Position numbers and translations under genes: made by a program. Of a stretch of 64,000 bases of DNA, positions 1-64,000 are shown piece after piece (within the stretch, counting starts at the first letter, position 1; the number at the start of each line of letters is the position of its first letter). The notes under the pieces are model-generated. The model did no database searches. It saw only the letters and a program-made list of their open reading frames with translations, and was not told where the DNA came from. This stretch comes from Effusibacillus pohliae DSM 22757 (lineage in GTDB: Bacteria > Bacillota > Bacilli > Tumebacillales > Effusibacillaceae), in contig NZ_AQXL01000135.1 of assembly GCF_000376225.1 (NCBI RefSeq), positions 124,001-188,000 of the forward strand, written 5' to 3'.

Positions 1-1
1 T

Positions 2-1555
2 ATCATTAATGTGCACGGATTTAAAGATTATTCCATTTACAGCCGCGGTGTTGACTATCCGATCGGTCTGTCACAGCTCTATAAGACAGCCGAGTTTTCT
101 GATGTGGTTGTGGCTGGCGATTTTTATCCCGGTCATATCGGTTACGATACTTATCACGATCTGGTTCTGAGTTCGACTTACACGAGGGCGATCTCCAACA
201 AGGAACAGCCGTTATTTTCTGCAGAGTTCCAGTCTGGGCGCCTGGCCGACCGGCCGCGATTGTACCCGCAGGATCTCGATCTGAACACCAGAACTTGTGT
301 CGCACATGGGATGAATGCGTTGAATTATTACATGTTTGTAGGTGGCGAGAACTACGGGGATATCGGTTTGTTCGGCAGACGCCACGAATGGCAGGCGCCG
401 ATCGATGCAAACGGGAATATTCGGCCCAACTATGAAAAAGCGCAACATCTTGGGAAAGTGTTGCAGGCTGTCGGGAAAAGGCTTTTGAATGCTCCCAAAA
501 AAGTGCACACTTTCGTTGGTTTCAACCCGGACGATTATATGACGGAAGTTATTGATGAGCGGGAAAAACGTATGATCGAGGAAATCATCGACAAACGCGA
601 GCATTTTGCTTTTGATGGAATCTTACGCTTGCTGGTAGGAGCCAACATTCATTTTGAGGCCGTTGACCTGTTGAAGGAAATACGGGTAGAAGAAGTACCC
701 ACCTTATGGGTGTTTTCCTGCCGATATATGGACAGAGGCTTGCAAAAACGGCTTGCTTCTTATGTAAAAAACGGCGGAAAACTCGTTTTATATCCGGAAA
801 TTCCAATAATGGATTTGCAAGGAAAAGCTTGTAGGATATTGGCTGACGAATTGCAGTTGGGCAAATGGGAAGTGGTTCGGGAAATCGATACTGTCGATGT
901 CCTAAATATCGATTCGGTGATGGTCAAACAACGTTTGCGTTTTATCGAATTTGACGGTGAAGCCATAGCTTCGTTCACCCGCAATGGAAAATCGGAGGTT
1001 GCCGCATATGTGAAACAAGCCGGTAGCGGCAAGATCGTTGTCTTGGGATTGGCAATGGGACAGGACTACGGCTATCAGCTTGGCGTTATCAAAGAAATTG
1101 CCAAGTTGATCGGTGTAGTCGGCCACCTATCCTCGACAAATCCGGATTTGTCACTGGTTGAACGATGCAATGAAAAAGACTCTTTTCTATTTCTGAACAA
1201 TTACGACGAAGTCGAGCAGAGAGCGGTCATTTATGAGAACGGCTTACCGCTCTTTGACGGGGAGGAGGTGGTGATTCCCCCTCGTTCGGGTGCGATTTTT
1301 GTACGGGACTTTGACCTGGCCGAGGGACTGACGATTGAGTATGCGACGGTGGAAATCGTGGATTTAAAACAAACGGATCAGACATTGACCTTGACGGTTC
1401 AGCCTGTTGGCGGACAAGGAACGATTCGAATCAGAACAAATGGAAGTTGGAAGTCGGGGAATGATGGAACGGCGGAAGGGAGCAGCATCGTACAGAAAAT
1501 TACGGCATCGGCAACAATAAAATTCCACAGAACGCAACATACGCAACACAGTTGA
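2..1555 (+). CDS. beta-galactosidase-like glycoside hydrolase (GH35/GH42 type), 5' end outside window
   Basis: The reading frame is open to the left edge, so the start and most of the catalytic barrel lie outside the window; 514 residues follow the first in-window GTG. The segment AEFQSG near residue 70 fits the nucleophile-Glu region of clan GH-A beta-galactosidases, and NYYMFVGGENYG about 45 residues later resembles the GH35 motif that follows it. Downstream comes a trimerisation/Rossmann-like region and a beta-rich C-terminal part. It presumably cleaves terminal galactosides. No signal peptide can be judged. The last residues are His/Gln/Thr-rich and look untidy, so the extreme C-terminus may have been altered. 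Family assignment is from motif recognition only; GH42 is the alternative. Confidence 0.7.
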   Translation: MINVHGFKDYSIYSRGVDYPIGLSQLYKTAEFSDVVVAGDFYPGHIGYDTYHDLVLSSTYTRAISNKEQPLFSAEFQSGRLADRPRLYPQDLDLNTRTCVAHGMNALNYYMFVGGENYGDIGLFGRRHEWQAPIDANGNIRPNYEKAQHLGKVLQAVGKRLLNAPKKVHTFVGFNPDDYMTEVIDEREKRMIEEIIDKREHFAFDGILRLLVGANIHFEAVDLLKEIRVEEVPTLWVFSCRYMDRGLQKRLASYVKNGGKLVLYPEIPIMDLQGKACRILADELQLGKWEVVREIDTVDVLNIDSVMVKQRLRFIEFDGEAIASFTRNGKSEVAAYVKQAGSGKIVVLGLAMGQDYGYQLGVIKEIAKLIGVVGHLSSTNPDLSLVERCNEKDSFLFLNNYDEVEQRAVIYENGLPLFDGEEVVIPPRSGAIFVRDFDLAEGLTIEYATVEIVDLKQTDQTLTLTVQPVGGQGTIRIRTNGSWKSGNDGTAEGSSIVQKITASATIKFHRTQHTQHS

Positions 1556-1598
1556 ACGGACTGCTTGAATCGATGACAATCTTTTGGGCATTGCAAAT

Positions 1599-1630
1599 AC
1601 TCCTCCCGATGAGCCAGTGTCGGGAGGAGT
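1599..1630 (+). terminator. hairpin after the glycoside hydrolase gene
   Basis: A perfect 10-bp inverted repeat (ACTCCTCCCG and CGGGAGGAGT) encloses a 12-nt loop 44 bp after the stop codon. The trailing sequence is only weakly T-rich, so it may be an inefficient terminator or an RNA-stabilising stem. Confidence 0.5.
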
Positions 1631-1725
1631 GTCATTTATAAGCTGCATTTTGGCCTTTGGTGAATCGTATTCTTCCAATTTGCACATCGATTGCAAAAGA
1701 GGATGCTGGGTATGGCGGCGATGGG

Positions 1726-1784
1726 GCGGGAACCTCGAAGGCGTTTGAAACCACTATCATCATGGCTCGTCTTCTGGTTCCCGC
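1726..1784. repeat. long-armed inverted repeat in a gene-free stretch
   Basis: The gene-free stretch from 1556 to about 1880 holds a 9-bp perfect inverted repeat, GCGGGAACC at 1726-1734 and GGTTCCCGC at 1776-1784, with a partly pairing interior (GAAGGCG against CGTCTTC). A near-palindrome of about 17 bp centred on TGATGAT lies near 1825. I see no coding potential. It could be the edge of a lost mobile element or a structured RNA, but nothing identifies it. Confidence 0.4.
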
Positions 1785-1882
1785 TTTACAATTCAAGTTG
1801 ATCCAACAATAAACCTGGCCTCATGATGATTGAGGGTAGCACCTGAACCAGCGTCAAGACGCAGTCAATCATGTGAAAAGAA

Positions 1883-2100
1883 TTTTGTGTGGGGGCTGTT
1901 ACAGGTATTACCCTGGAGTTTCAACCTGGAATGAACTGGTTAAGGTATTTCCTGTATATGATAGATATTATCGGATCACCTCTGGCAATTGAAGCCCTGG
2001 CCGCGTATTTTCTGGAGTCGACCTTTATGGAACTGTGGTTCTTCGGTAGGAACAAAATCACTGCGAAACTGAGAGCTTTCTCGATCTGGATGGTCGGCGG
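1883..2100 (+). pseudogene. cydA: cydA fragment (cytochrome bd oxidase subunit I relic)
   Basis: About 70 codons match one internal stretch of CydA: a VTGITLEFQPGMNW segment followed by PLAIEALAAYFLESTF, which carries the paired glutamates of the quinol oxidase family. The N-terminal haem-ligand region, all later helices and the C-terminus are missing. There is no credible start codon with a ribosome binding site; an upstream stop lies at 1874. After about 2100 the homology stops and a cydB scrap follows in another frame. This is a decayed gene, not a small protein. Confidence 0.75.
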
Positions 2101-2111
2101 CCGCAAGCACG

Positions 2112-2225
2112 CTGAGCATGAAGATCATGCTGATCGCGACAAGTGTTTTTGTCCCGATTGTGATCGTTTATCAGGCATGGCTGTATCGCATCTTTAAAGA
2201 GAAGATCTCACCGGATATTGCTTAG
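2112..2225 (+). pseudogene. cydB: cydB 3' fragment (cytochrome bd oxidase subunit II relic)
   Basis: From 2112 to the TAG at 2223-2225 the frame encodes about 37 residues with the character of the last CydB helix and tail (VFVPIVIVYQAWLYRIFKEK). It sits in a different frame directly behind the cydA scrap. The two relics are in the normal cydA-cydB order, so one or more deletions removed the 3' part of cydA and nearly all of cydB. Confidence 0.6.
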
Positions 2226-2273
2226 GAATACCAAGGGTGAGTTGTCCGAGGCGTGGAACAATAAAATTGTGAA

Positions 2274-2302
2274 TTGTAATCGAAAGAGAAAATCTGTATA
2301 TT
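2274..2302 (+). promoter_or_regulatory. sigma-A type promoter of the hyf-like operon
   Basis: TTGTAA at 2274-2279 and TATATT at 2297-2302 are separated by exactly 17 bp and lie 46 bp upstream of the hyfB start. A small dyad, GAAT-N5-ATTC at 2307-2319, sits just downstream of the -10 box, a plausible operator for the ArsR-type regulator that ends the operon. That link is inference. Confidence 0.6.
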
Positions 2303-2347
2303 TAAAGAATCAGATATTCAACTATACGTATGTTCGGAGGTGCTTAC

Positions 2348-4375
2348 ATGGACGGACTCGATCTGGGGGCAGTTCTGTTTGGGGCATCTTTGGTCTTTTT
2401 CCTATTTGGCGGATTGGGGGCCATTAGTACAAGTGGCAAACCAAAGATGGCGAACTTCGTTTCTCATTCAGGTGCATTTTTTGGCGGACTTGCAGGGGCG
2501 CTTGCGGCGATCCGTGTATTGGTTACGGGAAAAACGATGTTCCTTTCTTCATGGCGCATTGTTCCTGATGTTGTTTTGACCTTCCGGGTCGATTTGTTGT
2601 CAGCGTTCTTTTTGTTGATCATTTCTGTCCTGTCCGTCGCCGTTTCTGTCTATTCCATCGGGTATGTAACCGAATACTATGGGAAGAAAAATGTAGGGTT
2701 GCTGGGTACGGGACTCAATTTGTTTTTGCTCTCCATGGTAGCGGTCGTTACAGTCGATAACGGAATCACCTTCTTGCTGGCGTGGGAACTGATGTCCCTT
2801 GTTTCCTTTCTGCTTGTGATGTACGAGCATGAAAAACCGGATGTTCGCAAGGCGGGATTCGTATATGTTACGATGACGCATTTCGGCACGGCCTTTCTCA
2901 TTCTCTCGTTTTTGACCCTGTTCCTGTTTGCCGGCAGTTTCGAATTCGACGCGTTTCAGAAGGTCTCGCCGCAGTTGCCGGTTTTGCCAAAAAACCTTGT
3001 TTTCCTGATGTTTCTGATCGGGTTTGGCACGAAAGCGGGCTTGATTCCCCTCCATATATGGTTGCCGAGAGCTCATCCCGCGGCACCCGGCCATGTGTCC
3101 GCCTTGATGTCGGCGGTTATGATCAAGACCGCCGTGTATGGGTTTCTAAGAGTCGGGTATGACGTTTTGGGTGGCGGACCTGCTTGGTGGGGGGCTGTTG
3201 TTCTTGGGTTCGGAGTGATTTCTGCTTTGGTCGGAATTTTGTACGGATTGGCCGAAAATGACATGAAACGGTTTCTGGCATACAGCAGCGCGGAAAATAT
3301 GGGAATCATCTTTATGGGAATCGGAACGTCTCTGCTGTTTTATGCCTATCATCATCCGGTTCCCGGAGCTTTGGCATTGACCGCAGCCCTTTACCATGCG
3401 ATGAATCATGCAATCTTCAAAGGCCTGTTGTTCATGGGAGCCGGTGCGGTGCTTTACGCGGCACACACAAAAAACGTAAATCAGCTTGGGGGACTCATTC
3501 GGCGGATGCCGTGGACAGCCGTATTGTTTTTGATCGGCGGGGTGGCGCTTTCCGCGTTGCCGCCGTTTAACGGATTTATGAGTGAATGGGCGACCTTTCA
3601 GTCGTTGTTGCATCTGGCATTTGATCTGGAAAATCCCTGGTGGAAGGGAATCGGGGGTCTGTCGGCCGCCCTGCTTGGACTGACGGGAGCTCTTGTGGCG
3701 GGCGGTTTTGTCAAGCACTTCGGAGTCGCATTTCTCGCAATGCCTCGCACGAAAAAGGCGGAACAAGCAAGGGAAGTTCCCGTGTCGATGCGTCTTGGTA
3801 TGGCGATGTTAGCGATCGGCTCATTGCTTTTGGGGATTTGGCCAGGATTTGCCCTGCGGGTGACGGAGGGCATCGTTGGACGATACTTCGGCACAAAGGT
3901 AACGGGTGATGCAATTTTTTATGTCCCGTTCACCGAAGGTTCAGGGGAAGCTCTGTCCCTTGCTGCAGTTCTTCTGGCTTTCACGGGTCTGTTGCTTGTG
4001 AGTTTCGTTTTCTTGCATTTATGGGTTGGGAAAAGCAAAAATCAGGTGGCTGAAACATGGAACTGTGGAACACCTCTGCAGCCATCCATGGCGTATACGG
4101 GAACCTCGTATTCTCACCCGGTCTTGATGATTTTTCAATGGCTGTATCGTCCGCGGCGGCGGGTGGAGGTGCGAGGCGAATATACGTATTATCCTAAGCG
4201 CATCCAGCATCGATTACAGATTGATTCCGTGTTTGAATCCATGCTGTATCGGCCTTTGGTTCAAATTGCGGTTTTCTTGTCGCAGCGGGTCAGGATGATT
4301 CAGAACGGAAACCTGCAGAGTTACCTGGCCTATATGATTGCCACACTCATTCTCTTATTACTTTTGGTTCGGTAG
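2348..4375 (+). CDS. hyfB: hydrogenase-4 component B / MrpD-NuoL-like proton-translocating subunit
   Basis: This 675-residue integral membrane protein has many hydrophobic helices and the conserved antiporter core seen in HyfB, NuoL/M/N and MrpA/D. Examples are GFGTKAGLIPLHIWLPRAHP in the middle and the MNHAIFKGLLFMGAG segment further on. Subunits of this type carry protons or cations across the membrane, coupled to electron flow in the peripheral arm. Length matches HyfB (about 670). ATG 2348 was chosen because CGGAGGTG lies just in front of it; an in-frame ATG at 2330 has no ribosome binding site. It is the first gene of a tight run hyfB-C-E-F-G-H-I. Confidence 0.88.
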   Translation: MDGLDLGAVLFGASLVFFLFGGLGAISTSGKPKMANFVSHSGAFFGGLAGALAAIRVLVTGKTMFLSSWRIVPDVVLTFRVDLLSAFFLLIISVLSVAVSVYSIGYVTEYYGKKNVGLLGTGLNLFLLSMVAVVTVDNGITFLLAWELMSLVSFLLVMYEHEKPDVRKAGFVYVTMTHFGTAFLILSFLTLFLFAGSFEFDAFQKVSPQLPVLPKNLVFLMFLIGFGTKAGLIPLHIWLPRAHPAAPGHVSALMSAVMIKTAVYGFLRVGYDVLGGGPAWWGAVVLGFGVISALVGILYGLAENDMKRFLAYSSAENMGIIFMGIGTSLLFYAYHHPVPGALALTAALYHAMNHAIFKGLLFMGAGAVLYAAHTKNVNQLGGLIRRMPWTAVLFLIGGVALSALPPFNGFMSEWATFQSLLHLAFDLENPWWKGIGGLSAALLGLTGALVAGGFVKHFGVAFLAMPRTKKAEQAREVPVSMRLGMAMLAIGSLLLGIWPGFALRVTEGIVGRYFGTKVTGDAIFYVPFTEGSGEALSLAAVLLAFTGLLLVSFVFLHLWVGKSKNQVAETWNCGTPLQPSMAYTGTSYSHPVLMIFQWLYRPRRRVEVRGEYTYYPKRIQHRLQIDSVFESMLYRPLVQIAVFLSQRVRMIQNGNLQSYLAYMIATLILLLLLVR

Positions 4376-4385
4376 GTGAGCGCAC

Positions 4386-5336
4386 ATGACAGGCATCGGA
4401 TGGACGATCGGAAACGCATTGTTGCAAACGATGACACTTCTTCTGGTTGCTCCGCTGTACCAGGGAATCATAAAAAAAACCAAGGCCCGATTGCAAAATC
4501 GCATCGGCCCGAGCGTACTGCAGCCATACCACGACCTGGTCAAATATTTGAAAAAGGATGCGGTGATCTCCAATCATGCCTCATGGCTGACGGTGGCAAC
4601 CCCCTACATTGTGTTTGCCGCCATTTTGACGGCCGGGCTTTTCGTTCCCGCTTTCCAGGCAGATCCTCCTTTCGGATTTGTGGGAGACATGATCCTGATC
4701 GTCTATTTATTTGGTTTGGCCCGATTGTTTACGGCGCTCACGGCGCTTGACGCAGGAGGTTCTTTTGGCGGGATGGGATCGAGCAGAGAAATGGCTTTGT
4801 CCGCAATTGCGGAACCCGCTTTGTTATTGGCTGCTTTTGTGCTGTTTCTGTCGGGCGGAACGACCAAACTGGATCGGCTCATCCAGGTGCTTGCTGCACG
4901 CGAATGGAATTGGATCGAACCTTCTTATGCTCTTGCTTTTGTGGCCATGCTGATCGTTGTGATTGCCGAAACAGGTCGGATTCCGGTTGACAATCCGGAT
5001 ACTCACCTGGAATTAACGATGATTCATGAAGGGATGCTGCTGGAATATTCCGGACGATACCTGGGTTTAATGATGTGGGCGGCACAGATCAAACAACTGT
5101 TGGTGGCAAGCCTTTTTATCAATCTCTTCTTCCCCTGGGGCCTGGAAGTCAGCGGGACGGCAGACGGGGTGTTTTTCTCATTTTTGCTGTACCTGCTGAA
5201 GCTGGTTGGGCTGGGGGTTGTACTGGCTTTCATTGAGACGCTTTACGCGAAAATCCGTATTTTTAAAGTTCCCAAATTATTGCTGTCCTCAATGGTGCTG
5301 TCGCTGTTGGCAATCCTCATTCGGGCAGCGGAGTGA
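4386..5336 (+). CDS. hyfC: hydrogenase-4 component C / NuoH-like membrane subunit
   Basis: A 316-residue membrane protein of the NuoH/HycD/HyfC family, which anchors the hydrogenase module to the membrane arm. Near the N-terminus KTKARLQNRIGPSVLQPYHDLVKYLKK spans the conserved R-x-G-P loop; around residue 200 ETGRIPVDNPDTHLELTMIHE is the diagnostic cytoplasmic loop with its acidic residues. It starts 10 bp after hyfB with a TAGGTGAG-type site. HyfC/HycD proteins are 300-320 residues, so the gene looks complete. Confidence 0.88.
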   Translation: MTGIGWTIGNALLQTMTLLLVAPLYQGIIKKTKARLQNRIGPSVLQPYHDLVKYLKKDAVISNHASWLTVATPYIVFAAILTAGLFVPAFQADPPFGFVGDMILIVYLFGLARLFTALTALDAGGSFGGMGSSREMALSAIAEPALLLAAFVLFLSGGTTKLDRLIQVLAAREWNWIEPSYALAFVAMLIVVIAETGRIPVDNPDTHLELTMIHEGMLLEYSGRYLGLMMWAAQIKQLLVASLFINLFFPWGLEVSGTADGVFFSFLLYLLKLVGLGVVLAFIETLYAKIRIFKVPKLLLSSMVLSLLAILIRAAE

Positions 5337-5351
5337 GAGGGAGGAACGGGA

Positions 5352-5987
5352 ATGGATCAAGCAATCGCATTTTCCTTGTTGATCAGCACATGGATGTTGT
5401 TCCAAATCCGGAGAATCGGTGATTCGGTCGGCATATTGGCGTTTCAATCGACGATCCTTGCATTTTCCGCAGGCGCCATGTGGTACAAGACCGGTATTTC
5501 GCATCTGTTGATCGCAGCTGTTCTCACTTTGTTGGTCAAAGCGCTCCTGATTCCCTTTATTCTTCAGTACACGATCAAAAAAATAGACATCAAACGCGAG
5601 GTGGAACGGTTTACATCCAAATACATCTCTTTGCTGCTTGCGCTGGCGCTGTCGGCGGCCGGGTTTTACCTCGCATCCCGTCTCGAGTTGCCCGGCAAGG
5701 AACATGGACAGCCGTACCTTGCGGTTTCGATCATTCTCATTTTCCTGGGGACTTTGATCATGATCGATCACAAGAAGGCGATTATGCAGGGGGTTGGGTT
5801 GATTACCATCGAAAACGGTCTGTTTTTGATTGCCCAATCGTTGAGTTATGGAATGCCTCTGATCGTTGAACTGGGAATCTTTTTTGATATGCTTGTGACG
5901 GTCATCGTCATAGGCATTTTATCGTTTCGGATTCATTCGACTTTCGAGAGTTTAAATACGGAAAAAATGCAGAATCTGAAGGGATGA
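5352..5987 (+). CDS. hyfE: hydrogenase-4 component E-like membrane subunit
   Basis: A 211-residue protein with about six hydrophobic helices, matching HyfE in size and position between hyfC and hyfF. HyfE contains a NuoK-like part and contributes to the ion-translocating arm. The start is preceded by GAGGGAGGAACGGG. Its stop overlaps the ATG of hyfF (ATGA), indicating translational coupling. No hyfD homologue lies between C and E, so the membrane arm has two large antiporter-like subunits (B and F) rather than the three of E. coli Hyf. Confidence 0.8.
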   Translation: MDQAIAFSLLISTWMLFQIRRIGDSVGILAFQSTILAFSAGAMWYKTGISHLLIAAVLTLLVKALLIPFILQYTIKKIDIKREVERFTSKYISLLLALALSAAGFYLASRLELPGKEHGQPYLAVSIILIFLGTLIMIDHKKAIMQGVGLITIENGLFLIAQSLSYGMPLIVELGIFFDMLVTVIVIGILSFRIHSTFESLNTEKMQNLKG

Positions 5988-7465
5988 CGGAGATGGGCTG
6001 GATCTGGACGCTGTTGGGAACTCCGCTTGTAACGGGTCTCCTTGCCTGGAGGATCAAAAACCAAAACGTATGCGAAAAGTTTCAACTGGCGGGCGCCTTT
6101 GTGACGCTTTTGGCCGGGCTCGCCGCAGCTTGTCAGGTGCTGACAGGCGCTCCGATCAAAGGTGGAAACGGGTTTTTTTATGTGGATGCGCTGGGTGCGT
6201 TCAATATTTCGTTGATTGTTCTGGTTGGTTTTACCGCCGCTCTTTATTCAATCGGTTACATGCGGCACGAGATCAACGAACAGGTCATTACAGAACAGCA
6301 GTGCCGCCTTTACTACTTGTGGTTTCACCTGTTTCTGTTTACCATGCTGGCCGTGAGCGTCGTTGACAATCTGGGTTTCCTGTGGGTGGGAATCGAATTG
6401 ACCACGCTGGTCTCTGCATTATTGGTTGCATTTTATAAAAAAGGCACCGCTCTTGAGGCTGCGTGGAAGTATCTTATAATGGGCAGCGTGGGAATCGCGT
6501 TCGCCCTTTTGGGGATCATTTTTCTCTATCTCGCAGGCAGCCATTTGCTGGGGGAAGATCCGCGGGCCTTGCACTGGAGTGTCTTGAGTCAAGTTGCCGA
6601 ACATTTGAATCCAAAGTGGATTTTGGTTGCCTTTCTCTTTGTGTTGGTCGGCTTCGGAACAAAGGCTGGTTTTGCTCCCATGCACTTCTGGCTGCCGGAT
6701 GCGCACAGCCAGGCGCCGTCGCCGGTGAGCGCGGTTTTGTCGGGGGTATTGCTAAATACTGCATTGTACGGGATATTTCGCGTATTTGCCATTGCGAATA
6801 CAACCCTCGGTGGAAAAGCGGGGCAATTTTTGATTTTCTTTGGTCTCCTGTCAATGGCCATTACCGTGCCGTTCATCCTGGTACAGCACGATCTGAAACG
6901 GATGTTGGCTTATTCAAGCGTGGAACACATTGGGATCATCACGCTGGGCGTCGGCATCGGCGGAACGTTGGGGTTGTATGGGGCGTTCCTGCATATGTTC
7001 AACCATTCGATGGCAAAGTCCCTCCTGTTCTTCCTGGCAGGAAACATCAATCAAAAATATCATTCCAAACGGATGGATCGCATCTCGGGAATTGTTCAGG
7101 CGATGCCTGTAACCGGCAGTATGTTTCTGGTTGCCACGTTTGCGATTGCAGGGGCTCCTCCCTTTAACGTGTTTATCAGTGAATTCACCATTATGCGGGC
7201 TGGGTTTCAAGCGGGCCATCTGTGGGCGGCCGTTCTCTTTCTTCTGTTGGTTGTGCTGATCTTTGCCGGCATGGTCTATTATGTGGTGAAAATGGCATTT
7301 GGCCAAGCCCCGGAGAAATTGCAAAAGAAAGAAATCGATCGCTGGTCGACGGCCGCCCTTTTGATCCCGTTGGCGGCGGTGGTGGTCTGCGGCCTGTATG
7401 TCCCGCCTTTCCTGAGCCAGACGGTTCATCAGGTGTCGCAGGTTTTGCAGGGGGTACACAGATAA
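5984..7465 (+). CDS. hyfF: hydrogenase-4 component F / NuoL-M-N-like proton-translocating subunit
   Basis: A 493-residue polytopic membrane protein, the second antiporter-like subunit of the operon. It carries the family core around residues 220-245 (GFGTKAGFAPMHFWLPDAHS) and the HMFNHSMAKSLLFFLAG segment near residue 345, with the lysines and histidines used for proton transfer. HyfF of E. coli is 526 residues, so this is a normal-length member. It overlaps hyfE by 4 nt and its TAA shares one base with the hyfG ATG. Confidence 0.87.
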   Translation: MTEMGWIWTLLGTPLVTGLLAWRIKNQNVCEKFQLAGAFVTLLAGLAAACQVLTGAPIKGGNGFFYVDALGAFNISLIVLVGFTAALYSIGYMRHEINEQVITEQQCRLYYLWFHLFLFTMLAVSVVDNLGFLWVGIELTTLVSALLVAFYKKGTALEAAWKYLIMGSVGIAFALLGIIFLYLAGSHLLGEDPRALHWSVLSQVAEHLNPKWILVAFLFVLVGFGTKAGFAPMHFWLPDAHSQAPSPVSAVLSGVLLNTALYGIFRVFAIANTTLGGKAGQFLIFFGLLSMAITVPFILVQHDLKRMLAYSSVEHIGIITLGVGIGGTLGLYGAFLHMFNHSMAKSLLFFLAGNINQKYHSKRMDRISGIVQAMPVTGSMFLVATFAIAGAPPFNVFISEFTIMRAGFQAGHLWAAVLFLLLVVLIFAGMVYYVVKMAFGQAPEKLQKKEIDRWSTAALLIPLAAVVVCGLYVPPFLSQTVHQVSQVLQGVHR

Positions 7466-9054
7466 TGGAGAAGCACAAAAAACAACTCCTTTCACGAATC
7501 AGGCAACAGTTGGGTCAGAAACTGCTTTCGATGGATGAAAGCGCACAGAATGAAACGATGATCACAATTGAAAAAAATGATCTTCCCGCCGTTTGCCGTT
7601 TTCTCTGTAAGGAAAAAGAGGCCCGTTTGTTTACCATGGTGGGAAACGACGAACGGGATGTGTCGGGATCGTTCGCCTTGTATTATGTGTTTTCGTTTGA
7701 CCGATTGCATCATTTCATCACGGTCAAAACAAGGATCGATGAATTGGATCCCACGTTTCCGTCGGTCGCAGTCGAATTGCCTGCGGCAAACTGGTATGAG
7801 AGAGAAGTCAAAGACCTGTTGGGGCTTCGGCCGCAGGGACATCCGGATCCGCGTCCGCTTGTTCTGCACGGCGATTGGCCGGAAGAACTGCATCCTCTGC
7901 GCAAGGAATTTCCGGCTGGCCTGCATGTGCCAAGGGTGCAAAGCCGGGAAACGTTTATGCAGTATGAGGGAGAAGACGTCACGGAAGTTCCGGTCGGTCC
8001 CATTCACGCCGGAATCATTGAACCGGGTCATTTTCGATTTGGCGTGGTCGGCGACACCATTTTGCATTTGGATGCAAGACTTTTCTATACACATCGCGGT
8101 CTGGAAAAGGCCAGTGAGGGAATGCCTCTGCGCAAGGCGTTGTATTTGGCGGAGCGGATATGCGGGGTATGCGCCTTGTCCCATGCGGTTTCTTTCGCAC
8201 AGGCGGTGGAAGCTGCAGGGCAGGTGCAGATACCGCTCCGCGCCAGGTATTTGCGGACTCTCTTCCTGGAATTGGAACGTTTGTACAACCATATCGGGGA
8301 TGTCGGGAACGTATGCGCGGGATTTGGATTTGCCGTTGGGGTCAGCCAGGGGGCAAGGCTCAAGGAAGAATTGTTGCAACTTAATGAACGGATCGTTGGC
8401 CACCGCTATTTGCGGGGGATCATTGATCTTGGCGGCACGCGCATTGACTTGACACCAAAAGATTGTGTAGATATTCGGCTGACCCTGCAGAGAGTGGAGG
8501 CGGAGTTTCAAGAACTGGTCGAAATTCTGCTCTCGCATGAAATTGCGATCGACCGGATGGCTGCCACCGGGGTGCTCACGTTGGAACAGGCGAATGATCT
8601 GGAGGTAGTGGGCGTGGCGGCAAGGGCCTCCGGACGGAATATCGATGTCAGACGTGACCAACCTTATGCAGCCTATCGGCACGTGGCATTTGACGTACCG
8701 ACTTTGCAGGAAGGCGATGTGCTCGCCAGGGTTCGTGTACGGATTGCTGAGGTGTTTCAATCGTTTTCCATTATTCGTCAAGTGTTGGATAAGCTTCCCG
8801 CAGGAGCCGTTATCACCCCGATTCCGGAACTTTTGCCTTATCAATCGTCGATGGGATGGACGGAGTCCCCGCGGGGAGAGACCGTGCATTGGCTGATGAT
8901 CGGGCCGAACCAAAGCGTATATCGCTATCGGGTGCGTTCTGCCACGTACAACAACTGGCCGGCCGTCCCGCTTGCGGTGAAAGGAAATCTTGTTCCGGAT
9001 TTTCCGCTGATCAATAAAAGCTTTGAATTGTGTTACGCTTGTTGCGACCGATGA
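7465..9054 (+). CDS. hyfG: hydrogenase-4 component G-like large subunit (NuoC-NuoD fusion) with atypical C-terminal metal motif
   Basis: A 529-residue fusion: residues 1 to about 140 are NuoC-like (ANWYEREVKDLLGLRPQGHP) and the rest is NuoD/[NiFe]-hydrogenase large subunit. The N-terminal motif RICGVC (Cys233, Cys236) is canonical. The C-terminal motif is not: the protein ends ELCYACCDR, keeping a CxxC (Cys523, Cys526) but replacing the usual DPC with ELC. Known hydrogenases have DPCxxCxxH/R followed by a peptide removed after Ni insertion; here the stop codon falls exactly after the R, so no processing would be needed. ATG 7465 was chosen over an upstream in-frame extension because it overlaps the hyfF stop (TAATG). 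Whether it binds Ni-Fe is open. Confidence 0.87.
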   Translation: MEKHKKQLLSRIRQQLGQKLLSMDESAQNETMITIEKNDLPAVCRFLCKEKEARLFTMVGNDERDVSGSFALYYVFSFDRLHHFITVKTRIDELDPTFPSVAVELPAANWYEREVKDLLGLRPQGHPDPRPLVLHGDWPEELHPLRKEFPAGLHVPRVQSRETFMQYEGEDVTEVPVGPIHAGIIEPGHFRFGVVGDTILHLDARLFYTHRGLEKASEGMPLRKALYLAERICGVCALSHAVSFAQAVEAAGQVQIPLRARYLRTLFLELERLYNHIGDVGNVCAGFGFAVGVSQGARLKEELLQLNERIVGHRYLRGIIDLGGTRIDLTPKDCVDIRLTLQRVEAEFQELVEILLSHEIAIDRMAATGVLTLEQANDLEVVGVAARASGRNIDVRRDQPYAAYRHVAFDVPTLQEGDVLARVRVRIAEVFQSFSIIRQVLDKLPAGAVITPIPELLPYQSSMGWTESPRGETVHWLMIGPNQSVYRYRVRSATYNNWPAVPLAVKGNLVPDFPLINKSFELCYACCDR

Positions 9055-9096
9055 AATTCGCCGAAAATGAAAAATGACAGTAGGGGTTGGAACCAG

Positions 9097-9459
9097 ATGA
9101 TGAACATCTTGCGAAAAATTTTTCGAACGGGGACGGTAACCAAAAAAACTCTTTTTGAAGAGGCGCCCGGCCGGTTCCGCGGTCAACCGGTTTTCGTATC
9201 CGACGTGTACACCGATTGTGGAGCATGTGTCACAGCTTGTCCGACTGGGGCCATCCAAATGCGGCAGGCGGAGGACGTTATGGAGCTTGAATTATCATAC
9301 GCGAACTGCATATTTTGCGGGATTTGTGCGGACGTTTGCGAACCCAAAACGATCCGGATGACAAATGAATACCGCCTGGCCACCAAAAACAAGCAGGATT
9401 TGCTTCGGACCGCTCGGATTTCGCAGAAATCACCGGAGCCGGTCGGGAAGGGAGTGTGA
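9097..9459 (+). CDS. hyfH: hydrogenase-4 component H-like 2x[4Fe-4S] ferredoxin subunit (NuoI type)
   Basis: About 120 residues with two cluster motifs, CGACVTACP and CIFCGICADVC, matching the NuoI/HycF/HyfH electron-transfer subunit that passes electrons between the small subunit and the electron donor. HyfH is normally longer (about 180), so this one lacks most of the C-terminal extension. The start is uncertain: ATG 9067, 9097 and 9100 are in frame. I prefer 9097, because TAGGGG lies about 10 nt in front and family proteins begin near MNILRKIF. Confidence 0.85.
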   Translation: MMNILRKIFRTGTVTKKTLFEEAPGRFRGQPVFVSDVYTDCGACVTACPTGAIQMRQAEDVMELELSYANCIFCGICADVCEPKTIRMTNEYRLATKNKQDLLRTARISQKSPEPVGKGV

Positions 9460-9463
9460 TACA

Positions 9464-9934
9464 ATGATCCATGTAAAAGAGGCGACGGATTGGAGAACCG
9501 GATTGCAAAAAAGAATCAAGGAAGTGCTGGGCAAATCCTTGCATATCCGGCATGTGGATAGCGGTTCCTGCAACGGATGTGATTTTGAAATGAGCGCCTT
9601 GTTGAACCCGGTCTATGACCTGCAGCGGTTTGGAGTCGATTTTGTGGCTTCCCCCCGGCATGCGGATCTATTGATGGTAACAGGCGGGGTTACGCGACAT
9701 CTTGAAGAAGCGCTGCGCAAAACGTATGATGCGACATCCAATCCCAAGATGGTCGTGGCGATCGGGGCTTGCGCATGTGGAGGGGGCATTTTTGGCCAAA
9801 CCTATGCAAACTGCGGCGGGGTTGATAAAATTGTTCCGGTGTATGTGTATGTTCCAGGCTGTCCTCCTCGCCCGCAGGCAATGATTGAAGGAATCCTGAT
9901 CGCGTTGGACAGGTATGAACAACTTTCAAAATGA
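9464..9934 (+). CDS. hyfI: hydrogenase-4 component I-like small subunit (NuoB type)
   Basis: A 156-residue small subunit of the NuoB/HycG/HyfI family, which holds the [4Fe-4S] cluster next to the active site of the large subunit. SGSCNGCDFE near residue 35 has the CxxC of group 4 hydrogenases; CACGGG near residue 105 and VPGCPPRP near residue 135 supply the other ligands, so the cluster site looks intact. The start ATG 9464 follows AAGGGAGTG. The stop overlaps the next ATG by 4 nt. Confidence 0.87.
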   Translation: MIHVKEATDWRTGLQKRIKEVLGKSLHIRHVDSGSCNGCDFEMSALLNPVYDLQRFGVDFVASPRHADLLMVTGGVTRHLEEALRKTYDATSNPKMVVAIGACACGGGIFGQTYANCGGVDKIVPVYVYVPGCPPRPQAMIEGILIALDRYEQLSK

Positions 9935-10275
9935 AGGGAACGATGAGGTTGAATCTGGAATTGCAACAATTCAAAGCGGATTTTTTTAAAGCACTGGGTC
10001 ATCCCTTGCGGATTCGGATTTTGGAATTGTTGTGTGAGGGAGATAAAAATGTCAATGAACTGCAGGCGCTGATTGGCAGCGAAGGTTCCGCAGTTTCCCA
10101 ACAGTTGGCGATTTTGCGCAATAAAAACATTGTGTATGGGACGAAGGATGGCAATAAGGTGACCTATTCCCTCCGGGATCCGATGATTAAAGAACTGTTG
10201 GCCGTTGCCCGTCAAATTTTTAACAACCACCTCATTGATACGATTTCGATGTTGGACAAGTTCAATGAAGAATGA
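9931..10275 (+). CDS. ArsR-type winged-helix transcriptional regulator
   Basis: A 114-residue winged-helix protein: KALGHPLRIRILELL is the opening helix of the ArsR family and SAVSQQLAILRNKNIV is the recognition helix. Only one cysteine is present (LLCEGD), so a classical thiol metal site is unlikely. It overlaps hyfI by 4 nt and is the last gene of the hyf-like operon, so it probably controls that operon. ATG 9943 with AAGGGA in front is an alternative start. Confidence 0.8.
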   Translation: MKGTMRLNLELQQFKADFFKALGHPLRIRILELLCEGDKNVNELQALIGSEGSAVSQQLAILRNKNIVYGTKDGNKVTYSLRDPMIKELLAVARQIFNNHLIDTISMLDKFNEE

Positions 10276-10279
10276 GGAA

Positions 10280-10310
10280 GGCTGCTGGGGGTTCTTGGCA
10301 GTCTTTTTTT
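10280..10310 (+). terminator. rho-independent terminator of the hyf-like operon
   Basis: A 7-bp stem, GGCTGCT paired with GGCAGTC using two G-U pairs, is followed by seven T. It begins 4 bp after the regulator stop codon. Confidence 0.8.
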
Positions 10311-10400
10311 GCTTGCACCCGATTTTTGTAACCATCCTGTAACTCTCGCCCGGTAGTATTCGGACAGAAATATTAGAAAAGTCAGTTTAAAGGAGGTGCC

Positions 10401-10703
10401 GTCAACATTGTCAACGCCTTACAAGCCAAGGATCAATGGGCGCAGACAAACGATTACATCGATGACGGATCCAACAACAATTCGGTTGATTCAACTTACG
10501 ACTCGGTGACTTCAGGTACGACGAACGGTTACAGTTGGGACAAATTTCGATATAATGACAGGAACGGCGCCGAATTGATCCAGTACTGGAAAGTGTACGG
10601 GTTGGGACATAAATGGTCCGGCGGCAGTACGGCCGGTTCCTATACGGATCCGAACGGCCCTGATGCTTCGAGCCTGATGTGGAACTTTTTCAAAACTCAC
10701 TGA
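10401..10703 (+). pseudogene. C-terminal relic of a PHB-depolymerase-type esterase (LpqC family)
   Basis: The frame is open from 10377 to the TGA at 10701 and encodes a typical C-terminal third of secreted poly(3-hydroxybutyrate)-depolymerase-like esterases: WAQTNDYIDDGSNNNSV, then LIQYWKVYGLGHKWSGG, SYTDPNGPDAS and a final MWNFF. The His in GLGHKWSGG is the expected catalytic histidine. The N-terminal two thirds, with signal peptide, lipase-box serine and aspartate, are absent. AAAGGAGGTG lies at 10389-10398, but the following codons offer only ATT (10407) as a start. I read it as a 5'-truncated gene; a short ATT-started protein is less likely. Confidence 0.6.
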
Positions 10704-10722
10704 AAGGTTGATATTGCAAGTT

Positions 10723-10752
10723 TCCAGCCCTGGGGGTTCCCCTTGGGCTGGA
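10723..10752 (+). terminator. strong hairpin without a T-run
   Basis: TCCAGCCC pairs perfectly with GGGCTGGA, and an inner GGGG/CCCC pair extends the stem. It lies between the esterase relic and the lipoprotein gene. The lack of a T-run argues for a degraded terminator or a 5' leader stem. Confidence 0.45.
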
Positions 10753-10771
10753 CGTTCAGGGAGGCATCTGT

Positions 10772-11329
10772 ATGAAAAGGGCGGTGGTCAGCTGGTTGTT
10801 GACGGTTGCTTTTTTTCTGTCGGGGTGTGCGTCGGGATCGATTCACCTGCAGGGAAAAAATCCGGAAGAAGTAGTGAGGTTGTATTACGAAACTGTCAAT
10901 CATAAACAATACGAATCCCTACCCTATTTTTTTTCCGATTCATTCGGTGGATCGAAAAAAGCGGATGATATCCGGAAAAAGCTGAACGATATCGATTCCA
11001 TGGAAATCATTCGGGTACTCGGGACACAAATCAAAGACGACCTGGCGCATGTTCACGCATCTGTCAGGGTTAAGGACAGGAACACCGGCCGCTATGACTA
11101 TAATTTTGCCCAGTATGATCTAATCAAACAAAACGGCGAGTGGAGGTTTGTATCGATTGAGAGTTTGGATGAAGGGAAACAGAAAATTTTGTTGGACTTG
11201 TGGAAACAGCAAAAACAATTGGTCAACAGCGATGAAACAGTCAGGGAACATGTTCGATGGATCGAGGAACAAAGGAGAAAATCGTATAGGGAAGCTATTA
11301 AACAGGAACCGGTGCCTGTTTCGGAATGA
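10772..11329 (+). CDS. putative lipoprotein with NTF2-like domain
   Basis: A 185-residue protein with a lipoprotein signal peptide (hydrophobic segment, then LSGC at residues 17-20), so it is probably anchored on the outer face of the membrane. The segment NPEEVVRLYYETVNHKQYESLPYFFS and the later YDLIKQNGEWRFVSIE resemble the SnoaL/NTF2-like fold common in Bacillota lipoproteins. The C-terminal third is highly charged and helical. GGGAGG lies 7 nt before the ATG. The function is unknown, and the neighbours give no hint. Confidence 0.7.
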   Translation: MKRAVVSWLLTVAFFLSGCASGSIHLQGKNPEEVVRLYYETVNHKQYESLPYFFSDSFGGSKKADDIRKKLNDIDSMEIIRVLGTQIKDDLAHVHASVRVKDRNTGRYDYNFAQYDLIKQNGEWRFVSIESLDEGKQKILLDLWKQQKQLVNSDETVREHVRWIEEQRRKSYREAIKQEPVPVSE

Positions 11330-11391
11330 ATGGTCCGCGATGGGATTGGACATTTCGGTGAAACATGAGATGTGAAACTGAAATGTAAGGG

Positions 11392-11420
11392 TTTACAATT
11401 CTCAAAAATCAATCTATAAT
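11392..11420 (+). promoter_or_regulatory. strong sigma-A promoter of glpQ-ugpABE
   Basis: TTTACA at 11392-11397 and a consensus TATAAT at 11415-11420 are separated by exactly 17 bp. The start site would lie about 30 nt before the leader terminator and about 310 nt before glpQ. Confidence 0.8.
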
Positions 11421-11436
11421 AGACTCACAAGTTAAT

Positions 11437-11510
11437 AGATTCGCTGTGAGAATCTGAGAACAGCCGATCACGGAAGCGTGAAACCGCTTCGGGTTGATTG
11501 GCTGTTTTTT
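11437..11510 (+). promoter_or_regulatory. GlpP-type antitermination leader upstream of glpQ
   Basis: Between promoter and gene lie a small inverted repeat (AGATTC at 11437-11442, GAATCT at 11450-11455) and then a long intrinsic terminator. In the terminator, AACAGCCGATCA (11459-11470) pairs with TGATTGGCTGTT (11495-11506), with an inner GAAGCG/CGCTTC stem and a T6 run. The glpD leader at 17461 starts with a related TAGATT...TCTGAGA segment. In Bacillus subtilis, GlpP with glycerol 3-phosphate prevents termination at such leaders. A glpP gene lies in this window, so glpQ-ugpABE is probably under the same control. The 11511-11734 remainder shows no gene. Confidence 0.65.
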
Positions 11511-11734
11511 GTTTTCGCGGGAGATGGATACTTCACAGTTTGATGGAATGAACAGAAGCCACTTTTAATTTGCAGCAGGTTTGAAGCAGAAGGGTTCTTC
11601 TTTAAACTGAGGCGACCTGACTCTCCCACACACGTTGAGCGCAGTTAGGGAACTGCTGATCGTTTCGAGCGTCTTTAAGCCACAAGGATTTTGAGCTGTT
11701 TGTATCGAAATGTTGAATACGGGAGGATTAAACT

Positions 11735-12451
11735 GTGAAGCCGTTAAATATCGCCCACAGGGGAGCATGTGCGCATGCACCAGAAAATACGATGGCAGCA
11801 TTTCGTTTAGCAGTAGAGATGGGGTGCAGCGGACTCGAATTTGATGTGCAACTCAGCAAAGATGGAATCCCTGTTGTAATTCACGATGAACGTTTGGATC
11901 GCATCACGGGTGCACATGGTCTTGTTAGTGAATATACGTGGAAAGAACTGAGGACGATGGATGTGGGAAAATGGATGGGCGATCGATGGAAAGGGGAGCG
12001 GATTCCCGCGCTGGAGGAAGTTCTGGTTGAATTTTCAGGTCTATTCCTTAATGTCGAGTTAAAAAATTCAGTCATACCTTATGACGGGCTGGAGGAAAAA
12101 GTGATCCGTTTGATTGAACGCTATTGCGACCCTGCGAATGTCATTGTCTCTTCCTTTAATCACGCATCTGTGAAATTCATCAAGGAACTTGCCCCGCATG
12201 TACAGACAGGTGTGCTGTATACAAAAGAACCGCAAAATGTACTTGAATATGTGTCAAGTTTGAATGCGAATGCGGTCCATCCTGAATACAGGCTTGTAAC
12301 ATCTGAAAAAATCAGCGATTTTCATTTCGCTGGTCTGATGGTGAACACTTGGACGGTCGACCAGTTTGCCGAAATACAGCGGTTGATCCAGATGGGGATC
12401 GATGGAATCATCACGAATTATCCCGACAGATTACAATTCTTGCTGTCCTAA
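11735..12451 (+). CDS. glpQ: glycerophosphodiester phosphodiesterase
   Basis: A 238-residue protein of the GDPD family that hydrolyses glycerophosphodiesters to glycerol 3-phosphate and an alcohol. HRGACAHAPENT at residues 7-18, EFDVQLSKDG near residue 37 and the following HDE give the active-site His pair and metal-binding acidic residues. No signal peptide is present, so it acts in the cytosol on imported substrate, consistent with the ugp transporter genes immediately downstream. The GTG start at 11735 follows GGGAGGA. The length is that of bacterial cytosolic GDPD enzymes. Confidence 0.9.
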   Translation: MKPLNIAHRGACAHAPENTMAAFRLAVEMGCSGLEFDVQLSKDGIPVVIHDERLDRITGAHGLVSEYTWKELRTMDVGKWMGDRWKGERIPALEEVLVEFSGLFLNVELKNSVIPYDGLEEKVIRLIERYCDPANVIVSSFNHASVKFIKELAPHVQTGVLYTKEPQNVLEYVSSLNANAVHPEYRLVTSEKISDFHFAGLMVNTWTVDQFAEIQRLIQMGIDGIITNYPDRLQFLLS

Positions 12452-12463
12452 GGGGGGATTTTC

Positions 12464-13411
12464 TTGGAATTGATAGACAAACGCAACCTTGAAATCGGGG
12501 GAGCAGCTTTGCCGATGAAATCTAATAAACCTGTGCGAAGGGGCTGGCGGAATTTGTGGACTGCAACGCCCTTTTTACTCCCTTCGTTGTTTCTGTTTGT
12601 CGTGTTCTTTTTTTATCCAATGTTTAAAACGATTTACTTAAGCTTCTACCTCACGAACGCGCGCGGGGATGCCAAGCAATGGGTCGGTTGGCTGCAATAT
12701 AAAGAGATGCTTACGTCACCCGAGTTTCACAATAGTTTAATGGTAACCCTAACATTCGTGATTTTGACGGTGGTTCCGGGGATCCTGTTGGCGTTATTCT
12801 TGGCGCTGCTGGTATCCAAACCGATTCGCGGCATCACATTTTTCCGTACGCTGATCATTTCTCCGGTTACTGTATCAGTCGCAACCGCTTCGACGATCGG
12901 GCTTCTCTTGTTTAATCCGAGTGTGAGCATCATCACCTACGCGCTTCGGATCTTTGGAGTGAAGGAAATTGCCTGGCTTACCGATCCTTTCTGGGCGATG
13001 ATAGCGGTTTCGATGGTTACGATATGGCTTGGTGTTGGGTTTAATACGATTATACTGCTGGGGGGATTGCAATCGATACCGAATGAAATTCTTGAAAGCT
13101 CGTTAATCGATGGAGCCGGTTTTTGGTGCCGTCTGCGTCACGTGATTCTTCCGCTTTTGTCGCCCAGCCTGTTCTTTGTATTAATTGTGTCGGTAATCGG
13201 AGCGTTTCAATCGTTTGGCCAGGTGAATATCCTGACCCAGGGCGGGCCTTCAGGGGCCACAAATCTAATTGTGTATTCCATCTACAGAAACGCATTCTTT
13301 AACTTTCAGTTTGGGTATGCGTCAGCACAATCGATTGCGTTATTTCTGATCATCTTGACACTCACCATGATTCAGTTTCTCGTGGTGGAAAGGAAGGTGC
13401 ATTACCAGTGA
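12464..13411 (+). CDS. ugpA: ABC transporter permease, glycerol-3-phosphate/glycerophosphodiester type
   Basis: A 315-residue permease of the MalF/UgpA group with six predicted helices. The EAA loop near residue 215 (ESSLIDGAGFWCRLRHVILPLLSPS) contacts the ATPase. The TTG start at 12464 is supported by AAGGGGGGA. It lies 12 bp after glpQ and overlaps ugpE. Assignment to glycerol-3-phosphate or glycerophosphocholine uptake rests on the linkage to glpQ and the glp genes; sugar specificity cannot be excluded by sequence alone. Confidence 0.8.
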   Translation: MELIDKRNLEIGGAALPMKSNKPVRRGWRNLWTATPFLLPSLFLFVVFFFYPMFKTIYLSFYLTNARGDAKQWVGWLQYKEMLTSPEFHNSLMVTLTFVILTVVPGILLALFLALLVSKPIRGITFFRTLIISPVTVSVATASTIGLLLFNPSVSIITYALRIFGVKEIAWLTDPFWAMIAVSMVTIWLGVGFNTIILLGGLQSIPNEILESSLIDGAGFWCRLRHVILPLLSPSLFFVLIVSVIGAFQSFGQVNILTQGGPSGATNLIVYSIYRNAFFNFQFGYASAQSIALFLIILTLTMIQFLVVERKVHYQ

Positions 13412-14235
13412 TGCAGACAAAAAAAGTTGCGTTGTCCCTGCACTATCTGATTCTTGTTCTCACTGCTCTCGTGATCGCCTTCCCGATTCTGTTTGCATTG
13501 CTGACAAGCCTCATGACACCGGAAGATACGACCGCTTATCCGCCGCGTCTGATTCCGTCTTCCATCCATTTGGCGAACTATGTGGAGGCTTTGCGGACTG
13601 CGCCACTGGGCCGTTTCATTTTTAATAGTTTGGTAGTTTCCACTCTAATTGTAACCGGACAGCTTATCACTTCCAGCCTGAGTGCGTACGCATTTTCATT
13701 TTTGCGATTTCCCGGTCGCCAGGTGATCTTTTATATTTTCTTATCCACGATGATGATCCCGTGGGAAGTCACTTTGATTCCGAACTACCTGACAATGAAA
13801 TATCTTGGTTGGCTGAGTACTTATCAAGGGTTGGCAGCTCCTTTTCTTGCTTCCGCATTTGGCACATTTTTGCTGCGTCAGTTTTACCTGCAAATTCCTA
13901 AGGAGCTTTATGAAGCAGCCACTATTGATGGATGCGGACATTGGCGGTTTTTTTTGAAGGTGGTATTGCCTCTTTCAAGGCCCGTTTTGGGAACGTTGGG
14001 TGTTTATGCTTTTTTACAGTCTTGGAACATGTACCTCTGGCCGCTTTTAATCACCAATAAAACCTCGATGAGAACAGTTCAAGTCGGGATCAGTATGTTG
14101 CAGTTTGAAGAGGCGTTATCCTGGAATCTGGTCATGGCGGGCGTGGTGATGGTTTTGCTCCCGACCATTCTGCTATTAATTATCGGACAACGTCAGTTGA
14201 TAAGAGGGTTAATGGCGGGGGCAGTAAAAGGATAG
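13408..14235 (+). CDS. ugpE: ABC transporter permease, glycerol-3-phosphate/glycerophosphodiester type
   Basis: A 275-residue permease of the MalG/UgpE group, partner of UgpA. It has six helices and the EAA loop EAATIDGCGHWRFFLKVVLPLSRP near residue 170. It starts with overlapping GTG 13408 / ATG 13411 at the ugpA stop, behind AGGAAGG, showing translational coupling. No ugpC ATPase follows, so a shared ATPase of the MsmX type encoded elsewhere probably drives the transporter. Confidence 0.8.
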   Translation: MMQTKKVALSLHYLILVLTALVIAFPILFALLTSLMTPEDTTAYPPRLIPSSIHLANYVEALRTAPLGRFIFNSLVVSTLIVTGQLITSSLSAYAFSFLRFPGRQVIFYIFLSTMMIPWEVTLIPNYLTMKYLGWLSTYQGLAAPFLASAFGTFLLRQFYLQIPKELYEAATIDGCGHWRFFLKVVLPLSRPVLGTLGVYAFLQSWNMYLWPLLITNKTSMRTVQVGISMLQFEEALSWNLVMAGVVMVLLPTILLLIIGQRQLIRGLMAGAVKG

Positions 14236-14265
14236 ACAAATCCAAAGTGTACAAGGAGGATGATT

Positions 14266-15630
14266 ATGAGAAAAGGAATTCTGGCAGGGTTGCTGACTTT
14301 GGCGATGGGTGTATCACCTCTGGTGGCCGGTTGTTCCAGCTCGCAAGAAACAGGGAAAAATGCGGACGGCGGAGAGAAAGGAGTTACAGAAATCACACTG
14401 TGGCATGCGATGGGGGGAGCAGCGGGGAAAGGTTTGGATGCTCTCGTTCAACAATTTAATGAGACCCATTCGAATATCAAAGTGACAGCGGTCTACCAAG
14501 GTTCATACGATGACGAGTTTAATAAATTCAAAACGGTGCAGGGCAGCGACGCGGCGCCGTCGCTGATGCAGGTGTACGATATTGGGACCCGTTTTATGAT
14601 TGACTCCGATTCGATTGTCCCCGTGCAAAAATTTATCGACGAAGATCACTACGATATTTCCGATTTCGAACCGAATATTTTGTCCTACTATCGGTTGGAT
14701 AACAAGTTATATTCGATGCCGATGAACGTGTCCACCCCGATCCTCTACTACAATAAGACGGCGTTTCAGAAAGCCGGATTGGATCCGAACAAACCGCCCC
14801 AAACTTGGAAAGAGGTAGAGGACTATGCAAAGAAGTTGACCAAAAAGGGCACTGATGGCAAAGTGGAGCAATATGGCATTTCGCTAGCGATATATGGATG
14901 GTTTTTTGAGCAATATCTGGCCAATCAAGGAGCTTTATATGCGAACAATGGGAACGGCCGGAAAGATCGCGCGACAGAGGCGATAGTGAACAAGGAGGCA
15001 GGAGTCCGATTTGTCGACTGGTGGAAGAAACTGTATGACGATGGTGTTCTCGGCAATTTTGGCCGCAAAACGTCCGACACGCAAGCGGCGTTTACCGCGG
15101 GAAAAACAGCTATGTTCATCGATTCGACGGGAGTGGCTCGCGGAATCGTTGACGGCGTCGGAAGCAAGTTCCAGATTGGAACGGCGCCTCTCCCCAAAGC
15201 GGAAGGTTCGCCAGGTGGTGTGATTATTGGAGGCGGATCATTGTGGATCATGAAAGATCAACCGGCAACCAAGCAAAAAGCCGCCTGGGAGTTTGTTAAG
15301 TTCATTAGCGAGCCGAAACAGCAAGCGTTCTGGCACACGGCAACCGGGTATTTCCCGATTCGCACTAAGGCGTATGACGAGCCGCTTTTGAAAGAGTTTG
15401 ATGAGAAGTATCCGCAGTTTAAAGTAGCTGTTCAACAATTACATGATACAAAACTGTCAGAGGCCACAACTGGAGCCGTGATTGGTGTTTTCCCGGAGGC
15501 GCGTACAACAATTGAAACCGCAATCGAAGATGTTCTTTTAAACAAGAAGACATCGCAACAGGCCTTGGATGAGGCCAATAGGAAGATCACAGATTCAATC
15601 GGTAAATACAATCAGATCTATAAGAAGTAA
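14266..15630 (+). CDS. ugpB: extracellular solute-binding lipoprotein, glycerol-3-phosphate/glycerophosphodiester type
   Basis: A 454-residue lipoprotein: signal peptide with lipobox VAGC at about residue 21, then a family 1 extracellular solute-binding domain (ITLWHAMGGAAGKGLDALV, NETHSNIKV) typical of UgpB and maltose-type receptors. It captures substrate outside the membrane for UgpA/E. ATG 14266 was chosen because AAGGAGG is 7 nt upstream; ATG 14260 would overlap the ribosome binding site. Last gene of the glpQ-ugpABE transcript. Confidence 0.85.
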   Translation: MRKGILAGLLTLAMGVSPLVAGCSSSQETGKNADGGEKGVTEITLWHAMGGAAGKGLDALVQQFNETHSNIKVTAVYQGSYDDEFNKFKTVQGSDAAPSLMQVYDIGTRFMIDSDSIVPVQKFIDEDHYDISDFEPNILSYYRLDNKLYSMPMNVSTPILYYNKTAFQKAGLDPNKPPQTWKEVEDYAKKLTKKGTDGKVEQYGISLAIYGWFFEQYLANQGALYANNGNGRKDRATEAIVNKEAGVRFVDWWKKLYDDGVLGNFGRKTSDTQAAFTAGKTAMFIDSTGVARGIVDGVGSKFQIGTAPLPKAEGSPGGVIIGGGSLWIMKDQPATKQKAAWEFVKFISEPKQQAFWHTATGYFPIRTKAYDEPLLKEFDEKYPQFKVAVQQLHDTKLSEATTGAVIGVFPEARTTIETAIEDVLLNKKTSQQALDEANRKITDSIGKYNQIYKK

Positions 15631-15680
15631 CATTGCCGATTACAGGGATCTTAAAATTGATTAGACCATTGGCATAAATC

Positions 15681-15720
15681 GGGAGGGCGTCATGGGCGGA
15701 ATCCAAGATCGCCCTCTCCC
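15681..15720 (+). terminator. GC-rich hairpin after ugpB
   Basis: GAGGGCG (15683-15689) pairs with CGCCCTC (15710-15716), extended by outer GG/CC. No T-run follows. It probably protects or ends the ugp transcript. The rest of the gap up to glpK contains a further imperfect hairpin near 15778-15813 but no terminator of the GlpP type and no recognisable promoter. Confidence 0.5.
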
Positions 15721-15825
15721 ACTTTCCAACCTGAATACCAGTAATAGAACAGGGCATAAACGTAACTCCAAGAAGAGAGTCTTGCCGGCTGGCGTGAAAG
15801 AGTCGGCTAGACTTGCGGCTCGTAG

Positions 15826-17418
<1,593 letters not shown>

Positions 17419-17438
17419 AATTTTCCCCGCACATGAGG

Positions 17439-17546
17439 TATAATGAAAATGCAACAACATAGATTTCAGGTCTGAGACGATTGAGAGACCGCAGCAAGGT
17501 GACTGTTCCTGAAGTGGAGAGTCTCCTTTGTTGTGGTCTCTTTTTA
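17439..17546 (+). promoter_or_regulatory. glpD leader with GlpP-type terminator
   Basis: A consensus TATAAT lies at 17439-17444, with a weak -35 region overlapping the glpK stop. It is followed by a TAGATT...GTCTGAGA segment and a long terminator: the strand from 17484 (AGAGACC) pairs with GGTCTCT at 17535-17541 through about 14 bp including G-U pairs, then T5. Bacillus subtilis glpD has the same arrangement, with GlpP plus glycerol 3-phosphate acting as antiterminator. The terminator ends 24 bp before the glpD start. Confidence 0.75.
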
Positions 17547-17569
17547 TTGATGGGAAAGGGGAATCGGAG

Positions 17570-19231
17570 ATGGTGGCAGGACGGCAGTTGTCCGTTTTTC
17601 AACGAAGCGACTATTTGCAGGAAATGGCGGCGGGAAAATTGGACTTGTTGGTGATCGGTGGCGGGATAACCGGTGCCGGCATTGTTCTCGATGCAGCCTC
17701 CCGCGGAATGCGGGTTGGTTTGGTGGAGAAGCAGGACTTCGGGGCTGGCACAAGCAGCCGCTCGACCAAGTTAATTCACGGCGGGTTGCGCTATCTGAAA
17801 CAGGGGGAAGTCACTCTGGTCCGGGAAGTGGGGAGAGAACGCGAGATTCTGTACCGGAATGCTCCGCACATCGTGATCCCGGAAAAAATGTTGCTGCCGC
17901 TGGTGAAAGGCGGCACTTACGGGAAACTGGCGACCTCGGTCGGGCTGTGGATCTACGATCGGTTGGCGGGCGTGAAACCGGAAGAACGGCGCGTGATGCT
18001 GTCGAAACAGCAGACAGAAGAGCAGGAGCCGTTGCTCCGCAAGGACATCTTGAAAGGCGGCGGGTTGTATATCGAGTACCGGACGGACGATGCCCGGCTG
18101 ACGGTGGAAGTGATGAAAACGGCGGCTGCACACGGCGCGTTGTGCGTCAACTATGCGGAGGCGATCCGGTTTCTTTACACCGGGCAAAAACTGATCGGTT
18201 CCCAGGTACGGGACCAGCTGACGGGTGAAATCTATGAAGTATACGCGAAACAGATCGTCAACGCAGCCGGTCCCTGGGTCGACCGCTTGCGGGAACAGGA
18301 CGGATCGCTGTACGGCAAACGCCTGCATCTGACAAAAGGTGTGCACCTGGTTGTTCCGCATCGGCGGTTGCCGCTCAGGCAGTCGGTCTATTTTGACGTG
18401 CCGGACGGGCGCATGATCTTTGCCATTCCGCGGGACGGTTGTACGTATATCGGCACAACCGATACCGACTATCAGGGCAGCCTCGAAAAACCGCGGGTGA
18501 CGAAAGAAGACGTGGACTATTTGCTGGTGGCTGTCAACCAGATGTTCCCGAGCGTACACTTGCAGCCGGAAGACATTGTATCGAGCTGGGCGGGGCTGCG
18601 TCCGCTGATTCACGAAGACGGCAAATCGCCGTCCGAGCTGTCGCGCAGAGACGAGATTTTCCATTCCCCGAGCGGACTGATCACGATTGCCGGCGGGAAG
18701 CTGACCGGTTTCCGGAAAATGGCGGAACGGGTGGTCGACCTGGTTGCGAAGCGGTTGACGGAACTGGAAGGAAGACAGTTTCCAGACTGCTTTACCGATC
18801 GGATTGTATTGTCCGGCGGGGACTTTTCCGGAGTCGGAGGGATCTCCGCGTTTGCGGACCATCTCATGCAGGCCGCCGGCCGTTTGGGGCTTGAACGTCA
18901 GCATGTCCGTTCGCTTGTCGGAAAATACGGCACCCGAGCAGCCGATATTTTACGCCGGCTGGAGCAGGCGGACGATCGGAGCGGCGATCCGGAAACCATC
19001 CTCATGCGGGCGGAACTGTGGTATTGTATGGAAGAGGAAATGGCCGTCACCCTGAATGATTTTCTGATTCGGCGAACGGGACGGCTATTGTTTGACCGGG
19101 CGAGCGTCGAGCGGATCGGGCCGATTTTGCTCGAGGAGATGGCGGAAGCGTTCAATTGGACGGAACAGGAGAAAAATGAGCGCCTGCGCGAGTTTCAAGA
19201 AGAATACGAGGCGGCAGTCGAGTTCGTGTGA
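17570..19231 (+). CDS. glpD: aerobic glycerol-3-phosphate dehydrogenase (FAD)
   Basis: A 553-residue membrane-associated flavoprotein that oxidises glycerol 3-phosphate to dihydroxyacetone phosphate and reduces quinone. DLLVIGGGITGAGIVLDAASRG near residue 25 is the FAD dinucleotide fold, and GTSSRSTKLIHGGLRYL is the signature of the GlpD family. ATG 17570 has GAAAGGGG in front; the frame is open further upstream, but that part lies inside the leader terminator. It is followed 21 bp later by glpP. Confidence 0.95.
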   Translation: MVAGRQLSVFQRSDYLQEMAAGKLDLLVIGGGITGAGIVLDAASRGMRVGLVEKQDFGAGTSSRSTKLIHGGLRYLKQGEVTLVREVGREREILYRNAPHIVIPEKMLLPLVKGGTYGKLATSVGLWIYDRLAGVKPEERRVMLSKQQTEEQEPLLRKDILKGGGLYIEYRTDDARLTVEVMKTAAAHGALCVNYAEAIRFLYTGQKLIGSQVRDQLTGEIYEVYAKQIVNAAGPWVDRLREQDGSLYGKRLHLTKGVHLVVPHRRLPLRQSVYFDVPDGRMIFAIPRDGCTYIGTTDTDYQGSLEKPRVTKEDVDYLLVAVNQMFPSVHLQPEDIVSSWAGLRPLIHEDGKSPSELSRRDEIFHSPSGLITIAGGKLTGFRKMAERVVDLVAKRLTELEGRQFPDCFTDRIVLSGGDFSGVGGISAFADHLMQAAGRLGLERQHVRSLVGKYGTRAADILRRLEQADDRSGDPETILMRAELWYCMEEEMAVTLNDFLIRRTGRLLFDRASVERIGPILLEEMAEAFNWTEQEKNERLREFQEEYEAAVEFV

Positions 19232-19252
19232 GGAAAAGGGGGAAACGACCGG

Positions 19253-19804
19253 ATGAAACCACATTCTGTGATCCCGGCGGTTCGCGGGTTCAAAGAACTG
19301 GAAAAAGCGCTGTCGGCTCCTTCCGACACGCTTTTCCTGCTGGAAGGGGAACTGATTCACCTGCGGCATCTGGTGGAGGGAGTGAAGCGGGCGAACAAAA
19401 AAATTTTTCTGCATCTGGACCTGGTCAAAGGGATCAAAGAGGATGAAGCGGCAATCCATTATCTGGCGAAAGACATCAAGATTGACGGAATCATCAGCAC
19501 GCGCACTTCCAGCCTGCTGCATGCCAAAAAGTACGGGTTGACCACCGTCCAGCGGGGGTTTTTGATCGATTCGCAGTCGGTCAGGACGATCCTGAAATCG
19601 GCCGAGCACGGAAAGCCGGACTATATCGAACTGCTGCCCAGTTATTCCTACCCGAAGGTGCAGGAAGTGAAGGAGGGAACCGGGGTCCAGATCATTTTGG
19701 GGGGATTCATCGACCGGGACACCGATCTGCCGGTCCTGTTCGAGGCGGGAGCGGTCGCCGTCTCCACCAGCCGCAGCGAATTGTGGAATTATCCAGGGAG
19801 CTGA
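19253..19804 (+). CDS. glpP: glycerol-3-phosphate-responsive antiterminator
   Basis: A 183-residue TIM-barrel-like protein matching GlpP: VIPAVRGFKELEKAL at the N-terminus, FLLEGELIHLRHLV, HLDLVKGIKEDEAAI, DGIISTRTSSLLHAKKYGL, and IILGGFIDRDTDLPVLFEAGAVAVSTS near the C-terminus, which forms the phosphate-binding end of the barrel. It binds glycerol 3-phosphate and then leader mRNA to block termination. Likely targets in this window are the leaders before glpQ and glpD. In Bacillus subtilis glpP precedes glpF; here it follows glpD. Confidence 0.93.
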   Translation: MKPHSVIPAVRGFKELEKALSAPSDTLFLLEGELIHLRHLVEGVKRANKKIFLHLDLVKGIKEDEAAIHYLAKDIKIDGIISTRTSSLLHAKKYGLTTVQRGFLIDSQSVRTILKSAEHGKPDYIELLPSYSYPKVQEVKEGTGVQIILGGFIDRDTDLPVLFEAGAVAVSTSRSELWNYPGS

Positions 19805-19867
19805 TTAAACCGCTTCGCTTCCGTCAAGACTGGCTGCTAGACCAACCAGTCGACGGGGGTGGGGCGC

Positions 19868-21613
19868 ATGAACTCCAAAATTTTGTTGCAGCGGCGCCTG
19901 GTGCTGCTGTTGAGCCTGATTACGTTTGGACTTGTCGCCTTGCTGGGGCGACTTTTTTACATTCAGGTATGGGCGCGGCATGATTTGCACGGTCGGGATC
20001 TGGTTGAGGCGGCGGTTGCCCAGCGGCGGGAGACGTTTGAAATCGATTCCGGACGGGGTGACATTTTGGACCGGAATGGGGAATCGCTGACCGGTTCGCG
20101 ACTGCGCGGCGTGCTGGTGATGCCGCTGTGGCAGGGGGAGATCGATCCGGCGAAAGTCGATGAATTGGCTTCCATTTTGCAGGCGAATCCGGAAGAAGTG
20201 CAGACCGCGTTGCGGAATATCAACCGTCCAACGCTCTTGCGCCTGCCCAGTGCAAACGGCAAACCGCAAATCGTTGAATTGACGGAACAGCAGGCTGAGA
20301 GAATCGACCGGCTGCAATTTCCTGGCGTGTATGCGAAACAGGTCAAGGTCCGCTATGACGAACATTCGCTCGCCCGCCATGTGATCGGCTTCATCGGCCA
20401 GGACCCGGACCTGGTGCGGAACGCGTTCGGCGGCAAATACGCGCTGGACGAAAAAGTCGGCAAGCTGGGGCTCGAGTTTCTGTTTCAGGAGGATCTGCGC
20501 GGGTTGGGCCGGGGCAAAACGATCTCCTACTTCACGGATGCGGAAGGACGTCCGGTTAACGGGCTGGGGATCCGCATGACGGACGAAGAAAATCGGGCGT
20601 TGTCGGTCAAAACCACACTGCATCGAAACGTACAGAAAGCGGTCGAAGCGGCGATGGACAAGTACGGCTTGCAAAAAGGGGCGGTCGTGGTGCTCGACGC
20701 GAAAACGGAAGACATCCTGGCGATGGCGAGCCGGCCGCAATATGACCAAAACGCGCTGGTCAAACAGGCCGAGTACCCGGTGAACCGGGCGATCCAGGCA
20801 AATTTTCCGGGATCGGTGTTCAAGACGGTGATCGCGGCGGCCGCCCTGGAAAAAGGGGTGGTCCATGCGGGCGACGTGTACACTTGCCCCGGCTATCTGG
20901 AGATCGGCGAGGGTAGGCTCAACTGCTGGACCGAGCATGGACGGATCACGGCGGAGCAGGGGTTTGCCCAATCGTGCAACGTTGTATTCGCCAGCCTTGC
21001 GATGAAGCTGGGCCGTCCGGCCATCGAGGAATATGCGAAGAAACTGGGGCTTGGTCAACCGGCCACCGATCCGGTCGACGGCAAGCCGCAGTTTGACCGG
21101 GAGGATCCCGGCCGGATTTTTGCCAAGAACGAAACGTCCTGGCGGCTGCTGGCCAATACGGGAATCGGCCAGGAGGATGTCCGAATCTCCCCACTGCAAG
21201 CGGCTCACCTGATGGCGGTGATCGCCAACAACGGAAAAGCGGGCAAACCGCGGCTTGTGCAGGAACTGGTCACGAGCAGCGACGGGATGTTGTACAAGTC
21301 GTTTCCGCCGGGAGAAAAGCGGATGGCGCTCGAGCCGGCGACAGTGAACGAACTGAAACGGTGGATGACGCAGGTGGTGGCTTCCCCGAAAGGCACCGCC
21401 CACTCCTTAAGTTCGGTGAAAGTGTCGGTTGCCGGAAAAACGGGCACCGCCCAGACGGGGCAGCCGAATGCGTACCACCACTGGTTTGCCGGTTACGCGC
21501 CCGCCGACCAGCCGAAGTATGCGATCGCCGTGCTGGCGGAGGACGTGACAGACGGCGCGGGCAGCCAGCTTGTGCAGAGTGTGGCGAAAGAGATTGTGGA
21601 CAGGTTGTTTTGA
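19868..21613 (+). CDS. class B penicillin-binding protein (transpeptidase)
   Basis: A 581-residue peptidoglycan transpeptidase with a short cytoplasmic N-terminus, one membrane helix (residues about 10-30), a dimerisation/pedestal domain and a C-terminal transpeptidase domain. The active-site motifs are all present: PGSVFK with Ser316 and Lys319, Ser369-Cys370-Asn371, and Lys524-Thr-Gly. It resembles MrdA/PbpA-type proteins; no PASTA domains are present, so it is not a SpoVD or PBP2X type. ATG 19868 follows a GGGGGTGGGG stretch. It cross-links cell-wall or cortex peptides; which one cannot be told from sequence. Confidence 0.88.
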   Translation: MNSKILLQRRLVLLLSLITFGLVALLGRLFYIQVWARHDLHGRDLVEAAVAQRRETFEIDSGRGDILDRNGESLTGSRLRGVLVMPLWQGEIDPAKVDELASILQANPEEVQTALRNINRPTLLRLPSANGKPQIVELTEQQAERIDRLQFPGVYAKQVKVRYDEHSLARHVIGFIGQDPDLVRNAFGGKYALDEKVGKLGLEFLFQEDLRGLGRGKTISYFTDAEGRPVNGLGIRMTDEENRALSVKTTLHRNVQKAVEAAMDKYGLQKGAVVVLDAKTEDILAMASRPQYDQNALVKQAEYPVNRAIQANFPGSVFKTVIAAAALEKGVVHAGDVYTCPGYLEIGEGRLNCWTEHGRITAEQGFAQSCNVVFASLAMKLGRPAIEEYAKKLGLGQPATDPVDGKPQFDREDPGRIFAKNETSWRLLANTGIGQEDVRISPLQAAHLMAVIANNGKAGKPRLVQELVTSSDGMLYKSFPPGEKRMALEPATVNELKRWMTQVVASPKGTAHSLSSVKVSVAGKTGTAQTGQPNAYHHWFAGYAPADQPKYAIAVLAEDVTDGAGSQLVQSVAKEIVDRLF

Positions 21614-21634
21614 GATGTTTCCGGGAAAAGAACG

Positions 21635-21661
21635 GGCCGCACACGGGAATGCGGCCTTTTG
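21635..21661. terminator. bidirectional hairpin terminator
   Basis: GGCCGCA pairs with TGCGGCC, followed by TTTTG on the plus strand. The minus-strand side is also followed by a T-rich segment, so it can serve both the penicillin-binding protein gene and the convergent small gene. Confidence 0.8.
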
Positions 21662-21672
21662 TTTATGGAAAC

Positions 21673-21804
21673 TTACAGTTGGTGCCAGTCGGTGAAATTG
21701 GAAATCAGGTCGGGCAGTGCCTGGAGCAATTCGAAACACTGAAAGGCCGCAAGCGGTAAGCCTACCAGATACAACAAGCCTTCTCCAAAGTAGTGAAACA
21801 ACAT
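21673..21804 (-). CDS. small hydrophobic protein, unknown function
   Basis: A 43-residue open frame, largely hydrophobic (FGEGLLYLVGLPLAAFQCFELL), probably membrane-associated. It is supported by a strong AAGGGGGCGG site just before the ATG at 21804, by a well-formed promoter 42 bp upstream, and by a terminator just after its stop. I do not recognise a family. Confidence 0.5.
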   Translation of the reverse strand: MLFHYFGEGLLYLVGLPLAAFQCFELLQALPDLISNFTDWHQL

Positions 21805-21845
21805 CGCAACCGCCCCCTTCAAATTGTGAATAAATTGTGAACCAA

Positions 21846-21874
21846 AGTATAACAAAATTCAAACAAGATTGCAA
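21846..21874 (-). promoter_or_regulatory. sigma-A promoter for the small gene
   Basis: Reading the minus strand, TTGCAA (21874-21869) and TATACT (21851-21846) are separated by exactly 17 bp. It is the main evidence that the 43-residue frame downstream is expressed. Confidence 0.65.
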
Positions 21875-21963
21875 ATTTGACCGGGGAGCCTGAAGCGGGA
21901 GATCTGTTAGGGGACTTGCACTTTATCCCGAGCGGCTGTCCGTTTCACCTTTCGTTCCAAATC

Positions 21964-22398
21964 TCATCTTTTGTCTGATACTTCTATCGCAAACACATAA
22001 CTTGCCATTCCATTTTCCCATTGAGCTAAGATTTGATAAACAAAAACGCCTTTTTCTTTCGGAAGTACAATGGAATTCGTATCTGTTAAGGGGATTTTCC
22101 TAGTTTCATTACCGTTCCAAAGTTCTACTTGTAAAGACTGAGGAGGATTCTTAAAATTTATTGATAGTTTCGCTTTAGAAGGAGCTTCAGCAGGTTTATT
22201 TTTTTCAGCTACTTTGGGTGGGGTGTCAACGGGAGCAACAGAAGTTGATTTCGTAAAAAGGCCGCCACTCCAGGAATATCCATGAAGAACGACGGGTACA
22301 GTTTTGTCATCAACTTTTAAGGTTGGCGTCGGTGGTTGACTTGTTCCGCATCCTGTTAACAAAGCTGTGAGTAGCACCGCATAGAAGAAGGCTTTCAT
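21964..22398 (-). CDS. putative lipoprotein, unknown function
   Basis: A 144-residue protein with lipoprotein signal peptide: hydrophobic helix at residues 4-14 and lipobox LTGC at 14-17. The middle is a Pro/Lys/Ala-rich linker (about residues 55-75), followed by a small beta-rich domain with NPPQSLQVELWNGNE and a final GMASYVFAIEVSDKR. AAAGGAGAT precedes the ATG. Base composition is noticeably more AT-rich than the neighbours, which may indicate separate origin. No family recognised. Confidence 0.7.
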   Translation of the reverse strand: MKAFFYAVLLTALLTGCGTSQPPTPTLKVDDKTVPVVLHGYSWSGGLFTKSTSVAPVDTPPKVAEKNKPAEAPSKAKLSINFKNPPQSLQVELWNGNETRKIPLTDTNSIVLPKEKGVFVYQILAQWENGMASYVFAIEVSDKR

Positions 22399-22421
22399 CT
22401 TTCATCTCCTTTAAACAGTAA

Positions 22422-22652
22422 TTATTTTGCTTCTTTCAGTAGACGAGCAAATTCAGCAATTGTTTGACCTCTATGATTTTCAGGAAAGCTTTTGTTAACT
22501 ACTGGTGCCAGTTTATTTTCATATACATAAATTCCAGAAGTTATCCATAGGACTGTAGTCCCTTTTTTGTCGGTCGGTCGTGGGGTAAAGTGGAGATTGT
22601 CATGATTTTGGATGTAGGAGTGTATCGAGCGTGACGACAGGAACAATCGCAC
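22422..22652 (-). CDS. hypothetical or truncated reading frame upstream of the lipoprotein gene
   Basis: The last 45 residues (from GTTVLWITSGIYVYENK to the Lys-rich end) have a natural protein-like composition, and the stop lies 23 bp before the lipoprotein start on the same strand and in the same AT-rich style. The first 30 codons run through the promoter/start region of the divergent gene at 22631 and do not look coding. No good start is visible. It is probably the 3' remainder of a gene whose front was replaced. Confidence 0.3.
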   Translation of the reverse strand: MRLFLSSRSIHSYIQNHDNLHFTPRPTDKKGTTVLWITSGIYVYENKLAPVVNKSFPENHRGQTIAEFARLLKEAK

Positions 22653-23086
22653 GAGATGAGCAGCAAGCCAAACGCAAGCTGGAGATGGAGGAAAAGATCC
22701 TGCGTTACTTCCAGAACAAAGAGATTGCGAACGAACGGAAGGAAGAAAACAAGCTGCTGTTCGAGGAAATCGAGCAATTCTTTGAGGAAATGGAAGAAGA
22801 GGAACTGGTTTATCAACTGCCGAACGGGGAATATGCGGTGCTCACCAAAAAGGCGACCGTTCGCGAAGTATTGGACAAGGAAGCGCTGGCGCACGAGTTG
22901 CTGATCGCGAAAGACGAGCTGAAAACGCCGTTTGATTTTTCCATGTTGACGTCACAGGGAAAATTGACGCCCGACATGATCTCCCGCCACACGTCGACCG
23001 TCACCGATATACGGGTGAAGTTGAGCAAGCGAAAGACGAAACCGAGAAAGCGGAAAAGCGACGCGTCCATGCATGCGGGCCATTGA
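22631..23086 (+). CDS. hypothetical protein with acidic coiled-coil N-terminus and basic tail
   Basis: A 151-residue protein not recognised. Residues 8-60 are strongly charged and helical, with runs of Glu/Lys typical of a coiled coil (KLEMEEKILRYF, EEIEQFFEEMEEEELVY). A short middle domain YQLPNGEYAVLTKKATVREVL follows, and the last 25 residues are rich in Lys/Arg (KLSKRKTKPRKRK). TAGGAGTG precedes the GTG start. The basic tail suggests nucleic-acid or membrane contact, but that is a guess. Its stop codon directly abuts the stop of the next convergent small gene. Confidence 0.65.
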   Translation: MTTGTIARDEQQAKRKLEMEEKILRYFQNKEIANERKEENKLLFEEIEQFFEEMEEEELVYQLPNGEYAVLTKKATVREVLDKEALAHELLIAKDELKTPFDFSMLTSQGKLTPDMISRHTSTVTDIRVKLSKRKTKPRKRKSDASMHAGH

Positions 23087-23239
23087 TCAACGTTCGGCGG
23101 TCTCGCTTTCATCCGGATCATCGTCATGGAGCGAGATATAGAAAAATCCTCTTGCAATCAGCACGGCCAATACGGCGACTAACACGCAAAACAGGCAGGC
23201 GAGAAAGTAGACGATGGTCAGATGTTCCAACTGTGCCAC
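23087..23239 (-). CDS. small single-pass membrane protein
   Basis: A 50-residue frame starting GTG 23239 (or TTG 23230): a short N-terminus, a long hydrophobic helix (VYFLACLFCVLVAVLAVLIA), then FFYISLHDDDPDESET as an acidic cytoplasmic tail. GGAAAGG lies very close to the GTG. Composition and layout are typical of small membrane proteins of spore formers. It ends exactly at the convergent stop codon of the plus-strand gene. Function unknown. Confidence 0.5.
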   Translation of the reverse strand: MAQLEHLTIVYFLACLFCVLVAVLAVLIARGFFYISLHDDDPDESETAER

Positions 23240-23271
23240 ACCCTTTCCGCATGAGTCACTTTTGGGGAGTG

Positions 23272-23299
23272 AAAAAGCAAGGGGATGTCCTTGCTTTTT
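23272..23299. terminator. bidirectional rho-independent terminator
   Basis: AAAAAGCAAGG and CCTTGCTTTTT form a perfect 11-bp stem around a 6-nt loop, with T-runs in both directions. On the minus strand it ends the receiver-gene transcript. Confidence 0.85.
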
Positions 23300-23377
23300 G
23301 ATCCGCGATGATCCGCCGGGCCTGTCCCCCCTATCGGGACGCTTTCAGTCGAGTCTCGTCTGATGGGATCCGCTGGC

Positions 23378-23800
23378 CTACCCGATCTGGTGAATCGGAG
23401 ACTGCAGCACGCCGAGATCAGAACACCCCTGGGTCAGTTGCCGGATGTGGTCCGCCACAATATTCAGATCACAAGGTTTAAAAAGAAAATGGGAAGCGCC
23501 CAGTTCAAACCCCCGTTCCACGATTTTTGCCTGCGTCAGGGAAGTCAGCATAATGATTTTCGGGCAAGACTTAAGGCTCATCGTTTGCATTTTTTCCAAT
23601 ACGCCGATGCCGTCCAGCACCGGCATAATCACATCGAGAATCACGACATCGGGCGCATGCGCTTCGATCATTTCCAACACTTCATAGCCGTTGTACGCGA
23701 CGCCTGTTACCCGCATGTCACGCTGTTGTCCGATAAATTCTTCCAACAGGTTTGCAAAATCCGGATAATTGTCCGCCACGAGAACTTTAATTGCCTCCAC
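23378..23800 (-). CDS. stand-alone receiver protein related to the Spo0A receiver domain
   Basis: About 140 residues forming one response-regulator receiver. The sequence follows the Spo0A receiver closely (KVLVADNYPDFANLLEEFI, RVTGVAYNGYEVLEMIE, DVVILDVIMPVLDGIGVLEKM, ASHFLFKP, VADHIRQL) but stops about 15 residues after the domain: the Spo0A DNA-binding domain is missing. The phospho-acceptor Asp (VILDVIMP), a Thr in IMLTS and the Lys in FKP are kept; the second residue of the acidic pair is Asn (VADN). GGAGGA sits so close to ATG 23806 that GTG 23800, 6 nt downstream, is the likelier start. It may tap phosphate from the sporulation relay or act as a decoy; that is inference. Confidence 0.8.
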   Translation of the reverse strand: MEAIKVLVADNYPDFANLLEEFIGQQRDMRVTGVAYNGYEVLEMIEAHAPDVVILDVIMPVLDGIGVLEKMQTMSLKSCPKIIMLTSLTQAKIVERGFELGASHFLFKPCDLNIVADHIRQLTQGCSDLGVLQSPIHQIG

Positions 23801-23828
23801 ATGCATTCCTCCATCCGTGATCGCGACT

Positions 23829-24014
23829 CTAGATTTCGCACCAGTCGCAACCGCATTTCGCCAATTTTCGCGCCTCGTTGATCAACAGGTCGACGGAGAT
23901 CGGAATGCCCCGTTCCTGACCGATCGCCAACGCTCGGGCGAGCAACTGTTCAAACGCCTTTTCCCGGGCGAGTTCCCGCTCTGTCAGAGATAAATCTGCA
24001 TCCTTGCAGCGCAT
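23829..24014 (-). CDS. small Cys-tailed protein, unknown function
   Basis: A 61-residue, mostly helical protein ending in KCGCDWCEI, a cysteine cluster that could bind metal. The ATG at 24014 is preceded by GGAAGGTGAC with good spacing; an in-frame ATG at 24032 overlaps the ribosome binding site. It lies 28 bp in front of the Spo0A-like receiver gene on the same strand, so the two are probably co-transcribed and functionally linked. No family recognised. Confidence 0.6.
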   Translation of the reverse strand: MRCKDADLSLTERELAREKAFEQLLARALAIGQERGIPISVDLLINEARKLAKCGCDWCEI

Positions 24015-24032
24015 CGTGGTGTCACCTTCCAA

Positions 24033-24367
24033 AACCGTAAAATCGAGGATCAGTCCCTGTACTTCTTAATGTAAATGGAATCTGGCAAAGATTCGATAGG
24101 AAGTTTTGTCGAATGGTCATGTATTTTGAATTTTTTGTCGGGAACTTATTTCCAATTCCAGGTTTAGGAAGATAAGGATGACTCGCTTTTGGTGTCGCAA
24201 TAAAAACAGCCCCCTTGATGCATGAGGGGCTGACACGAAATTGGGGAACTGCCGTTTGCTGTACAAGCAAAATTACTCCGGGTTCTGTAAGAACGCGAGA
24301 TTCGTCGCGTCGGAGGAAGTTGGTCAAAAGCGACCGAAACAAAATCTGCCATGAATTCCAAATCGTC
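24033..24367. other. gene-free stretch with composition break
   Basis: About 335 bp of AT-rich sequence between the small Cys-tailed gene and the truncated activator gene. Frames on both strands are short and improbable. A stretch at about 24217-24231 (CCCCTTGATGCATGAGGGG) is a near-palindrome. The right end joins abruptly to coding sequence of the activator relic at 24368, so the stretch contains a deletion or insertion junction. I cannot identify an insertion sequence. Confidence 0.4.
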
Positions 24368-24694
24368 AGGCGGTTCACTCCTGAAACACTGGATCTTTTG
24401 TTGAACCATGATTATCCCGGAAACGTACGGGAATTACGAAATCTGGTAGAAGGTTTATGTGTCAGTGTGGAAGGGGAGTGGATCACGCCCGATGCATTAC
24501 CCATTTATCTGCAAAAACGGCACGAACATTCGGCATCTCTAAAGGCTCAAATCGACGAAACGGAACGGCGAGCGATCCGGCAAGCGCTCAGGGAGGAAGG
24601 CAGCATCCGCAAAGCGGCCAAGCGGTTACAGATCAGTCATGCGACCCTTTTGCGAAAAATGCAAAAGCATGGAATCGAAATCGATCGGGATTGA
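24368..24694 (+). pseudogene. 3' relic of a sigma-54-dependent activator (NtrC/RocR type)
   Basis: From 24368 the frame encodes RRFTPETLDLLLNHDYPGNVRELRNLVEG, the diagnostic end of the AAA+ sigma-54 interaction domain, then a linker and a Fis-type helix-turn-helix (IRKAAKRLQISHATLLRKMQKHGIEID). The sensory domain and nearly all of the ATPase (Walker A, GAFTGA loop, Walker B) are gone. The frame continues about 150 bp upstream, but that sequence is not activator-like. No start is convincing. This is a 5'-truncated relic. Confidence 0.8.
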
Positions 24695-24835
24695 GGATAT
24701 TTCAATCAGGTGTGCATCATGTACGCGTCTTTTTTTGCTCAGACAGGCACAGCCGCCCAGATCGGCACATATAGTGAATCACAGGCGCAGCAGACGACGG
24801 ATGTGTACATACTTTGTGGGAGGTGACCGACATCC

Positions 24836-25537
24836 ATGCCTGGAATTCTGGCGGCAGTGGCTTGGTTGATCCGGGAAGTGGCGTTGTTTATTTCGTACAT
24901 CAAGAACAACGCGTTCCCGCAGCCGTTGTCTGAGCAGGAGGAAGAAAAGTACCTGAAGCTGATGGCCTCCGGTGACGAGAATGCCCGCAACATCTTGATC
25001 GAGCACAACCTGCGTCTGGTTGCCCACATCGTGAAGAAGTTCGAAAATACGGGAGAAGACAACGAGGACCTCATCTCGATCGGCACGATTGGCTTGATTA
25101 AGGCGATCGAAAGTTTCCAGCCGAACAAAGGCACCAAATTGGCGACTTATGCTGCCAGATGTATAGAAAATGAAATCCTCATGCATTTGCGGTCCTTGAA
25201 GAAAACGCGCAAGGACGTGTCGTTGCACGATCCGATCGGCACGGACAAGGAGGGCAACGAAATCACGCTGATCGACGTGCTGGGAACGGAGTCGGACGAT
25301 GTGATCGACAAAGTGCAACTGAAGATGGAGAAAGCGAAAATTTACGCGCGGCTGTCCCATTTGGACGAGCGGGAACAAGAAGTGATCCGCGGCCGTTTCG
25401 GCCTGCCGGACGGCGAGGAGAAGACGCAGCGGGAAATTGCGGAAGAGTTGGGCATCTCACGCTCCTACGTGTCCCGCATTGAGAAACGCGCCCTCACCAA
25501 ACTGCTGCATGAACTGCGGCCGAAAAACCGGGAATAA
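24836..25537 (+). CDS. sigK: RNA polymerase sporulation sigma factor sigma-K, uninterrupted
   Basis: A 233-residue sigma-70 family protein that is nearly collinear with Bacillus subtilis SigK. It has a hydrophobic pro-sequence of about 20 residues ([27 protein letters not shown]), then region 2 ([46 protein letters not shown]), [22 protein letters not shown], and region 4 ([22 protein letters not shown]). It directs late mother-cell transcription after removal of the pro-peptide. The gene is continuous, with no skin-type insertion. GGGAGGTGACC precedes the ATG. Confidence 0.95.
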
Positions 25538-25564
25538 CACCGGCAAAATTTTTTTTGCAAAAGG

Positions 25565-25654
25565 CGAAACTTTTGGCTTGCAACTGTCGTCTTTAGCAGT
25601 AAACACAAATTCCTTTCCCCTTATTGCGAAGGTGTCCGTTCATGGGCACCTTCG
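25565..25654 (+). repeat. direct repeat, copy A, with ECF-type promoter motif and hairpin
   Basis: About 90 bp closely matching 30498-30588: a shared segment TGCAACTGTCGTCTTTA, a shared ACACAAATTCCTTTCCCCTT, and a hairpin (CGAAGGTG at 25627-25634, CACCTTCG at 25647-25654). Within it GAAAC (25566-25570) and CGTC (25588-25591) are 17 bp apart, the pattern of ECF-sigma (SigM/SigW-like) promoters. Copy A lies just after sigK and before the mercury operon. Together with copy B it frames the module 25.7-30.5 kb. Confidence 0.75.
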
Positions 25655-25680
25655 TTCATACAGGTGAACATTTTGCAAAA

Positions 25681-25744
25681 AGGCTTGCGTAAAACAACAA
25701 CATATTATAATATCAAAACATGACATGTATCAAAAAATTATAAT
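25681..25744 (+). promoter_or_regulatory. putative mer promoter/operator region
   Basis: A TATAAT lies at 25706-25711 with a weak TTGCGT upstream (15-bp spacing). Directly after it, the 11-bp palindrome ACATGACATGT (25718-25728) is flanked by two TATCAAAA copies. A palindrome at this position is a likely operator for the ArsR-type repressor encoded in the operon. A second TATAAT at 25739 has no -35 partner. Confidence 0.45.
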
Positions 25745-25791
25745 TCATGGATGTGATATGCTAAATTTTTCCGGGGAGGGGGAGAGTCTGC

Positions 25792-26010
25792 ATGGAGCAA
25801 AACAAGAGTCTGAAAGGTTGGTTGTTGATGGGGGCGGCATTTCTGTTTTGTCCCTGCCATCTGGTTTTCCTCGTTCCTTTGTTGGCGGGGACGGCGTTGG
25901 GAGGGATTCTCAGCCGGTACTGGGGAATTACGTCCGGCGTGTTAGCGGCGATCTTCGTCGTTTTGCTATGGCTCGGGTTCAAATTCCTCAACCAGGAGAA
26001 AAGAGGTTGA
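25792..26010 (+). CDS. MerE-like small mercury transport protein
   Basis: A 72-residue membrane protein with two hydrophobic helices. The motif CPCH in LFCPCHLVFLVPLLAGTALGGIL, followed by a second helix starting near WGI, is the hallmark of MerE and related mercury transporters, where the cysteine pair carries Hg(II) across the membrane. GGGGAGGGGGAGAG precedes the ATG. It is the first gene of the module and delivers Hg(II) to the cytosolic reductase. MerE is the best-fitting name, but other CPCH proteins (MerT/MerC/MerF type) cannot be excluded. Confidence 0.7.
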   Translation: MEQNKSLKGWLLMGAAFLFCPCHLVFLVPLLAGTALGGILSRYWGITSGVLAAIFVVLLWLGFKFLNQEKRG

Positions 26011-26016
26011 CCGGTT

Positions 26017-26301
26017 GTGGCGGGTTGCTGTAATTTGCCTTCGAATTGGAAAGACGTTGTTGAGCATCCAACGGTTTGTCCAAAGTGCGGACTGGAGGGC
26101 GTTCGGATTGACGCCCGAAAACTGAAAGAAATTTTGAGCGGAGACAATTGGAACTTGGTGTTTAAGCCGGAAGAGTACTGCCGTTGCCTCAACAAGACCT
26201 GCTCCGTCTCGTTGTTTAGCCGAGTGGACAACATGTGGTTTTGGAACCAGGACCTGCTTGAACATGCAAGGTGGAAAGAAGGGAGTGCTCAGAATGAGTG
26301 A
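26017..26301 (+). CDS. CopZ-like cysteine-rich metallochaperone (N-terminal zinc/cluster-binding domain type)
   Basis: A 94-residue protein with Cys at 4-5, CPKC near 21-24, and CRC...C near 55-62. This layout resembles the extra N-terminal domain of Archaeoglobus CopZ, which binds zinc and a [2Fe-2S] cluster; similar proteins occur in mer operons of Gram-positive bacteria. No HMA fold is included; the HMA domain is instead at the start of MerA immediately downstream. The GTG start at 26017 has AGGAGAAAAGAGG upstream. Its last 8 nt overlap merA. A role in handing over mercury or reducing equivalents is inferred. Confidence 0.6.
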
Positions 26302-27946
26302 ACGAAACAAAATTCGGGTTCGCATGGAAATCGAGGGCATGACTTGTACAGGGTGCGAACAGCATGTCGTTGCCGCATTGAAAAGTGCGGGAGCTGAAGA
26401 TGTCTCGGCCAGCTTTCGTCGCGGGGAAGCCGTATTTTACGTGTCTGAAGGACAAGACCTGTCCGAATATGCGACCGTGGTCGAATCGGTGGGCTATCAG
26501 CCGGGACAGGTTGAGATTTTGTCGACGGAACGATCCGACTTACCCACCGGCCACCACGATTACGATTTCGTGATCATCGGTTCCGGAGGAGCGGCATTTT
26601 CTGCAGCCATCAAAGCGGTCGAGCATGGCGCGAGGGTGGCGATGATCGAACGGGGAACGATTGGCGGAACGTGCGTGAACATCGGGTGCGTTCCCTCGAA
26701 AACGATGTTGCGCGCCGGGGAGGTCAATCAATTGGCGAAATGCCATCCTTTTTCCGGGTTGAACACTTCCGCCGGAGAGGTTGATTTGGGAGTGCTTGTC
26801 CAGAACAAGGATCAACTTGTACATGAGATGCGCCAGAAAAAATACGAATCGCTGATCGACGAGTATGGGTTTGAATTGATTCGCGGCGAAGCGCGGTTTG
26901 TCGATGAGAAAACGATCGAAGTCAACGGTCGTTCGATCACCGCTCATGCGTTCCTGATTGCAACCGGAGCGTCTCCGTTGATTCCGGACATAGCGGGACT
27001 TAAGGACGTGCAGTATCTGACGAGCACCAGTGCTCTCCAACTGCAGGAGGTGCCAAAACGGCTTGCGGTGATCGGTTCCGGTTACATCGCGATGGAACTG
27101 GGGCAACTGTTCCACAATCTCGGGTCGCAAGTCACATTGATGCAACGCAGCAAACGCCTGCTTAAAGAATACGATCCCGAAATTGCGGACGCTGTGGAAC
27201 AGTTTCTGACGGAACAAGGGATCGAACTGTTGAAAGGCGTTGTGTACGAGCGCGTGGAGGAAGCGGCGGGAGTCAAACGAATACACATCGAGGTCAACGG
27301 TAAAAAGCGGATCATTGAGGCGGATCACCTGCTGGTCGCAGCCGGACGCCGTCCCAACACCGATGCGTTGCATCTGGAGGTTGCGGGAGTGAAAGTCGGT
27401 TCCCGCGGAGAAGTCGTGGTGGATGAATATCTGCGTACCAGCAATCCTCGTGTCTATGCGGCGGGAGACGTGACGATGGGACCCCAATTTGTGTATGTGG
27501 CGGCTTATGAAGGCGGCATAGTGGCGGACAATGTGATGGGCGCGAATCGAAAAGCCGATCTTCGCCACGTTCCGGCGGTCACTTTCACCCATCCTTCGAT
27601 CGCGACCGTCGGGCTGACCGAAGCACAAGCGAAAGCGAAGGGGTATCAGGTGAAAACTTCCGTGCTTCCGCTCGATGCGGTTCCGCGGGCGATTGTCAAC
27701 CGGGAAACGATCGGTGTCTTCAAACTGGTCGCCGAGGCGACAAACCTTCGCATTCTCGGGGTCCATGTTGTCGCCGAAAATGCGGGGGATGTGATCTACG
27801 CGGCGACGCTTGCGGTCAAGTTCGGTTTGACGGTGGAGGATTTGCGGGAGAGCCTGGCTCCGTACCTGACGATGGCGGAAGGGTTGAAACTGGCGGCTCT
27901 CACGTTCAACAAAGACGTAAACAAACTTTCGTGTTGCGCGGGGTAA
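26294..27946 (+). CDS. merA: mercuric reductase with N-terminal HMA domain
   Basis: A 550-residue flavoprotein reducing Hg(II) to Hg(0) with NADPH. Residues 10-75 form an HMA domain with [10 protein letters not shown] (Cys18, Cys21). The FAD fold starts at [20 protein letters not shown]. The redox-active disulfide is in [13 protein letters not shown] (Cys127, Cys132). The C-terminus ends LSCCAG, with the vicinal Cys547-Cys548 that bind Hg(II); this distinguishes MerA from other disulfide reductases. ATG 26294 follows AAGGGAG; the frame is open further upstream, inside the previous gene. Confidence 0.96.
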
Positions 27947-27986
27947 AGTAGCTACAAGCAACGATCACATGGAATGGAGGGATACC

Positions 27987-28322
27987 ATGACAGAACCGAT
28001 TAAAGACGTACAAGCCATTCAATCGGAATTGTTCGCCAAGTTCTTTCACGGGCTTTCGAACCCGACGCGCTACCGGATTGTTGAAATTCTTCTCAACGGG
28101 GAAAAAAGCGTCGGCGAGTTGGTTGAACTCCTCGGAGCCAAACAAAGCCAGGTGTCCAATCAGCTGGCGTGCTTGAAATGGTGCGGATACGTCACGTCCC
28201 GGCAAGAAGGGAAATACATCTATTATTCCATTGCGGACGAGCGGGTTCGAATGATTATCGAGTTGGCCCGCCAGGTGGTCGCGGACAACGCGGCTCACAT
28301 CAACAGTTGCACCAGAATGTAA
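27987..28322 (+). CDS. ArsR-type metal-responsive repressor of the mer operon
   Basis: A 111-residue winged-helix repressor: FFHGLSNPTRYRIVEILLNGEKSVGELVELL and the recognition helix QSQVSNQLACLKWCGYV. The two cysteines in CLKWC and a third near the C-terminus (NSCTRM) give a thiol site of the CmtR/actinobacterial-MerR type rather than the classical ArsR CVC type. It probably dissociates from the mer operator on binding Hg(II). ATG 27987 follows GGAGGGA. Position 40 bp after merA supports co-transcription. Confidence 0.85.
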   Translation: MTEPIKDVQAIQSELFAKFFHGLSNPTRYRIVEILLNGEKSVGELVELLGAKQSQVSNQLACLKWCGYVTSRQEGKYIYYSIADERVRMIIELARQVVADNAAHINSCTRM

Positions 28323-28349
28323 GCATCAGGTGGAGGGAGAAACCAAACC

Positions 28350-28841
28350 ATGAATCGAAAACTCCTATTGACCGGGGTTTTGGCGGCCGCGGTAGCGGCA
28401 TTGATCGTTCTGCTGTCAGGTGCGGGGAAAATGGCGGATACGACAAAATCCCAGGCGCTTCAATTTAACGTGAAAGACATTCAAGGGCAAGACGTTCAGC
28501 TCGATCCCCAAAAAACAAACGTCATGTTCTTTATGGCCGCCTGGTGCACATCCTGTAACGAATTGGAACATAATCTGAAGCAACTCGCCAACGATCCCAA
28601 TGTGCAGGTCATCACAGTCGACGTGGACTCCACAGCGGATACCAAAGAGGCGTTGGCGGAGTTTCAAAAGAAGTACGGTGGACCGTGGGCGCACGTGCTC
28701 GACACGGATTCCGTTCTGCTTCAGAAGTTCCAAATCAATTCGCTCGACACGGTGATCATCGTCAAGAACGGACAGATCGTTCACCGAAGCATTCGACCCA
28801 GTCTGAAAACCATTCAGGAGGTTGTCCATGCCAAGTCTTAA
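28350..28841 (+). CDS. membrane-anchored thioredoxin-like protein (TlpA/ResA type)
   Basis: A 163-residue protein with an N-terminal signal anchor (residues 5-25) and an extracytoplasmic thioredoxin fold. The active site is AAWCTSC near residue 67, and the cis-Pro region is modified (SLDTVIIVKNGQIV). Such proteins reduce or oxidise disulfides outside the membrane and receive electrons through CcdA, encoded by the next gene, which overlaps by 14 nt. In a mercury operon the pair may keep surface thiols reduced; this is inference. Confidence 0.82.
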   Translation: MNRKLLLTGVLAAAVAALIVLLSGAGKMADTTKSQALQFNVKDIQGQDVQLDPQKTNVMFFMAAWCTSCNELEHNLKQLANDPNVQVITVDVDSTADTKEALAEFQKKYGGPWAHVLDTDSVLLQKFQINSLDTVIIVKNGQIVHRSIRPSLKTIQEVVHAKS

Positions 28842-29478
28842 TCTGGGAATTGTCTTCAGTGCGGGTGCCGCGGCTGCGTTCAATCCTTGCGGCGTGGCGC
28901 TGCTGCCGGCTTTTGTCGCGTATTTGATGGGCGGACAGGAAGCGCGTTGGTCGAAAGGCGTCCAAGCGGGCGTCATGATGACATTGGGATTTCTGAGTGT
29001 CTTTCTGCCCCTGGGTCTTTTGACCGCCGCGTTTAAGGGGATTTTTGCACAATACCTGTCGGTCGTGATTGTCCTTGTGGGATTTTTCCTGGTTCTCGCG
29101 GGATTCGCCATGTTTTCAGGACGCAAATTGTTGAATATAAAAAGTTTCCAGGTAAAAAAAGGAAGAAATCGGGCGAAATCTTTCTATCTGTATGGGATCG
29201 CTTACGCCATCACGTCGCTTGGCTGCACCCTGCCCATTTTTTCTCTGCTTGTGGTGTCCGCTTTGACGGCCGGAGGCTTGTTCGACGGAATGGTGAAGTT
29301 CCTGGCCTACGGAATAGGCATGGGGATTGTGGTGACACTGATCTCCGTGGCGGCTGTCGTGTCGAGACAACTCGTCCAAAGCTTTATCCACAACGTTACA
29401 CCCGTATTGAACAAATTGTCGGCTGTTTTGCTGATCGCATCGGGCATCTATTTGATGATGAAATATTGGACGTTTTGA
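28828..29478 (+). CDS. ccdA: CcdA/DsbD-type membrane thiol-disulfide transporter
   Basis: A 216-residue protein with six hydrophobic helices. The two conserved cysteine-proline regions are present: FNPCGVALLPAF in helix 1 and TSLGCTLPIFSLL in helix 4. CcdA moves electrons from cytosolic thioredoxin to extracytoplasmic thioredoxin-like partners, here the TlpA-type protein encoded just upstream. ATG 28828 was chosen because CAGGAGG lies 6 nt before it; a TTG two codons earlier is unsupported. Confidence 0.87.
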   Translation: MPSLNLGIVFSAGAAAAFNPCGVALLPAFVAYLMGGQEARWSKGVQAGVMMTLGFLSVFLPLGLLTAAFKGIFAQYLSVVIVLVGFFLVLAGFAMFSGRKLLNIKSFQVKKGRNRAKSFYLYGIAYAITSLGCTLPIFSLLVVSALTAGGLFDGMVKFLAYGIGMGIVVTLISVAAVVSRQLVQSFIHNVTPVLNKLSAVLLIASGIYLMMKYWTF

Positions 29479-29491
29479 TGGGGGTGAGACC

Positions 29492-30295
29492 ATGTACCCC
29501 ATTTTATTCGAAGTTTTGGGATTTCCGATTCGGTCTTACGGCGTCCTCATGGCGCTCGGAGTGATCTTGGGCGTTTGGATCGCGAAAAAATGGTCGGACG
29601 AGGAACGATTCAAGGGTCACATTCAGGACTTCACCCTGTACGCTTTCTTGGGCGGACTGATTGGTGCAAGAATCTGGGAGGTGGCGTTCACCTGGGACCA
29701 TTATGCGAACGATTGGCTTCAGGTGTTTGCCTTATGGAACGGGGGTCTGTCCGTTCAAGGCGGCTTGGTCGGCGGCGTTCTGGCGGGAGTGTGGTTTTGC
29801 AAAACACGGGGGATTCCCGTTTGGAAGTTTGCGGACGCGGTCGCGCCGGGCGTGATTCTGGGAATGGCTTTGGGGCGTATCGGCTGCTTGCTGACGGGAG
29901 ACTGTTACGGAATCCCCACCGATACGTTCTGGGGGATCTCCTATCCGCCTGGCACGATCGCCTATCAGGCGTATGGATCGACGCCGTTGTACCCGACGGT
30001 TGGGTTTGAAGCATTCTTCGACTTTGTGATTCTCGGGATTCTCTTCATGACGAAACAGAAACGGTGTGTGGATGGTTTTCAATTTCTGTTGATGACCGGG
30101 CTGTATTCCGTGCAACGGTTCTTTCTGGAATTTCTGCGAGGGGACAGTTTGCGCACGGTCTTTCATCTGAAAACGGCGCAAGTGGCAAGCGTGTTAACGA
30201 TTGTGGTTGTTGTTGGATTGTTAGGATACCTGAAAAAGCGAACCAAAGATTCAGCCGGATCTTCAGAACATGTAACCGATCCAAGCTTGTTGTGA
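29492..30295 (+). CDS. Lgt-like prolipoprotein diacylglyceryl transferase paralogue
   Basis: A 267-residue polytopic membrane protein with the Lgt fold (YGVLMALGVILGVWIAKKW, GARIWEVAF, GGLSVQGGLVGGV). In true Lgt the signature reads GRIGNFINGE with an essential Asn; here it is GRIGCLLTGDCYG, so Asn is replaced by Cys and a second Cys is added. This suggests a paralogue with changed activity or substrate. It is 13 bp after ccdA, with GGGGGTGAG before the ATG, and is the last large gene of the mer module. Because the thioredoxin-like partner is not a lipoprotein, its substrate is unclear. Confidence 0.75.
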   Translation: MYPILFEVLGFPIRSYGVLMALGVILGVWIAKKWSDEERFKGHIQDFTLYAFLGGLIGARIWEVAFTWDHYANDWLQVFALWNGGLSVQGGLVGGVLAGVWFCKTRGIPVWKFADAVAPGVILGMALGRIGCLLTGDCYGIPTDTFWGISYPPGTIAYQAYGSTPLYPTVGFEAFFDFVILGILFMTKQKRCVDGFQFLLMTGLYSVQRFFLEFLRGDSLRTVFHLKTAQVASVLTIVVVVGLLGYLKKRTKDSAGSSEHVTDPSLL

Positions 30296-30360
30296 GGGGG
30301 GAAACCGTTGTCGGACGGGATTCCATCTTCCGGTTATGGAGGAGATTGGGGGGACACACA

Positions 30361-30480
30361 GTGAAAAAAGTAGTTGTGGGTTTGGGAGCTTTCCTGCTGT
30401 TGCTGTTTGTTTTCTTGGCAGTTTCCGGGTTCCCGAATGTTTCGGCAACCATCCGGATGCCCCATTCGGTGAGGAATTGA
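30361..30480 (+). CDS. small membrane protein at the end of the mer module
   Basis: A 39-residue frame from GTG 30361: KKVVVGLGAFLLLLFVFLAV is a single hydrophobic helix after two lysines, followed by a short polar tail. GGAGATTGGGGGG lies in front. A TTG-started 18-codon frame (30308-30364, after GAGGGGGGAAACCG) ends in a TGA that overlaps this GTG, hinting at translational coupling. Function unknown; expression unproven. Confidence 0.45.
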   Translation: MKKVVVGLGAFLLLLFVFLAVSGFPNVSATIRMPHSVRN

Positions 30481-30497
30481 AAAAATTTTTCTCCGGA

Positions 30498-30588
30498 CGA
30501 AACTTTTTTCCTGCAACTGTCGTCTTTATATAATGGAACACAAATTCCTTTCCCCTTATTGCGAAGGTGCCTGACATGGGCACCTTCG
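30498..30588 (+). repeat. direct repeat, copy B, with ECF-type promoter motif and hairpin
   Basis: It matches copy A at 25565-25654 over its whole length. GAAAC (30499-30503) and CGTC (30521-30524) are again 17 bp apart, and the hairpin is longer here (CGAAGGTGCC at 30562-30571, GGCACCTTCG at 30579-30588). A TATAAT at 30530-30535 exists only in this copy. It lies after the last small gene of the mer module and 176 bp before codY. Confidence 0.75.
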
Positions 30589-30763
30589 CGCAGTCAGGCT
30601 GTTGAAAAAGCTGTCAAATTGCCCGGGCTTGCCGGTATACTATACAGTGTCGTGTTCATTTTTTGCCGGAGTTCGCTTGCGGGAATTTTACCCTTGAAGA
30701 TTTGTGTGGGCAAGTATAAATATACCAGAATATTCAAATCCTTAGTAAAAGGAGGCGAATTCA

Positions 30764-31549
30764 ATGGAACTTTTGGCAAAAACAAGGCAAATCAACCGGC
30801 TGCTGCAAAGAACGGGCGGCCATCACGTCGATTTCAACGAAATGGCAAGGGTGTTACGGGACGTGATCGGCGCCAACGTGTTCATCCTCAGCCGCAAGGG
30901 GAAAGTGCTCGGCTATTCGATCGCGCATGAGATCGAAAACGAACGGTTACGGAAAATGATCCAGGAAAGGCAGTTCCCGGAAAGCTATATACGGGAAGCG
31001 ATGAAGTTCGAAGAAACGTCAACCAATATCGGGATCGAGCATGATTTGACCGCATTTCCGGTCGAGATGCGGGACGACCAGATCCAGGGGTACACCTCGA
31101 TCGTTCCGATTGTCGGAGGCGGCGACCATCTCGGTGCTTTGATCGTGGCACGCCTGTTCAAGGAATTTAACGACGGCGATATTTTGCTGGCCGAGTATGG
31201 TGCGACGGTGGTAGGCACGGAAATTTTGCGTGATCGGATCGAACGGGCCGAACAGGAGATGCGCAACCGCACGACCGCGAGGTTGGTGCTGGAAACTCTG
31301 TCGTTCAGCGAAATCGAGGCAATTGAACATGTTTTTGCGGAACTCGAGGGCAAGGAAGGTTTGCTGGTCGCTTCGAAAATCGCCGACAAAGCGGGCATCA
31401 CCCGTTCGGTGATCGTCAACGCTTTGCGGAAACTGGAAGGGGCCGGCGTGGTTGAATCCCGCTCCCTGGGGATGAAAGGCACTTACATCCGGATCCTCAA
31501 CGAAAATCTGCTGGACGAGTTGAAAAAACTGAAGATGCCCATACGCTAA
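30764..31549 (+). CDS. codY: GTP- and branched-chain-amino-acid-sensing global repressor
   Basis: A 261-residue protein aligning throughout with CodY. The N-terminal GAF sensor begins [14 protein letters not shown] and includes [12 protein letters not shown]; the C-terminal winged helix-turn-helix includes [24 protein letters not shown] and [12 protein letters not shown]. CodY represses amino-acid uptake and stationary-phase genes when nutrients are plentiful, so the hut and liv-type genes at 37-49 kb are candidate targets. AAAGGAGGCG precedes the ATG. A weak CodY-box-like 15-mer (10 of 15 matches) lies at 30720-30734, compatible with autoregulation. Confidence 0.95.
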
Positions 31550-31555
31550 AAAATT

Positions 31556-31584
31556 CCCGGCACTGCTGCAGGTGCCGGGTTTTT
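31556..31584 (+). terminator. rho-independent terminator of codY
   Basis: CCCGGCAC (31556-31563) pairs with GTGCCGGG (31572-31579), followed by T5. It begins 7 bp after the stop and lies immediately before the convergent sod gene end. Confidence 0.9.
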
Positions 31585-31589
31585 GCTGG

Positions 31590-32594
31590 TTAAAACGGAT
31601 GCCATCTGATGGTTCGTGCCTGCTCGAAACGCCGATTCACATCTTCCCAGTTCACTACGTTCCACCAGGCTCCGATATAATCCCGCCGATTGTTTTGGTG
31701 TTTCAAATAATACGCGTGTTCCCAGACATCCAGCACCAACAGGGGAATCTGGTCCTGCTGGCTGAACAGTTGATGTTTTTCCGCCTGCAAAATTTCCGCC
31801 CGGTGGGAACGCGGCGACCAGACAAGCAACGCCCAGCCGACTCCCTCCGCCTTGTCGGCCGCCTCCGTAAAATGCCGCTTGAATTTTTCAAAGCTGCCAA
31901 ACGTCCGTTCAATCTCCTGACCGATCGCGCCCGTTGCCGGTCCCCCGCCATGCGGTTTCATGTTGTTCCAGAAAATCGAGTGCAGATAATGGCCTGCCCC
32001 GTGGAACGCTGCCTCTCTCTCCCAATGCCGGATCAGGTTGAAATCTCCGGTTTCGCGCGCTTTCTGCATTTCTTTTTCCGCTTTGTTCAAGCCGTCGACG
32101 TAACTTTTGTGGTGTTTGGTATGGTGGATGCGCATCGTTTTTTCGTCAATATGCGGCTCGAGAGCGTCGTATTCGTAAGGCAGCGGGGGCAGGACGTGTT
32201 CCCCGATCGGCACCGGGCGATACGCCGCTTCCGCATGTTGTTCGGCAAACCTTGTTTGCCCGTGGCAATTTTGACCGTGAACCAACTGGAAGTGAGGCCG
32301 GACCATATGTTTTTCCAAAAAACGGATGAACTCTGCGTGCATATCCGTACCTTGCCGCAGCAGTGCATGCGTCGCCGGGGAAATCGTATAGAACCAACCT
32401 GTCCGTTCCGCATTCCTTTGTTCTTCCGCTTGTTTTCGCAGCCACGAAAATTGCCGGAGCCATTCGTCCAGCTGTTCTTTCAACGCATCCGAATCGGCCC
32501 ATTTTCTTTGCAGATTGGAGATGTATTTTTCCTGATGGCGCGCCCAATAGATGATATGATTCAACCATTGTGTCTCGGCTGACGAGGGAAACAT
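31590..32594 (-). CDS. sodF: Fe/Mn superoxide dismutase with N-terminal extension (SodF type)
   Basis: A 334-residue protein. The last 200 residues are a complete Fe/Mn superoxide dismutase: LPPLPYEYDALEPHID, the metal-ligand regions HHTKHHKSYV, AFHGAGHYLHSIFW, and LDVWEHAYYLKH. The first 130 residues are an extra helical domain (QWLNHIIYWARHQEKYI, HAEFIRFLEKH) as in SodF of Bacillus subtilis, although longer. The enzyme dismutates superoxide in the cytosol. AGGAGG lies 12 nt before ATG 32594, a rather long spacing; another ATG closer to it is in a different frame. Confidence 0.88.
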   Translation of the reverse strand: MFPSSAETQWLNHIIYWARHQEKYISNLQRKWADSDALKEQLDEWLRQFSWLRKQAEEQRNAERTGWFYTISPATHALLRQGTDMHAEFIRFLEKHMVRPHFQLVHGQNCHGQTRFAEQHAEAAYRPVPIGEHVLPPLPYEYDALEPHIDEKTMRIHHTKHHKSYVDGLNKAEKEMQKARETGDFNLIRHWEREAAFHGAGHYLHSIFWNNMKPHGGGPATGAIGQEIERTFGSFEKFKRHFTEAADKAEGVGWALLVWSPRSHRAEILQAEKHQLFSQQDQIPLLVLDVWEHAYYLKHQNNRRDYIGAWWNVVNWEDVNRRFEQARTIRWHPF

Positions 32595-32790
32595 GAGTCA
32601 TTCCATCCTCCTGTCACGGTTTGGGATACCAGCCTCCATTTCACGGTATGTAACGATGGGCGTTTTGGGTACTGATCAGGGTTTCGGTGCAGGGGACGGT
32701 TCAAATGTGAAATTTTTGTGAAAGTTTGTTAATATTACAATAAGATCGGAAATACGCTAGAAACACAACCTTTTTCGGGGAGTGGTGGCG

Positions 32791-32865
32791 GTGAAGGGAC
32801 GTCTGCTGGCCGTGTTTGTAGTCTCCTTGGTGTTATGGGCGGGATTGGTCTATCTGTCACGCTGA
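32791..32865 (+). CDS. very small membrane protein
   Basis: A 24-residue frame from GTG 32791 (alternative GTG 32785): after KGR comes a single hydrophobic helix LLAVFVVSLVLWAGLVYL and a final SR. CGGGGAG lies 8 nt upstream. It sits 35 bp before the zinc-ribbon gene on the same strand. Length and layout fit a sporulation-type micro-membrane protein, but I cannot name it and expression is unproven. Confidence 0.4.
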   Translation: MKGRLLAVFVVSLVLWAGLVYLSR

Positions 32866-32900
32866 CAACAGCATGAAAAAATTCGCGGGGAGGCGATTGC

Positions 32901-33089
32901 ATGATGGCGAAAAGCGGAACGCTCGTCTATCTCTGTACCGTCTGCAACGAGCCGTATTTTGCGGATCGGTCGACCGAGTTTTTGCTGTTGCAGAAAGACG
33001 GTTTTGAGTGCAAAACGTGCGGACAGTATTCGAGTTTTACCGAGGAATTGAAAGACCATATCCGGGCCGGATGGCGGCAAAAAGGGTGA
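32901..33089 (+). CDS. small zinc-ribbon protein
   Basis: A 62-residue protein with two CxxC knuckles, CTVC near residue 12 and CKTC near residue 37, spaced as in a zinc ribbon. No other domain. GGGGAGG lies 7 nt before the ATG. Such proteins often bind nucleic acid or other proteins, but this one is not recognised. Confidence 0.65.
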   Translation: MMAKSGTLVYLCTVCNEPYFADRSTEFLLLQKDGFECKTCGQYSSFTEELKDHIRAGWRQKG

Positions 33090-33140
33090 TTTTGACGACG
33101 CACCGGTCGGGGGACCGGTGGAAGGCGGTTCTCGGTTTGC

Positions 33141-33162
33141 AAGAGCCTGCGGGCTCTTTTTT
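33141..33162 (+). terminator. rho-independent terminator
   Basis: AAGAGCC pairs with GGCTCTT across a short loop, followed by T-rich sequence. It ends the transcript with the zinc-ribbon gene. Confidence 0.85.
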
Positions 33163-33212
33163 CTGTAACTGCCGTATTGTGACTGCTTTATAATGGAGGC
33201 GGAGGGGAGTGT

Positions 33213-33626
33213 ATGTTTCAAACGCATGGGGTGAATCACATTACGATTTTCGTTCGGGATTTGGATCGGTCGTTGGAGTTTTATACGAAAATCTTGCGGA
33301 TGAAGGTGGTGCGACAGGGGGGCGATTATGCTTACCTGGAATCGGGGACGACCTGGTTTTGCATCGCGCAAAAACCTTCCGGCCGGCAGGTGTGCGACCG
33401 GATTGGTGTCAACCATCTTGCGCTGACGGTCAGTGCCGAGGAATTTGAAGAGGCGGTTGCCCATTTGCGTGAAAATCAGATACCGATCGTACGCGGGCCG
33501 GTGATTCGCGGGATCGGCAAAACGATCAATTTTTTGGATCCGGACGGATTGCAGTGGGAGTTTCACACATCCAATCTGGCAGAACGAATGACTGTCATCG
33601 AACAGATGGAACGACAAAACGGATAG
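33213..33626 (+). CDS. VOC-superfamily metalloprotein (glyoxalase/FosB-like)
   Basis: A 137-residue protein with the paired beta-alpha-beta-beta-beta modules of the vicinal oxygen chelate fold. Likely metal ligands are His in GVNHITIFV, His in GVNHLALTV and Glu in LQWEFHT. The overall pattern, including FLDPDGLQWEFHT and NLAERM, is nearest to the FosA/FosB fosfomycin thiol-transferases, but the Fos-type residues around the phosphonate site are not clearly kept. Glyoxalase or ring-cleavage-type proteins remain possible. It is 18 bp before the next gene. Confidence 0.75.
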   Translation: MFQTHGVNHITIFVRDLDRSLEFYTKILRMKVVRQGGDYAYLESGTTWFCIAQKPSGRQVCDRIGVNHLALTVSAEEFEEAVAHLRENQIPIVRGPVIRGIGKTINFLDPDGLQWEFHTSNLAERMTVIEQMERQNG

Positions 33627-33644
33627 CAGGGGAGCGGGAATGCG

Positions 33645-34586
33645 GTGCCAAACATCTGGACCCATTTGATTTTCGGACGGGAAGTGCTGCGGACGATCGG
33701 CCGTGCGGATCTGGCTGCCGGGGAGACGATCAACGTATTTCATCTGGGGTGCCAAGGACCGGATTTTTTGTTCTACCACAACTTTCTGCCATGGCAGAAG
33801 GATACCCGGCTGAACGAACTGGGGCAGGCGATTCATCTTCGCCATTGCGGACCTTTCCTGCTTGAGCTGGTGCGGACAGTGCGAGGAAGGCCGCTGCAGG
33901 ATCCGGCTGTGATCTACATGCTCGGGTTTCTTACCCATCATGTCCTGGACCGCAACATGCATCCGTACATTCATTACAAGGCGGGGTATGCAAGGTGGAA
34001 TCATCAGCGGCTGGAGGTGATTCTGGACACGCTGTTTGCGAAAAAATATTTGACGGTTGACACTTCGACCACCCCGGTCTGGAGACAGTTTTACACCGGC
34101 CGCGATTTGCCCACGGACGTGGCCAGGATGCTGCAGTGGGCGGCGGCCAAGTTTTTCCCGGAGCTGGCGGGCGGCATCCGGGAAGCCGACTGGGTGGACG
34201 CCTACCGGGACATGGTGCGGGCGTGGCAAATTTTTCACGATCCGACCGGTATCAAAAGGATTCTCACATGCGGCAGGATTGATCCGTTTGTCTACAAACG
34301 GAGAATCGCCCCGCTCGATTATCTGAACGAGGCGAAACAGGTCTGGCACCATCCGGCTGCGCTGGAAGAGAGTCGCACCGACAGCGTATGGGAGCTGTGG
34401 GAACAGGCGCTGGCGGATGGAGCGGCGGTGCTGCAGGCAGTGGTCGAATGCCTGGAACAGGCGTGCGCAACGGGCGAATCGCCGAGTGAAGCGCGACTGG
34501 CGGAGGCGATTGGCAACTTGTCGTACGACACCGGTAAACCTTGCGACAGCGGGCTGGAACCTCGCTACGCGAATCCGCTTTTTTGA
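33645..34586 (+). CDS. zinc-dependent phospholipase C family protein
   Basis: A 313-residue protein of the zinc-dependent phospholipase C-like family. MPNIWTHLIFGREVL places a Trp-Thr-His at the N-terminus, GCQGPDFLFYHNF gives the Asp, and FLTHHVLDRNMHPYIHY supplies His/Asp ligands of the zinc cluster. No signal peptide is present, so unlike secreted phospholipase C it is cytosolic and its substrate is unknown. The GTG start at 33645 is supported by GGGGAGCGGGAATG. A short helical C-terminal part is specific to this protein. Confidence 0.75.
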   Translation: MPNIWTHLIFGREVLRTIGRADLAAGETINVFHLGCQGPDFLFYHNFLPWQKDTRLNELGQAIHLRHCGPFLLELVRTVRGRPLQDPAVIYMLGFLTHHVLDRNMHPYIHYKAGYARWNHQRLEVILDTLFAKKYLTVDTSTTPVWRQFYTGRDLPTDVARMLQWAAAKFFPELAGGIREADWVDAYRDMVRAWQIFHDPTGIKRILTCGRIDPFVYKRRIAPLDYLNEAKQVWHHPAALEESRTDSVWELWEQALADGAAVLQAVVECLEQACATGESPSEARLAEAIGNLSYDTGKPCDSGLEPRYANPLF

Positions 34587-34595
34587 TCCAGTGCC

Positions 34596-35921
34596 TCACA
34601 TCGGCTGCGAATCGCTTGGCGCCGATTCGACCGGAGGCGGGGATACCACGTTTGGTTCGGGTTTCCGCAGCGCCTCCCGCCGCCCTTTCATCAGGTCGAC
34701 GCGGGTCAGCAGGGCGATTCCGGCGAGGAAGAACAGCACCAGCGAAAAGATGCCCATCCGGCTGGACGAGGTAAGCTGTCCGACGAGGGCGAAGGCAAAC
34801 GGCCCGAAGATCGACGCGAATTTGCTCGAGATATTGAGAAACCCGAAAAATTCGGCAGAGCGCCCAACCGGCACCAGATTGCTGTAGATCGAACGGGCGA
34901 CCGCCTGGCTGCCTCCCTGCACGAATCCGACCATGATCGCCAGCATGTAAAAGTGCAGGGCCGTTTGCATAAAGTAGCCGAGCACCACGATCACCACATA
35001 GATGAGGAGCGACACATACAGGGACGCTTTCGACCCCAGCCGCTCGGCCAATTTTCCGAACAGGAGCGTAAAGGGAATCCCCACGAACTGGGTGATCAGC
35101 AGGGCGGCGATCAGATCGCCTGTGCCAATCCCGATTTCCCGTCCGTAAATTGTAGCCATCGTGATGATTGTGTTAATTCCGTCGTTAAAAAACCAGAACG
35201 CGACGATAAACTTCACCAGTTCCGGATAATGCGCCAATTCCTTCAGCGTGCGCCAGGTACGCGAAAAGCCGGCTTTGGCATACCGGGAGACCGTCAGTCC
35301 CGTTTGCACGGGGCGATCCTTGACATGGCGAAACAGGGGCAAGGAGAACAGGAACCACCAAACGCTGACACTGGCGAACGATACGTAGGTGGCTGTCAGG
35401 GAATCGGGGAGCAGAAACCAAGCGGGCTTCTGGATCATTGCCAGGTTGACGGCCAGTAAGATCCCGCCGCCGATATACCCGAACGCATACCCTTTCGCTG
35501 AGATATAGTCCCTTTTTTCAGGCGGAACCAGGTCGGTCAGCAGCGCGTCATAGAACGTGTTGCCGCCGGAAAAGCCGAGTGTGCCTAGGATCAGCAAAAC
35601 GGAAGCGAGCAGATAATCCCCTTCGTCCACCAGCACAAACAACAGGGAGGAAATGACGCCGAGATAAGTAAAAAAGCGCAGGAAGCGGACTTTTGAACCC
35701 GCCATGTCGGCGACCGCCCCTAGCACCGGCGACAAAATGGCAACCAGCAGCATGGCGATCGACTGCGTGTAACCCCAGTAGGAAGTTGCCGTCGTTTTGT
35801 CGAGCGTTTTCGCCGCCACATCGGTGTAAAAAATCGGTAGTACGGCTGCTATCATCGTCGTCACGAAGGCCGAATTGGCCCAGTCGTACATCACCCACCC
35901 GCGGACTGCTTTCCTGTCCAT
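34596..35921 (-). CDS. MFS transporter, UMF1 (Atg22-like) type
   Basis: A 441-residue membrane protein with about twelve helices. VRGWVMYDWANSAFVTTM at the N-terminus is the UMF1-family signature; GFSGGNTFYDALLTDLV and FVQGGSQAVARSIYSNLVP are further family segments. Yeast Atg22 exports amino acids from the vacuole; the substrate of bacterial members is unknown. ATG 35921 follows AGGGGAG; an ATG 18 nt upstream overlaps that site. The C-terminus is a Pro/Ser-rich cytoplasmic tail. Confidence 0.85.
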   Translation of the reverse strand: MDRKAVRGWVMYDWANSAFVTTMIAAVLPIFYTDVAAKTLDKTTATSYWGYTQSIAMLLVAILSPVLGAVADMAGSKVRFLRFFTYLGVISSLLFVLVDEGDYLLASVLLILGTLGFSGGNTFYDALLTDLVPPEKRDYISAKGYAFGYIGGGILLAVNLAMIQKPAWFLLPDSLTATYVSFASVSVWWFLFSLPLFRHVKDRPVQTGLTVSRYAKAGFSRTWRTLKELAHYPELVKFIVAFWFFNDGINTIITMATIYGREIGIGTGDLIAALLITQFVGIPFTLLFGKLAERLGSKASLYVSLLIYVVIVVLGYFMQTALHFYMLAIMVGFVQGGSQAVARSIYSNLVPVGRSAEFFGFLNISSKFASIFGPFAFALVGQLTSSSRMGIFSLVLFFLAGIALLTRVDLMKGRREALRKPEPNVVSPPPVESAPSDSQPM

Positions 35922-36003
35922 TGCAAGTTCTCCCCTCATAAAAATTCACAATATTTCCTATTGTTCTATTATACCGCGGTTTTGGAACTGGATGTGTGAA
36001 AAT

Positions 36004-36033
36004 AAAAAACGCCCGTGTGTCGGGCTGTTTTTT
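36004..36033. terminator. bidirectional terminator
   Basis: GCCCG and CGGGC form the core of a stem flanked by A-rich and T-rich arms (AAAAAAC on the left, TGTTTTTT on the right). On the minus strand it ends the 92-residue hypothetical gene. Confidence 0.8.
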
Positions 36034-36040
36034 CGCGGAC

Positions 36041-36319
36041 TTATTTCAAACGCTGACTCACCAGCCGAATGATGTCCAGAATCTGCTCGCTGCTTTCCGC
36101 CTTTTCGATTTGTTCGATCAGCTCGCGCACCGTATTCTTTTTGGTGATCCAGGGTGAAGGCGCGACGTCCATGCTCAGCAGGCTCATGATTTGCACGAGA
36201 CGCGCGCGAACGGCCTTTTTTGCCACTTGTATGTCAATGTTCTTGCCGTTTTTGATTTGTTCCAGCAAACGTTCCGCCAGTTCAATCGTTCCCTGCGTAG
36301 CGTGTTCTACATGAGTCAT
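36041..36319 (-). CDS. conserved-looking hypothetical helical protein
   Basis: A 92-residue protein, entirely helical in appearance: HATQGTIELAERLLEQIKN, then ARLVQIMSLLSMD, then a C-terminal amphipathic helix SSEQILDIIRLVSQRLK. GGAGG lies 8 nt before ATG 36319; an upstream in-frame ATG at 36334 contains that site. No cysteines and no membrane helix. I do not recognise the family; it is a single-gene transcript with its own terminator. Confidence 0.6.
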   Translation of the reverse strand: MTHVEHATQGTIELAERLLEQIKNGKNIDIQVAKKAVRARLVQIMSLLSMDVAPSPWITKKNTVRELIEQIEKAESSEQILDIIRLVSQRLK

Positions 36320-36486
36320 TGAAAATACCTCCAACGTTTTTCCATGTCACAAGTTTGCAAATCTATTGTACACTCTTTTGCGAGTTTCGACACGTTGTTT
36401 TGCAGAGGTGGTTCGGGTTGGCGGTTGCAAAATGGGGGCGCAGAGGAGAAGATAGAGGCAGGGAGTCGTGGGAGAAGGGAGAAACC

Positions 36487-37260
36487 ATGCGATACAAAAT
36501 CGTATTTTTCGACGTCGATGGGACGCTGCTTAATGAAAAAAAACAGATCCCGCTGGATGCGAAAGAGGCTGTTTGCAAGTTGAGGGAACGGGGCGTTGAG
36601 GTGGTGATCGCGACCGGCAGGGCTCCGTTTCACTGCCGGTCGATCGCAGAGGAACTGGGGATCGATTCGTTTGTCAGTTTCAACGGTTCCTATGTGGTAT
36701 CCAAAGGGCAGCCGATTTATCAACGGATGATCGGGAAAGCGACATTGGAGTCGTTGGAGCAGTTTGCCCGAGAATGGGGCCATCCGCTTGTTTTCCTCGG
36801 CAGTCAGGAATGCTATTCGAATTGTGAACAGCATCCCCATGTCACCGCGTCGTTTGCAGCGCTGCAGCTGAAAGTTCCGCGCTATCGGCCGGATTACTGG
36901 AGGACATCGGACATCTATCAAGCGTTTCTCTATTGTGAAGCGCATGAGGAGCATCCCTACACCCGCCGCTTTTCCGACCTTTCGTTCATTCGCTGGCACC
37001 GGTTTGCAATGGATGTGCTGCCGGCCGGCGGATCGAAGGCGCGAGGGGTCGAAGCGATGCTCAAGCATCTTGGCCTATCGCCGTCAGAAGCGGTGGCATT
37101 CGGCGACGGGGTAAACGATAAAGAGATGTTGGCGTTTGTCGGAATGGGCATTGCGATGGGCAACGCGGACCGGGAAGTGAAACGGTTCGCCAAATTCGTG
37201 ACCAAACATGTGAATGAAGGCGGCATCCGCTACGGACTGGAACAGATTCAGCTGCTGTAG
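36487..37260 (+). CDS. HAD-superfamily phosphatase, Cof type
   Basis: A 257-residue hydrolase of the Cof/YwpJ group. FFDVDGTLLNEKKQ holds the nucleophile Asp, ATGRAP is motif II, SKARGVEAML carries the motif III lysine, and FGDGVNDKEML is motif IV. The C2-type cap lies between motifs II and III. Such enzymes dephosphorylate sugar phosphates or flavin precursors; the substrate cannot be read from sequence. ATG 36487 follows GGGAGAAACC; the frame is open upstream, but that part is the promoter region of the divergent gene. Confidence 0.85.
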   Translation: MRYKIVFFDVDGTLLNEKKQIPLDAKEAVCKLRERGVEVVIATGRAPFHCRSIAEELGIDSFVSFNGSYVVSKGQPIYQRMIGKATLESLEQFAREWGHPLVFLGSQECYSNCEQHPHVTASFAALQLKVPRYRPDYWRTSDIYQAFLYCEAHEEHPYTRRFSDLSFIRWHRFAMDVLPAGGSKARGVEAMLKHLGLSPSEAVAFGDGVNDKEMLAFVGMGIAMGNADREVKRFAKFVTKHVNEGGIRYGLEQIQLL

Positions 37261-37449
37261 ATTTGACGTCTCGGGGCGTCCGCACTAAGCCGCTATGCTG
37301 CAGCAAAATTTTTTCCGGCAGGCAGGAACAAATCGCCGGTTTCGCGTATATACTATCTGCAAGCCAAAAATCGGATTTCATACAGATGGTGGCGAGGCAT
37401 TATGAGAAGGTTGCAGCGGACAACCGAACAGATGCCCTGGAAAAACAGA

Positions 37450-37492
37450 GGCTGCATGGAAGGTACCAACTCCATGCAGCCCCTTTTGTTTT
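37450..37492 (+). terminator. leader terminator upstream of hutH (candidate attenuator)
   Basis: GGCTGCATGGA (37450-37460) pairs perfectly with TCCATGCAGCC (37471-37481), followed by TTTTGTTTT. It lies only about 30 bp before the hutH start and about 110 bp after a TATACT box near 37348. A terminator between promoter and hutH is how HutP-dependent antitermination works in Bacillus subtilis; hutP itself is not in the window and the UAG-rich HutP target is not obvious. The rest of the 37261-37522 gap shows no gene. Confidence 0.65.
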
Positions 37493-37522
37493 GCTAAAGC
37501 GGGAAAGGGGTAGACAGCTAAC

Positions 37523-39043
37523 ATGGTAACGGTAGACGGTTCCACTTTGCAATTGGAAGATGTGATCAAGGTCGCATGTGCCGGTGAGAAGGTTGCGATT
37601 TCGCCGGAAGCATGGGAGCGGGTGGCGCGCTGCCGGGCACGGGTCGAGCAGATGGTGGCCAATCGTGAGACGGTGTACGGCGTCACCACCGGTTTTGGAA
37701 AATTTGCCGATGTGTCGATTTCGCCCGGCGACGCCGAGCAGTTGCAAGCCAACCTGATCCGCAGCCACGCTTGCGCTGTGGGAACCGCATTGCCGCAGGA
37801 TGTGGCGCGGGCGATCATGGTGCTGCGTGCGAATGCCTTGGCCAAGGGCTATTCGGGCATCTCGGAAGCAACATTGCGTTTGCTGGTCGATTGTTTGAAC
37901 CATGGCGTGCATCCGGTGATTCCGGAGAAAGGATCGCTCGGCGCAAGCGGGGATTTGGCACCGCTGTCCCATCTGGCTCTGTTGTTGATGGGCGAGGGAG
38001 AAGCAAAGTTCCAAGGGAAGCGGATGCCTGCCCAGCAGGCGCTGGCCCGAGCCGGCTTAGCGCCTGTCCGGTTGCGGGCGAAGGAAGGGCTGGCGTTGAT
38101 CAACGGCACGCAGGTGATGACCGCGATCGGGGCTTTGACGTTTGCGCGTGCCGAACGTTTGGCCAAAATCGCCGACGTGATCGCCGCCATGACTTGCGAG
38201 GTGCTGCGGGGGATAGCGGATGCGTATGACGAGGGAATTCAGCAGGTGCGTCCCTATCCGGAGCAGGCGGTGGTGGCGGCCAATCTGCGGGACCTGTTGC
38301 ACGGATCGCAGTTGACCACGAGACAAGGGGAGCTGCGGGTGCAGGACGCCTATTCATTGCGTTGCATCCCGCAGGTGCACGGGGCGGTTCGCCAGGTGTT
38401 AACCTATGTGGCAGACAAATTGGCGGTCGAGATCAATGCCGCCACCGACAACCCGCTGATTTTCCTGGAGACCGGCCGGGTCATATCAGGCGGCAATTTT
38501 CACGGGCAGCCGATCGCGTTTGCCATGGATTTTCTGAAAATCGGCCTCAGCGAGCTGGCCAACATCTCGGAACGTCGCCTCGAGCGGATGGTCAACGGGC
38601 AGCTTTCCGGCGGGCTGCCGCCGTTTCTGTCGCGGCGGCCGGGACTGGAGTCGGGAATGATGATCGCCCAGTATGTGGCTGCCTCGCTGGTCTCGGAAAA
38701 CAAAGTGTTGTGCCACCCGTCCAGCGTCGATTCGATCCCGTCCTCGGCCAATCAGGAGGATCATGTCAGCATGGGTACCAACGCCGCGCAGCATGCGGCG
38801 CAGGTGGTGGAAAATGCGGCCCGCGTGCTGGCGATCGAGCTGATCGCCGCTTGCGAGGCTGCGGAGCACCAAGGGGCGGACCGTCTGGCGCCGGCGACCC
38901 GAGTATTGTACGAGGTGGTGCGGGAGACGGTGGAGCCGATTTTGCAGGACCGTTCCCTGACGGCAGATATCGAACGGACGGCGCGGGCGCTGCTGGACGG
39001 CAGCTGGTTGCAGCGTGTGCAAACAGCGGTTATGGTGAAGTAA
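37523..39043 (+). CDS. hutH: histidine ammonia-lyase
   Basis: A 506-residue enzyme converting histidine to urocanate and ammonia. GSLGASGDLAPLSHLAL contains Ala141-Ser142-Gly143, which cyclises into the MIO cofactor. Other family segments are TTGFGKFADVSI, INGTQVMTAIGAL, NAATDNPLIF and QEDHVSMGTNAA. The length equals that of Bacillus HutH. AAAGGGGTAGACAGCTAAC precedes the ATG. It is separated from hutU/hutI by a regulator and transporter genes. Confidence 0.96.
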   Translation: MVTVDGSTLQLEDVIKVACAGEKVAISPEAWERVARCRARVEQMVANRETVYGVTTGFGKFADVSISPGDAEQLQANLIRSHACAVGTALPQDVARAIMVLRANALAKGYSGISEATLRLLVDCLNHGVHPVIPEKGSLGASGDLAPLSHLALLLMGEGEAKFQGKRMPAQQALARAGLAPVRLRAKEGLALINGTQVMTAIGALTFARAERLAKIADVIAAMTCEVLRGIADAYDEGIQQVRPYPEQAVVAANLRDLLHGSQLTTRQGELRVQDAYSLRCIPQVHGAVRQVLTYVADKLAVEINAATDNPLIFLETGRVISGGNFHGQPIAFAMDFLKIGLSELANISERRLERMVNGQLSGGLPPFLSRRPGLESGMMIAQYVAASLVSENKVLCHPSSVDSIPSSANQEDHVSMGTNAAQHAAQVVENAARVLAIELIAACEAAEHQGADRLAPATRVLYEVVRETVEPILQDRSLTADIERTARALLDGSWLQRVQTAVMVK

Positions 39044-39168
39044 AGAATGTTGAACCGCGGCCCACGCCAGGGCCGTCGGTTCAGGGGGAAGGCGGGGAAC
39101 AGCAGTGAAGCAGGAGGCGGGGTACCCCGATCTGCGCTGCGGTTACTCGGGAAAGGGAGGAGACGGCG

Positions 39169-40362
39169 GTGAAGCAGGACGCGCGGCAGGCGGCTTTTTC
39201 CCATCTGTTGCTGTCGGGGACGGTGGTGCACGAGGCCGTTTTTGAAGAGATGCAGGAGACCTTGGGGGTGTTTGTCCGGCCCAACGCGGTGCTGGTGGTG
39301 TCAGTCGACCGCTATCCCGATCTGGCCCTCGGCAAGCCGTTGAGCTGGCGGATCGACATCGGCCGCCGGGTGGTGGAGAGCGTCCAGCGGGCGCTGCAGG
39401 AACCGTTCGTCTGGGTTTGGGTGGCGGAGGGGGTGCTGGCTGTTCTGATCGAGCTTCGCTTGGAACAGCCGATCGCAACCGCCTATCAGCAGGCGACCGA
39501 TAAAATCGCCCGGCGGATTCAGCGTTACGCCGATCAACAGGCGGTGTCACTGTCGATCGGCATCGGCAGCTATTGCGACAACCCGTATCTGCTGCAATAT
39601 GCGTACGAGGAAGCGAAAGAATCGATGATCGACCGTTTTTTTCAAGGGAACCGGCTGATTTTTCACTATGAAAGGAAAAACGGGACGCAGCCGCAATGGA
39701 ATGATCCGCTCCATCCGGAAGAGCGCGCGGAACTGCTCGCCCGCATCCGGATTGGCGATCGGGCTGGAGCGGTCCGCTTGCTGAAATCCATCCTGCAAAA
39801 ATTGGCGAACGTCTATCGCCGGAATGTCGACATGTTCAAGTCGGAGGTGATCGATCTGGTCACCGGCATCAGCCGGGGAGTGATCGAGGCAGGAGCGGAC
39901 GCCGCTGCGATTTTATCGGAAAACTCGCGGTTTATTCAGGATCTGTACAGCACGATCCGCTACGACAAATTCGAGCAGAAAGTATGCGACTACGTCTGCC
40001 GTCTGGCGGAACAAGTGGAAGATGCCAATCTCTCGCACGTCAGTCCGATCATTCGGCAAGCGATCCGCTACATGCAGGAGCATCTCCAGCGAGCTGTCTC
40101 TTTGTGCGAAGTAGCACAATTTTGTTGTGTCAGCGCGTACCATTTCAGCCGCTTGTTCAAAAAAGAGGTGGGCTGCAGTTTCGTCGACTATGCAAACCGG
40201 ATGCGGCTGCGCAAGGCGTTATATTACCTGGAAGCCACCGATTGCACGATCCAGCAGGTGGCTCACTATGCGGGGTTCCAGGACGCCAATTATTTCAGCC
40301 GCATTTTTAAGAGGTACATGCACACCACCCCGACCGAATATCGGAAAGCAAAATTGTGCTAA
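39169..40362 (+). CDS. AraC-family regulator with GGDEF-like N-terminal domain
   Basis: A 397-residue protein. Residues 15-165 look like a degenerate GGDEF-like domain of the CdaR/YesN kind (VVSVDRYPDLAL, SLSIGIGSYCDNPYLLQYAYEEAKESM). The last 100 residues are an AraC DNA-binding domain with two helix-turn-helix units (SLCEVAQFCCVSAYHFSRLFKKEVG and VAHYAGFQDANYFSRIFKRYMHTTPTEYR). Placed between hutH and the transporter genes, it probably activates the hut/transport cluster. The GTG start is preceded by AAAGGGAGGAGACGGC. The effector is not known. Confidence 0.85.
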   Translation: MKQDARQAAFSHLLLSGTVVHEAVFEEMQETLGVFVRPNAVLVVSVDRYPDLALGKPLSWRIDIGRRVVESVQRALQEPFVWVWVAEGVLAVLIELRLEQPIATAYQQATDKIARRIQRYADQQAVSLSIGIGSYCDNPYLLQYAYEEAKESMIDRFFQGNRLIFHYERKNGTQPQWNDPLHPEERAELLARIRIGDRAGAVRLLKSILQKLANVYRRNVDMFKSEVIDLVTGISRGVIEAGADAAAILSENSRFIQDLYSTIRYDKFEQKVCDYVCRLAEQVEDANLSHVSPIIRQAIRYMQEHLQRAVSLCEVAQFCCVSAYHFSRLFKKEVGCSFVDYANRMRLRKALYYLEATDCTIQQVAHYAGFQDANYFSRIFKRYMHTTPTEYRKAKLC

Positions 40363-40469
40363 TGGTGGACAAATTCGTCTGGTCAGGAACAAGCGAATCG
40401 CGTAGTAGAATTGAGAGGCGAAAGAGTTATCAAAAAATTGAAATATCGCAGAAAAAAGGGGGGCTTCAC

Positions 40470-41636
40470 TTGAAAAATCGTTCGCTTGTTCTCACGGGAA
40501 TCTTGGGAATTGCCTTGCTCGCTGCCGGTTGCGGCGGCAAGTCGGCAGACACGGCTGCCGGCCAGAATGCAAAGGGAGGAGCCGACACGATCAAAATCGG
40601 CTGGTTCGGGCCTTTGACCGGTCCGACGGCGACCGACGGCACCCACAGCCGGGATGCAGCGATGCTGGCGGTGGAGCAGGTCAATGCGGCCGGCGGTATC
40701 AACGGCAAGCAAGTGGAGTTGGTGGCGGAAGACGATCAGGGCAAGCCGGAAGAAGCGTTAAAAGCGGTGCAAAAGCTGATCAACAGCGACAAGGTGGTTG
40801 CGCTGGTCGGGGGAGCGTACAGCGGACCGACCAAAACGGTCGCACCGAAAGTGCAGGAAGCGAAAGTCCCGATGGTGGTTGCCTATGCGGTGCACCCGGA
40901 TGCGACCAAAGGCGGGGATTATATCAACCGCGTGATTTATACCGGCCCCATTCAGGGGAAAGCGATGGCAGACTACGCGGTAAACGATTTAAACAAGAAA
41001 AATTTTGCGGTTCTCTATGTGGACATCGATTACGGCAAATCGATTTACGGTGCGTTTCAGGAACAAGTGCAAAAACTGGGGGCGAAAGTGGTCATCGACC
41101 GGCCGTTTAAAATGGGCGACAAAGACTTCAGCTCCGTTTTAACGGCGGTAAAGGCCGCGAATCCGGATGCGCTGTATATCGTCGGCTATTACAACGAAGC
41201 GTCCGCCATTGTGAAACAGGCAAGGGAATTGGGGATCACCGCCCAGTTGCTGGGGGTAGACGGGTTCGACTCGCCGAAATATCTGGAATTGGGCAAAAGC
41301 AACACGGAAGGTTCGATTTTTACCACCTCCTTCTATACGAGCGATCCGCGGGACGTGGTGCAGAAGTTTGTGAAAGCCTGGACGGCCAAGTACAAGGGAG
41401 AACCGGATATGCTTTCGTCGCAAAGTTATGATGCGGCGATGGTCATTCTGGAGGCACTGAAGAAAGCCGGAACGGACAGGGAAAAACTGGCGAAGGCGAT
41501 CAACGAAACGAAAGACTTCGAAGGAACGTCCGGCAAGATTGCGTTTGGCAAGGATCACGAGGTGATCAAACCGGTCGTGTTTATGACCGTCAAGGACGGC
41601 AAGTTTCAGTTCGTCAAAACGAAAATTTATCAGTAA
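40470..41636 (+). CDS. branched-chain-type ABC transporter substrate-binding lipoprotein
   Basis: A 388-residue lipoprotein: lipobox LLAAGC near residue 20, then a periplasmic-binding type 1 domain (TIKIGWFGPLTGPTATDGTHSRDAAMLAVEQVNAAGGINGKQVELV) typical of LivJ/HAAT receptors. TTG 40470 is the start, with AAGGGGGG in front; the frame extends upstream into the regulator gene without a site. In this hut context the ligand is probably histidine or urocanate rather than leucine, which is inference. Confidence 0.87.
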   Translation: MKNRSLVLTGILGIALLAAGCGGKSADTAAGQNAKGGADTIKIGWFGPLTGPTATDGTHSRDAAMLAVEQVNAAGGINGKQVELVAEDDQGKPEEALKAVQKLINSDKVVALVGGAYSGPTKTVAPKVQEAKVPMVVAYAVHPDATKGGDYINRVIYTGPIQGKAMADYAVNDLNKKNFAVLYVDIDYGKSIYGAFQEQVQKLGAKVVIDRPFKMGDKDFSSVLTAVKAANPDALYIVGYYNEASAIVKQARELGITAQLLGVDGFDSPKYLELGKSNTEGSIFTTSFYTSDPRDVVQKFVKAWTAKYKGEPDMLSSQSYDAAMVILEALKKAGTDREKLAKAINETKDFEGTSGKIAFGKDHEVIKPVVFMTVKDGKFQFVKTKIYQ

Positions 41637-41660
41637 CCGATCCCCTGAACGCGGGCGAAC

Positions 41661-41686
41661 GGGGGCCTTTTGCGGTCCCCTATTTT
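41661..41686 (+). terminator. hairpin between receptor and permease genes
   Basis: GGGGGCC pairs with GGTCCCC (one G-U pair), followed by TATTTT. Partial terminators here are common and let the binding protein be made in excess over the permease. Confidence 0.6.
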
Positions 41687-41718
41687 CCCCGGGTTTCAGG
41701 AAAGGAGTGAACCGGAGC

Positions 41719-42600
41719 GTGTTGGCACAACAGTTGTTGAACGGGGTGACGCTGGGTTTCCTCTACGTGTTGATCGCAGTCGGCCTGACCATGGTCTATG
41801 GCGTGTTGAAACTGCTGCATTTTGCTCATGGCGTGCTCTACATGGTCGGTGCGTTTGCTGCAATGGTTGGCATCCTGTATTTGAAATTGAATTTTTTCGC
41901 CGCTCTGTTGTTCGCCATGGCGGTCGCAGCCGCCGCCGGCATGCTGATTGAGAAGTTCGCCTACCGGCCGCTGCGCGGGGTGCATCCGATCACGACGCTG
42001 ATCAGCGGCATCGGTGTGGCGATTTTCCTGGAAAATCTGTTTCAAATCCTGTTTACGGCGGAACCGCGGGCCTTTCCGGAAGCGGGAATCGAAGTATCGA
42101 TCATCCAATTGACCGGATCTGTCAGCCTGACCAATGTCAAGCTGTATATCATCCTCGCTGGCGTGCTGGCACTGGCATTCCTGTATCTGTTTCTCAAATT
42201 TACGAAAACGGGGATCGCCATCCAGGCGGCGGCACAGGATTTGCGCGCCGCATCGCTGATGGGGGTGAATGTCAACCGGGTGGTTTCCGTCACGTTTCTG
42301 ATCGGCTCCGCATTGGCCGCTCTCGCCGGGGTGCTGGTGGCGGTCAATTTCAACTCGCTGTTTCCGACGATGGGATCGATCCCTGGACTGAAGGCGTTCT
42401 GTGTCGTCGTGCTGGGCGGCCTCGGATCGATTCCCGGAACGGTGGTCGGCGGTTTGCTGCTCGGCATCATCGAATCGCTCAGCGACGGGTTTCTGACCGG
42501 CATGATCATCGACAAGGATGCGATTGCGTTCGTGATTTTGATTGCGATTCTGCTGGTAAAGCCTTCCGGATTGTTTGGCCGGATCGTCGAGAAGGTGTAG
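41719..42600 (+). CDS. livH: branched-chain-type ABC transporter permease (LivH type)
   Basis: A 293-residue permease with about eight helices. LLNGVTLGFLYVLIAVGLTMVYGVLKLLHFAHG is the typical LivH N-terminus, and VVLGGLGSIPGTVVGGLLLGIIESL is the conserved cytoplasmic loop near the C-terminus. GTG 41719 is preferred over GTG 41707, which lies inside the AAAGGAGTG site. It pairs with LivM to form the membrane channel. Confidence 0.87.
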   Translation: MLAQQLLNGVTLGFLYVLIAVGLTMVYGVLKLLHFAHGVLYMVGAFAAMVGILYLKLNFFAALLFAMAVAAAAGMLIEKFAYRPLRGVHPITTLISGIGVAIFLENLFQILFTAEPRAFPEAGIEVSIIQLTGSVSLTNVKLYIILAGVLALAFLYLFLKFTKTGIAIQAAAQDLRAASLMGVNVNRVVSVTFLIGSALAALAGVLVAVNFNSLFPTMGSIPGLKAFCVVVLGGLGSIPGTVVGGLLLGIIESLSDGFLTGMIIDKDAIAFVILIAILLVKPSGLFGRIVEKV

Positions 42601-42604
42601 GTGA

Positions 42605-43555
42605 TTGGCGGTGGATGCGATTTTGAATCCGTATTATGTTGATATCGTTGTATTCTGGATGATTTATGTGCTGCTTGGCCTTGGACTGAATCTGGTGACC
42701 GGCTACGCAGGGCAGGTATCGCTCGGCCACGCCGCATTTTACGGGATCGGCGCCTACACGTCGGCCATCTTATCTGTTACATTCGGCGTCAACGCGTGGC
42801 TTTCGATGATCGCGGCGGTCGTGTTCACGTTTTTTGTCAGTGCGATTTTGGGGCTGCCCAGTTTGCGGGTGCGCGAGGATTTCCTGGCGATTACCACACT
42901 GGGGCTGGGGCTGATCGTGCAGTCGGTGTTTAAAAACGCGGGCATCACCGGGGGAGCCTACGGGATCGATCGTATCCCCCTGCCGTCCTTGTTTGGCGTC
43001 GAACTGAAAAATGCCGGGTATCTGCTGCTTGTCACACTGGTGATGGTGCTCGCGATTTACATGCTCAAGCGAATGACCGAATCGCGGATTGGCCGCGCCT
43101 GGCGAACCATCCGGGAGGACGAGACGATGGCGCAGTCGATGGGAATCAACACCACGTACTACAAGGTGCTGGCATTTGCCATCGGGGGTGCTTATGCCGG
43201 GTTGGCGGGGAGCCTGTTCGCTCACAAAGTGTCGTTCATCAACGCGGACTCATTTGGTTTTTCCGTTTCCGCCACGGTCCTCAGCATGGTGGTGCTGGGG
43301 GGGCTTGGCAGCATCCGCGGCACGCTGTTCGGCGTCACATTGCTCTATCTGTTGCCCGAACTGTTCCGCCTGTTCGATTTGCAGGTGATTGACGAAAAAG
43401 ATCTGGATACGTACAAGATGATGCTTTACGGATTGTTGATGGTGCTGGTCATGCGCTACCGGCCGAAAGGACTGTTCGGCAGGTTTGGCGTCAAACGCTC
43501 GCAGTTTCGCCCCTTTCGCAGGGCGAAGGTAAAGGAAGGTGGCCACGTTGCTTAG
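42605..43555 (+). CDS. livM: branched-chain-type ABC transporter permease (LivM type)
   Basis: A 316-residue permease, partner of LivH. ATGYAGQVSLGHAAFYGIGAY-type segment near residue 35 (here VTGYAGQVSLGHAAFYGIGA) and MVVLGGLGSIRGTLFG near residue 225 are LivM signatures, with the usual basic C-terminal tail (RPFRRAKVKEGG). The start is TTG 42605 or GTG 42611; neither has an ideal site (AGAAGGTGTAGGTG upstream). The end overlaps livG. Confidence 0.87.
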   Translation: MAVDAILNPYYVDIVVFWMIYVLLGLGLNLVTGYAGQVSLGHAAFYGIGAYTSAILSVTFGVNAWLSMIAAVVFTFFVSAILGLPSLRVREDFLAITTLGLGLIVQSVFKNAGITGGAYGIDRIPLPSLFGVELKNAGYLLLVTLVMVLAIYMLKRMTESRIGRAWRTIREDETMAQSMGINTTYYKVLAFAIGGAYAGLAGSLFAHKVSFINADSFGFSVSATVLSMVVLGGLGSIRGTLFGVTLLYLLPELFRLFDLQVIDEKDLDTYKMMLYGLLMVLVMRYRPKGLFGRFGVKRSQFRPFRRAKVKEGGHVA

Positions 43556-44318
43556 CGTTGAATCGGTCAGCAAGCGGTTTGGCGGGCTGCTGGCGGTCGA
43601 CAGTGTGAGTTTGCATGTCCGGCAGGGCGAAATTCTCGGGCTGATCGGACCGAACGGCGCTGGCAAAACCACTTTTTTCAATATGTTAACCGGTCTGTAC
43701 AAACCGGACGCAGGCGTCATCCGGTTTGAAGGAACCGAGATCCAGGGGCTGGCGCCGTTCCGAATCGCCAACTGCGGCATCGCCAGAACGTTTCAGAACA
43801 TCCGGCTGCTGAAGGATGAAACGGTGCTGGAAAACGTCAAAATCGGCATGTTCCGCACCACCAATTCGGGTCTGTGGTCCGCCATTTTACGGTTGAAGTC
43901 GTCCCAAACGGAAGAACGCCTGACCGAGGAAGAAAGCCTGCGGATTTTGCAAACGGTCGGGTTGCAGGGATTCGAGAATCAGTTGGCAGGCGCTCTCTCA
44001 TACGGCAACCAACGGCGGGTGGAAATTGCCCGGGCCCTCGTGTCAAAGCCCAAGCTTTTGCTGCTGGATGAGCCGACCGCCGGGATGAACGCCCAAGAGG
44101 TGCAGGAAATGGCGGAGCTGATTCGGCAGATCCGGGACAGCGGCACGACCGTCATCCTGATCGAACACAATGTGGCGATGGTGGTCGGGTTGTGCAACCG
44201 GATTGCCGTGCTCGATCACGGAATAAAAATTGCCGACGGCCCGCCGCACGAAGTGGTCGCCGATCCGGCCGTGATCGAGGCGTACATCGGCAAAGACGAG
44301 ATGGCGGAGGCGATGTGA
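43548..44318 (+). CDS. livG: branched-chain-type ABC transporter ATPase (LivG type)
   Basis: A 256-residue ATPase with Walker A GPNGAGKTT, Q-loop in ARTFQNIRLL, the signature LSYGNQRRVEIARAL and Walker B LLLLDEPTAGMN. The extended loop after the Q-loop and EHNVAMVVGLCNRIAVLDHG identify the LivG subgroup. TTG 43548 fits the AAGGAAGG spacing better than the GTG at 43539 that overlaps it. It shares one base with the livF start. Confidence 0.88.
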   Translation: MLSVESVSKRFGGLLAVDSVSLHVRQGEILGLIGPNGAGKTTFFNMLTGLYKPDAGVIRFEGTEIQGLAPFRIANCGIARTFQNIRLLKDETVLENVKIGMFRTTNSGLWSAILRLKSSQTEERLTEEESLRILQTVGLQGFENQLAGALSYGNQRRVEIARALVSKPKLLLLDEPTAGMNAQEVQEMAELIRQIRDSGTTVILIEHNVAMVVGLCNRIAVLDHGIKIADGPPHEVVADPAVIEAYIGKDEMAEAM

Positions 44319-45022
44319 TGTTACAGATTGAACACCTGAACGTGTCGTACGGCAGCATTCAGGCGGTTCGCGGCTTATCGCTGTCTGTCAAGCGGGGGGA
44401 AGCGGTGGCTTTGATCGGCTCCAACGGAGCGGGCAAAACGACCACCCTCAATGCAATCTGCGGCGTGATTCCAAGCCGCGGGTCGATCCTGTACAACGGC
44501 AAGCAGTTGAACGGCCTCGCCCCCCACCGGATTGTGCGGGAAGGCATCATCATGGTGCCCGAGGGCAGGCGGATTTTTCCGAAACTGACGGTCGTCCAAA
44601 ACCTGCTGATGGGGGCCTACTCGCGGAAACTGTCAAAATCCGCCCTGGAGCAGGAGATGGAGTTTGTCTATCAACTGTTCCCCCGGCTGGCGGAACGGAA
44701 AAACCAGTCGGCCGGCACGATGAGCGGCGGCGAGCAGCAGATGCTGGCGATCGGCCGGGCACTGATGGCCGACCCGCAACTGCTGATTTTGGATGAACCT
44801 TCGATGGGGCTGGCGCCGATTGTGGTCAAGGACATTTACAAGACGATCCGGGAGATCAAACAGCGCGGCCTGACGATTTTGCTGGTCGAACAAAACGCCA
44901 GCATGGCGCTGTCCGTGTCCGACCGGTGCTACGTGTTGGAACACGGCGAAATCCGTTACAGCGATACGGCCGACAATCTGCGCAACCAGGACATCGTGAA
45001 AAAAGCCTACTTGGGCGGCTGA
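44318..45022 (+). CDS. livF: branched-chain-type ABC transporter ATPase (LivF type)
   Basis: A 234-residue ATPase: Walker A GSNGAGKTTTLN, IIMVPEGRRIFPKLTVVQNL typical of LivF, signature MSGGEQQMLAIGRALM and Walker B LLILDEPSMGLAP. It forms the heterodimer with LivG. The ATG at 44318 overlaps the livG TGA by one base (TGATG). The frame is open well upstream inside livG, but that part is not LivF-like. Confidence 0.9.
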   Translation: MLQIEHLNVSYGSIQAVRGLSLSVKRGEAVALIGSNGAGKTTTLNAICGVIPSRGSILYNGKQLNGLAPHRIVREGIIMVPEGRRIFPKLTVVQNLLMGAYSRKLSKSALEQEMEFVYQLFPRLAERKNQSAGTMSGGEQQMLAIGRALMADPQLLILDEPSMGLAPIVVKDIYKTIREIKQRGLTILLVEQNASMALSVSDRCYVLEHGEIRYSDTADNLRNQDIVKKAYLGG

Positions 45023-45110
45023 ATCCGGTTTGCGGAATGGAAACTGTCAGACAGGCTGCTACCCGGGTTTGAAGCCATCCGGGCGGCTGAGTCGAAACGG
45101 GGGGATACGC

Positions 45111-46082
45111 TTGCACAAAATCGATTTGCTCAACCCGCCGGAACTGGTGCGCCGGTTGAACTGGCGGGACCGCTATGAAACGAAAGTGGCGCAATGGCTG
45201 CTGCCGTGGGACGGAGAAGAAGCGGTCGAGATCGGCTTTATCGGGGTGCCGCTGTCCAAAACCTCGATCAGCGTATCGGGTGCCTCGCTGACACCGAACG
45301 CGCTGCGCGAGCTGTTTGCCAATGTGACCACCTACAGCATCGATTACGACGTCGACCTGCAGGAACTGAAAGCGCGCGATCTGGGCGACATCCAGATGCA
45401 TGTGACCGATTTGCTGCGCTGCCACGCCAATATCGAGCAGGGGCTGGCCAACGTGTACGAGACGCTGCCCGACCTGTTTCCGATCATCGCCGGCGGCGAT
45501 CATTCCATCACGTGCCCGTCGGTGAAAGCGTTCAAGCGGCGCTATCCCGGAAAAATCGGGATCGTGCAGATCGATTCCCATATGGATGTCCGGAATCTGG
45601 AAGACGGCGGCCCTTCCAACGGTACGCCGATCCGGGGACTGCTCGAATCCGGCACGGTCGAAGGGCGTCACATCGCCCAGATCGGGCTGCACAGCTTTGC
45701 CAATTCGAAGCCGTACCGGGACTATGCCCGGGCGCAGGGGATCACCCAGTTCACAGCCCGGCAGGTTGCGAGGGAAGGCATCGAACCGATCGTCAGGCAA
45801 GCGATGGCGGTGGCGGGCGACGGCACCGATGCGATCTATGTGACGGTCGATATGGATGTGCTGGATCAGGCGTATGCGCCGGGCGTTCCAGCGATGGTGG
45901 CGGCCGGCATGACATCCTGGCAATTGCTCGACGCGGTCTACCTGCTGGGACAAAATCCGCAGGTCAAGGGGCTTGACGTCGTCTGCGTCGACCCGGTGCA
46001 GGACCCGCGCCGGGCGACCGTTCGCACCGCTTTGTATGTGATATTGACGTTTCTGGCCGGGTATATGAAGCGAAAACCGTGA
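45111..46082 (+). CDS. hutG: formimidoylglutamase / ureohydrolase of the arginase family
   Basis: A 323-residue binuclear-manganese ureohydrolase. Ligand motifs are GGDHSI near residue 127, DSHMD near 152 and DMDVLD near 248. In the hut pathway it releases glutamate and formamide from formimidoylglutamate, and its place between the transporter and hutU/hutI supports this over agmatinase. TTG 45111 follows ACGGGGGG; an upstream in-frame ATG has no site. Confidence 0.82.
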   Translation: MHKIDLLNPPELVRRLNWRDRYETKVAQWLLPWDGEEAVEIGFIGVPLSKTSISVSGASLTPNALRELFANVTTYSIDYDVDLQELKARDLGDIQMHVTDLLRCHANIEQGLANVYETLPDLFPIIAGGDHSITCPSVKAFKRRYPGKIGIVQIDSHMDVRNLEDGGPSNGTPIRGLLESGTVEGRHIAQIGLHSFANSKPYRDYARAQGITQFTARQVAREGIEPIVRQAMAVAGDGTDAIYVTVDMDVLDQAYAPGVPAMVAAGMTSWQLLDAVYLLGQNPQVKGLDVVCVDPVQDPRRATVRTALYVILTFLAGYMKRKP

Positions 46083-46173
46083 ATCGTCTGTGGCATCGTC
46101 CGGTTTCGCCCGGCATCCGGCCATGTGGATCGGTTACGTGAACCAAACGAATTGAGGATGGGAGAGATGCATC

Positions 46174-47835
46174 ATGTCAGTGAAACATCGCGTCATTCGC
46201 GCCCCGCGCGGCAACCGGCTGACCGCGAAAGGGTGGCAGCAGGAGGCGGCGCTCCGGATGCTGATGAACAACCTCGATCCGGAAGTGGCGGAACGTCCGG
46301 AGGATCTTGTGGTATACGGAGGAATCGGCAAGGCGGCCCGCAACTGGGACTGTTACGACAAGATCGTCGAGTGTTTGACCCAACTGGAAGCGGACGAATC
46401 GCTGCTGATCCAGTCAGGAAAACCGGTCGGCATCTTCAAGACGCATCCGTTGGCGCCGCGTGTCCTGATCTCCAACTCGGTGCTGGTGCCCGCTTATGCC
46501 AACTGGGAAACGTTCCACGAACTGGACAAAAAAGGGTTGATGATGTTCGGCCAAATGACGGCCGGAAGCTGGATTTACATCGGGACACAGGGGATTTTGC
46601 AAGGAACGTATGAAACGTTTGCGGAAGCGGCCCGCCAGCATGCGAACGGCACCCTGCAGGGGACGTTGACGTTGACGGCCGGGTTGGGCGGCATGGGCGG
46701 CGCACAACCGCTTGCCGTCACTATGAACGGGGGCGTCGCGATCTGTGTCGAGGTCGACCCGGAGCGGATTCAGCGGCGGATCGATACGCGGTATCTGGAC
46801 GTGATGGTGCGGAATCTGGACGAAGCGCTGATGCTGGCGCGGCAGGCGCAGGAACAGGGCAAACCGCTGTCGATCGGGCTGGTCGGCAACGCGGCCGACA
46901 TCTATCCGGAAGTGGTGAAGCGGGGGATCGTGCCCGATTTTGTCACCGATCAGACGTCCGCTCACGACCCGCTGAACGGCTACATTCCCAGCGGCTATTC
47001 GCTTGTAGCGGCGGCGGAACTGCGAAAAACCGATCCGAACCGGTACGTCCGTCTGGCCAGACAATCGATGGCCGTCCACGTGCGGGCGATGCTCGACCTG
47101 CAAAAAATGGGTTCTGTGGTGTTCGATTACGGCAACAACATCAGGCAGGTCGCGTATGACGAGGGAGTCAAAGATGCGTTCAACTTCCCCGGATTTGTGC
47201 CGGCTTATATCCGCTCCCTGTTCTGCGAGGGGAAAGGACCGTTCCGCTGGGCGGCGCTGTCGGGCGATCCGGAGGACATCTACAAGACGGACGAACTGGT
47301 GCTGCGGCTGTTCCCGGACAATGAACACCTGCACCGCTGGATCACGCTGGCCCGCGGGAAGGTGGCGTTCCAGGGGCTGCCGGCGCGCATCTGCTGGCTG
47401 GGCTACGGCGAGCGTGTCAAAATGGGGCTGGCGATGAACGACATGGTACGGAAAGGCGAACTGTCCGCCCCGATCGTGATCGGCCGCGACCATCTGGATT
47501 GCGGTTCGGTCGCATCGCCCAACCGGGAGACGGAAGCGATGAAGGACGGCAGTGACGCGGTGGCTGACTGGGCGATATTGAATGCGCTCGTCAATACGGC
47601 GGCCGGCGCATCCTGGGTGTCGGTACATCACGGCGGTGGCGTCGGCATGGGCTACTCGCTGCATGCGGGCATGGTTGTGGTGGCGGACGGCAGCCAGGAA
47701 GCGGAAGAGCGGCTGTCGCGCGTGCTGAACAGCGACCCGGGAATGGGGATCATCCGGCATGCGGACGCCGGGTATGAACGGGCAATTGAAAAAGCGAAGG
47801 AACACGGGATCCGCGTTCCGATGCTGGGAATTTAA
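46174..47835 (+). CDS. hutU: urocanate hydratase
   Basis: A 553-residue NAD-dependent enzyme converting urocanate to imidazolonepropionate. [12 protein letters not shown] near the N-terminus, [42 protein letters not shown] in the NAD fold, [14 protein letters not shown] with the conserved Asp/His, and [17 protein letters not shown] near the end are all family segments. Length equals Bacillus HutU. GGGAGAGATGCATC precedes the ATG. Confidence 0.96.
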
Positions 47836-47871
47836 CCAAGTTTGCCCGAAGCATGCTTCGGGCGCTTGGTT
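47834..47871 (+). repeat. long near-perfect palindrome between hutU and hutI
   Basis: GCCCGAAGCATGCTTCGGGC is a 20-bp perfect palindrome, extended outward by AACCAAG and CTTGGTT. It overlaps the hutU stop and ends 14 bp before the hutI start, just before its GGAGGGG site. It may be an mRNA-processing or stabilising stem, or a weak terminator followed by TTTTGG. Confidence 0.7.
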
Positions 47872-47885
47872 TTGGAGGGGATCGT

Positions 47886-49199
47886 ATGGAGGCTCAACAA
47901 ATCGACCTGTTGATTCACAATATCGGCAACCTGGTGACGATGCGGGGAGAGCCTGCACCGCGGGCCGGTGAACGGATGGCGGAGATCGGTCTGGTCAAGG
48001 GCGGCGCGGTGGCGATTGCCGACGGGCGGGTCTTCGCGGTTGGCGCGGAGGACGAAGTGCTGCAGCAGATCGGCCGTCTGCCGGTTACGCAACGGATCGA
48101 CGCGCAAGGCCGGTTGGTAACGCCCGGCTTAATCGATCCGCACACCCATCTGGTGCACGGCGGTTCCCGTGAGCATGAACTGGCTTTAAAGCTGCAGGGG
48201 GTCTCCTACCTGGAAATCCTGGCCCAGGGCGGCGGCATTTTAAGCACAGTGCGGGCCACCCGGCAGGCTTCCGAGGCGGAGCTCTACGAGAAGGCCCGCA
48301 AGAGCTTGAACGTAATGCTGCTGCACGGGGCGACGACGGTCGAGGCGAAAAGCGGGTACGGTCTCACACTGGAAGACGAATTGAAGCAGCTTCGCGTCGC
48401 CAAACGATTGAACGACACCCACCCGGTGGACGTGGTCTCGACGTTTATGGGAGCGCACGCGGTGCCCGCCGAATACAAGGGTCAATCGGCCGACTATGTC
48501 GAGCTGCTGATCGGAACCATGCTGCCGGAGGTGAAGCGGCAGGGGCTTGCCGAATTTTGCGATGTGTTCTGCGAACACTGGGTGTTTACCGTGGACGAGT
48601 CGCGGCGGATTTTAACGGCTGCTAAAGAACTGGGATTCGGCCTGAAAATCCACGCGGACGAAATCGAACCGCTCGGTGGCGCCCAACTGGCGGCAGAATT
48701 GGGCTGCATCTCGGCCGAACACCTGCTGGCGGCGACCGACGAAGGACTGCGGGCCATGCGGCAGGCGGGCGTGATCGCCGTCTGCCTGCCCGCCACTTCT
48801 TTTAATCTGCGGTTGCAGCAACACGCCCGCGCCCGCGATATGATCCGGCTGGGGCTGCCGGTCGCTCTCTCAACCGATTATAACCCCGGCAGTTCACCGA
48901 CCGAATCGCTGCAGCTCGTGATGACACTGGCGTGCCTCAACTTGGGCATGACACCGGAAGAGGTGATCACGGCGCTGACGATCAACGCCGCCTGCGCCAT
49001 CGGCCGGCAGGACACAATCGGCAGTCTGGAGCCGGGAAAACAGGCGGATCTGGTGATTTTCGACGCGCCCAATCTCGCCTACCTGCCGTACCATTTTGGC
49101 ATCAATCATGTGGACACCGTGCTGAAAAAGGGCAGGGTTGTGGTGGAACAAGGGCAACTTGTCAAACCAACAGAAAGCGAACCATTCCCAGGATCGTAA
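47886..49199 (+). CDS. hutI: imidazolonepropionase
   Basis: A 437-residue amidohydrolase opening the imidazolone ring to give formimidoylglutamate. The metal site begins with DPHTHLVHGGSREHE; KSGYGLTLEDELKQLRV, HADEIEPLGGAQLAAELG and the late STDYNPGSSPTESLQLVM are family segments. It is slightly longer than Bacillus HutI. ATG 47886 follows GGAGGGG. Its last 38 nt overlap the convergent EamA fragment. Confidence 0.95.
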   Translation: MEAQQIDLLIHNIGNLVTMRGEPAPRAGERMAEIGLVKGGAVAIADGRVFAVGAEDEVLQQIGRLPVTQRIDAQGRLVTPGLIDPHTHLVHGGSREHELALKLQGVSYLEILAQGGGILSTVRATRQASEAELYEKARKSLNVMLLHGATTVEAKSGYGLTLEDELKQLRVAKRLNDTHPVDVVSTFMGAHAVPAEYKGQSADYVELLIGTMLPEVKRQGLAEFCDVFCEHWVFTVDESRRILTAAKELGFGLKIHADEIEPLGGAQLAAELGCISAEHLLAATDEGLRAMRQAGVIAVCLPATSFNLRLQQHARARDMIRLGLPVALSTDYNPGSSPTESLQLVMTLACLNLGMTPEEVITALTINAACAIGRQDTIGSLEPGKQADLVIFDAPNLAYLPYHFGINHVDTVLKKGRVVVEQGQLVKPTESEPFPGS

Positions 49200-49617
49200 T
49201 CCCTAAAACGATCCATTTTTTCAACCCGGAGTGCTGCTCTTTCAATACGAACGAGGAGAGCAGTATGGAGAAAATCGGGGTGGAATTCAAAATTGGCCAG
49301 GCGGCGGATGCGAAAATACTACCCGCTGCCAGGACAAACGTTGCTTGCGTAACGATGGTTAACAAGGTTCGCAGCAGAAAAACCGGGCTGGAAAGCAGTG
49401 TAAATGAAGGTGGGCGCTTTGTATTTACATTGCGCAGGATCGGCAACAGGCTCCATCCTGTACGCCAAAGAATCGTAGCACTGGTAAAGGCCAGCGTATC
49501 CCGTAGATCTGACAATGAACTGACCGGAGTCAGCAGCGGTGATAGGCTGGCCTGCAACAACAGTGCACTGCCTATAAGGTCGATGCCCTGCCAATCGATC
49601 GCATGGTCTGTTTCCAA
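49162..49617 (-). pseudogene. C-terminal fragment of an EamA/DMT-family transporter
   Basis: The frame encodes about four hydrophobic helices with the end of an EamA domain: TQATFVLAAGSIFASAAWPILNSTPIFSILLSSFVLKEQHSGLKKWIVLGITILGMVRFLLV. Complete DMT transporters have ten helices and about 300 residues, so more than half is missing. Its 5' side runs into a Nudix gene in another frame at about 49600. It overlaps the end of hutI. Confidence 0.65.
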
Positions 49618-49913
49618 CCGGTTTCTTCAAGCACCTCTCTGACGGCTGCTGCCAGCGGCGTTTCGCCATGTTCCACATGGCCGCCCGGCTGCAGCCATTT
49701 TTTTATGTAGGGATGGAAAACCATCAGAATTTTGCCGTTTTCAATCACGATCCCGCTAGCGGTTACGTGACCGGGAAGCGTTTTGCGATGCAGCGGATCG
49801 GTGTTGTCGTGGATCTGTTTCAGCAACGGGGAAATTCGCTCTCTCTCATCCGGATAATGACGGATGTATGAATCAACATGCCGGGTCAATTGTGCGTGGA
49901 TTCGATTGGGCAT
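49572..49913 (-). pseudogene. Nudix hydrolase gene, truncated after the Nudix box
   Basis: 113 codons: an N-terminal helical part, then PGHVTASGIVIENGKILMVFHPYIKKWLQPGGHVEHGETPLAAAVREVLEETGW, an intact Nudix box (GX5EX7REVXEEXGW). After that the frame gives only KQTMRSIGRASTL and stops, whereas Nudix proteins of this kind continue for another 50-60 residues. The transporter fragment starts right there, so the 3' end was removed by a deletion. CGGAGG precedes the ATG. Confidence 0.7.
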
Positions 49914-50075
49914 CCCAATGCCTCCGGAAAAAATGGGTAGGTTTCATTTGAAAAATTTAACTATGATACTATAGTTTACTATGTTATTGGTCGATGGTCA
50001 ACATGAAAAATCCACCTGAGCAAGGCTGCAGGTGGCTCAAATGTCTGATCCTCAAATGTCCGATCTGAATGTTTG

Positions 50076-50528
50076 TCAATTCCGTTTTGGCAAGCGGATG
50101 CTCCAGTGCCCTTTGTCCGCACGGATGTCCCGGCGGTTCCAATCGATAGGTTTGGCGAGCGGGATCGTCCGGGCAAAATGTTCCGTGTAGGATTGCCAGA
50201 CGGCGCCGTTGTCCGTGTCCGTTTTTTTCTGCAACTGGAAGGTGCGCCGCAGGAAAAGATGCCCGTTGCGGTAGTGCGCCTCGATATCGGCGGGTCGTTC
50301 GATTCCGTTCAGAAAAACGGAGACCTGGTAGGCGTCGTCCGTTTCTTCGACTTGCACCCGATTTGCCGCCATCTGCTCGGCAAGCTGCTGCCACTTTGGG
50401 TGTTTGAAAAATGTTTCAAAATAGCGCTCGATATCCGCTGCCATTTGCTGAAACATCTGATGAATCGGGTCCGCACCGGTTTGCAGAAACGGCGGATCCC
50501 ATTTTTGCGGAAGACGGTTGCGTTCCAT
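50076..50528 (-). CDS. Hsp20-like small heat-shock/spore protein
   Basis: A 150-residue protein with an alpha-crystallin-like domain: VQVEETDDAYQVSVFLNGIERPADIEAHYRNGHLFLRRTF, then FARTIPLAKPIDWNRRDIRADKGHWSIRLPKRN. The N-terminal part is helical (DPIHQMFQQMAADIERYFETFF). It lacks the C-terminal IxI motif. Similar divergent members in Bacillota are spore-coat or germination proteins, so it may be either a chaperone or a structural protein. Confidence 0.75.
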   Translation of the reverse strand: MERNRLPQKWDPPFLQTGADPIHQMFQQMAADIERYFETFFKHPKWQQLAEQMAANRVQVEETDDAYQVSVFLNGIERPADIEAHYRNGHLFLRRTFQLQKKTDTDNGAVWQSYTEHFARTIPLAKPIDWNRRDIRADKGHWSIRLPKRN

Positions 50529-50677
50529 GTGTCACACCCCTTCCGTACTAATGTATGGATGGGTCATCCTGTGCGTGTGGGCCGAGGCACAAAAAGAGGA
50601 AATCCAATCCAGCATGCAGAAATGAAACAGCATCCGCAATTGAATAGGAAGCATACATATCGGGATGGGGGATCCAT

Positions 50678-52468
50678 ATGAAAAAACAGTTGAGTCAAAA
50701 CTGGGAATTGGACGTCTTTTTTCCCGGAGGAAGCGAGTCGCAGGAGTTTGCCGCTTTTTTGGATCTGTTGCAGGAAGACATCCGGCAGTTGGACCAGCAG
50801 ACTCGGCAGGCGCCGGTGCCTGGCTCCGCATCTGAGGCGGAGGGGATGAACCGGCTGATCTATTTGATCCAAAACGTCGAAGGCCGGCTGCGGGAGGCGA
50901 TGTCGTTTGTCGAATGCTTGACGGCCCAGAATGTGAAAGACGACAAAGCGAAACTTTTGCATGGCCGCGTCATTCAGCTGCACGCCGCCTATTCGTCTGC
51001 CATGATCGGATTTGAGCGGATGATTGTGCAGATTCCGGAAGCGGTGTGGGAAGCGTTTCTGGCCACCGAAAAAATGCAGCCGATCGCCTTTCCGCTACAG
51101 GAACGGCGGCAGCGGGCGGCGGAGAAGCTGGCGCCGGAGATGGAAGTGCTGGCGAATGATCTGGCGGTCGACGGCTACCATGCGTGGTCCGATCTGTACA
51201 GCAAAATCGTCGGCCGGATGACGATCCCGGTGGAAAAAGACGGCCAGTTTCAGGCATTGTCCGTTGGCCAGGCGGCCAACCTGTTGAACCACAGCGATCG
51301 TTCCGTCCGTTCGGCCGTGTTTGCAAAATGGGAAGAACAGTGGGCCGACAACGCCGAACTTTGCGCGCATGCACTCAACCACCTGGGCGGCTTCCGTTTG
51401 CAATTGTACCGCCATCGCGGATGGAAATCGGTGCTGAAAGAACCGCTCGATCTGAACCGCATGTCGGAAGAAACGCTGCAGGCGATGTGGCATGTGATCG
51501 GGCAAAGCAAAGAACTGCTGGTGCAGTATTTGCAGCGGAAAGCGAAGCTGCTGGGGCTGGAAAAAGCAAGCTGGTTCGATGTGCACGCGCCGATTGGCGA
51601 CGTGGCGAACACGATCCCCTACGAGCAGGCGGCCGAACAGATCGTCCGGCAATTTCGCCGGTTCAGCCCGAAACTGGCCGATTTTGCCGAGCGGGCGTTT
51701 GCGGAAAACTGGATCGAAGCGGAAGACCGCCCCGGCAAACGGCCCGGAGGGTTCTGCACCAGTTTTCCGGAAAGCAAGCAAACGCGGATTTTTATGACGT
51801 ATGCCGGTACGCCCGATAATGTGTCGACGCTTGCGCATGAACTGGGGCACGCCTATCACCAGCATGTGATGGACGATTTGCCGCAACTGGTTCAAAATTA
51901 TGCGATGAATGTGGCGGAAACCGCCTCTACGTTCGCTGAACTGGTGGTGGCGGACGCAGCCGTGAAGAGCGCGCAAGACCGGCAGGAGCGCATCGTGTTG
52001 CTGGATGAAAAAGCGCAGAACTGCGTGTCCTTTTTGATGAACATCCATGCCCGTTTCCTGTTTGAAACCCGTTTTTATGAGCGGCGGAAAAAAGGGCTGG
52101 TCAGCGTCGAGGAACTGAACGAGCTGATGACGGAGGCGCAAAAACAGGCGTTTGCCGATGCCCTCGATGTGTACCACCCGTATTTTTGGGCTTCCAAGCT
52201 GCACTTCTATATTACGGATGTGCCTTTTTACAATTTTCCGTACACTTTTGGCTTCCTGTTCAGCTATGGGGTGTATGCCCGGGCGTTGGCAGAAGGGCAG
52301 GCGTTTGAAGACAAGTATGTCGCTTTGCTGCGGGATACGGGTCGCATGACGGTCGAGCAGCTTGCGCAAAAGCATTTGGGTGTCGATCTGACCCAACCTG
52401 ATTTTTGGCAAAGCGCGGTTGACCTGGCGCTTGCCGACGTGCAGGAGTTTCTGCGGCTGACGGAATAG
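50678..52468 (+). CDS. pepF: oligoendopeptidase F, M3B family
   Basis: A 596-residue zinc metallopeptidase degrading short peptides in the cytosol. LAHELGHAYHQHV near residue 387 is the HExxH zinc site; AETASTFAELVV follows with the third ligand Glu. The long helical N-terminal part and ASKLHFYITDVPFYNFPYTFGFLFSYG near the C-terminus are typical. Length equals PepF. The spacing GGGGGATCCAT before the ATG is acceptable. Confidence 0.93.
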   Translation: MKKQLSQNWELDVFFPGGSESQEFAAFLDLLQEDIRQLDQQTRQAPVPGSASEAEGMNRLIYLIQNVEGRLREAMSFVECLTAQNVKDDKAKLLHGRVIQLHAAYSSAMIGFERMIVQIPEAVWEAFLATEKMQPIAFPLQERRQRAAEKLAPEMEVLANDLAVDGYHAWSDLYSKIVGRMTIPVEKDGQFQALSVGQAANLLNHSDRSVRSAVFAKWEEQWADNAELCAHALNHLGGFRLQLYRHRGWKSVLKEPLDLNRMSEETLQAMWHVIGQSKELLVQYLQRKAKLLGLEKASWFDVHAPIGDVANTIPYEQAAEQIVRQFRRFSPKLADFAERAFAENWIEAEDRPGKRPGGFCTSFPESKQTRIFMTYAGTPDNVSTLAHELGHAYHQHVMDDLPQLVQNYAMNVAETASTFAELVVADAAVKSAQDRQERIVLLDEKAQNCVSFLMNIHARFLFETRFYERRKKGLVSVEELNELMTEAQKQAFADALDVYHPYFWASKLHFYITDVPFYNFPYTFGFLFSYGVYARALAEGQAFEDKYVALLRDTGRMTVEQLAQKHLGVDLTQPDFWQSAVDLALADVQEFLRLTE

Positions 52469-52517
52469 GGGCGGGCAAGGTTCACCGATCAATCGAAGCG
52501 GCTAGCAACCGACTAGA

Positions 52518-52550
52518 ACCGATCGGCCCCCGCGGCTGATCGGTCTCTGT
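52518..52550 (+). terminator. probable terminator after pepF
   Basis: ACCGATC (52518-52524) pairs with GATCGGT (52538-52544), followed by CTCTGTTT. The T-run is imperfect. Confidence 0.55.
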
Positions 52551-52578
52551 TTATGGTGGGAGCGACAGAGATTGTTGA

Positions 52579-53169
52579 TCACTCCGGCAGATCGGGAATT
52601 TTTTTCAAGATGTCGTTCATGGTGAAGGAAACGCAGGGCAGCCGATCGGATCGTACCGGTTCGTCTCCCGTGAATACGTCCGCCAGTTCGTATCGTTCAC
52701 CCCGCAGAACATACTGTTCAAGGTAAGTTCCGGCAGAGTCGACGATCCAGAATTCGGGAATTCCGTATTTCTCATAGGTTTTGAGTTTGCCTAACCGATC
52801 TCTCTTAATGGTGAAGGGGGACAGGATCTCGATCACCAGATCCGGGATTCCTTCAATCCCGCGTTTTGTAATGATCGACAGACGGCTGCGATGAATCATG
52901 ATCAGATCGGGTTGGCGCACTTCGTACTGGGAGAGGATGACATCCATGGGAGCATCCAGGATCACGTACTCTTCATCGCAGTTCTGGGTGAGCAGAAACT
53001 GCATGCGTGCGCTGATCATCTGATGCCTGGCGGTCGGACTGGGCTTCATCAATTCAAGTACGCCATCGACCAATTCGTAGCGTACGCCTTCCTCATACGG
53101 GAGGTTCGCATAGTCTTCATACGTGAGACGGCCTTCCTTGATGATTTTGTTGGGATCGTCTTTCTTCAT
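52579..53169 (-). CDS. Uma2-family protein (DUF820, PD-(D/E)XK-like)
   Basis: A 196-residue protein with the Uma2 layout: RLTYEDYANLPYEEGVRYELVDGVLELM, SPTARHQMISARMQFLL, VRQPDLIMI, GIPDLVIEILSPFTIKRD and KLKTYEKYGIPEFWIVDS. The fold is restriction-endonuclease-like with Asp and E-x-L as catalytic residues. Function of the family is unknown; members occur in many copies in some bacteria. AAAGGAG fits ATG 53169; ATG 53178 overlaps the site. Flanked by the pepF and yqeG transcripts. Confidence 0.8.
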   Translation of the reverse strand: MKKDDPNKIIKEGRLTYEDYANLPYEEGVRYELVDGVLELMKPSPTARHQMISARMQFLLTQNCDEEYVILDAPMDVILSQYEVRQPDLIMIHRSRLSIITKRGIEGIPDLVIEILSPFTIKRDRLGKLKTYEKYGIPEFWIVDSAGTYLEQYVLRGERYELADVFTGDEPVRSDRLPCVSFTMNDILKKIPDLPE

Positions 53170-53409
53170 CCGTTCCATCTCCTTTTTCGTAATTCATTAT
53201 AACAAATCTGGAAATTCTTTTTCAGACATCAGACGTACCGCCAAATCCGTTTCCGAACCGATACCGGGCAAGCGGGATTCTTTTTTGGGTGAGCTTATTT
53301 TTCTCCGGCAGCAGGTGCGTTTCTGTCGTTCCTGTGGTACGATAAGTGTTTGAAACGGTTGCTGCCTGCAAACGATAGAACACAAGCGAACGCAGTTTGA
53401 GGTGACAGT

Positions 53410-53925
53410 ATGTTAAAACGATTGATCCCGTCGCTCTATGTGCAGTCGATCTACCATATCGACCTGGATGCGCTGAAGGCGCAGGGAGTGAAAGGGATTA
53501 TCACCGATCTGGACAATACGCTTGTCGCCTGGGATTCCCCCTATGCCACGCCGAAACTGGCCGCCTGGCTGCAGGACGTGCGGGAGCGCGGGTTCCAGGT
53601 GTGCATCGTGTCCAATAATAAAAAGACGCGGGTGGAGGAATTCGCTCGCCCGCTGCAGTTGCCAGCCATTTCCGACGCGAAAAAACCGATCAGCCGGGCG
53701 TTCCGCCGCGCGATGCAAATTATGGGTACCGAACCGCACGAGACGGTGGTTGTGGGCGACCAGATTTTTACCGATGTGTGGGGCGGGAACAGGATGGGGA
53801 TCTACACGATTCTGGTGCTGCCGATCGCCTCGAAGGAATGGGCGGGCACCAAGCTGCTGCGTGCGATGGAACGGTTCGTGCTGAAAGAGCTCCGCAAGCG
53901 GGGCATGATCCCATGGGAGGATTGA
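53410..53925 (+). CDS. yqeG: HAD-family phosphatase YqeG
   Basis: A 171-residue HAD phosphatase: ITDLDNTLVAWDSP carries the nucleophile, VSNN is motif II, DAKKPISRAFRRAMQIM includes the motif III lysine, and VVGDQIFTDVWGGNRMG is motif IV. It starts the conserved run yqeG-yqeH-aroE-yhbY-nadD-yqeK-rsfS-yqeM. The substrate is unknown. GAGGTGACAGT precedes the ATG, and yqeH follows after 2 bp. Confidence 0.92.
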   Translation: MLKRLIPSLYVQSIYHIDLDALKAQGVKGIITDLDNTLVAWDSPYATPKLAAWLQDVRERGFQVCIVSNNKKTRVEEFARPLQLPAISDAKKPISRAFRRAMQIMGTEPHETVVVGDQIFTDVWGGNRMGIYTILVLPIASKEWAGTKLLRAMERFVLKELRKRGMIPWED

Positions 53926-53927
53926 AG

Positions 53928-55043
53928 ATGGATCCAGCATTGAAAATCTGCACCGGGTGCGGTGCGCCTCTGCAAACGGAACATCCGGAACGTCCGGGTT
54001 ATACGGTTGCTTCGGCGCTCGAGCGGGAACATCCGGTGTGCCGCAGATGTTTTCGCATCAAACATTACAATGAAGTGGCGCCTGTCGCCATTCACGACGA
54101 CGAGTTTATCCGGATCGTCAGCGAAATCAGCACAAAACGGGCGCTGGTTGTCAAGGTCGTCGATCTGTTCGATTTTTCCGGCTCCTGGATTGACAATCTC
54201 CGCCGCTACATCGGCAACAATCCGGTTTTGCTGGTAGCCAACAAAGTGGATGTCCTGCCGAAGCAAACCAATTTGGACAAGGTCGAGCAGTGGTTGCGGA
54301 AGGAAGTCGAGAAAAAAGGGGTTTTGCCCGAGGGGATCGCGCTCGTCTCAGCCAGCAAAGGCCACCGTGTCGAGCAGGTCAAAACGTTTATTGAGCGGTA
54401 TGCAAACGAACGGGATGTGTATGTGATCGGAACGGCCAACGTGGGCAAATCCACCTTGATCAACCGTTTGATTCAGATGTTTGGCGAAACGGGCAACGTC
54501 GAGCTGACCACCTCCCGCTACCCGGGCACCACGCTGTCGACCGTACAGCTGGCAATTCCGAACTACAAGCATATGATCGTGGATACGCCGGGCATCCTGA
54601 CGACCCATCGGCTGTCCGATCTGGTCTGTCCAAACTGTCTCAAACAGATTGTGCCGGATCGCGCGATCAACCCGAGAGTGTATCAACTGAACAGCGGCCA
54701 GACCTTGTTTGTCGGCGGTCTGGCGCGGTTTGATTTTGTCAGCGGCGAACGCCAGCCGTTTGTCTGCTATTTTGCCAACCAGTTGGGGATTCACCGCACC
54801 AAGCTGGAAAACGCGGACGCTTTGTACGAGAGGCACATCGGAGGGTTGTTAACGCCGCCTTGCGCAGACTGTGGCGATCATTTGCGCGATCTGGCGACCC
54901 ATAAATTGAAAATCAAACAGGGCCCCAATGTCGACATCGTGATTTCGGGGCTCGGCTGGATCTCCGTGCGAGGCCATGCTTGCGAAGTCCACCTGCGGGT
55001 GCCGAGCGGCGTCGACGTGTCGGTCCGGCGGGCGATTATTTAA
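53928..55043 (+). CDS. yqeH: circularly permuted GTPase YqeH, ribosome assembly
   Basis: A 371-residue GTPase required in Bacillus subtilis for 30S assembly. The N-terminus has a zinc finger (CTGCGAP and CRRCF). The G motifs are permuted: NKVD (G4) near residue 104, SASKG (G5), then GTANVGKST (G1) near 165 and DTPG (G3) near 220. A second Cys cluster (CPNC...C..C) and the C-terminal treble-clef domain follow. ATG 53928 follows GGGAGG. Confidence 0.94.
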   Translation: MDPALKICTGCGAPLQTEHPERPGYTVASALEREHPVCRRCFRIKHYNEVAPVAIHDDEFIRIVSEISTKRALVVKVVDLFDFSGSWIDNLRRYIGNNPVLLVANKVDVLPKQTNLDKVEQWLRKEVEKKGVLPEGIALVSASKGHRVEQVKTFIERYANERDVYVIGTANVGKSTLINRLIQMFGETGNVELTTSRYPGTTLSTVQLAIPNYKHMIVDTPGILTTHRLSDLVCPNCLKQIVPDRAINPRVYQLNSGQTLFVGGLARFDFVSGERQPFVCYFANQLGIHRTKLENADALYERHIGGLLTPPCADCGDHLRDLATHKLKIKQGPNVDIVISGLGWISVRGHACEVHLRVPSGVDVSVRRAII

Positions 55044-55119
55044 ATGAAAGACACATACCCGGTGACCAACCTGCATACGGTAAAATACGACATTTTCCGG
55101 GAGGCAGGGGTGGAACGGT

Positions 55120-55341
55120 ATGGCACAACAGGTGGAAGAGCACAAGCGCCTGGTAGAGCGGTGGATGGATGCCGATTTCCAGGCGAAACCGATACGGATG
55201 GACGAATTCATCGATCATTTGCGCAGGCAAGTATCCATTGTGCGGGAGGAAGACCCGACTCTGGCCGATTATCATCTGCATGACATCAAGCTGTTGTTTC
55301 AGAAGCAGGGGGTCATTTTGCAGATCGATTTTCGCAAATAA
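55120..55341 (+). CDS. small hypothetical protein between yqeH and aroE
   Basis: A 73-residue, mostly helical charged protein (QVEEHKRLVERWMDADF, MDEFIDHLRRQVSIVREEDP) with no cysteine or membrane helix. GGAGGCAGGGG precedes the ATG. It interrupts the usual direct yqeH-aroE order and is followed by its own terminator, so a separate promoter for aroE is needed. No family recognised. Confidence 0.6.
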   Translation: MAQQVEEHKRLVERWMDADFQAKPIRMDEFIDHLRRQVSIVREEDPTLADYHLHDIKLLFQKQGVILQIDFRK

Positions 55342-55375
55342 GCATCCGGGGGATCTGTGAACGCTTTCCCGTAAA

Positions 55376-55404
55376 ACACCGCCGTCTGGCACGGGGGTGT
55401 TTTT
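55376..55404 (+). terminator. rho-independent terminator before aroE
   Basis: ACACC...CC pairs with GG...GGTGT, followed by T4. Directly after it a TATAGT box near 55421 may be the -10 of the aroE promoter. Confidence 0.75.
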
Positions 55405-55480
55405 CATTGGGCGAAAGTTTGGTATAGTAGGATCAAAATAAGTGGTTTCATCGGGTAGCATGGACATATGGAGGTTGAAG

Positions 55481-56335
55481 ATGGACGGCAGCGGACATTT
55501 GACTCTCACCGGATTGTTTGGCCATCCCGTTCGTCATTCCCGCTCGCCCGCGATGCACAATGCCGCTTTTCGGGAATTGGGGCTGCCCTATGTGTACGTT
55601 GCGTTCGACGTCGCCCCGGAATCGCTGGCGGCCGCGGTTGACAGCATTCGGGTGTTGGGGATGCGCGGCGTGAACGTGACGATCCCCCACAAAGTGGATG
55701 TGATGCCCTATTTGGACCGGATCACGCCGGAAGCGGATCTGATCGGGGCGGTCAATACGATTGTGAATGAAAACGGTGTACTGATCGGACATAATACGGA
55801 TGGCACGGGGTATGTGCGTTCGTTGCTGGAAGAGAGCCGGCTGTCCCTGCCGGAATCGCCGGTGTTGATCCTCGGGGCAGGCGGCGCCGCGCGGGCGATC
55901 GTGACGGCACTTGCTTGGCAAGGGGCGAAGGAAATTTATATCGCCAACCGGACCCGGCAAAAAGGGGACGAGCTGGCGCAACGAATCGCGGCGTTGTGCT
56001 CGGTTCATTCGGTTTCGCTTGCGGACATCCCGGAGTTGATCAAGCGAGTGCGGCTGGTGGTGAACACAACGTCTGTCGGCATGCACCCGAATGTGGAAGA
56101 GAGCCCGATCGATCCGGCTCTGCTGCATGAAGGGCTGGTCGTGTCGGATTTGATTTATAACCCGTTGGAAACGTGTCTCTTGCGGGAAGCTCGCCGGCGC
56201 GGCGCCACACCGCACGGAGGGTTGGGCATGTTTATCTACCAGGGGGCGGAAGCGTTTACGTTGTGGACAGGCGCCGAAGCTCCTGTGGAGATCATGCGGC
56301 AAACGGTCGAATCGATCCTCATCCCGCGAAGGTGA
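55481..56335 (+). CDS. aroE: shikimate dehydrogenase
   Basis: A 284-residue NADPH enzyme reducing 3-dehydroshikimate to shikimate. LFGHPVRHSRSPAMHNAAF near residue 12 binds the substrate, VNVTIPHK contains the catalytic Lys, GHNTDGTGYV the catalytic Asp, LILGAGGAARAI is the cofactor loop, and NTTSVGMHPN is diagnostic. ATG 55481 follows GGAGG with 6 nt spacing; an upstream in-frame GTG lacks a site. Confidence 0.95.
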   Translation: MDGSGHLTLTGLFGHPVRHSRSPAMHNAAFRELGLPYVYVAFDVAPESLAAAVDSIRVLGMRGVNVTIPHKVDVMPYLDRITPEADLIGAVNTIVNENGVLIGHNTDGTGYVRSLLEESRLSLPESPVLILGAGGAARAIVTALAWQGAKEIYIANRTRQKGDELAQRIAALCSVHSVSLADIPELIKRVRLVVNTTSVGMHPNVEESPIDPALLHEGLVVSDLIYNPLETCLLREARRRGATPHGGLGMFIYQGAEAFTLWTGAEAPVEIMRQTVESILIPRR

Positions 56336-56379
56336 AGAAGGAATGCGAAACCAAAATTTTGGCCAAAGGAGTCATCAGG

Positions 56380-56673
56380 TTGCTGACAGGGAAACAAAAA
56401 CGGTATTTGCGTTCGTTGGCCCACCATCTCGACCCGATTTTGCAGGTCGGGAAGGGCGGAGTAACGGAAAATTTGCTGGAACAGGTGTCGCTGGCGCTGG
56501 AAGCAAGGGAACTGATCAAAGTCTCCGTTCTGAACAACTGTGAATGCGACAAGGACGAGGTCGCGGAACAACTGGTTGAAGGCGCGGGAGCTGAGCTGGT
56601 GCAAGTGATCGGGAAAACGGTGGTTTTGTATCGGGAATCGGCCGCAAACAAGCAAATCGAATTGCCGAAATGA
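56380..56673 (+). CDS. yhbY: YhbY-family RNA-binding protein (CRM domain)
   Basis: A 97-residue single CRM-domain protein that binds pre-50S ribosomes. LTGKQKRYLRSLAHHLDPILQVGKGGVTENLLEQV and the later GKTVVLYRES match the family throughout; the GxxG-like loop is GKGG. TTG 56380 was chosen because AAAGGAG lies 8 nt upstream and family members begin at this point; no ATG is available. Confidence 0.9.
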   Translation: MLTGKQKRYLRSLAHHLDPILQVGKGGVTENLLEQVSLALEARELIKVSVLNNCECDKDEVAEQLVEGAGAELVQVIGKTVVLYRESAANKQIELPK

Positions 56674-56685
56674 GGTTCCCGCAGC

Positions 56686-57300
56686 ATGAAAATCGGTCTG
56701 TTTGGCGGAACGTTCGACCCGGTCCATATCGGACATCTGGTGGCCGCAAGATTGGCCCAGGAAGCGATGGGGCTCGATCGCGTGATATTCATTCCGTCCG
56801 GTGTGCCGCCTCACAAGCGGGAACATCACATTTCGCCCGCCGACCGGCGTCTCCGGATGGTGGAGCTGGCGGTCGCCGATGAGCGGGGTTTTCAGGTGTC
56901 CGATTGGGAATTGCAGCAGCCGGGACCGTCTTATACGGTCCACACGGTGGAATCCTTTTCGTCTCAATATCCGGAAGATGAGTTATACTTGATTGTAGGG
57001 GCGGACATGCTGTATGATTTTCCGAACTGGCAGTCGCCTAGGCGGATTTTGCAGCTGGCGCAACTGATCGGCATGACGCGGCCCGGTTTTCCGCTCGCCG
57101 AGTGCAGGGCCGAGCTGCAGCAAGCTTTGCCGGAGGCAGAACGGCGGGTTCATTATGTGGAGATGCCCGGTCTTGAAATTTCATCCACGTGGTTGCGCGA
57201 ACGGCTGCAACACCGTCAATCGGTCCGCCACCTGATTCCGGAACGAGTGATTCGCTTTATCGAGGAGAATGGGTTGTATGACAGAAGAGCAGATTCGTGA
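56686..57300 (+). CDS. nadD: nicotinate-mononucleotide adenylyltransferase
   Basis: A 204-residue nucleotidyltransferase making deamido-NAD in NAD synthesis. GGTFDPVHIGHLVAARLA is the HxGH site, PSGVPPHKRE and ADMLYDFPNW are NadD-specific, and ISSTWLRERL is the C-terminal ATP-binding motif. GAGGTTCCCGCAGC precedes the ATG. Its 3' end overlaps the start of yqeK. Confidence 0.95.
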   Translation: MKIGLFGGTFDPVHIGHLVAARLAQEAMGLDRVIFIPSGVPPHKREHHISPADRRLRMVELAVADERGFQVSDWELQQPGPSYTVHTVESFSSQYPEDELYLIVGADMLYDFPNWQSPRRILQLAQLIGMTRPGFPLAECRAELQQALPEAERRVHYVEMPGLEISSTWLRERLQHRQSVRHLIPERVIRFIEENGLYDRRADS

Positions 57301-57853
57301 AAAAGTGCAGTCTGCACTTTCGCCGAAACGGTTTCGCCATGTCGAGGGAGTCGTGCAAACGGCAGACCGGCTGGCCCGGCTGCATGGCACCGATCCGGAT
57401 CATGCCCGGCTTGCCGCCTGGCTGCACGATTATTGCCGGGAATGGCCAAAGGAAAAATTGCTCCAGACGGCGAAACAGCATTCGGTCAACGAGATGTTTT
57501 TCGAAGTGACGGAGCTGTTGCACGGGCATATCGCGGCAGCGATCGCTCCCGAGGAATTCGGCATTGCCGACGAGGATGTGTTGAATGCGGTGAGGTTTCA
57601 CACATCCGGCCGGCCAAACATGTCGCTGCTGGAAAAAGTGGTGTTTCTCGCCGATGCGATTGAACCGGGCCGCGACTATCCCGCTATTGCCGAAATCCGC
57701 AAGCTGGCAGAAGAGGATCTCCACATGGCGTTGGCTCTTTCGTTCGACAATACGATCGAGTATTTGATCAGGCGCCAACAACCGATCTTTCCCTTGACTG
57801 TCGTGGCACGCAACGAGATTTGGCGGATTCTCAAGGATGGACGGGTCGTGTGA
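57278..57853 (+). CDS. yqeK: HD-domain diadenosine tetraphosphatase YqeK
   Basis: A 191-residue HD-domain phosphohydrolase; the Bacillus homologue splits Ap4A symmetrically into ADP. RFRHVEGVVQTADRLARLH has the first His, AWLHDYCREWPKEKLL the HD pair, ELLHGHIAA and AVRFHTSGRPNMSLLEKVVFLADAIEPGRDY further ligands. ATG 57278 follows GAGGAG inside the nadD gene, overlapping it by 23 nt. Confidence 0.92.
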   Translation: MTEEQIREKVQSALSPKRFRHVEGVVQTADRLARLHGTDPDHARLAAWLHDYCREWPKEKLLQTAKQHSVNEMFFEVTELLHGHIAAAIAPEEFGIADEDVLNAVRFHTSGRPNMSLLEKVVFLADAIEPGRDYPAIAEIRKLAEEDLHMALALSFDNTIEYLIRRQQPIFPLTVVARNEIWRILKDGRVV

Positions 57854-57914
57854 GCCTCTTTTGACATACACTAAGCAGTAAGAACCATTTTACAAATCCT
57901 TAGGAGGCATGTGC

Positions 57915-58262
57915 ATGGGGGAACAAATGGTGGAATTTGCAAAAATCGCGGCCGAGGCGGCTGCCGACAAAAAGGCGAAAGACATTGTACTGCTCGACAT
58001 CCGAGGGCTGTCAGTGATCGCAGACTATTTCGTCTTATGCAGCGGAAATTCCACTACTCAGGTGCAAGCCATCGCGCAGGCGGTCAAGGAGAAGATGACG
58101 CAAAAAGGACTCCCGGTGCGCGGCATGGAAGGCTACGAGGAAGCCAAATGGGTGCTGATCGATTGCGGAGACGTTGTCGTCCACGTGTTCCGAACCGAGG
58201 AACGGGAATATTACAACCTGGAACGGGTATGGAGCGACGCGCGGGAGTTAAGTATTGTCTGA
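57915..58262 (+). CDS. rsfS: ribosomal silencing factor RsfS
   Basis: A 115-residue protein that binds L14 and blocks 30S-50S joining under starvation. KDIVLLDIRGLSVIADYFVLCSGNSTTQVQAIAQAV, GYEEAKWVLIDCGDVVVHVF and REYYNLERVWSDA are the conserved segments of the DUF143 family. TAGGAGG lies 7 nt before ATG 57915. Confidence 0.95.
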   Translation: MGEQMVEFAKIAAEAAADKKAKDIVLLDIRGLSVIADYFVLCSGNSTTQVQAIAQAVKEKMTQKGLPVRGMEGYEEAKWVLIDCGDVVVHVFRTEEREYYNLERVWSDARELSIV

Positions 58263-58353
58263 GTATTGTCAGAAAATCTGCGGCAAAACGGCTGATTCGA
58301 ATACATCGCCCGGCCTCTTGAGGACCGGGCATTTGTTGTGCGGGGGATGGAAA

Positions 58354-59118
58354 GTGGAAGAGCGTGTGATGTACCGGGATTTCGCGGAATTCTACGATGA
58401 GTTGATGCAAGACGCACCGTATGACGAATGGCTGCGTTTGTTTGAGGACAGGCTGGCATCGGAAACGGGCGGCCGCCGTGCCGCCGCTCCATGGAAAGTG
58501 GCGGATCTGGGGTGCGGCACCGGCACATTTTCGATTCGCCTGTTCAAAAAAGGGTACCAGGTGTATGCGGTTGATTTGTCTGAGGAGATGCTGGCCCAGG
58601 CGCAGGCGAAACTGCCCCATCCGACTCCGTTTCTGCGTTTTTTGCAGCAGGACGTGCGGCATTTGCGGCTGCCCGAACAAGTGGATTGCGCCGTCTCGTT
58701 TTGTGACGCACTCAATTACTTGCTGGAAGAGGACGATTTGCTGCAGGCTTTCCGGGCGATCCGCAGCCAGTTGAAAGCGGGGGGCTGGTTCCTGTTTGAC
58801 ATGCATACGCCTTACATGCTGCAGGAAGAGTTGGGGCAGCAAACGTTTTACGATGTGCGGGAGGACGTTGCCTACATCTGGCAGAGTCGGTTCGATGCCG
58901 AGCGGTGCCAGGTGGAATACGATGTCACATTCTTTGCGCATGTGGAAGACGATTTGTACAGGCGGTTTCAGGAGACTCACTGGCAGCGGGCTTATCCGCA
59001 GGAAACGATTGAGCGGTTGCTGCGCGAGGCAGGATTTGCGCACGTGGAAGCGGGGGCCGATTTTCGCTGGCAGGAGCCTGCGGAGACGGCGAAGCGGTAT
59101 TTCTTTTGCGCGAAATAA
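58354..59118 (+). CDS. yqeM: SAM-dependent methyltransferase, YqeM type
   Basis: A 254-residue class I methyltransferase; VADLGCGTGTFSIRLFKKGYQVYAVDLSEEML holds motif I and the acidic end of strand 2. MYRDFAEFYDELMQDAPYDEWL is the usual N-terminus of YqeM. The position after rsfS agrees with the Bacillus subtilis order. The target is unknown. GTG 58354 follows GGGGGATGG; ATG 58369 is an alternative start. Confidence 0.85.
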   Translation: MEERVMYRDFAEFYDELMQDAPYDEWLRLFEDRLASETGGRRAAAPWKVADLGCGTGTFSIRLFKKGYQVYAVDLSEEMLAQAQAKLPHPTPFLRFLQQDVRHLRLPEQVDCAVSFCDALNYLLEEDDLLQAFRAIRSQLKAGGWFLFDMHTPYMLQEELGQQTFYDVREDVAYIWQSRFDAERCQVEYDVTFFAHVEDDLYRRFQETHWQRAYPQETIERLLREAGFAHVEAGADFRWQEPAETAKRYFFCAK

Positions 59119-59278
59119 GGCTCATGATAGCTCCTTAAAAAACTTGAGACAGCAAACCGATGTAAGAAAAAGCAAGATCAGCATGAGAAATGTCGGGAGG
59201 GATGCGACAACCCGCCACCTTGGACTGAGTCAGACGTTTGCGAAGTTGGATCTTTCCCGGCTGCTTCCGGCTGCCCGG

Positions 59279-59306
59279 TAAAAAAAGTCCCGGCCAAATG
59301 CCGGGC
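59279..59306 (-). terminator. terminator of the Gfo/Idh/MocA gene
   Basis: On the minus strand CCCGGC pairs with GCCGGG and is followed by T7. The 59119-59278 sequence holds no gene that I can see. Confidence 0.85.
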
Positions 59307-59337
59307 GGATGGAGAGAGCTGTGTTGGGCTGTAAACG

Positions 59338-60519
59338 TCAACGCGTGAAAGCGACCCCCAGCGGCCGGTCGCTGCAGGTTTCCGCCAATTCCAGGTCGCG
59401 AATCGCATCTTCCACGGTAATCAGGCCTTCGTGCTGCGGATTCTGTATCATCTGATAAAAATCGGCGAAACGAGCCTGCACAAGCGCTTTGTACCAGCCG
59501 TGGCGATCTGGCAGTTCCAGCTTATGGGCAAACGACACGCGGTCGCCTGCCGAACCGGCTGAGGCCGACAGGTTCAGCGCCTGTGCGCGAACTCGCGAAA
59601 TTGTGTCCGGCGCCGGATTTGTCGGAATCGCAGCCAAAAACTTCAGCAGTTCGTCTGTCTTGGTGGCACAAACTGTCCCTTCCAGGCTGAGCCGCTGGGG
59701 AATCCAGCCGTCCATCACAATCCGACCGTGGGTGCAGAGGATCTCCCACCGGGTGAATTCCGGTTCCTGTTTCAGGCGCGTAAAGCCGTGGTAATAGGTC
59801 ACGGGAACTGTCCACCCATCGGGGGCGATGTGCATCACCGTACCCCACACGCGCGACGCCTCACCGTTTGGCTCGCGGGCTGCGTGGCCGGAAGCCGCTT
59901 CTCCTTCGCCAAACCAGTAGCGGGCCACCTCGAAAAAGTGAACGCCATGCTCGATAAAGATGCCGCCGCTTCGGGCCTCGTCCCAAAACCAGTGGCCGCT
60001 CGCCACACGGTGGGCGGCATTGCGCATGATGCACTGTTCCGGGCGGCCGAACAGCCGCTTCGCAAGAATCTGTTTGACCGCCTCGACGAGCGGACTGTGA
60101 CGCATCACCAGGTCGACCGTCAGCGCCAATCCTCGTTGGCGCGCGATACGAAGCTGGTTTTTCAATCCGTCTGCAGTCAGCGAGCCTGGTTTCTCAAGAA
60201 ACAAATGTTTGCCTTGCTGCAGCATGAGAGCGCCGAGCGAAGCGTGAGTATCCGGCGGCGTTGCCAGGATGACGGCATCGACCTCCGGATCCGCTGCCAA
60301 ATGGGCGGCTTCGGCGTATTCCCGCACGCGCACGGATGCGGGCGATCTCCCTTTATGCGCAGCATAGGTTTGGATGGCACGCACCCGTTTGGAAGGGGTA
60401 CGGCTGGCCACAGCACACAGCTCAAAATGGGGCAGAGATGCGAAAGCCTCCGCCAGAAACGCCGCAAACTCGCCGGCGCCCGCAAGCCCTACGCGAATCA
60501 CATCAAACTCCACAGGCAT
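59338..60519 (-). CDS. Gfo/Idh/MocA-family oxidoreductase
   Basis: A 393-residue NAD(P)-dependent oxidoreductase. IRVGLAGAGEFAAFLAEAF is the Rossmann entry, VILATPPDTHASLGALMLQQGKHLFLEKPGSLT holds the EKP motif of the catalytic lysine, and GIFIEHGVHFFEVARYWFG supplies the later acid/base residues. Enzymes of this family act on sugars, inositols or related compounds; the substrate is not evident and no sugar genes are adjacent. GGAGGGGAGACG precedes the ATG. Confidence 0.85.
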   Translation of the reverse strand: MPVEFDVIRVGLAGAGEFAAFLAEAFASLPHFELCAVASRTPSKRVRAIQTYAAHKGRSPASVRVREYAEAAHLAADPEVDAVILATPPDTHASLGALMLQQGKHLFLEKPGSLTADGLKNQLRIARQRGLALTVDLVMRHSPLVEAVKQILAKRLFGRPEQCIMRNAAHRVASGHWFWDEARSGGIFIEHGVHFFEVARYWFGEGEAASGHAAREPNGEASRVWGTVMHIAPDGWTVPVTYYHGFTRLKQEPEFTRWEILCTHGRIVMDGWIPQRLSLEGTVCATKTDELLKFLAAIPTNPAPDTISRVRAQALNLSASAGSAGDRVSFAHKLELPDRHGWYKALVQARFADFYQMIQNPQHEGLITVEDAIRDLELAETCSDRPLGVAFTR

Positions 60520-60638
60520 CGTCTCCCCTCCAGTTCAATGTCAATCGCTGCTTGGTTCCGATTGCCAGGAGGTCCGTCTCCCGTTTTCTGATCAAAAGTA
60601 TACTGAAGCTGGCCGACGGAAAGAAAGGGGGGAGACGG

Positions 60639-61394
60639 TCAGATTTGATAGCCCAACAGATCGCGAACCACCACGGAGGCGAGGATCATGCCGGCCACCG
60701 GCGGCACGAACGCGATCGAGGCGGGCGGCTGTTTTGCCTTGCGGGGGGCTTGCCCCTGCTCCACTTCCGGTGAGACGATCTGCTGCCGCACATCTTCACG
60801 GGGCTTCATCGGCTGCTCCGTCGAGCAGACCACCCGCACCCCTTTCGTGATGCCATACTCTTTCAATTTGCGGCGAATCACTTTGGCGATCGGGTCGACT
60901 TGTGTTTGCGAGATGTCGACCACGCGGAAGCGCGTCGGGTCGATTTTGTTGGCGGCTCCCATCGACGAGACGATCGGGATGCCGCGCCGCTTGCATTCAA
61001 CGATCAGCAGGATTTTAGCCGTGATCGTGTCGATTGCATCGACCACGTAATCCGGCTTGTGCGCAAAGATCTCTTCTTTTGTGTCCTCGTTGAAAAACAT
61101 GTCGAGCGTGACGACTTCACATTCCGGGTTGATCTGTTTGACCCGCTCGGCCATCACTTGCGTTTTCGACATGCCGATCGTATGGGTGAGCGCCGGGATT
61201 TGGCGGTTGATGTTGGTGATGTCGACTACGTCCTTGTCGATCAGGATCAGCTTGCCGACGCCGGTGCGGGCGAGCGCTTCCACGGCGAACGAACCGACGC
61301 CACCCATGCCAAGCACGCAGACGGTGGAATTTTTCATTTTTTCCAGGCCTTCCGGGCCGATTACGAGTTCCGTGCGAGAAAAGCGGTGCAACAT
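60639..61394 (-). CDS. tcdA: tRNA threonylcarbamoyladenosine dehydratase
   Basis: A 251-residue E1-like enzyme that cyclises t6A37 of tRNA to ct6A. RFSRTELVIGPEGLEKM starts the family, VCVLGMGGVGSFAVEALARTG is the ATP-binding loop, DKDVVDITNINRQ is the E1 signature and VDAIDTITAKI the Asp region. The C-terminal part carries one Cys (VVCSTEQP). ATG 61394 follows AAAGGAG. YrvM is the Bacillus homologue. Confidence 0.92.
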   Translation of the reverse strand: MLHRFSRTELVIGPEGLEKMKNSTVCVLGMGGVGSFAVEALARTGVGKLILIDKDVVDITNINRQIPALTHTIGMSKTQVMAERVKQINPECEVVTLDMFFNEDTKEEIFAHKPDYVVDAIDTITAKILLIVECKRRGIPIVSSMGAANKIDPTRFRVVDISQTQVDPIAKVIRRKLKEYGITKGVRVVCSTEQPMKPREDVRQQIVSPEVEQGQAPRKAKQPPASIAFVPPVAGMILASVVVRDLLGYQI

Positions 61395-61464
61395 AATGGC
61401 GGTACTCCTTTTTTTGATATAAGATTGAGTTGGCAACCTTCATCATATCAGAAATAGACCCCAC

Positions 61465-61504
61465 AAAAAAAGTCTCCGCATCTTGCCCGATCAGAAGCGG
61501 AGAC
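61465..61504 (-). terminator. minus-strand terminator with no obvious gene
   Basis: On the minus strand GTCTCCGC (61504-61497) pairs with GCGGAGAC (61479-61472), followed by T7. The nearest minus-strand gene upstream is the MBL hydrolase almost 900 bp away, with thpR on the other strand between, so it may end an unseen short transcript antisense to the thpR start region. Confidence 0.75.
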
Positions 61505-61632
61505 GAAAGTTTGACTGCATCCCATTGTGGCCTGTTATGTTTGTATACGATATGCGGAGAAAATCAGAATGAACCCGGCACATTCGCCTAAAATAGTGTT
61601 GAAATGCAACATTTTGCAAAAGGAGTCAGCAT

Positions 61633-61713
61633 ATGGAAGAGAAAAAGATGGAAGCGGCTGACCTGTCCGGCGCCGGCGGCCAAGCAGGTGAGGCGGAGAA
61701 GGAGCGAGACTGA
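61633..61713 (+). CDS. 26-codon leader open reading frame before thpR
   Basis: A strong AAAGGAG lies 7 nt before ATG 61633. The 26 residues are highly charged (EEKKMEAADLSGAGG, then EKERD). Its TGA is immediately followed by the TTG start of thpR, and the thpR ribosome binding site (GAAGGAG) lies inside it. This may be a translationally coupled leader peptide; no function is known. Confidence 0.45.
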   Translation: MEEKKMEAADLSGAGGQAGEAEKERD

Positions 61714-62289
61714 TTGGGACGGTTTTTTGCAGGGGTTAAGCTGCCCGTTGCGATGGAAGAAAAATTGGTCGAACTGGAACGGTTGTTACAACCGCATGTT
61801 CCAGTAAAACGTTGGTATGGAATTGAGCAGTTCCATATCACGACGAATTTTCTGGGAGAGCTGGATGCAGCGGGGCTGGCGGCTGCCATTCGCTGTTTGG
61901 AACAGGTGGTTCCGGGGCAACCGCCGTTTCATTTGACGCTCAAAGGGATTGGGGCGTTTCCCGATGCACGGGTGATCTGGTGCGGGGTAGGAGGCGAAAC
62001 AGACAGGCTGGCGTCGCTGCAAAACCAACTGCGGCAGGGATTCCGCCCGCTCGGGGCGGAGCGCTATGCCAAGCCCGCGTTTGTTCCCCACATCACGCTG
62101 GCTCGGACAGGCGATCTCCGCTCGTTCCGGGCTGACTGTGTCGATGCGGAACCGTTGTTGCAAGGCGCCGGCTGGACGGTCGACCGAATCTGTTTGTTCG
62201 AATCGGTTATGCACCCGGCGGGCGCCCGTTATCCGGTTGTGCACGAAGTCTTGTTGGGATCGTTCCTGCACGAAGCAACCGGCTTGTAA
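61714..62289 (+). CDS. thpR: RNA 2',3'-cyclic phosphodiesterase
   Basis: A 191-residue protein of the 2H phosphoesterase family (LigT/ThpR). The two HxTx motifs are visible: FHITTNFLGE near residue 45 and PHITLART near residue 126. It opens 2',3'-cyclic phosphate ends on RNA. TTG 61714 has GAAGGAG 9 nt upstream, inside the short leader frame, and begins exactly where family members begin (GRFFAGVKLP). Confidence 0.9.
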   Translation: MGRFFAGVKLPVAMEEKLVELERLLQPHVPVKRWYGIEQFHITTNFLGELDAAGLAAAIRCLEQVVPGQPPFHLTLKGIGAFPDARVIWCGVGGETDRLASLQNQLRQGFRPLGAERYAKPAFVPHITLARTGDLRSFRADCVDAEPLLQGAGWTVDRICLFESVMHPAGARYPVVHEVLLGSFLHEATGL

Positions 62290-62401
62290 CGAGGCTGCAA
62301 TCCGGCTGGATCCTGTCGGAGTTGCACGGAGTGAATGTCCATCGCGATCCCTCCTGCCTTTTACGTTGTCCAGACGGGAGGGATTCTACACCGAACGCCG
62401 C

Positions 62402-63358
62402 TTATCTGTTTTTCGCTTCTTTCTCCAGTGAGTACAAGAGCCCTTTCGCGTTGACCGCCTGATCCAGATCGAACGGGGTAAGGTCTTGCACCGGGTGCCC
62501 CTGTTCCGCCATGTCTTCTTTGATGTACTGTTTTAATTGATCCGCCAGAATCGTCCAATCCATTCCGGGGGCAAAGCTGGAACGGGCGATCTCGACAAAC
62601 GCTGCGACCGTTTTGCGTGTCCTTTCGAACGCCAGCGTTGCCGGCTCCGTCATGCCAAAGTGGCCGTGGTAAATCCGCTTGGCCCCCAATTTTTCCAGTT
62701 TCTCGATCGAGGCGAAGACGGCCTCACGGTCAAATTCGGACGGGGAGGTGCTTGGATAGATCGGTTCAAACTCAAGTCCCGTGAACTGTTTCACATACCG
62801 GATGCCGATCGTATCGCCGGTAAAGATGCCTTCCGACACCGGATCGTAAATCGAAAAATGGTGCCGCGCATGACCCGGCGTATCGTAAAACGTCAGCACT
62901 CGGCCGCCTCCCAGGTCGATCGTGTCGCCTTCCTCCCGGATTAAAATCCGATCTTCCGGAACCGGCAGAATCTCGCCGAACGCAGTTTCCAGCAGTTCGC
63001 CGTAAACGGCCCGGGCGCCTGCGATCAGCCGGCTCGGATCGACCAGATGCCTTGCGCCGCGCGGATGGACGACCACCGTCGCTCGCGGAAAATGAGGCAG
63101 GATAGAACCGGCTCCGCCGGAATGATCGAGATGGATGTGCGTGACAATGATATAGTCCACCTGCTCGGGACGGATGTCCAATTGCTCCAGGCCGGCCAGT
63201 ATGTACGGTTTGGAAAGCGAGGAGCCGGTCTCGACGATGGCGGTTTTTTCGCCTTGTATGACATAACAGCCGGTGCGCCCCTGTATGCCTCCTTCCATCA
63301 GATCGATGATCGTGATGCCGGAGCCGAGCGGGTGCAAAATCGGTTCGATGTTGTACAT
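62402..63358 (-). CDS. metallo-beta-lactamase-fold hydrolase
   Basis: A 318-residue MBL-fold enzyme. THIHLDHSGGAGSIL is the HxHxDH metal site, DTPGHARHHFSIYD carries the next His, TGDTIGIRY the bridging Asp and YHGHFG the last His. An extra C-terminal helical part (about 70 residues) follows. It is of the glyoxalase II/flavo-diiron-related type; the substrate is unknown. ATG 63358 follows TAGGAG with 9 nt spacing, better than ATG 63367, which touches the site. Confidence 0.85.
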   Translation of the reverse strand: MYNIEPILHPLGSGITIIDLMEGGIQGRTGCYVIQGEKTAIVETGSSLSKPYILAGLEQLDIRPEQVDYIIVTHIHLDHSGGAGSILPHFPRATVVVHPRGARHLVDPSRLIAGARAVYGELLETAFGEILPVPEDRILIREEGDTIDLGGGRVLTFYDTPGHARHHFSIYDPVSEGIFTGDTIGIRYVKQFTGLEFEPIYPSTSPSEFDREAVFASIEKLEKLGAKRIYHGHFGMTEPATLAFERTRKTVAAFVEIARSSFAPGMDWTILADQLKQYIKEDMAEQGHPVQDLTPFDLDQAVNAKGLLYSLEKEAKNR

Positions 63359-63370
63359 GCGAATCATCTC

Positions 63371-64000
63371 CTAGCTTTGGTGTGATTTTTCAACAGTGTA
63401 GCGCGACAGGTTTAACAGGATTCCCATCGCCACCATCTTCATCAGCATCGCCGTGCCCCCGTATGTGATGAACGGAAGCGGAATCCCCATTACCGGAAAG
63501 ACGCCGATCACCATCCCGATGTTGACAAAAGCGGCGATCCCGATCATCGCCGCAATCCCGATCGCCATCAGTGCGCCAAACCGATCGGGCAGCAGCGAGG
63601 CGATCCGCAGCGCCCGCCAGACCAGAACAGCAAACAGCAGGATCAGCAGGATGCCGCCGATCGCTCCCCACTCTTCGTGGAAGATGGAGAAGATAAAATC
63701 GGTGTGCGGCTCCGGCAGATAGCCGAATTTTTCGATGCTGCGGCCGAGCCCTCGCCCCGTCCAGCCGCCGGATGCGATCGCATAAAGGGAGTGCGCCTGC
63801 TGCCAGCCGTTGGTTAGCAGATTGGCTTCCGAGAAAGGATCGAGAAACGAGAACACGCGCTCTCTTCGATAGCCGGAAAAAAGAACCAGCGGAACTGCCG
63901 CCAGAGCGGACGGCAAGACCACTTTCTCAAGGTGCCGTAGCGGAACGCCGCTCCCGAACAGGATGGCGAGCGCGGTGACGACGATCAGCGCGGCCGCGTC
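63371..64000 (-). CDS. FtsW/RodA/SpoVE-family peptidoglycan glycosyltransferase, 5' end outside window
   Basis: The frame is open to the right edge, so only about the last 210 residues are present. FGYLPEPHTDFIFSIFHEEWGAIGGILLI and GMVIGVFPVMGIPLPFITYGGTAMLMKMVAMGILLNLSRY are conserved SEDS-family segments. These proteins polymerise lipid II glycan strands together with a class B penicillin-binding protein. FtsW, RodA or SpoVE cannot be separated from this part. It ends 13 bp before the MBL gene on the same strand, suggesting one transcript. Confidence 0.88.
   Translation of the reverse strand, partial: DAAALIVVTALAILFGSGVPLRHLEKVVLPSALAAVPLVLFSGYRRERVFSFLDPFSEANLLTNGWQQAHSLYAIASGGWTGRGLGRSIEKFGYLPEPHTDFIFSIFHEEWGAIGGILLILLFAVLVWRALRIASLLPDRFGALMAIGIAAMIGIAAFVNIGMVIGVFPVMGIPLPFITYGGTAMLMKMVAMGILLNLSRYTVEKSHQS

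Follow-up and report, generated by a model that had tools for sequence, protein, structure and literature searches.

A two-gene unit beside sigK

Within the window analysed here, a 64,000-nucleotide stretch of the Effusibacillus pohliae DSM 22757 genome, two short genes lie one behind the other on the same strand, 0.8 kb before sigK and divergent from it (Table 1). The first encodes a 61-residue protein (P0002) and the second, after a gap of 22 nt, a stand-alone receiver of the Spo0A type (P0001), each with its own Shine-Dalgarno sequence. An earlier note on this DNA had placed a receiver gene and a 61-residue gene at these positions, and we recovered both open reading frames there, on the minus strand; coding log-odds (+10.5 for the 61-residue frame, +42.8 for the receiver) were positive in the frame concerned only. 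The start of the receiver gene probably has to be moved: measured from its GGAGG, the listed ATG is only 1 nt away, whereas codon 3, an in-frame GTG, is at 7 nt. This GTG also lines up with residue 1 of the Spo0As in the alignment, and we take it as the likely start.

Table 1 Features of the two-gene unit and its immediate surroundings, in window coordinates
Feature	Position	Strand	Description
Stand-alone Spo0A-type receiver P0001	23378..23806	-	ORF, 142 aa; 140 aa if the GTG at 23800 is the start
GGAGG Shine-Dalgarno of the receiver gene	23808..23812	-	7 nt before the GTG at 23800
61-aa orphan protein P0002	23829..24014	-	ORF; helices predicted at 10-34 and 41-52; C-terminal KCGCDWCEI
GGAAGGTG, Shine-Dalgarno of the 61-aa gene	24023..24030	-	8 nt before the ATG
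Terminator-like hairpin	23272..23299	-	11-bp stem with A-tract and T-tract, ~80-105 bp downstream of the receiver
Exact 0A-box-like decamer TTTTGTCGAA	24104..24113	+	Upstream of the two-gene unit; weak
Sigma-54 activator C-terminal fragment	24215-24694	+	AAA lid and Fis-type HTH, DhaR/PrdR-like

This arrangement suggests that the two genes are co-transcribed. The hairpin downstream of the receiver folds at -17.3 kcal/mol over 56 nt (z -4.4), is absent from the pattern-scan list, and is likely to mark the end of the unit. Upstream, the decamer TTTTGTCGAA would be a weak candidate for an 0A box of the pair: it occurs 31 times in the genome, against 14 copies of a backwards control, and called ORFs contain 22 of the 30 sites other than this one; the remaining eight fall between ORFs, none of them in front of a sporulation gene that we recognised.

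The 61-residue protein does end in the CGCDWC cluster described in the earlier note, as part of its KCGCDWCEI tail. A single-sequence structure model gave its helices at moderate confidence (mean pLDDT 71.3). We found no match to it in Pfam (at E 0.1), NCBIfam, PHROGs or the PDB; nor did it match the Spo0E-like family PF09388, and it is not among the four Spo0E-like matches in this genome. Its adjacency to the receiver gene is what suggests that the two act as a pair.

Beyond the unit lies the C-terminal part of a sigma-54 activator, whose N-terminal part is missing and whose full frame scores negative for coding; it is probably a gene remnant. When the flanks of sigK were compared with those in five other genomes (G001, G002, G003 on a 3-kb contig, G007 and G011), only two genes were shared: G011 has a penicillin-binding protein there, and G002 a sigma-54 activator that is longer than the fragment seen here. 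In G001 an extra N-terminal sigK fragment (L066, 12977-13174; 83% over residues 1-66) sits just upstream of the intact sigK. Directly past sigK in the window, our reading of the ORFs gives a mercury-type gene set (25792-30295, plus strand) made up of a small MerT-like protein, a small Cys-rich protein, an HMA-mercuric-reductase-like protein, an ArsR-type regulator, thioredoxin-like and CcdA-like proteins and lgt. A search of 21800-26000 against Rfam returned no match, and inspection of the locus for repeats revealed nothing of note.

Descent of the receiver from Spo0A

When P0001 was compared with protein family models, the Spo0A model TIGR02875 scored best, at 148.8 bits over model positions 2-125 of 262, which lies below the whole-protein equivalog cut-off of that model (200 bits); the next family reached 76 bits, and Pfam Response_reg scored 80.6 bits. 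P0001 is 61% identical to the Spo0A of its own genome (positions 3-126), while 15 further matches in the genome reach at most 36% and the Spo0F-like match at C132:94830 only 30%, and its best PDB matches are the Spo0A receivers 9phz and 1dz3. With a domain that ends at about residue 125 of 142, it fits the earlier description of a receiver close to that of Spo0A which stops soon past the domain.

We then placed P0001 in trees with 30 Spo0As whose loci were given, out of 52 non-own genomes with a match. In the first tree, which contained no Spo0F row, it fell in a group of 17 rows (support 98/97) made up of Spo0As from its order plus three further ones. Its nearest neighbour was the Spo0A of its own genome, with support (84/73) short of the starred level, and its branch measured 1.53 changes per column as against 0 for that Spo0A. 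The two were grouped again in a second tree from which outside receivers were left out (92/73, likewise below the starred level). A tree of residues 3-88 (30 rows, L034 dropped) placed P0001 in a loose set of eight that includes the four Spo0As of the genus (80/85). A grouping of P0001 with these four was not rejected (p-AU 0.164), and neither was a clade of the four alone (p-AU 0.12). The earlier note had set a CheY-like origin against one from Spo0A, and both the tree and the best family model side with Spo0A. Taken together, the TIGR02875 score, the identity to the host protein and the tree placement indicate that P0001 is, by its sequence, a descendant of this lineage's Spo0A.

The time of the split is not exactly datable, since four-fold sites are near saturation: 22/32 differ between P0001 and its own Spo0A, and 27/44 between that Spo0A and the one in G002. 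Gene conversion or a chimeric origin of P0001 was also considered and rejected, as four-fold sites differ about equally in the two parts of the gene (16/24 and 6/8), leaving no recently converted stretch.

Could the gene instead be a full-length Spo0A that was misassembled or frameshifted? The assembly is a draft of 135 contigs; the locus, however, sits inside a 193-kb contig, and the genome has one full Spo0A, intact and located elsewhere, which carries the only Spo0A_C domain matched in the genome. Moreover, a search 3' of the receiver for a remnant of the output domain in any frame found none, the best of many chance matches having an E-value of 2.4. We regard an assembly or annotation artefact as scarcely credible.

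To see how far the gene extends among relatives, we searched a sample of 61 genomes (its own and 60 others, of which three belong to the genus, ten more to the order and 47 to the class). Neither P0001 nor the 61-residue gene was found outside its own genome in this sample, where the open frames of all other receiver matches (E 1e-16) were at least 215 aa long. In a larger class sample, 305 of 398 genomes had a receiver match at E 1e-19 (up to ten candidates being scored per genome); no other stand-alone Spo0A receiver was among the matches listed, the other frames being at least 260 aa long, and the 61-residue protein matched one genome of the 398, its own. Looking for the pair in other spore formers, as the earlier note had proposed, therefore turned up neither gene, whether in the genus (three further genomes) or elsewhere in the class sample. 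Five class genomes had two receiver matches, namely this one, G057, G150, G169 and G266; in the last four the second is a full-length Spo0A-type match, with both frames 267 to 304 aa long.

No relative was found in viral contigs, and the region had no DNA match in plasmids, where protein matches of the receiver stayed at or below 43% identity. The receiver matched 52 phage records; four examined among the 20 listed were full-length or nearly full-length Spo0As. These four, 'Bacteriophage sp.' records from human faeces (L112-L115), hold Spo0A genes with an output domain and are probably host DNA. A Rhizobium plasmid match of the 61-residue protein (43%, E 0.07) was taken as chance. A scan of genome contigs gave 20 receiver loci at no more than 45% identity, a result that proves little because it did not return the ordinary Spo0A of the genus either. 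Among the open-licence papers listed by literature searches, none described, judging by title and abstract opening, a Spo0A that is truncated, paralogous, stand-alone or a pseudo-receiver.

Pocket, faces and constraint

P0001 keeps the first acidic pocket residue (DD1, Asp12), the acceptor Asp58, Thr88 and Lys110, and has Asn13 at DD2, where all 30 aligned Spo0As have Asp; this is the pattern that the earlier note had read from the sequence, with acceptor Asp and Lys kept and one acidic pocket residue replaced by Asn. In addition, the Asn adjoining the DD pair in Spo0A is Tyr in P0001, and the residue two past the switch Lys is Cys rather than Phe. According to PMC12632262, a receiver missing any of five active-site residues is by definition a pseudo-receiver, and P0001, one of whose five is lost at DD2, is a pseudo-receiver in this published sense. 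The same paper states that DD2 contacts the metal directly, that Asn is frequent there in pseudo-receivers, and that a receiver altered at DD, T or K may still be phosphorylated. In the genomes surveyed, a Spo0A-derived single-domain pseudo-receiver is so far known from this one genome.

The differences from Spo0A are unevenly spread. P0001 and its own Spo0A are identical at 60/86 positions in residues 3-88 but at only 16/40 in residues 89-128 (Fisher p 0.0019), whereas the Spo0As of the genus show the reverse in each of three comparisons (69 to 73/86 and 38/40, respectively). The poorly kept stretch past the switch Thr takes in the beta4-alpha4 loop, alpha4, beta5 and alpha5, a common dimer and output face of receivers. 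Likewise, 17 of 52 near-invariant Spo0A positions are changed in P0001, most of them (13) at or beyond residue 89, with three more in the pocket loop and one past Asp58. Directly past the switch Thr the changes are F90L and G91T, at a site that is presumably tied to Spo0A dimerisation. A single-sequence model of the receiver was too poor for use (mean pLDDT 40.6), and no known Spo0A suppressor residues turned up in a literature search.

This pattern bears on the decoy dimer partner proposed in the earlier note. Such a receiver would form heterodimers with Spo0A that are unable to bind DNA, and so be a dominant negative. Its overall identity to Spo0A and its missing output domain would suit such a role, and heterodimers of pseudo-receivers with their relatives are known (BldM/WhiI; PMC12632262). 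Nevertheless, the part most altered in P0001 is alpha4-beta5-alpha5, the very face through which receivers commonly dimerise and one that is nearly invariant among the Spo0As of the genus, and F90L and G91T fall within the presumed dimerisation stretch, which together make a decoy improbable.

The altered face can also be read as the site of a new function. Receivers usually meet their partners through alpha4-beta5-alpha5 (PMC12632262), and a neofunctionalised single-domain regulator might use this face to bind a new partner, possibly the 61-residue protein, with the pair working outside the sporulation relay. The close spacing of the two genes on one strand, their Shine-Dalgarno sequences and the terminator-like hairpin behind them are consistent with such a pair, as is the absence of both genes from the same relatives. 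We think this rather unlikely, given that the contact with the 61-residue protein is putative and that the Spo0B-type specificity of the receiver is largely kept. Seven phosphodonor-specificity residues of Spo0A, NELLEYD in the B. subtilis protein, are tabulated in PMC6136694; mapped onto our alignment, they read NEFLEFD in the host Spo0A and YDFLEFD in P0001, so that five of seven are the same. The alpha1 stretch, which carries four of the seven, is kept, while the region past Thr88 is changed.

A further question is whether the gene is maintained at all. Since dS between P0001 and its own Spo0A is saturated and not computable (dN 0.30), so that pairwise dN/dS would be indicative only, we turned to a neutral simulation, in which 300 copies of the host receiver, free of stops and given the same 50 replacements, were scored with a profile built from 30 Spo0A receivers. 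P0001 scored 168.9 bits, which none of the 300 copies reached (mean 116.5, maximum 139.5). Its replacements were conservative, with a mean BLOSUM62 value of 0.22 as against -0.47 in the simulations (1/300 as high), and third positions took up 0.51 of its nucleotide changes compared with 0.33 (sd 0.05) in the simulated copies. A simpler simulation of stop codons was uninformative, since 14% of the neutral copies were still free of stops at a similar divergence. P0001 is thus a maintained gene under strong overall constraint, some of which could have been in place before the output domain was lost. The rival view, of a duplicate heading for loss with little or no present function, can point to its occurrence in a single genome, to the pocket change together with the changes at near-invariant positions, and to the probable sigma-54 activator remnant that adjoins it; set against the intact frame, the positive coding score, the conservative replacements and a profile score above all the simulated ones, it strikes us as doubtful.

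A putative brake on the phosphorelay

The relay on which the earlier note supposed the receiver to act is encoded elsewhere in the genome. From sequence and neighbours, we take a gene directly before obg to be of the Spo0B type, the gene carrying DDQYG and KPFD in the pyrG locus to be Spo0F-like, and the gene after a 437-aa SpoIVB-like gene to be Spo0A. Sporulation is governed by the amount of Spo0A~P that accumulates, and the known brakes on the relay are phosphatases and kinase inhibitors, for example the Rap, Spo0E and Sda proteins.

Against this background, the reading that we put forward, tentatively and as one still short of probable, is that P0001 is a lineage-specific truncated duplicate of Spo0A that lowers Spo0A~P by competing for Spo0B or by acting as a slow phosphate sink, with the 61-residue protein as its partner. 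The receiver would use its alpha1 face, which resembles that of Spo0A, to dock on the phosphotransferase Spo0B and, because the metal-binding DD2 residue is Asn and the output domain is missing, would take phosphate poorly or to no consequence; competition or a slow sink would then lower Spo0A~P and raise the threshold for sporulation, and the co-encoded small protein would regulate or bind the receiver. We infer the docking, the inhibitory direction, the co-transcription and the part played by the small protein. As five of seven specificity residues are kept, we favour the version of the earlier note's phosphate sink in which the receiver would compete for Spo0B, and a kept alpha1 face combined with a lost alpha4-beta5-alpha5 face would likewise point to competition there over a heterodimer with Spo0A. 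Docking may nonetheless be weakened by the Asn-to-Tyr replacement, at one of the two specificity positions that differ, and by the Phe-to-Cys replacement, both of which presumably lie near the expected Spo0B contact; a new partner face and plain decay of the duplicate are serious alternatives. The pair may also serve as a metal or redox sensor, as the earlier note had suggested, the Cys cluster itself being the one piece of evidence for this. On the whole, what that note observed is confirmed, and its interpretation is partly supported.

A more elaborate proposal, which we consider very doubtful, is a dedicated relay inhibitor in which the pseudo-receiver would occupy Spo0B, be switched by metal or redox state through the Cys-tailed protein, and be under feedback from Spo0A via the putative 0A box; if it were true, the loss of a domain would here have created a checkpoint for sporulation. 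More generally, a receiver-only copy of Spo0A would be a new sort of relay brake, and a copy that has the phosphodonor face without the dimer and output side would amount to a natural experiment separating these functions.

Set beside known systems, the 61-residue protein resembles the Spo0E-like phosphatases and Sda in being small, with two predicted helices, but differs from them in its Cys tail and in having no Pfam match. P0001 resembles Spo0A (TIGR02875) in sequence, with the host Spo0A as its nearest tree row and most specificity residues in common, and differs from it in lacking Spo0A_C, in its Asn at DD2, in a rebuilt alpha4-beta5-alpha5 face and in a score below 200 bits. Like Spo0F, it is a single-domain receiver that could interact with Spo0B; unlike Spo0F, it derives from Spo0A, and the genome carries a Spo0F-like gene apart from it. 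Finally, P0001 shares the loss of one of the five active-site residues with the bacterial pseudo-receivers (atypical response regulators such as CmrT and WhiI), but whereas most of the examples taken from PMC12632262 are complete regulators that have an output domain, P0001 stands alone and is derived from Spo0A.
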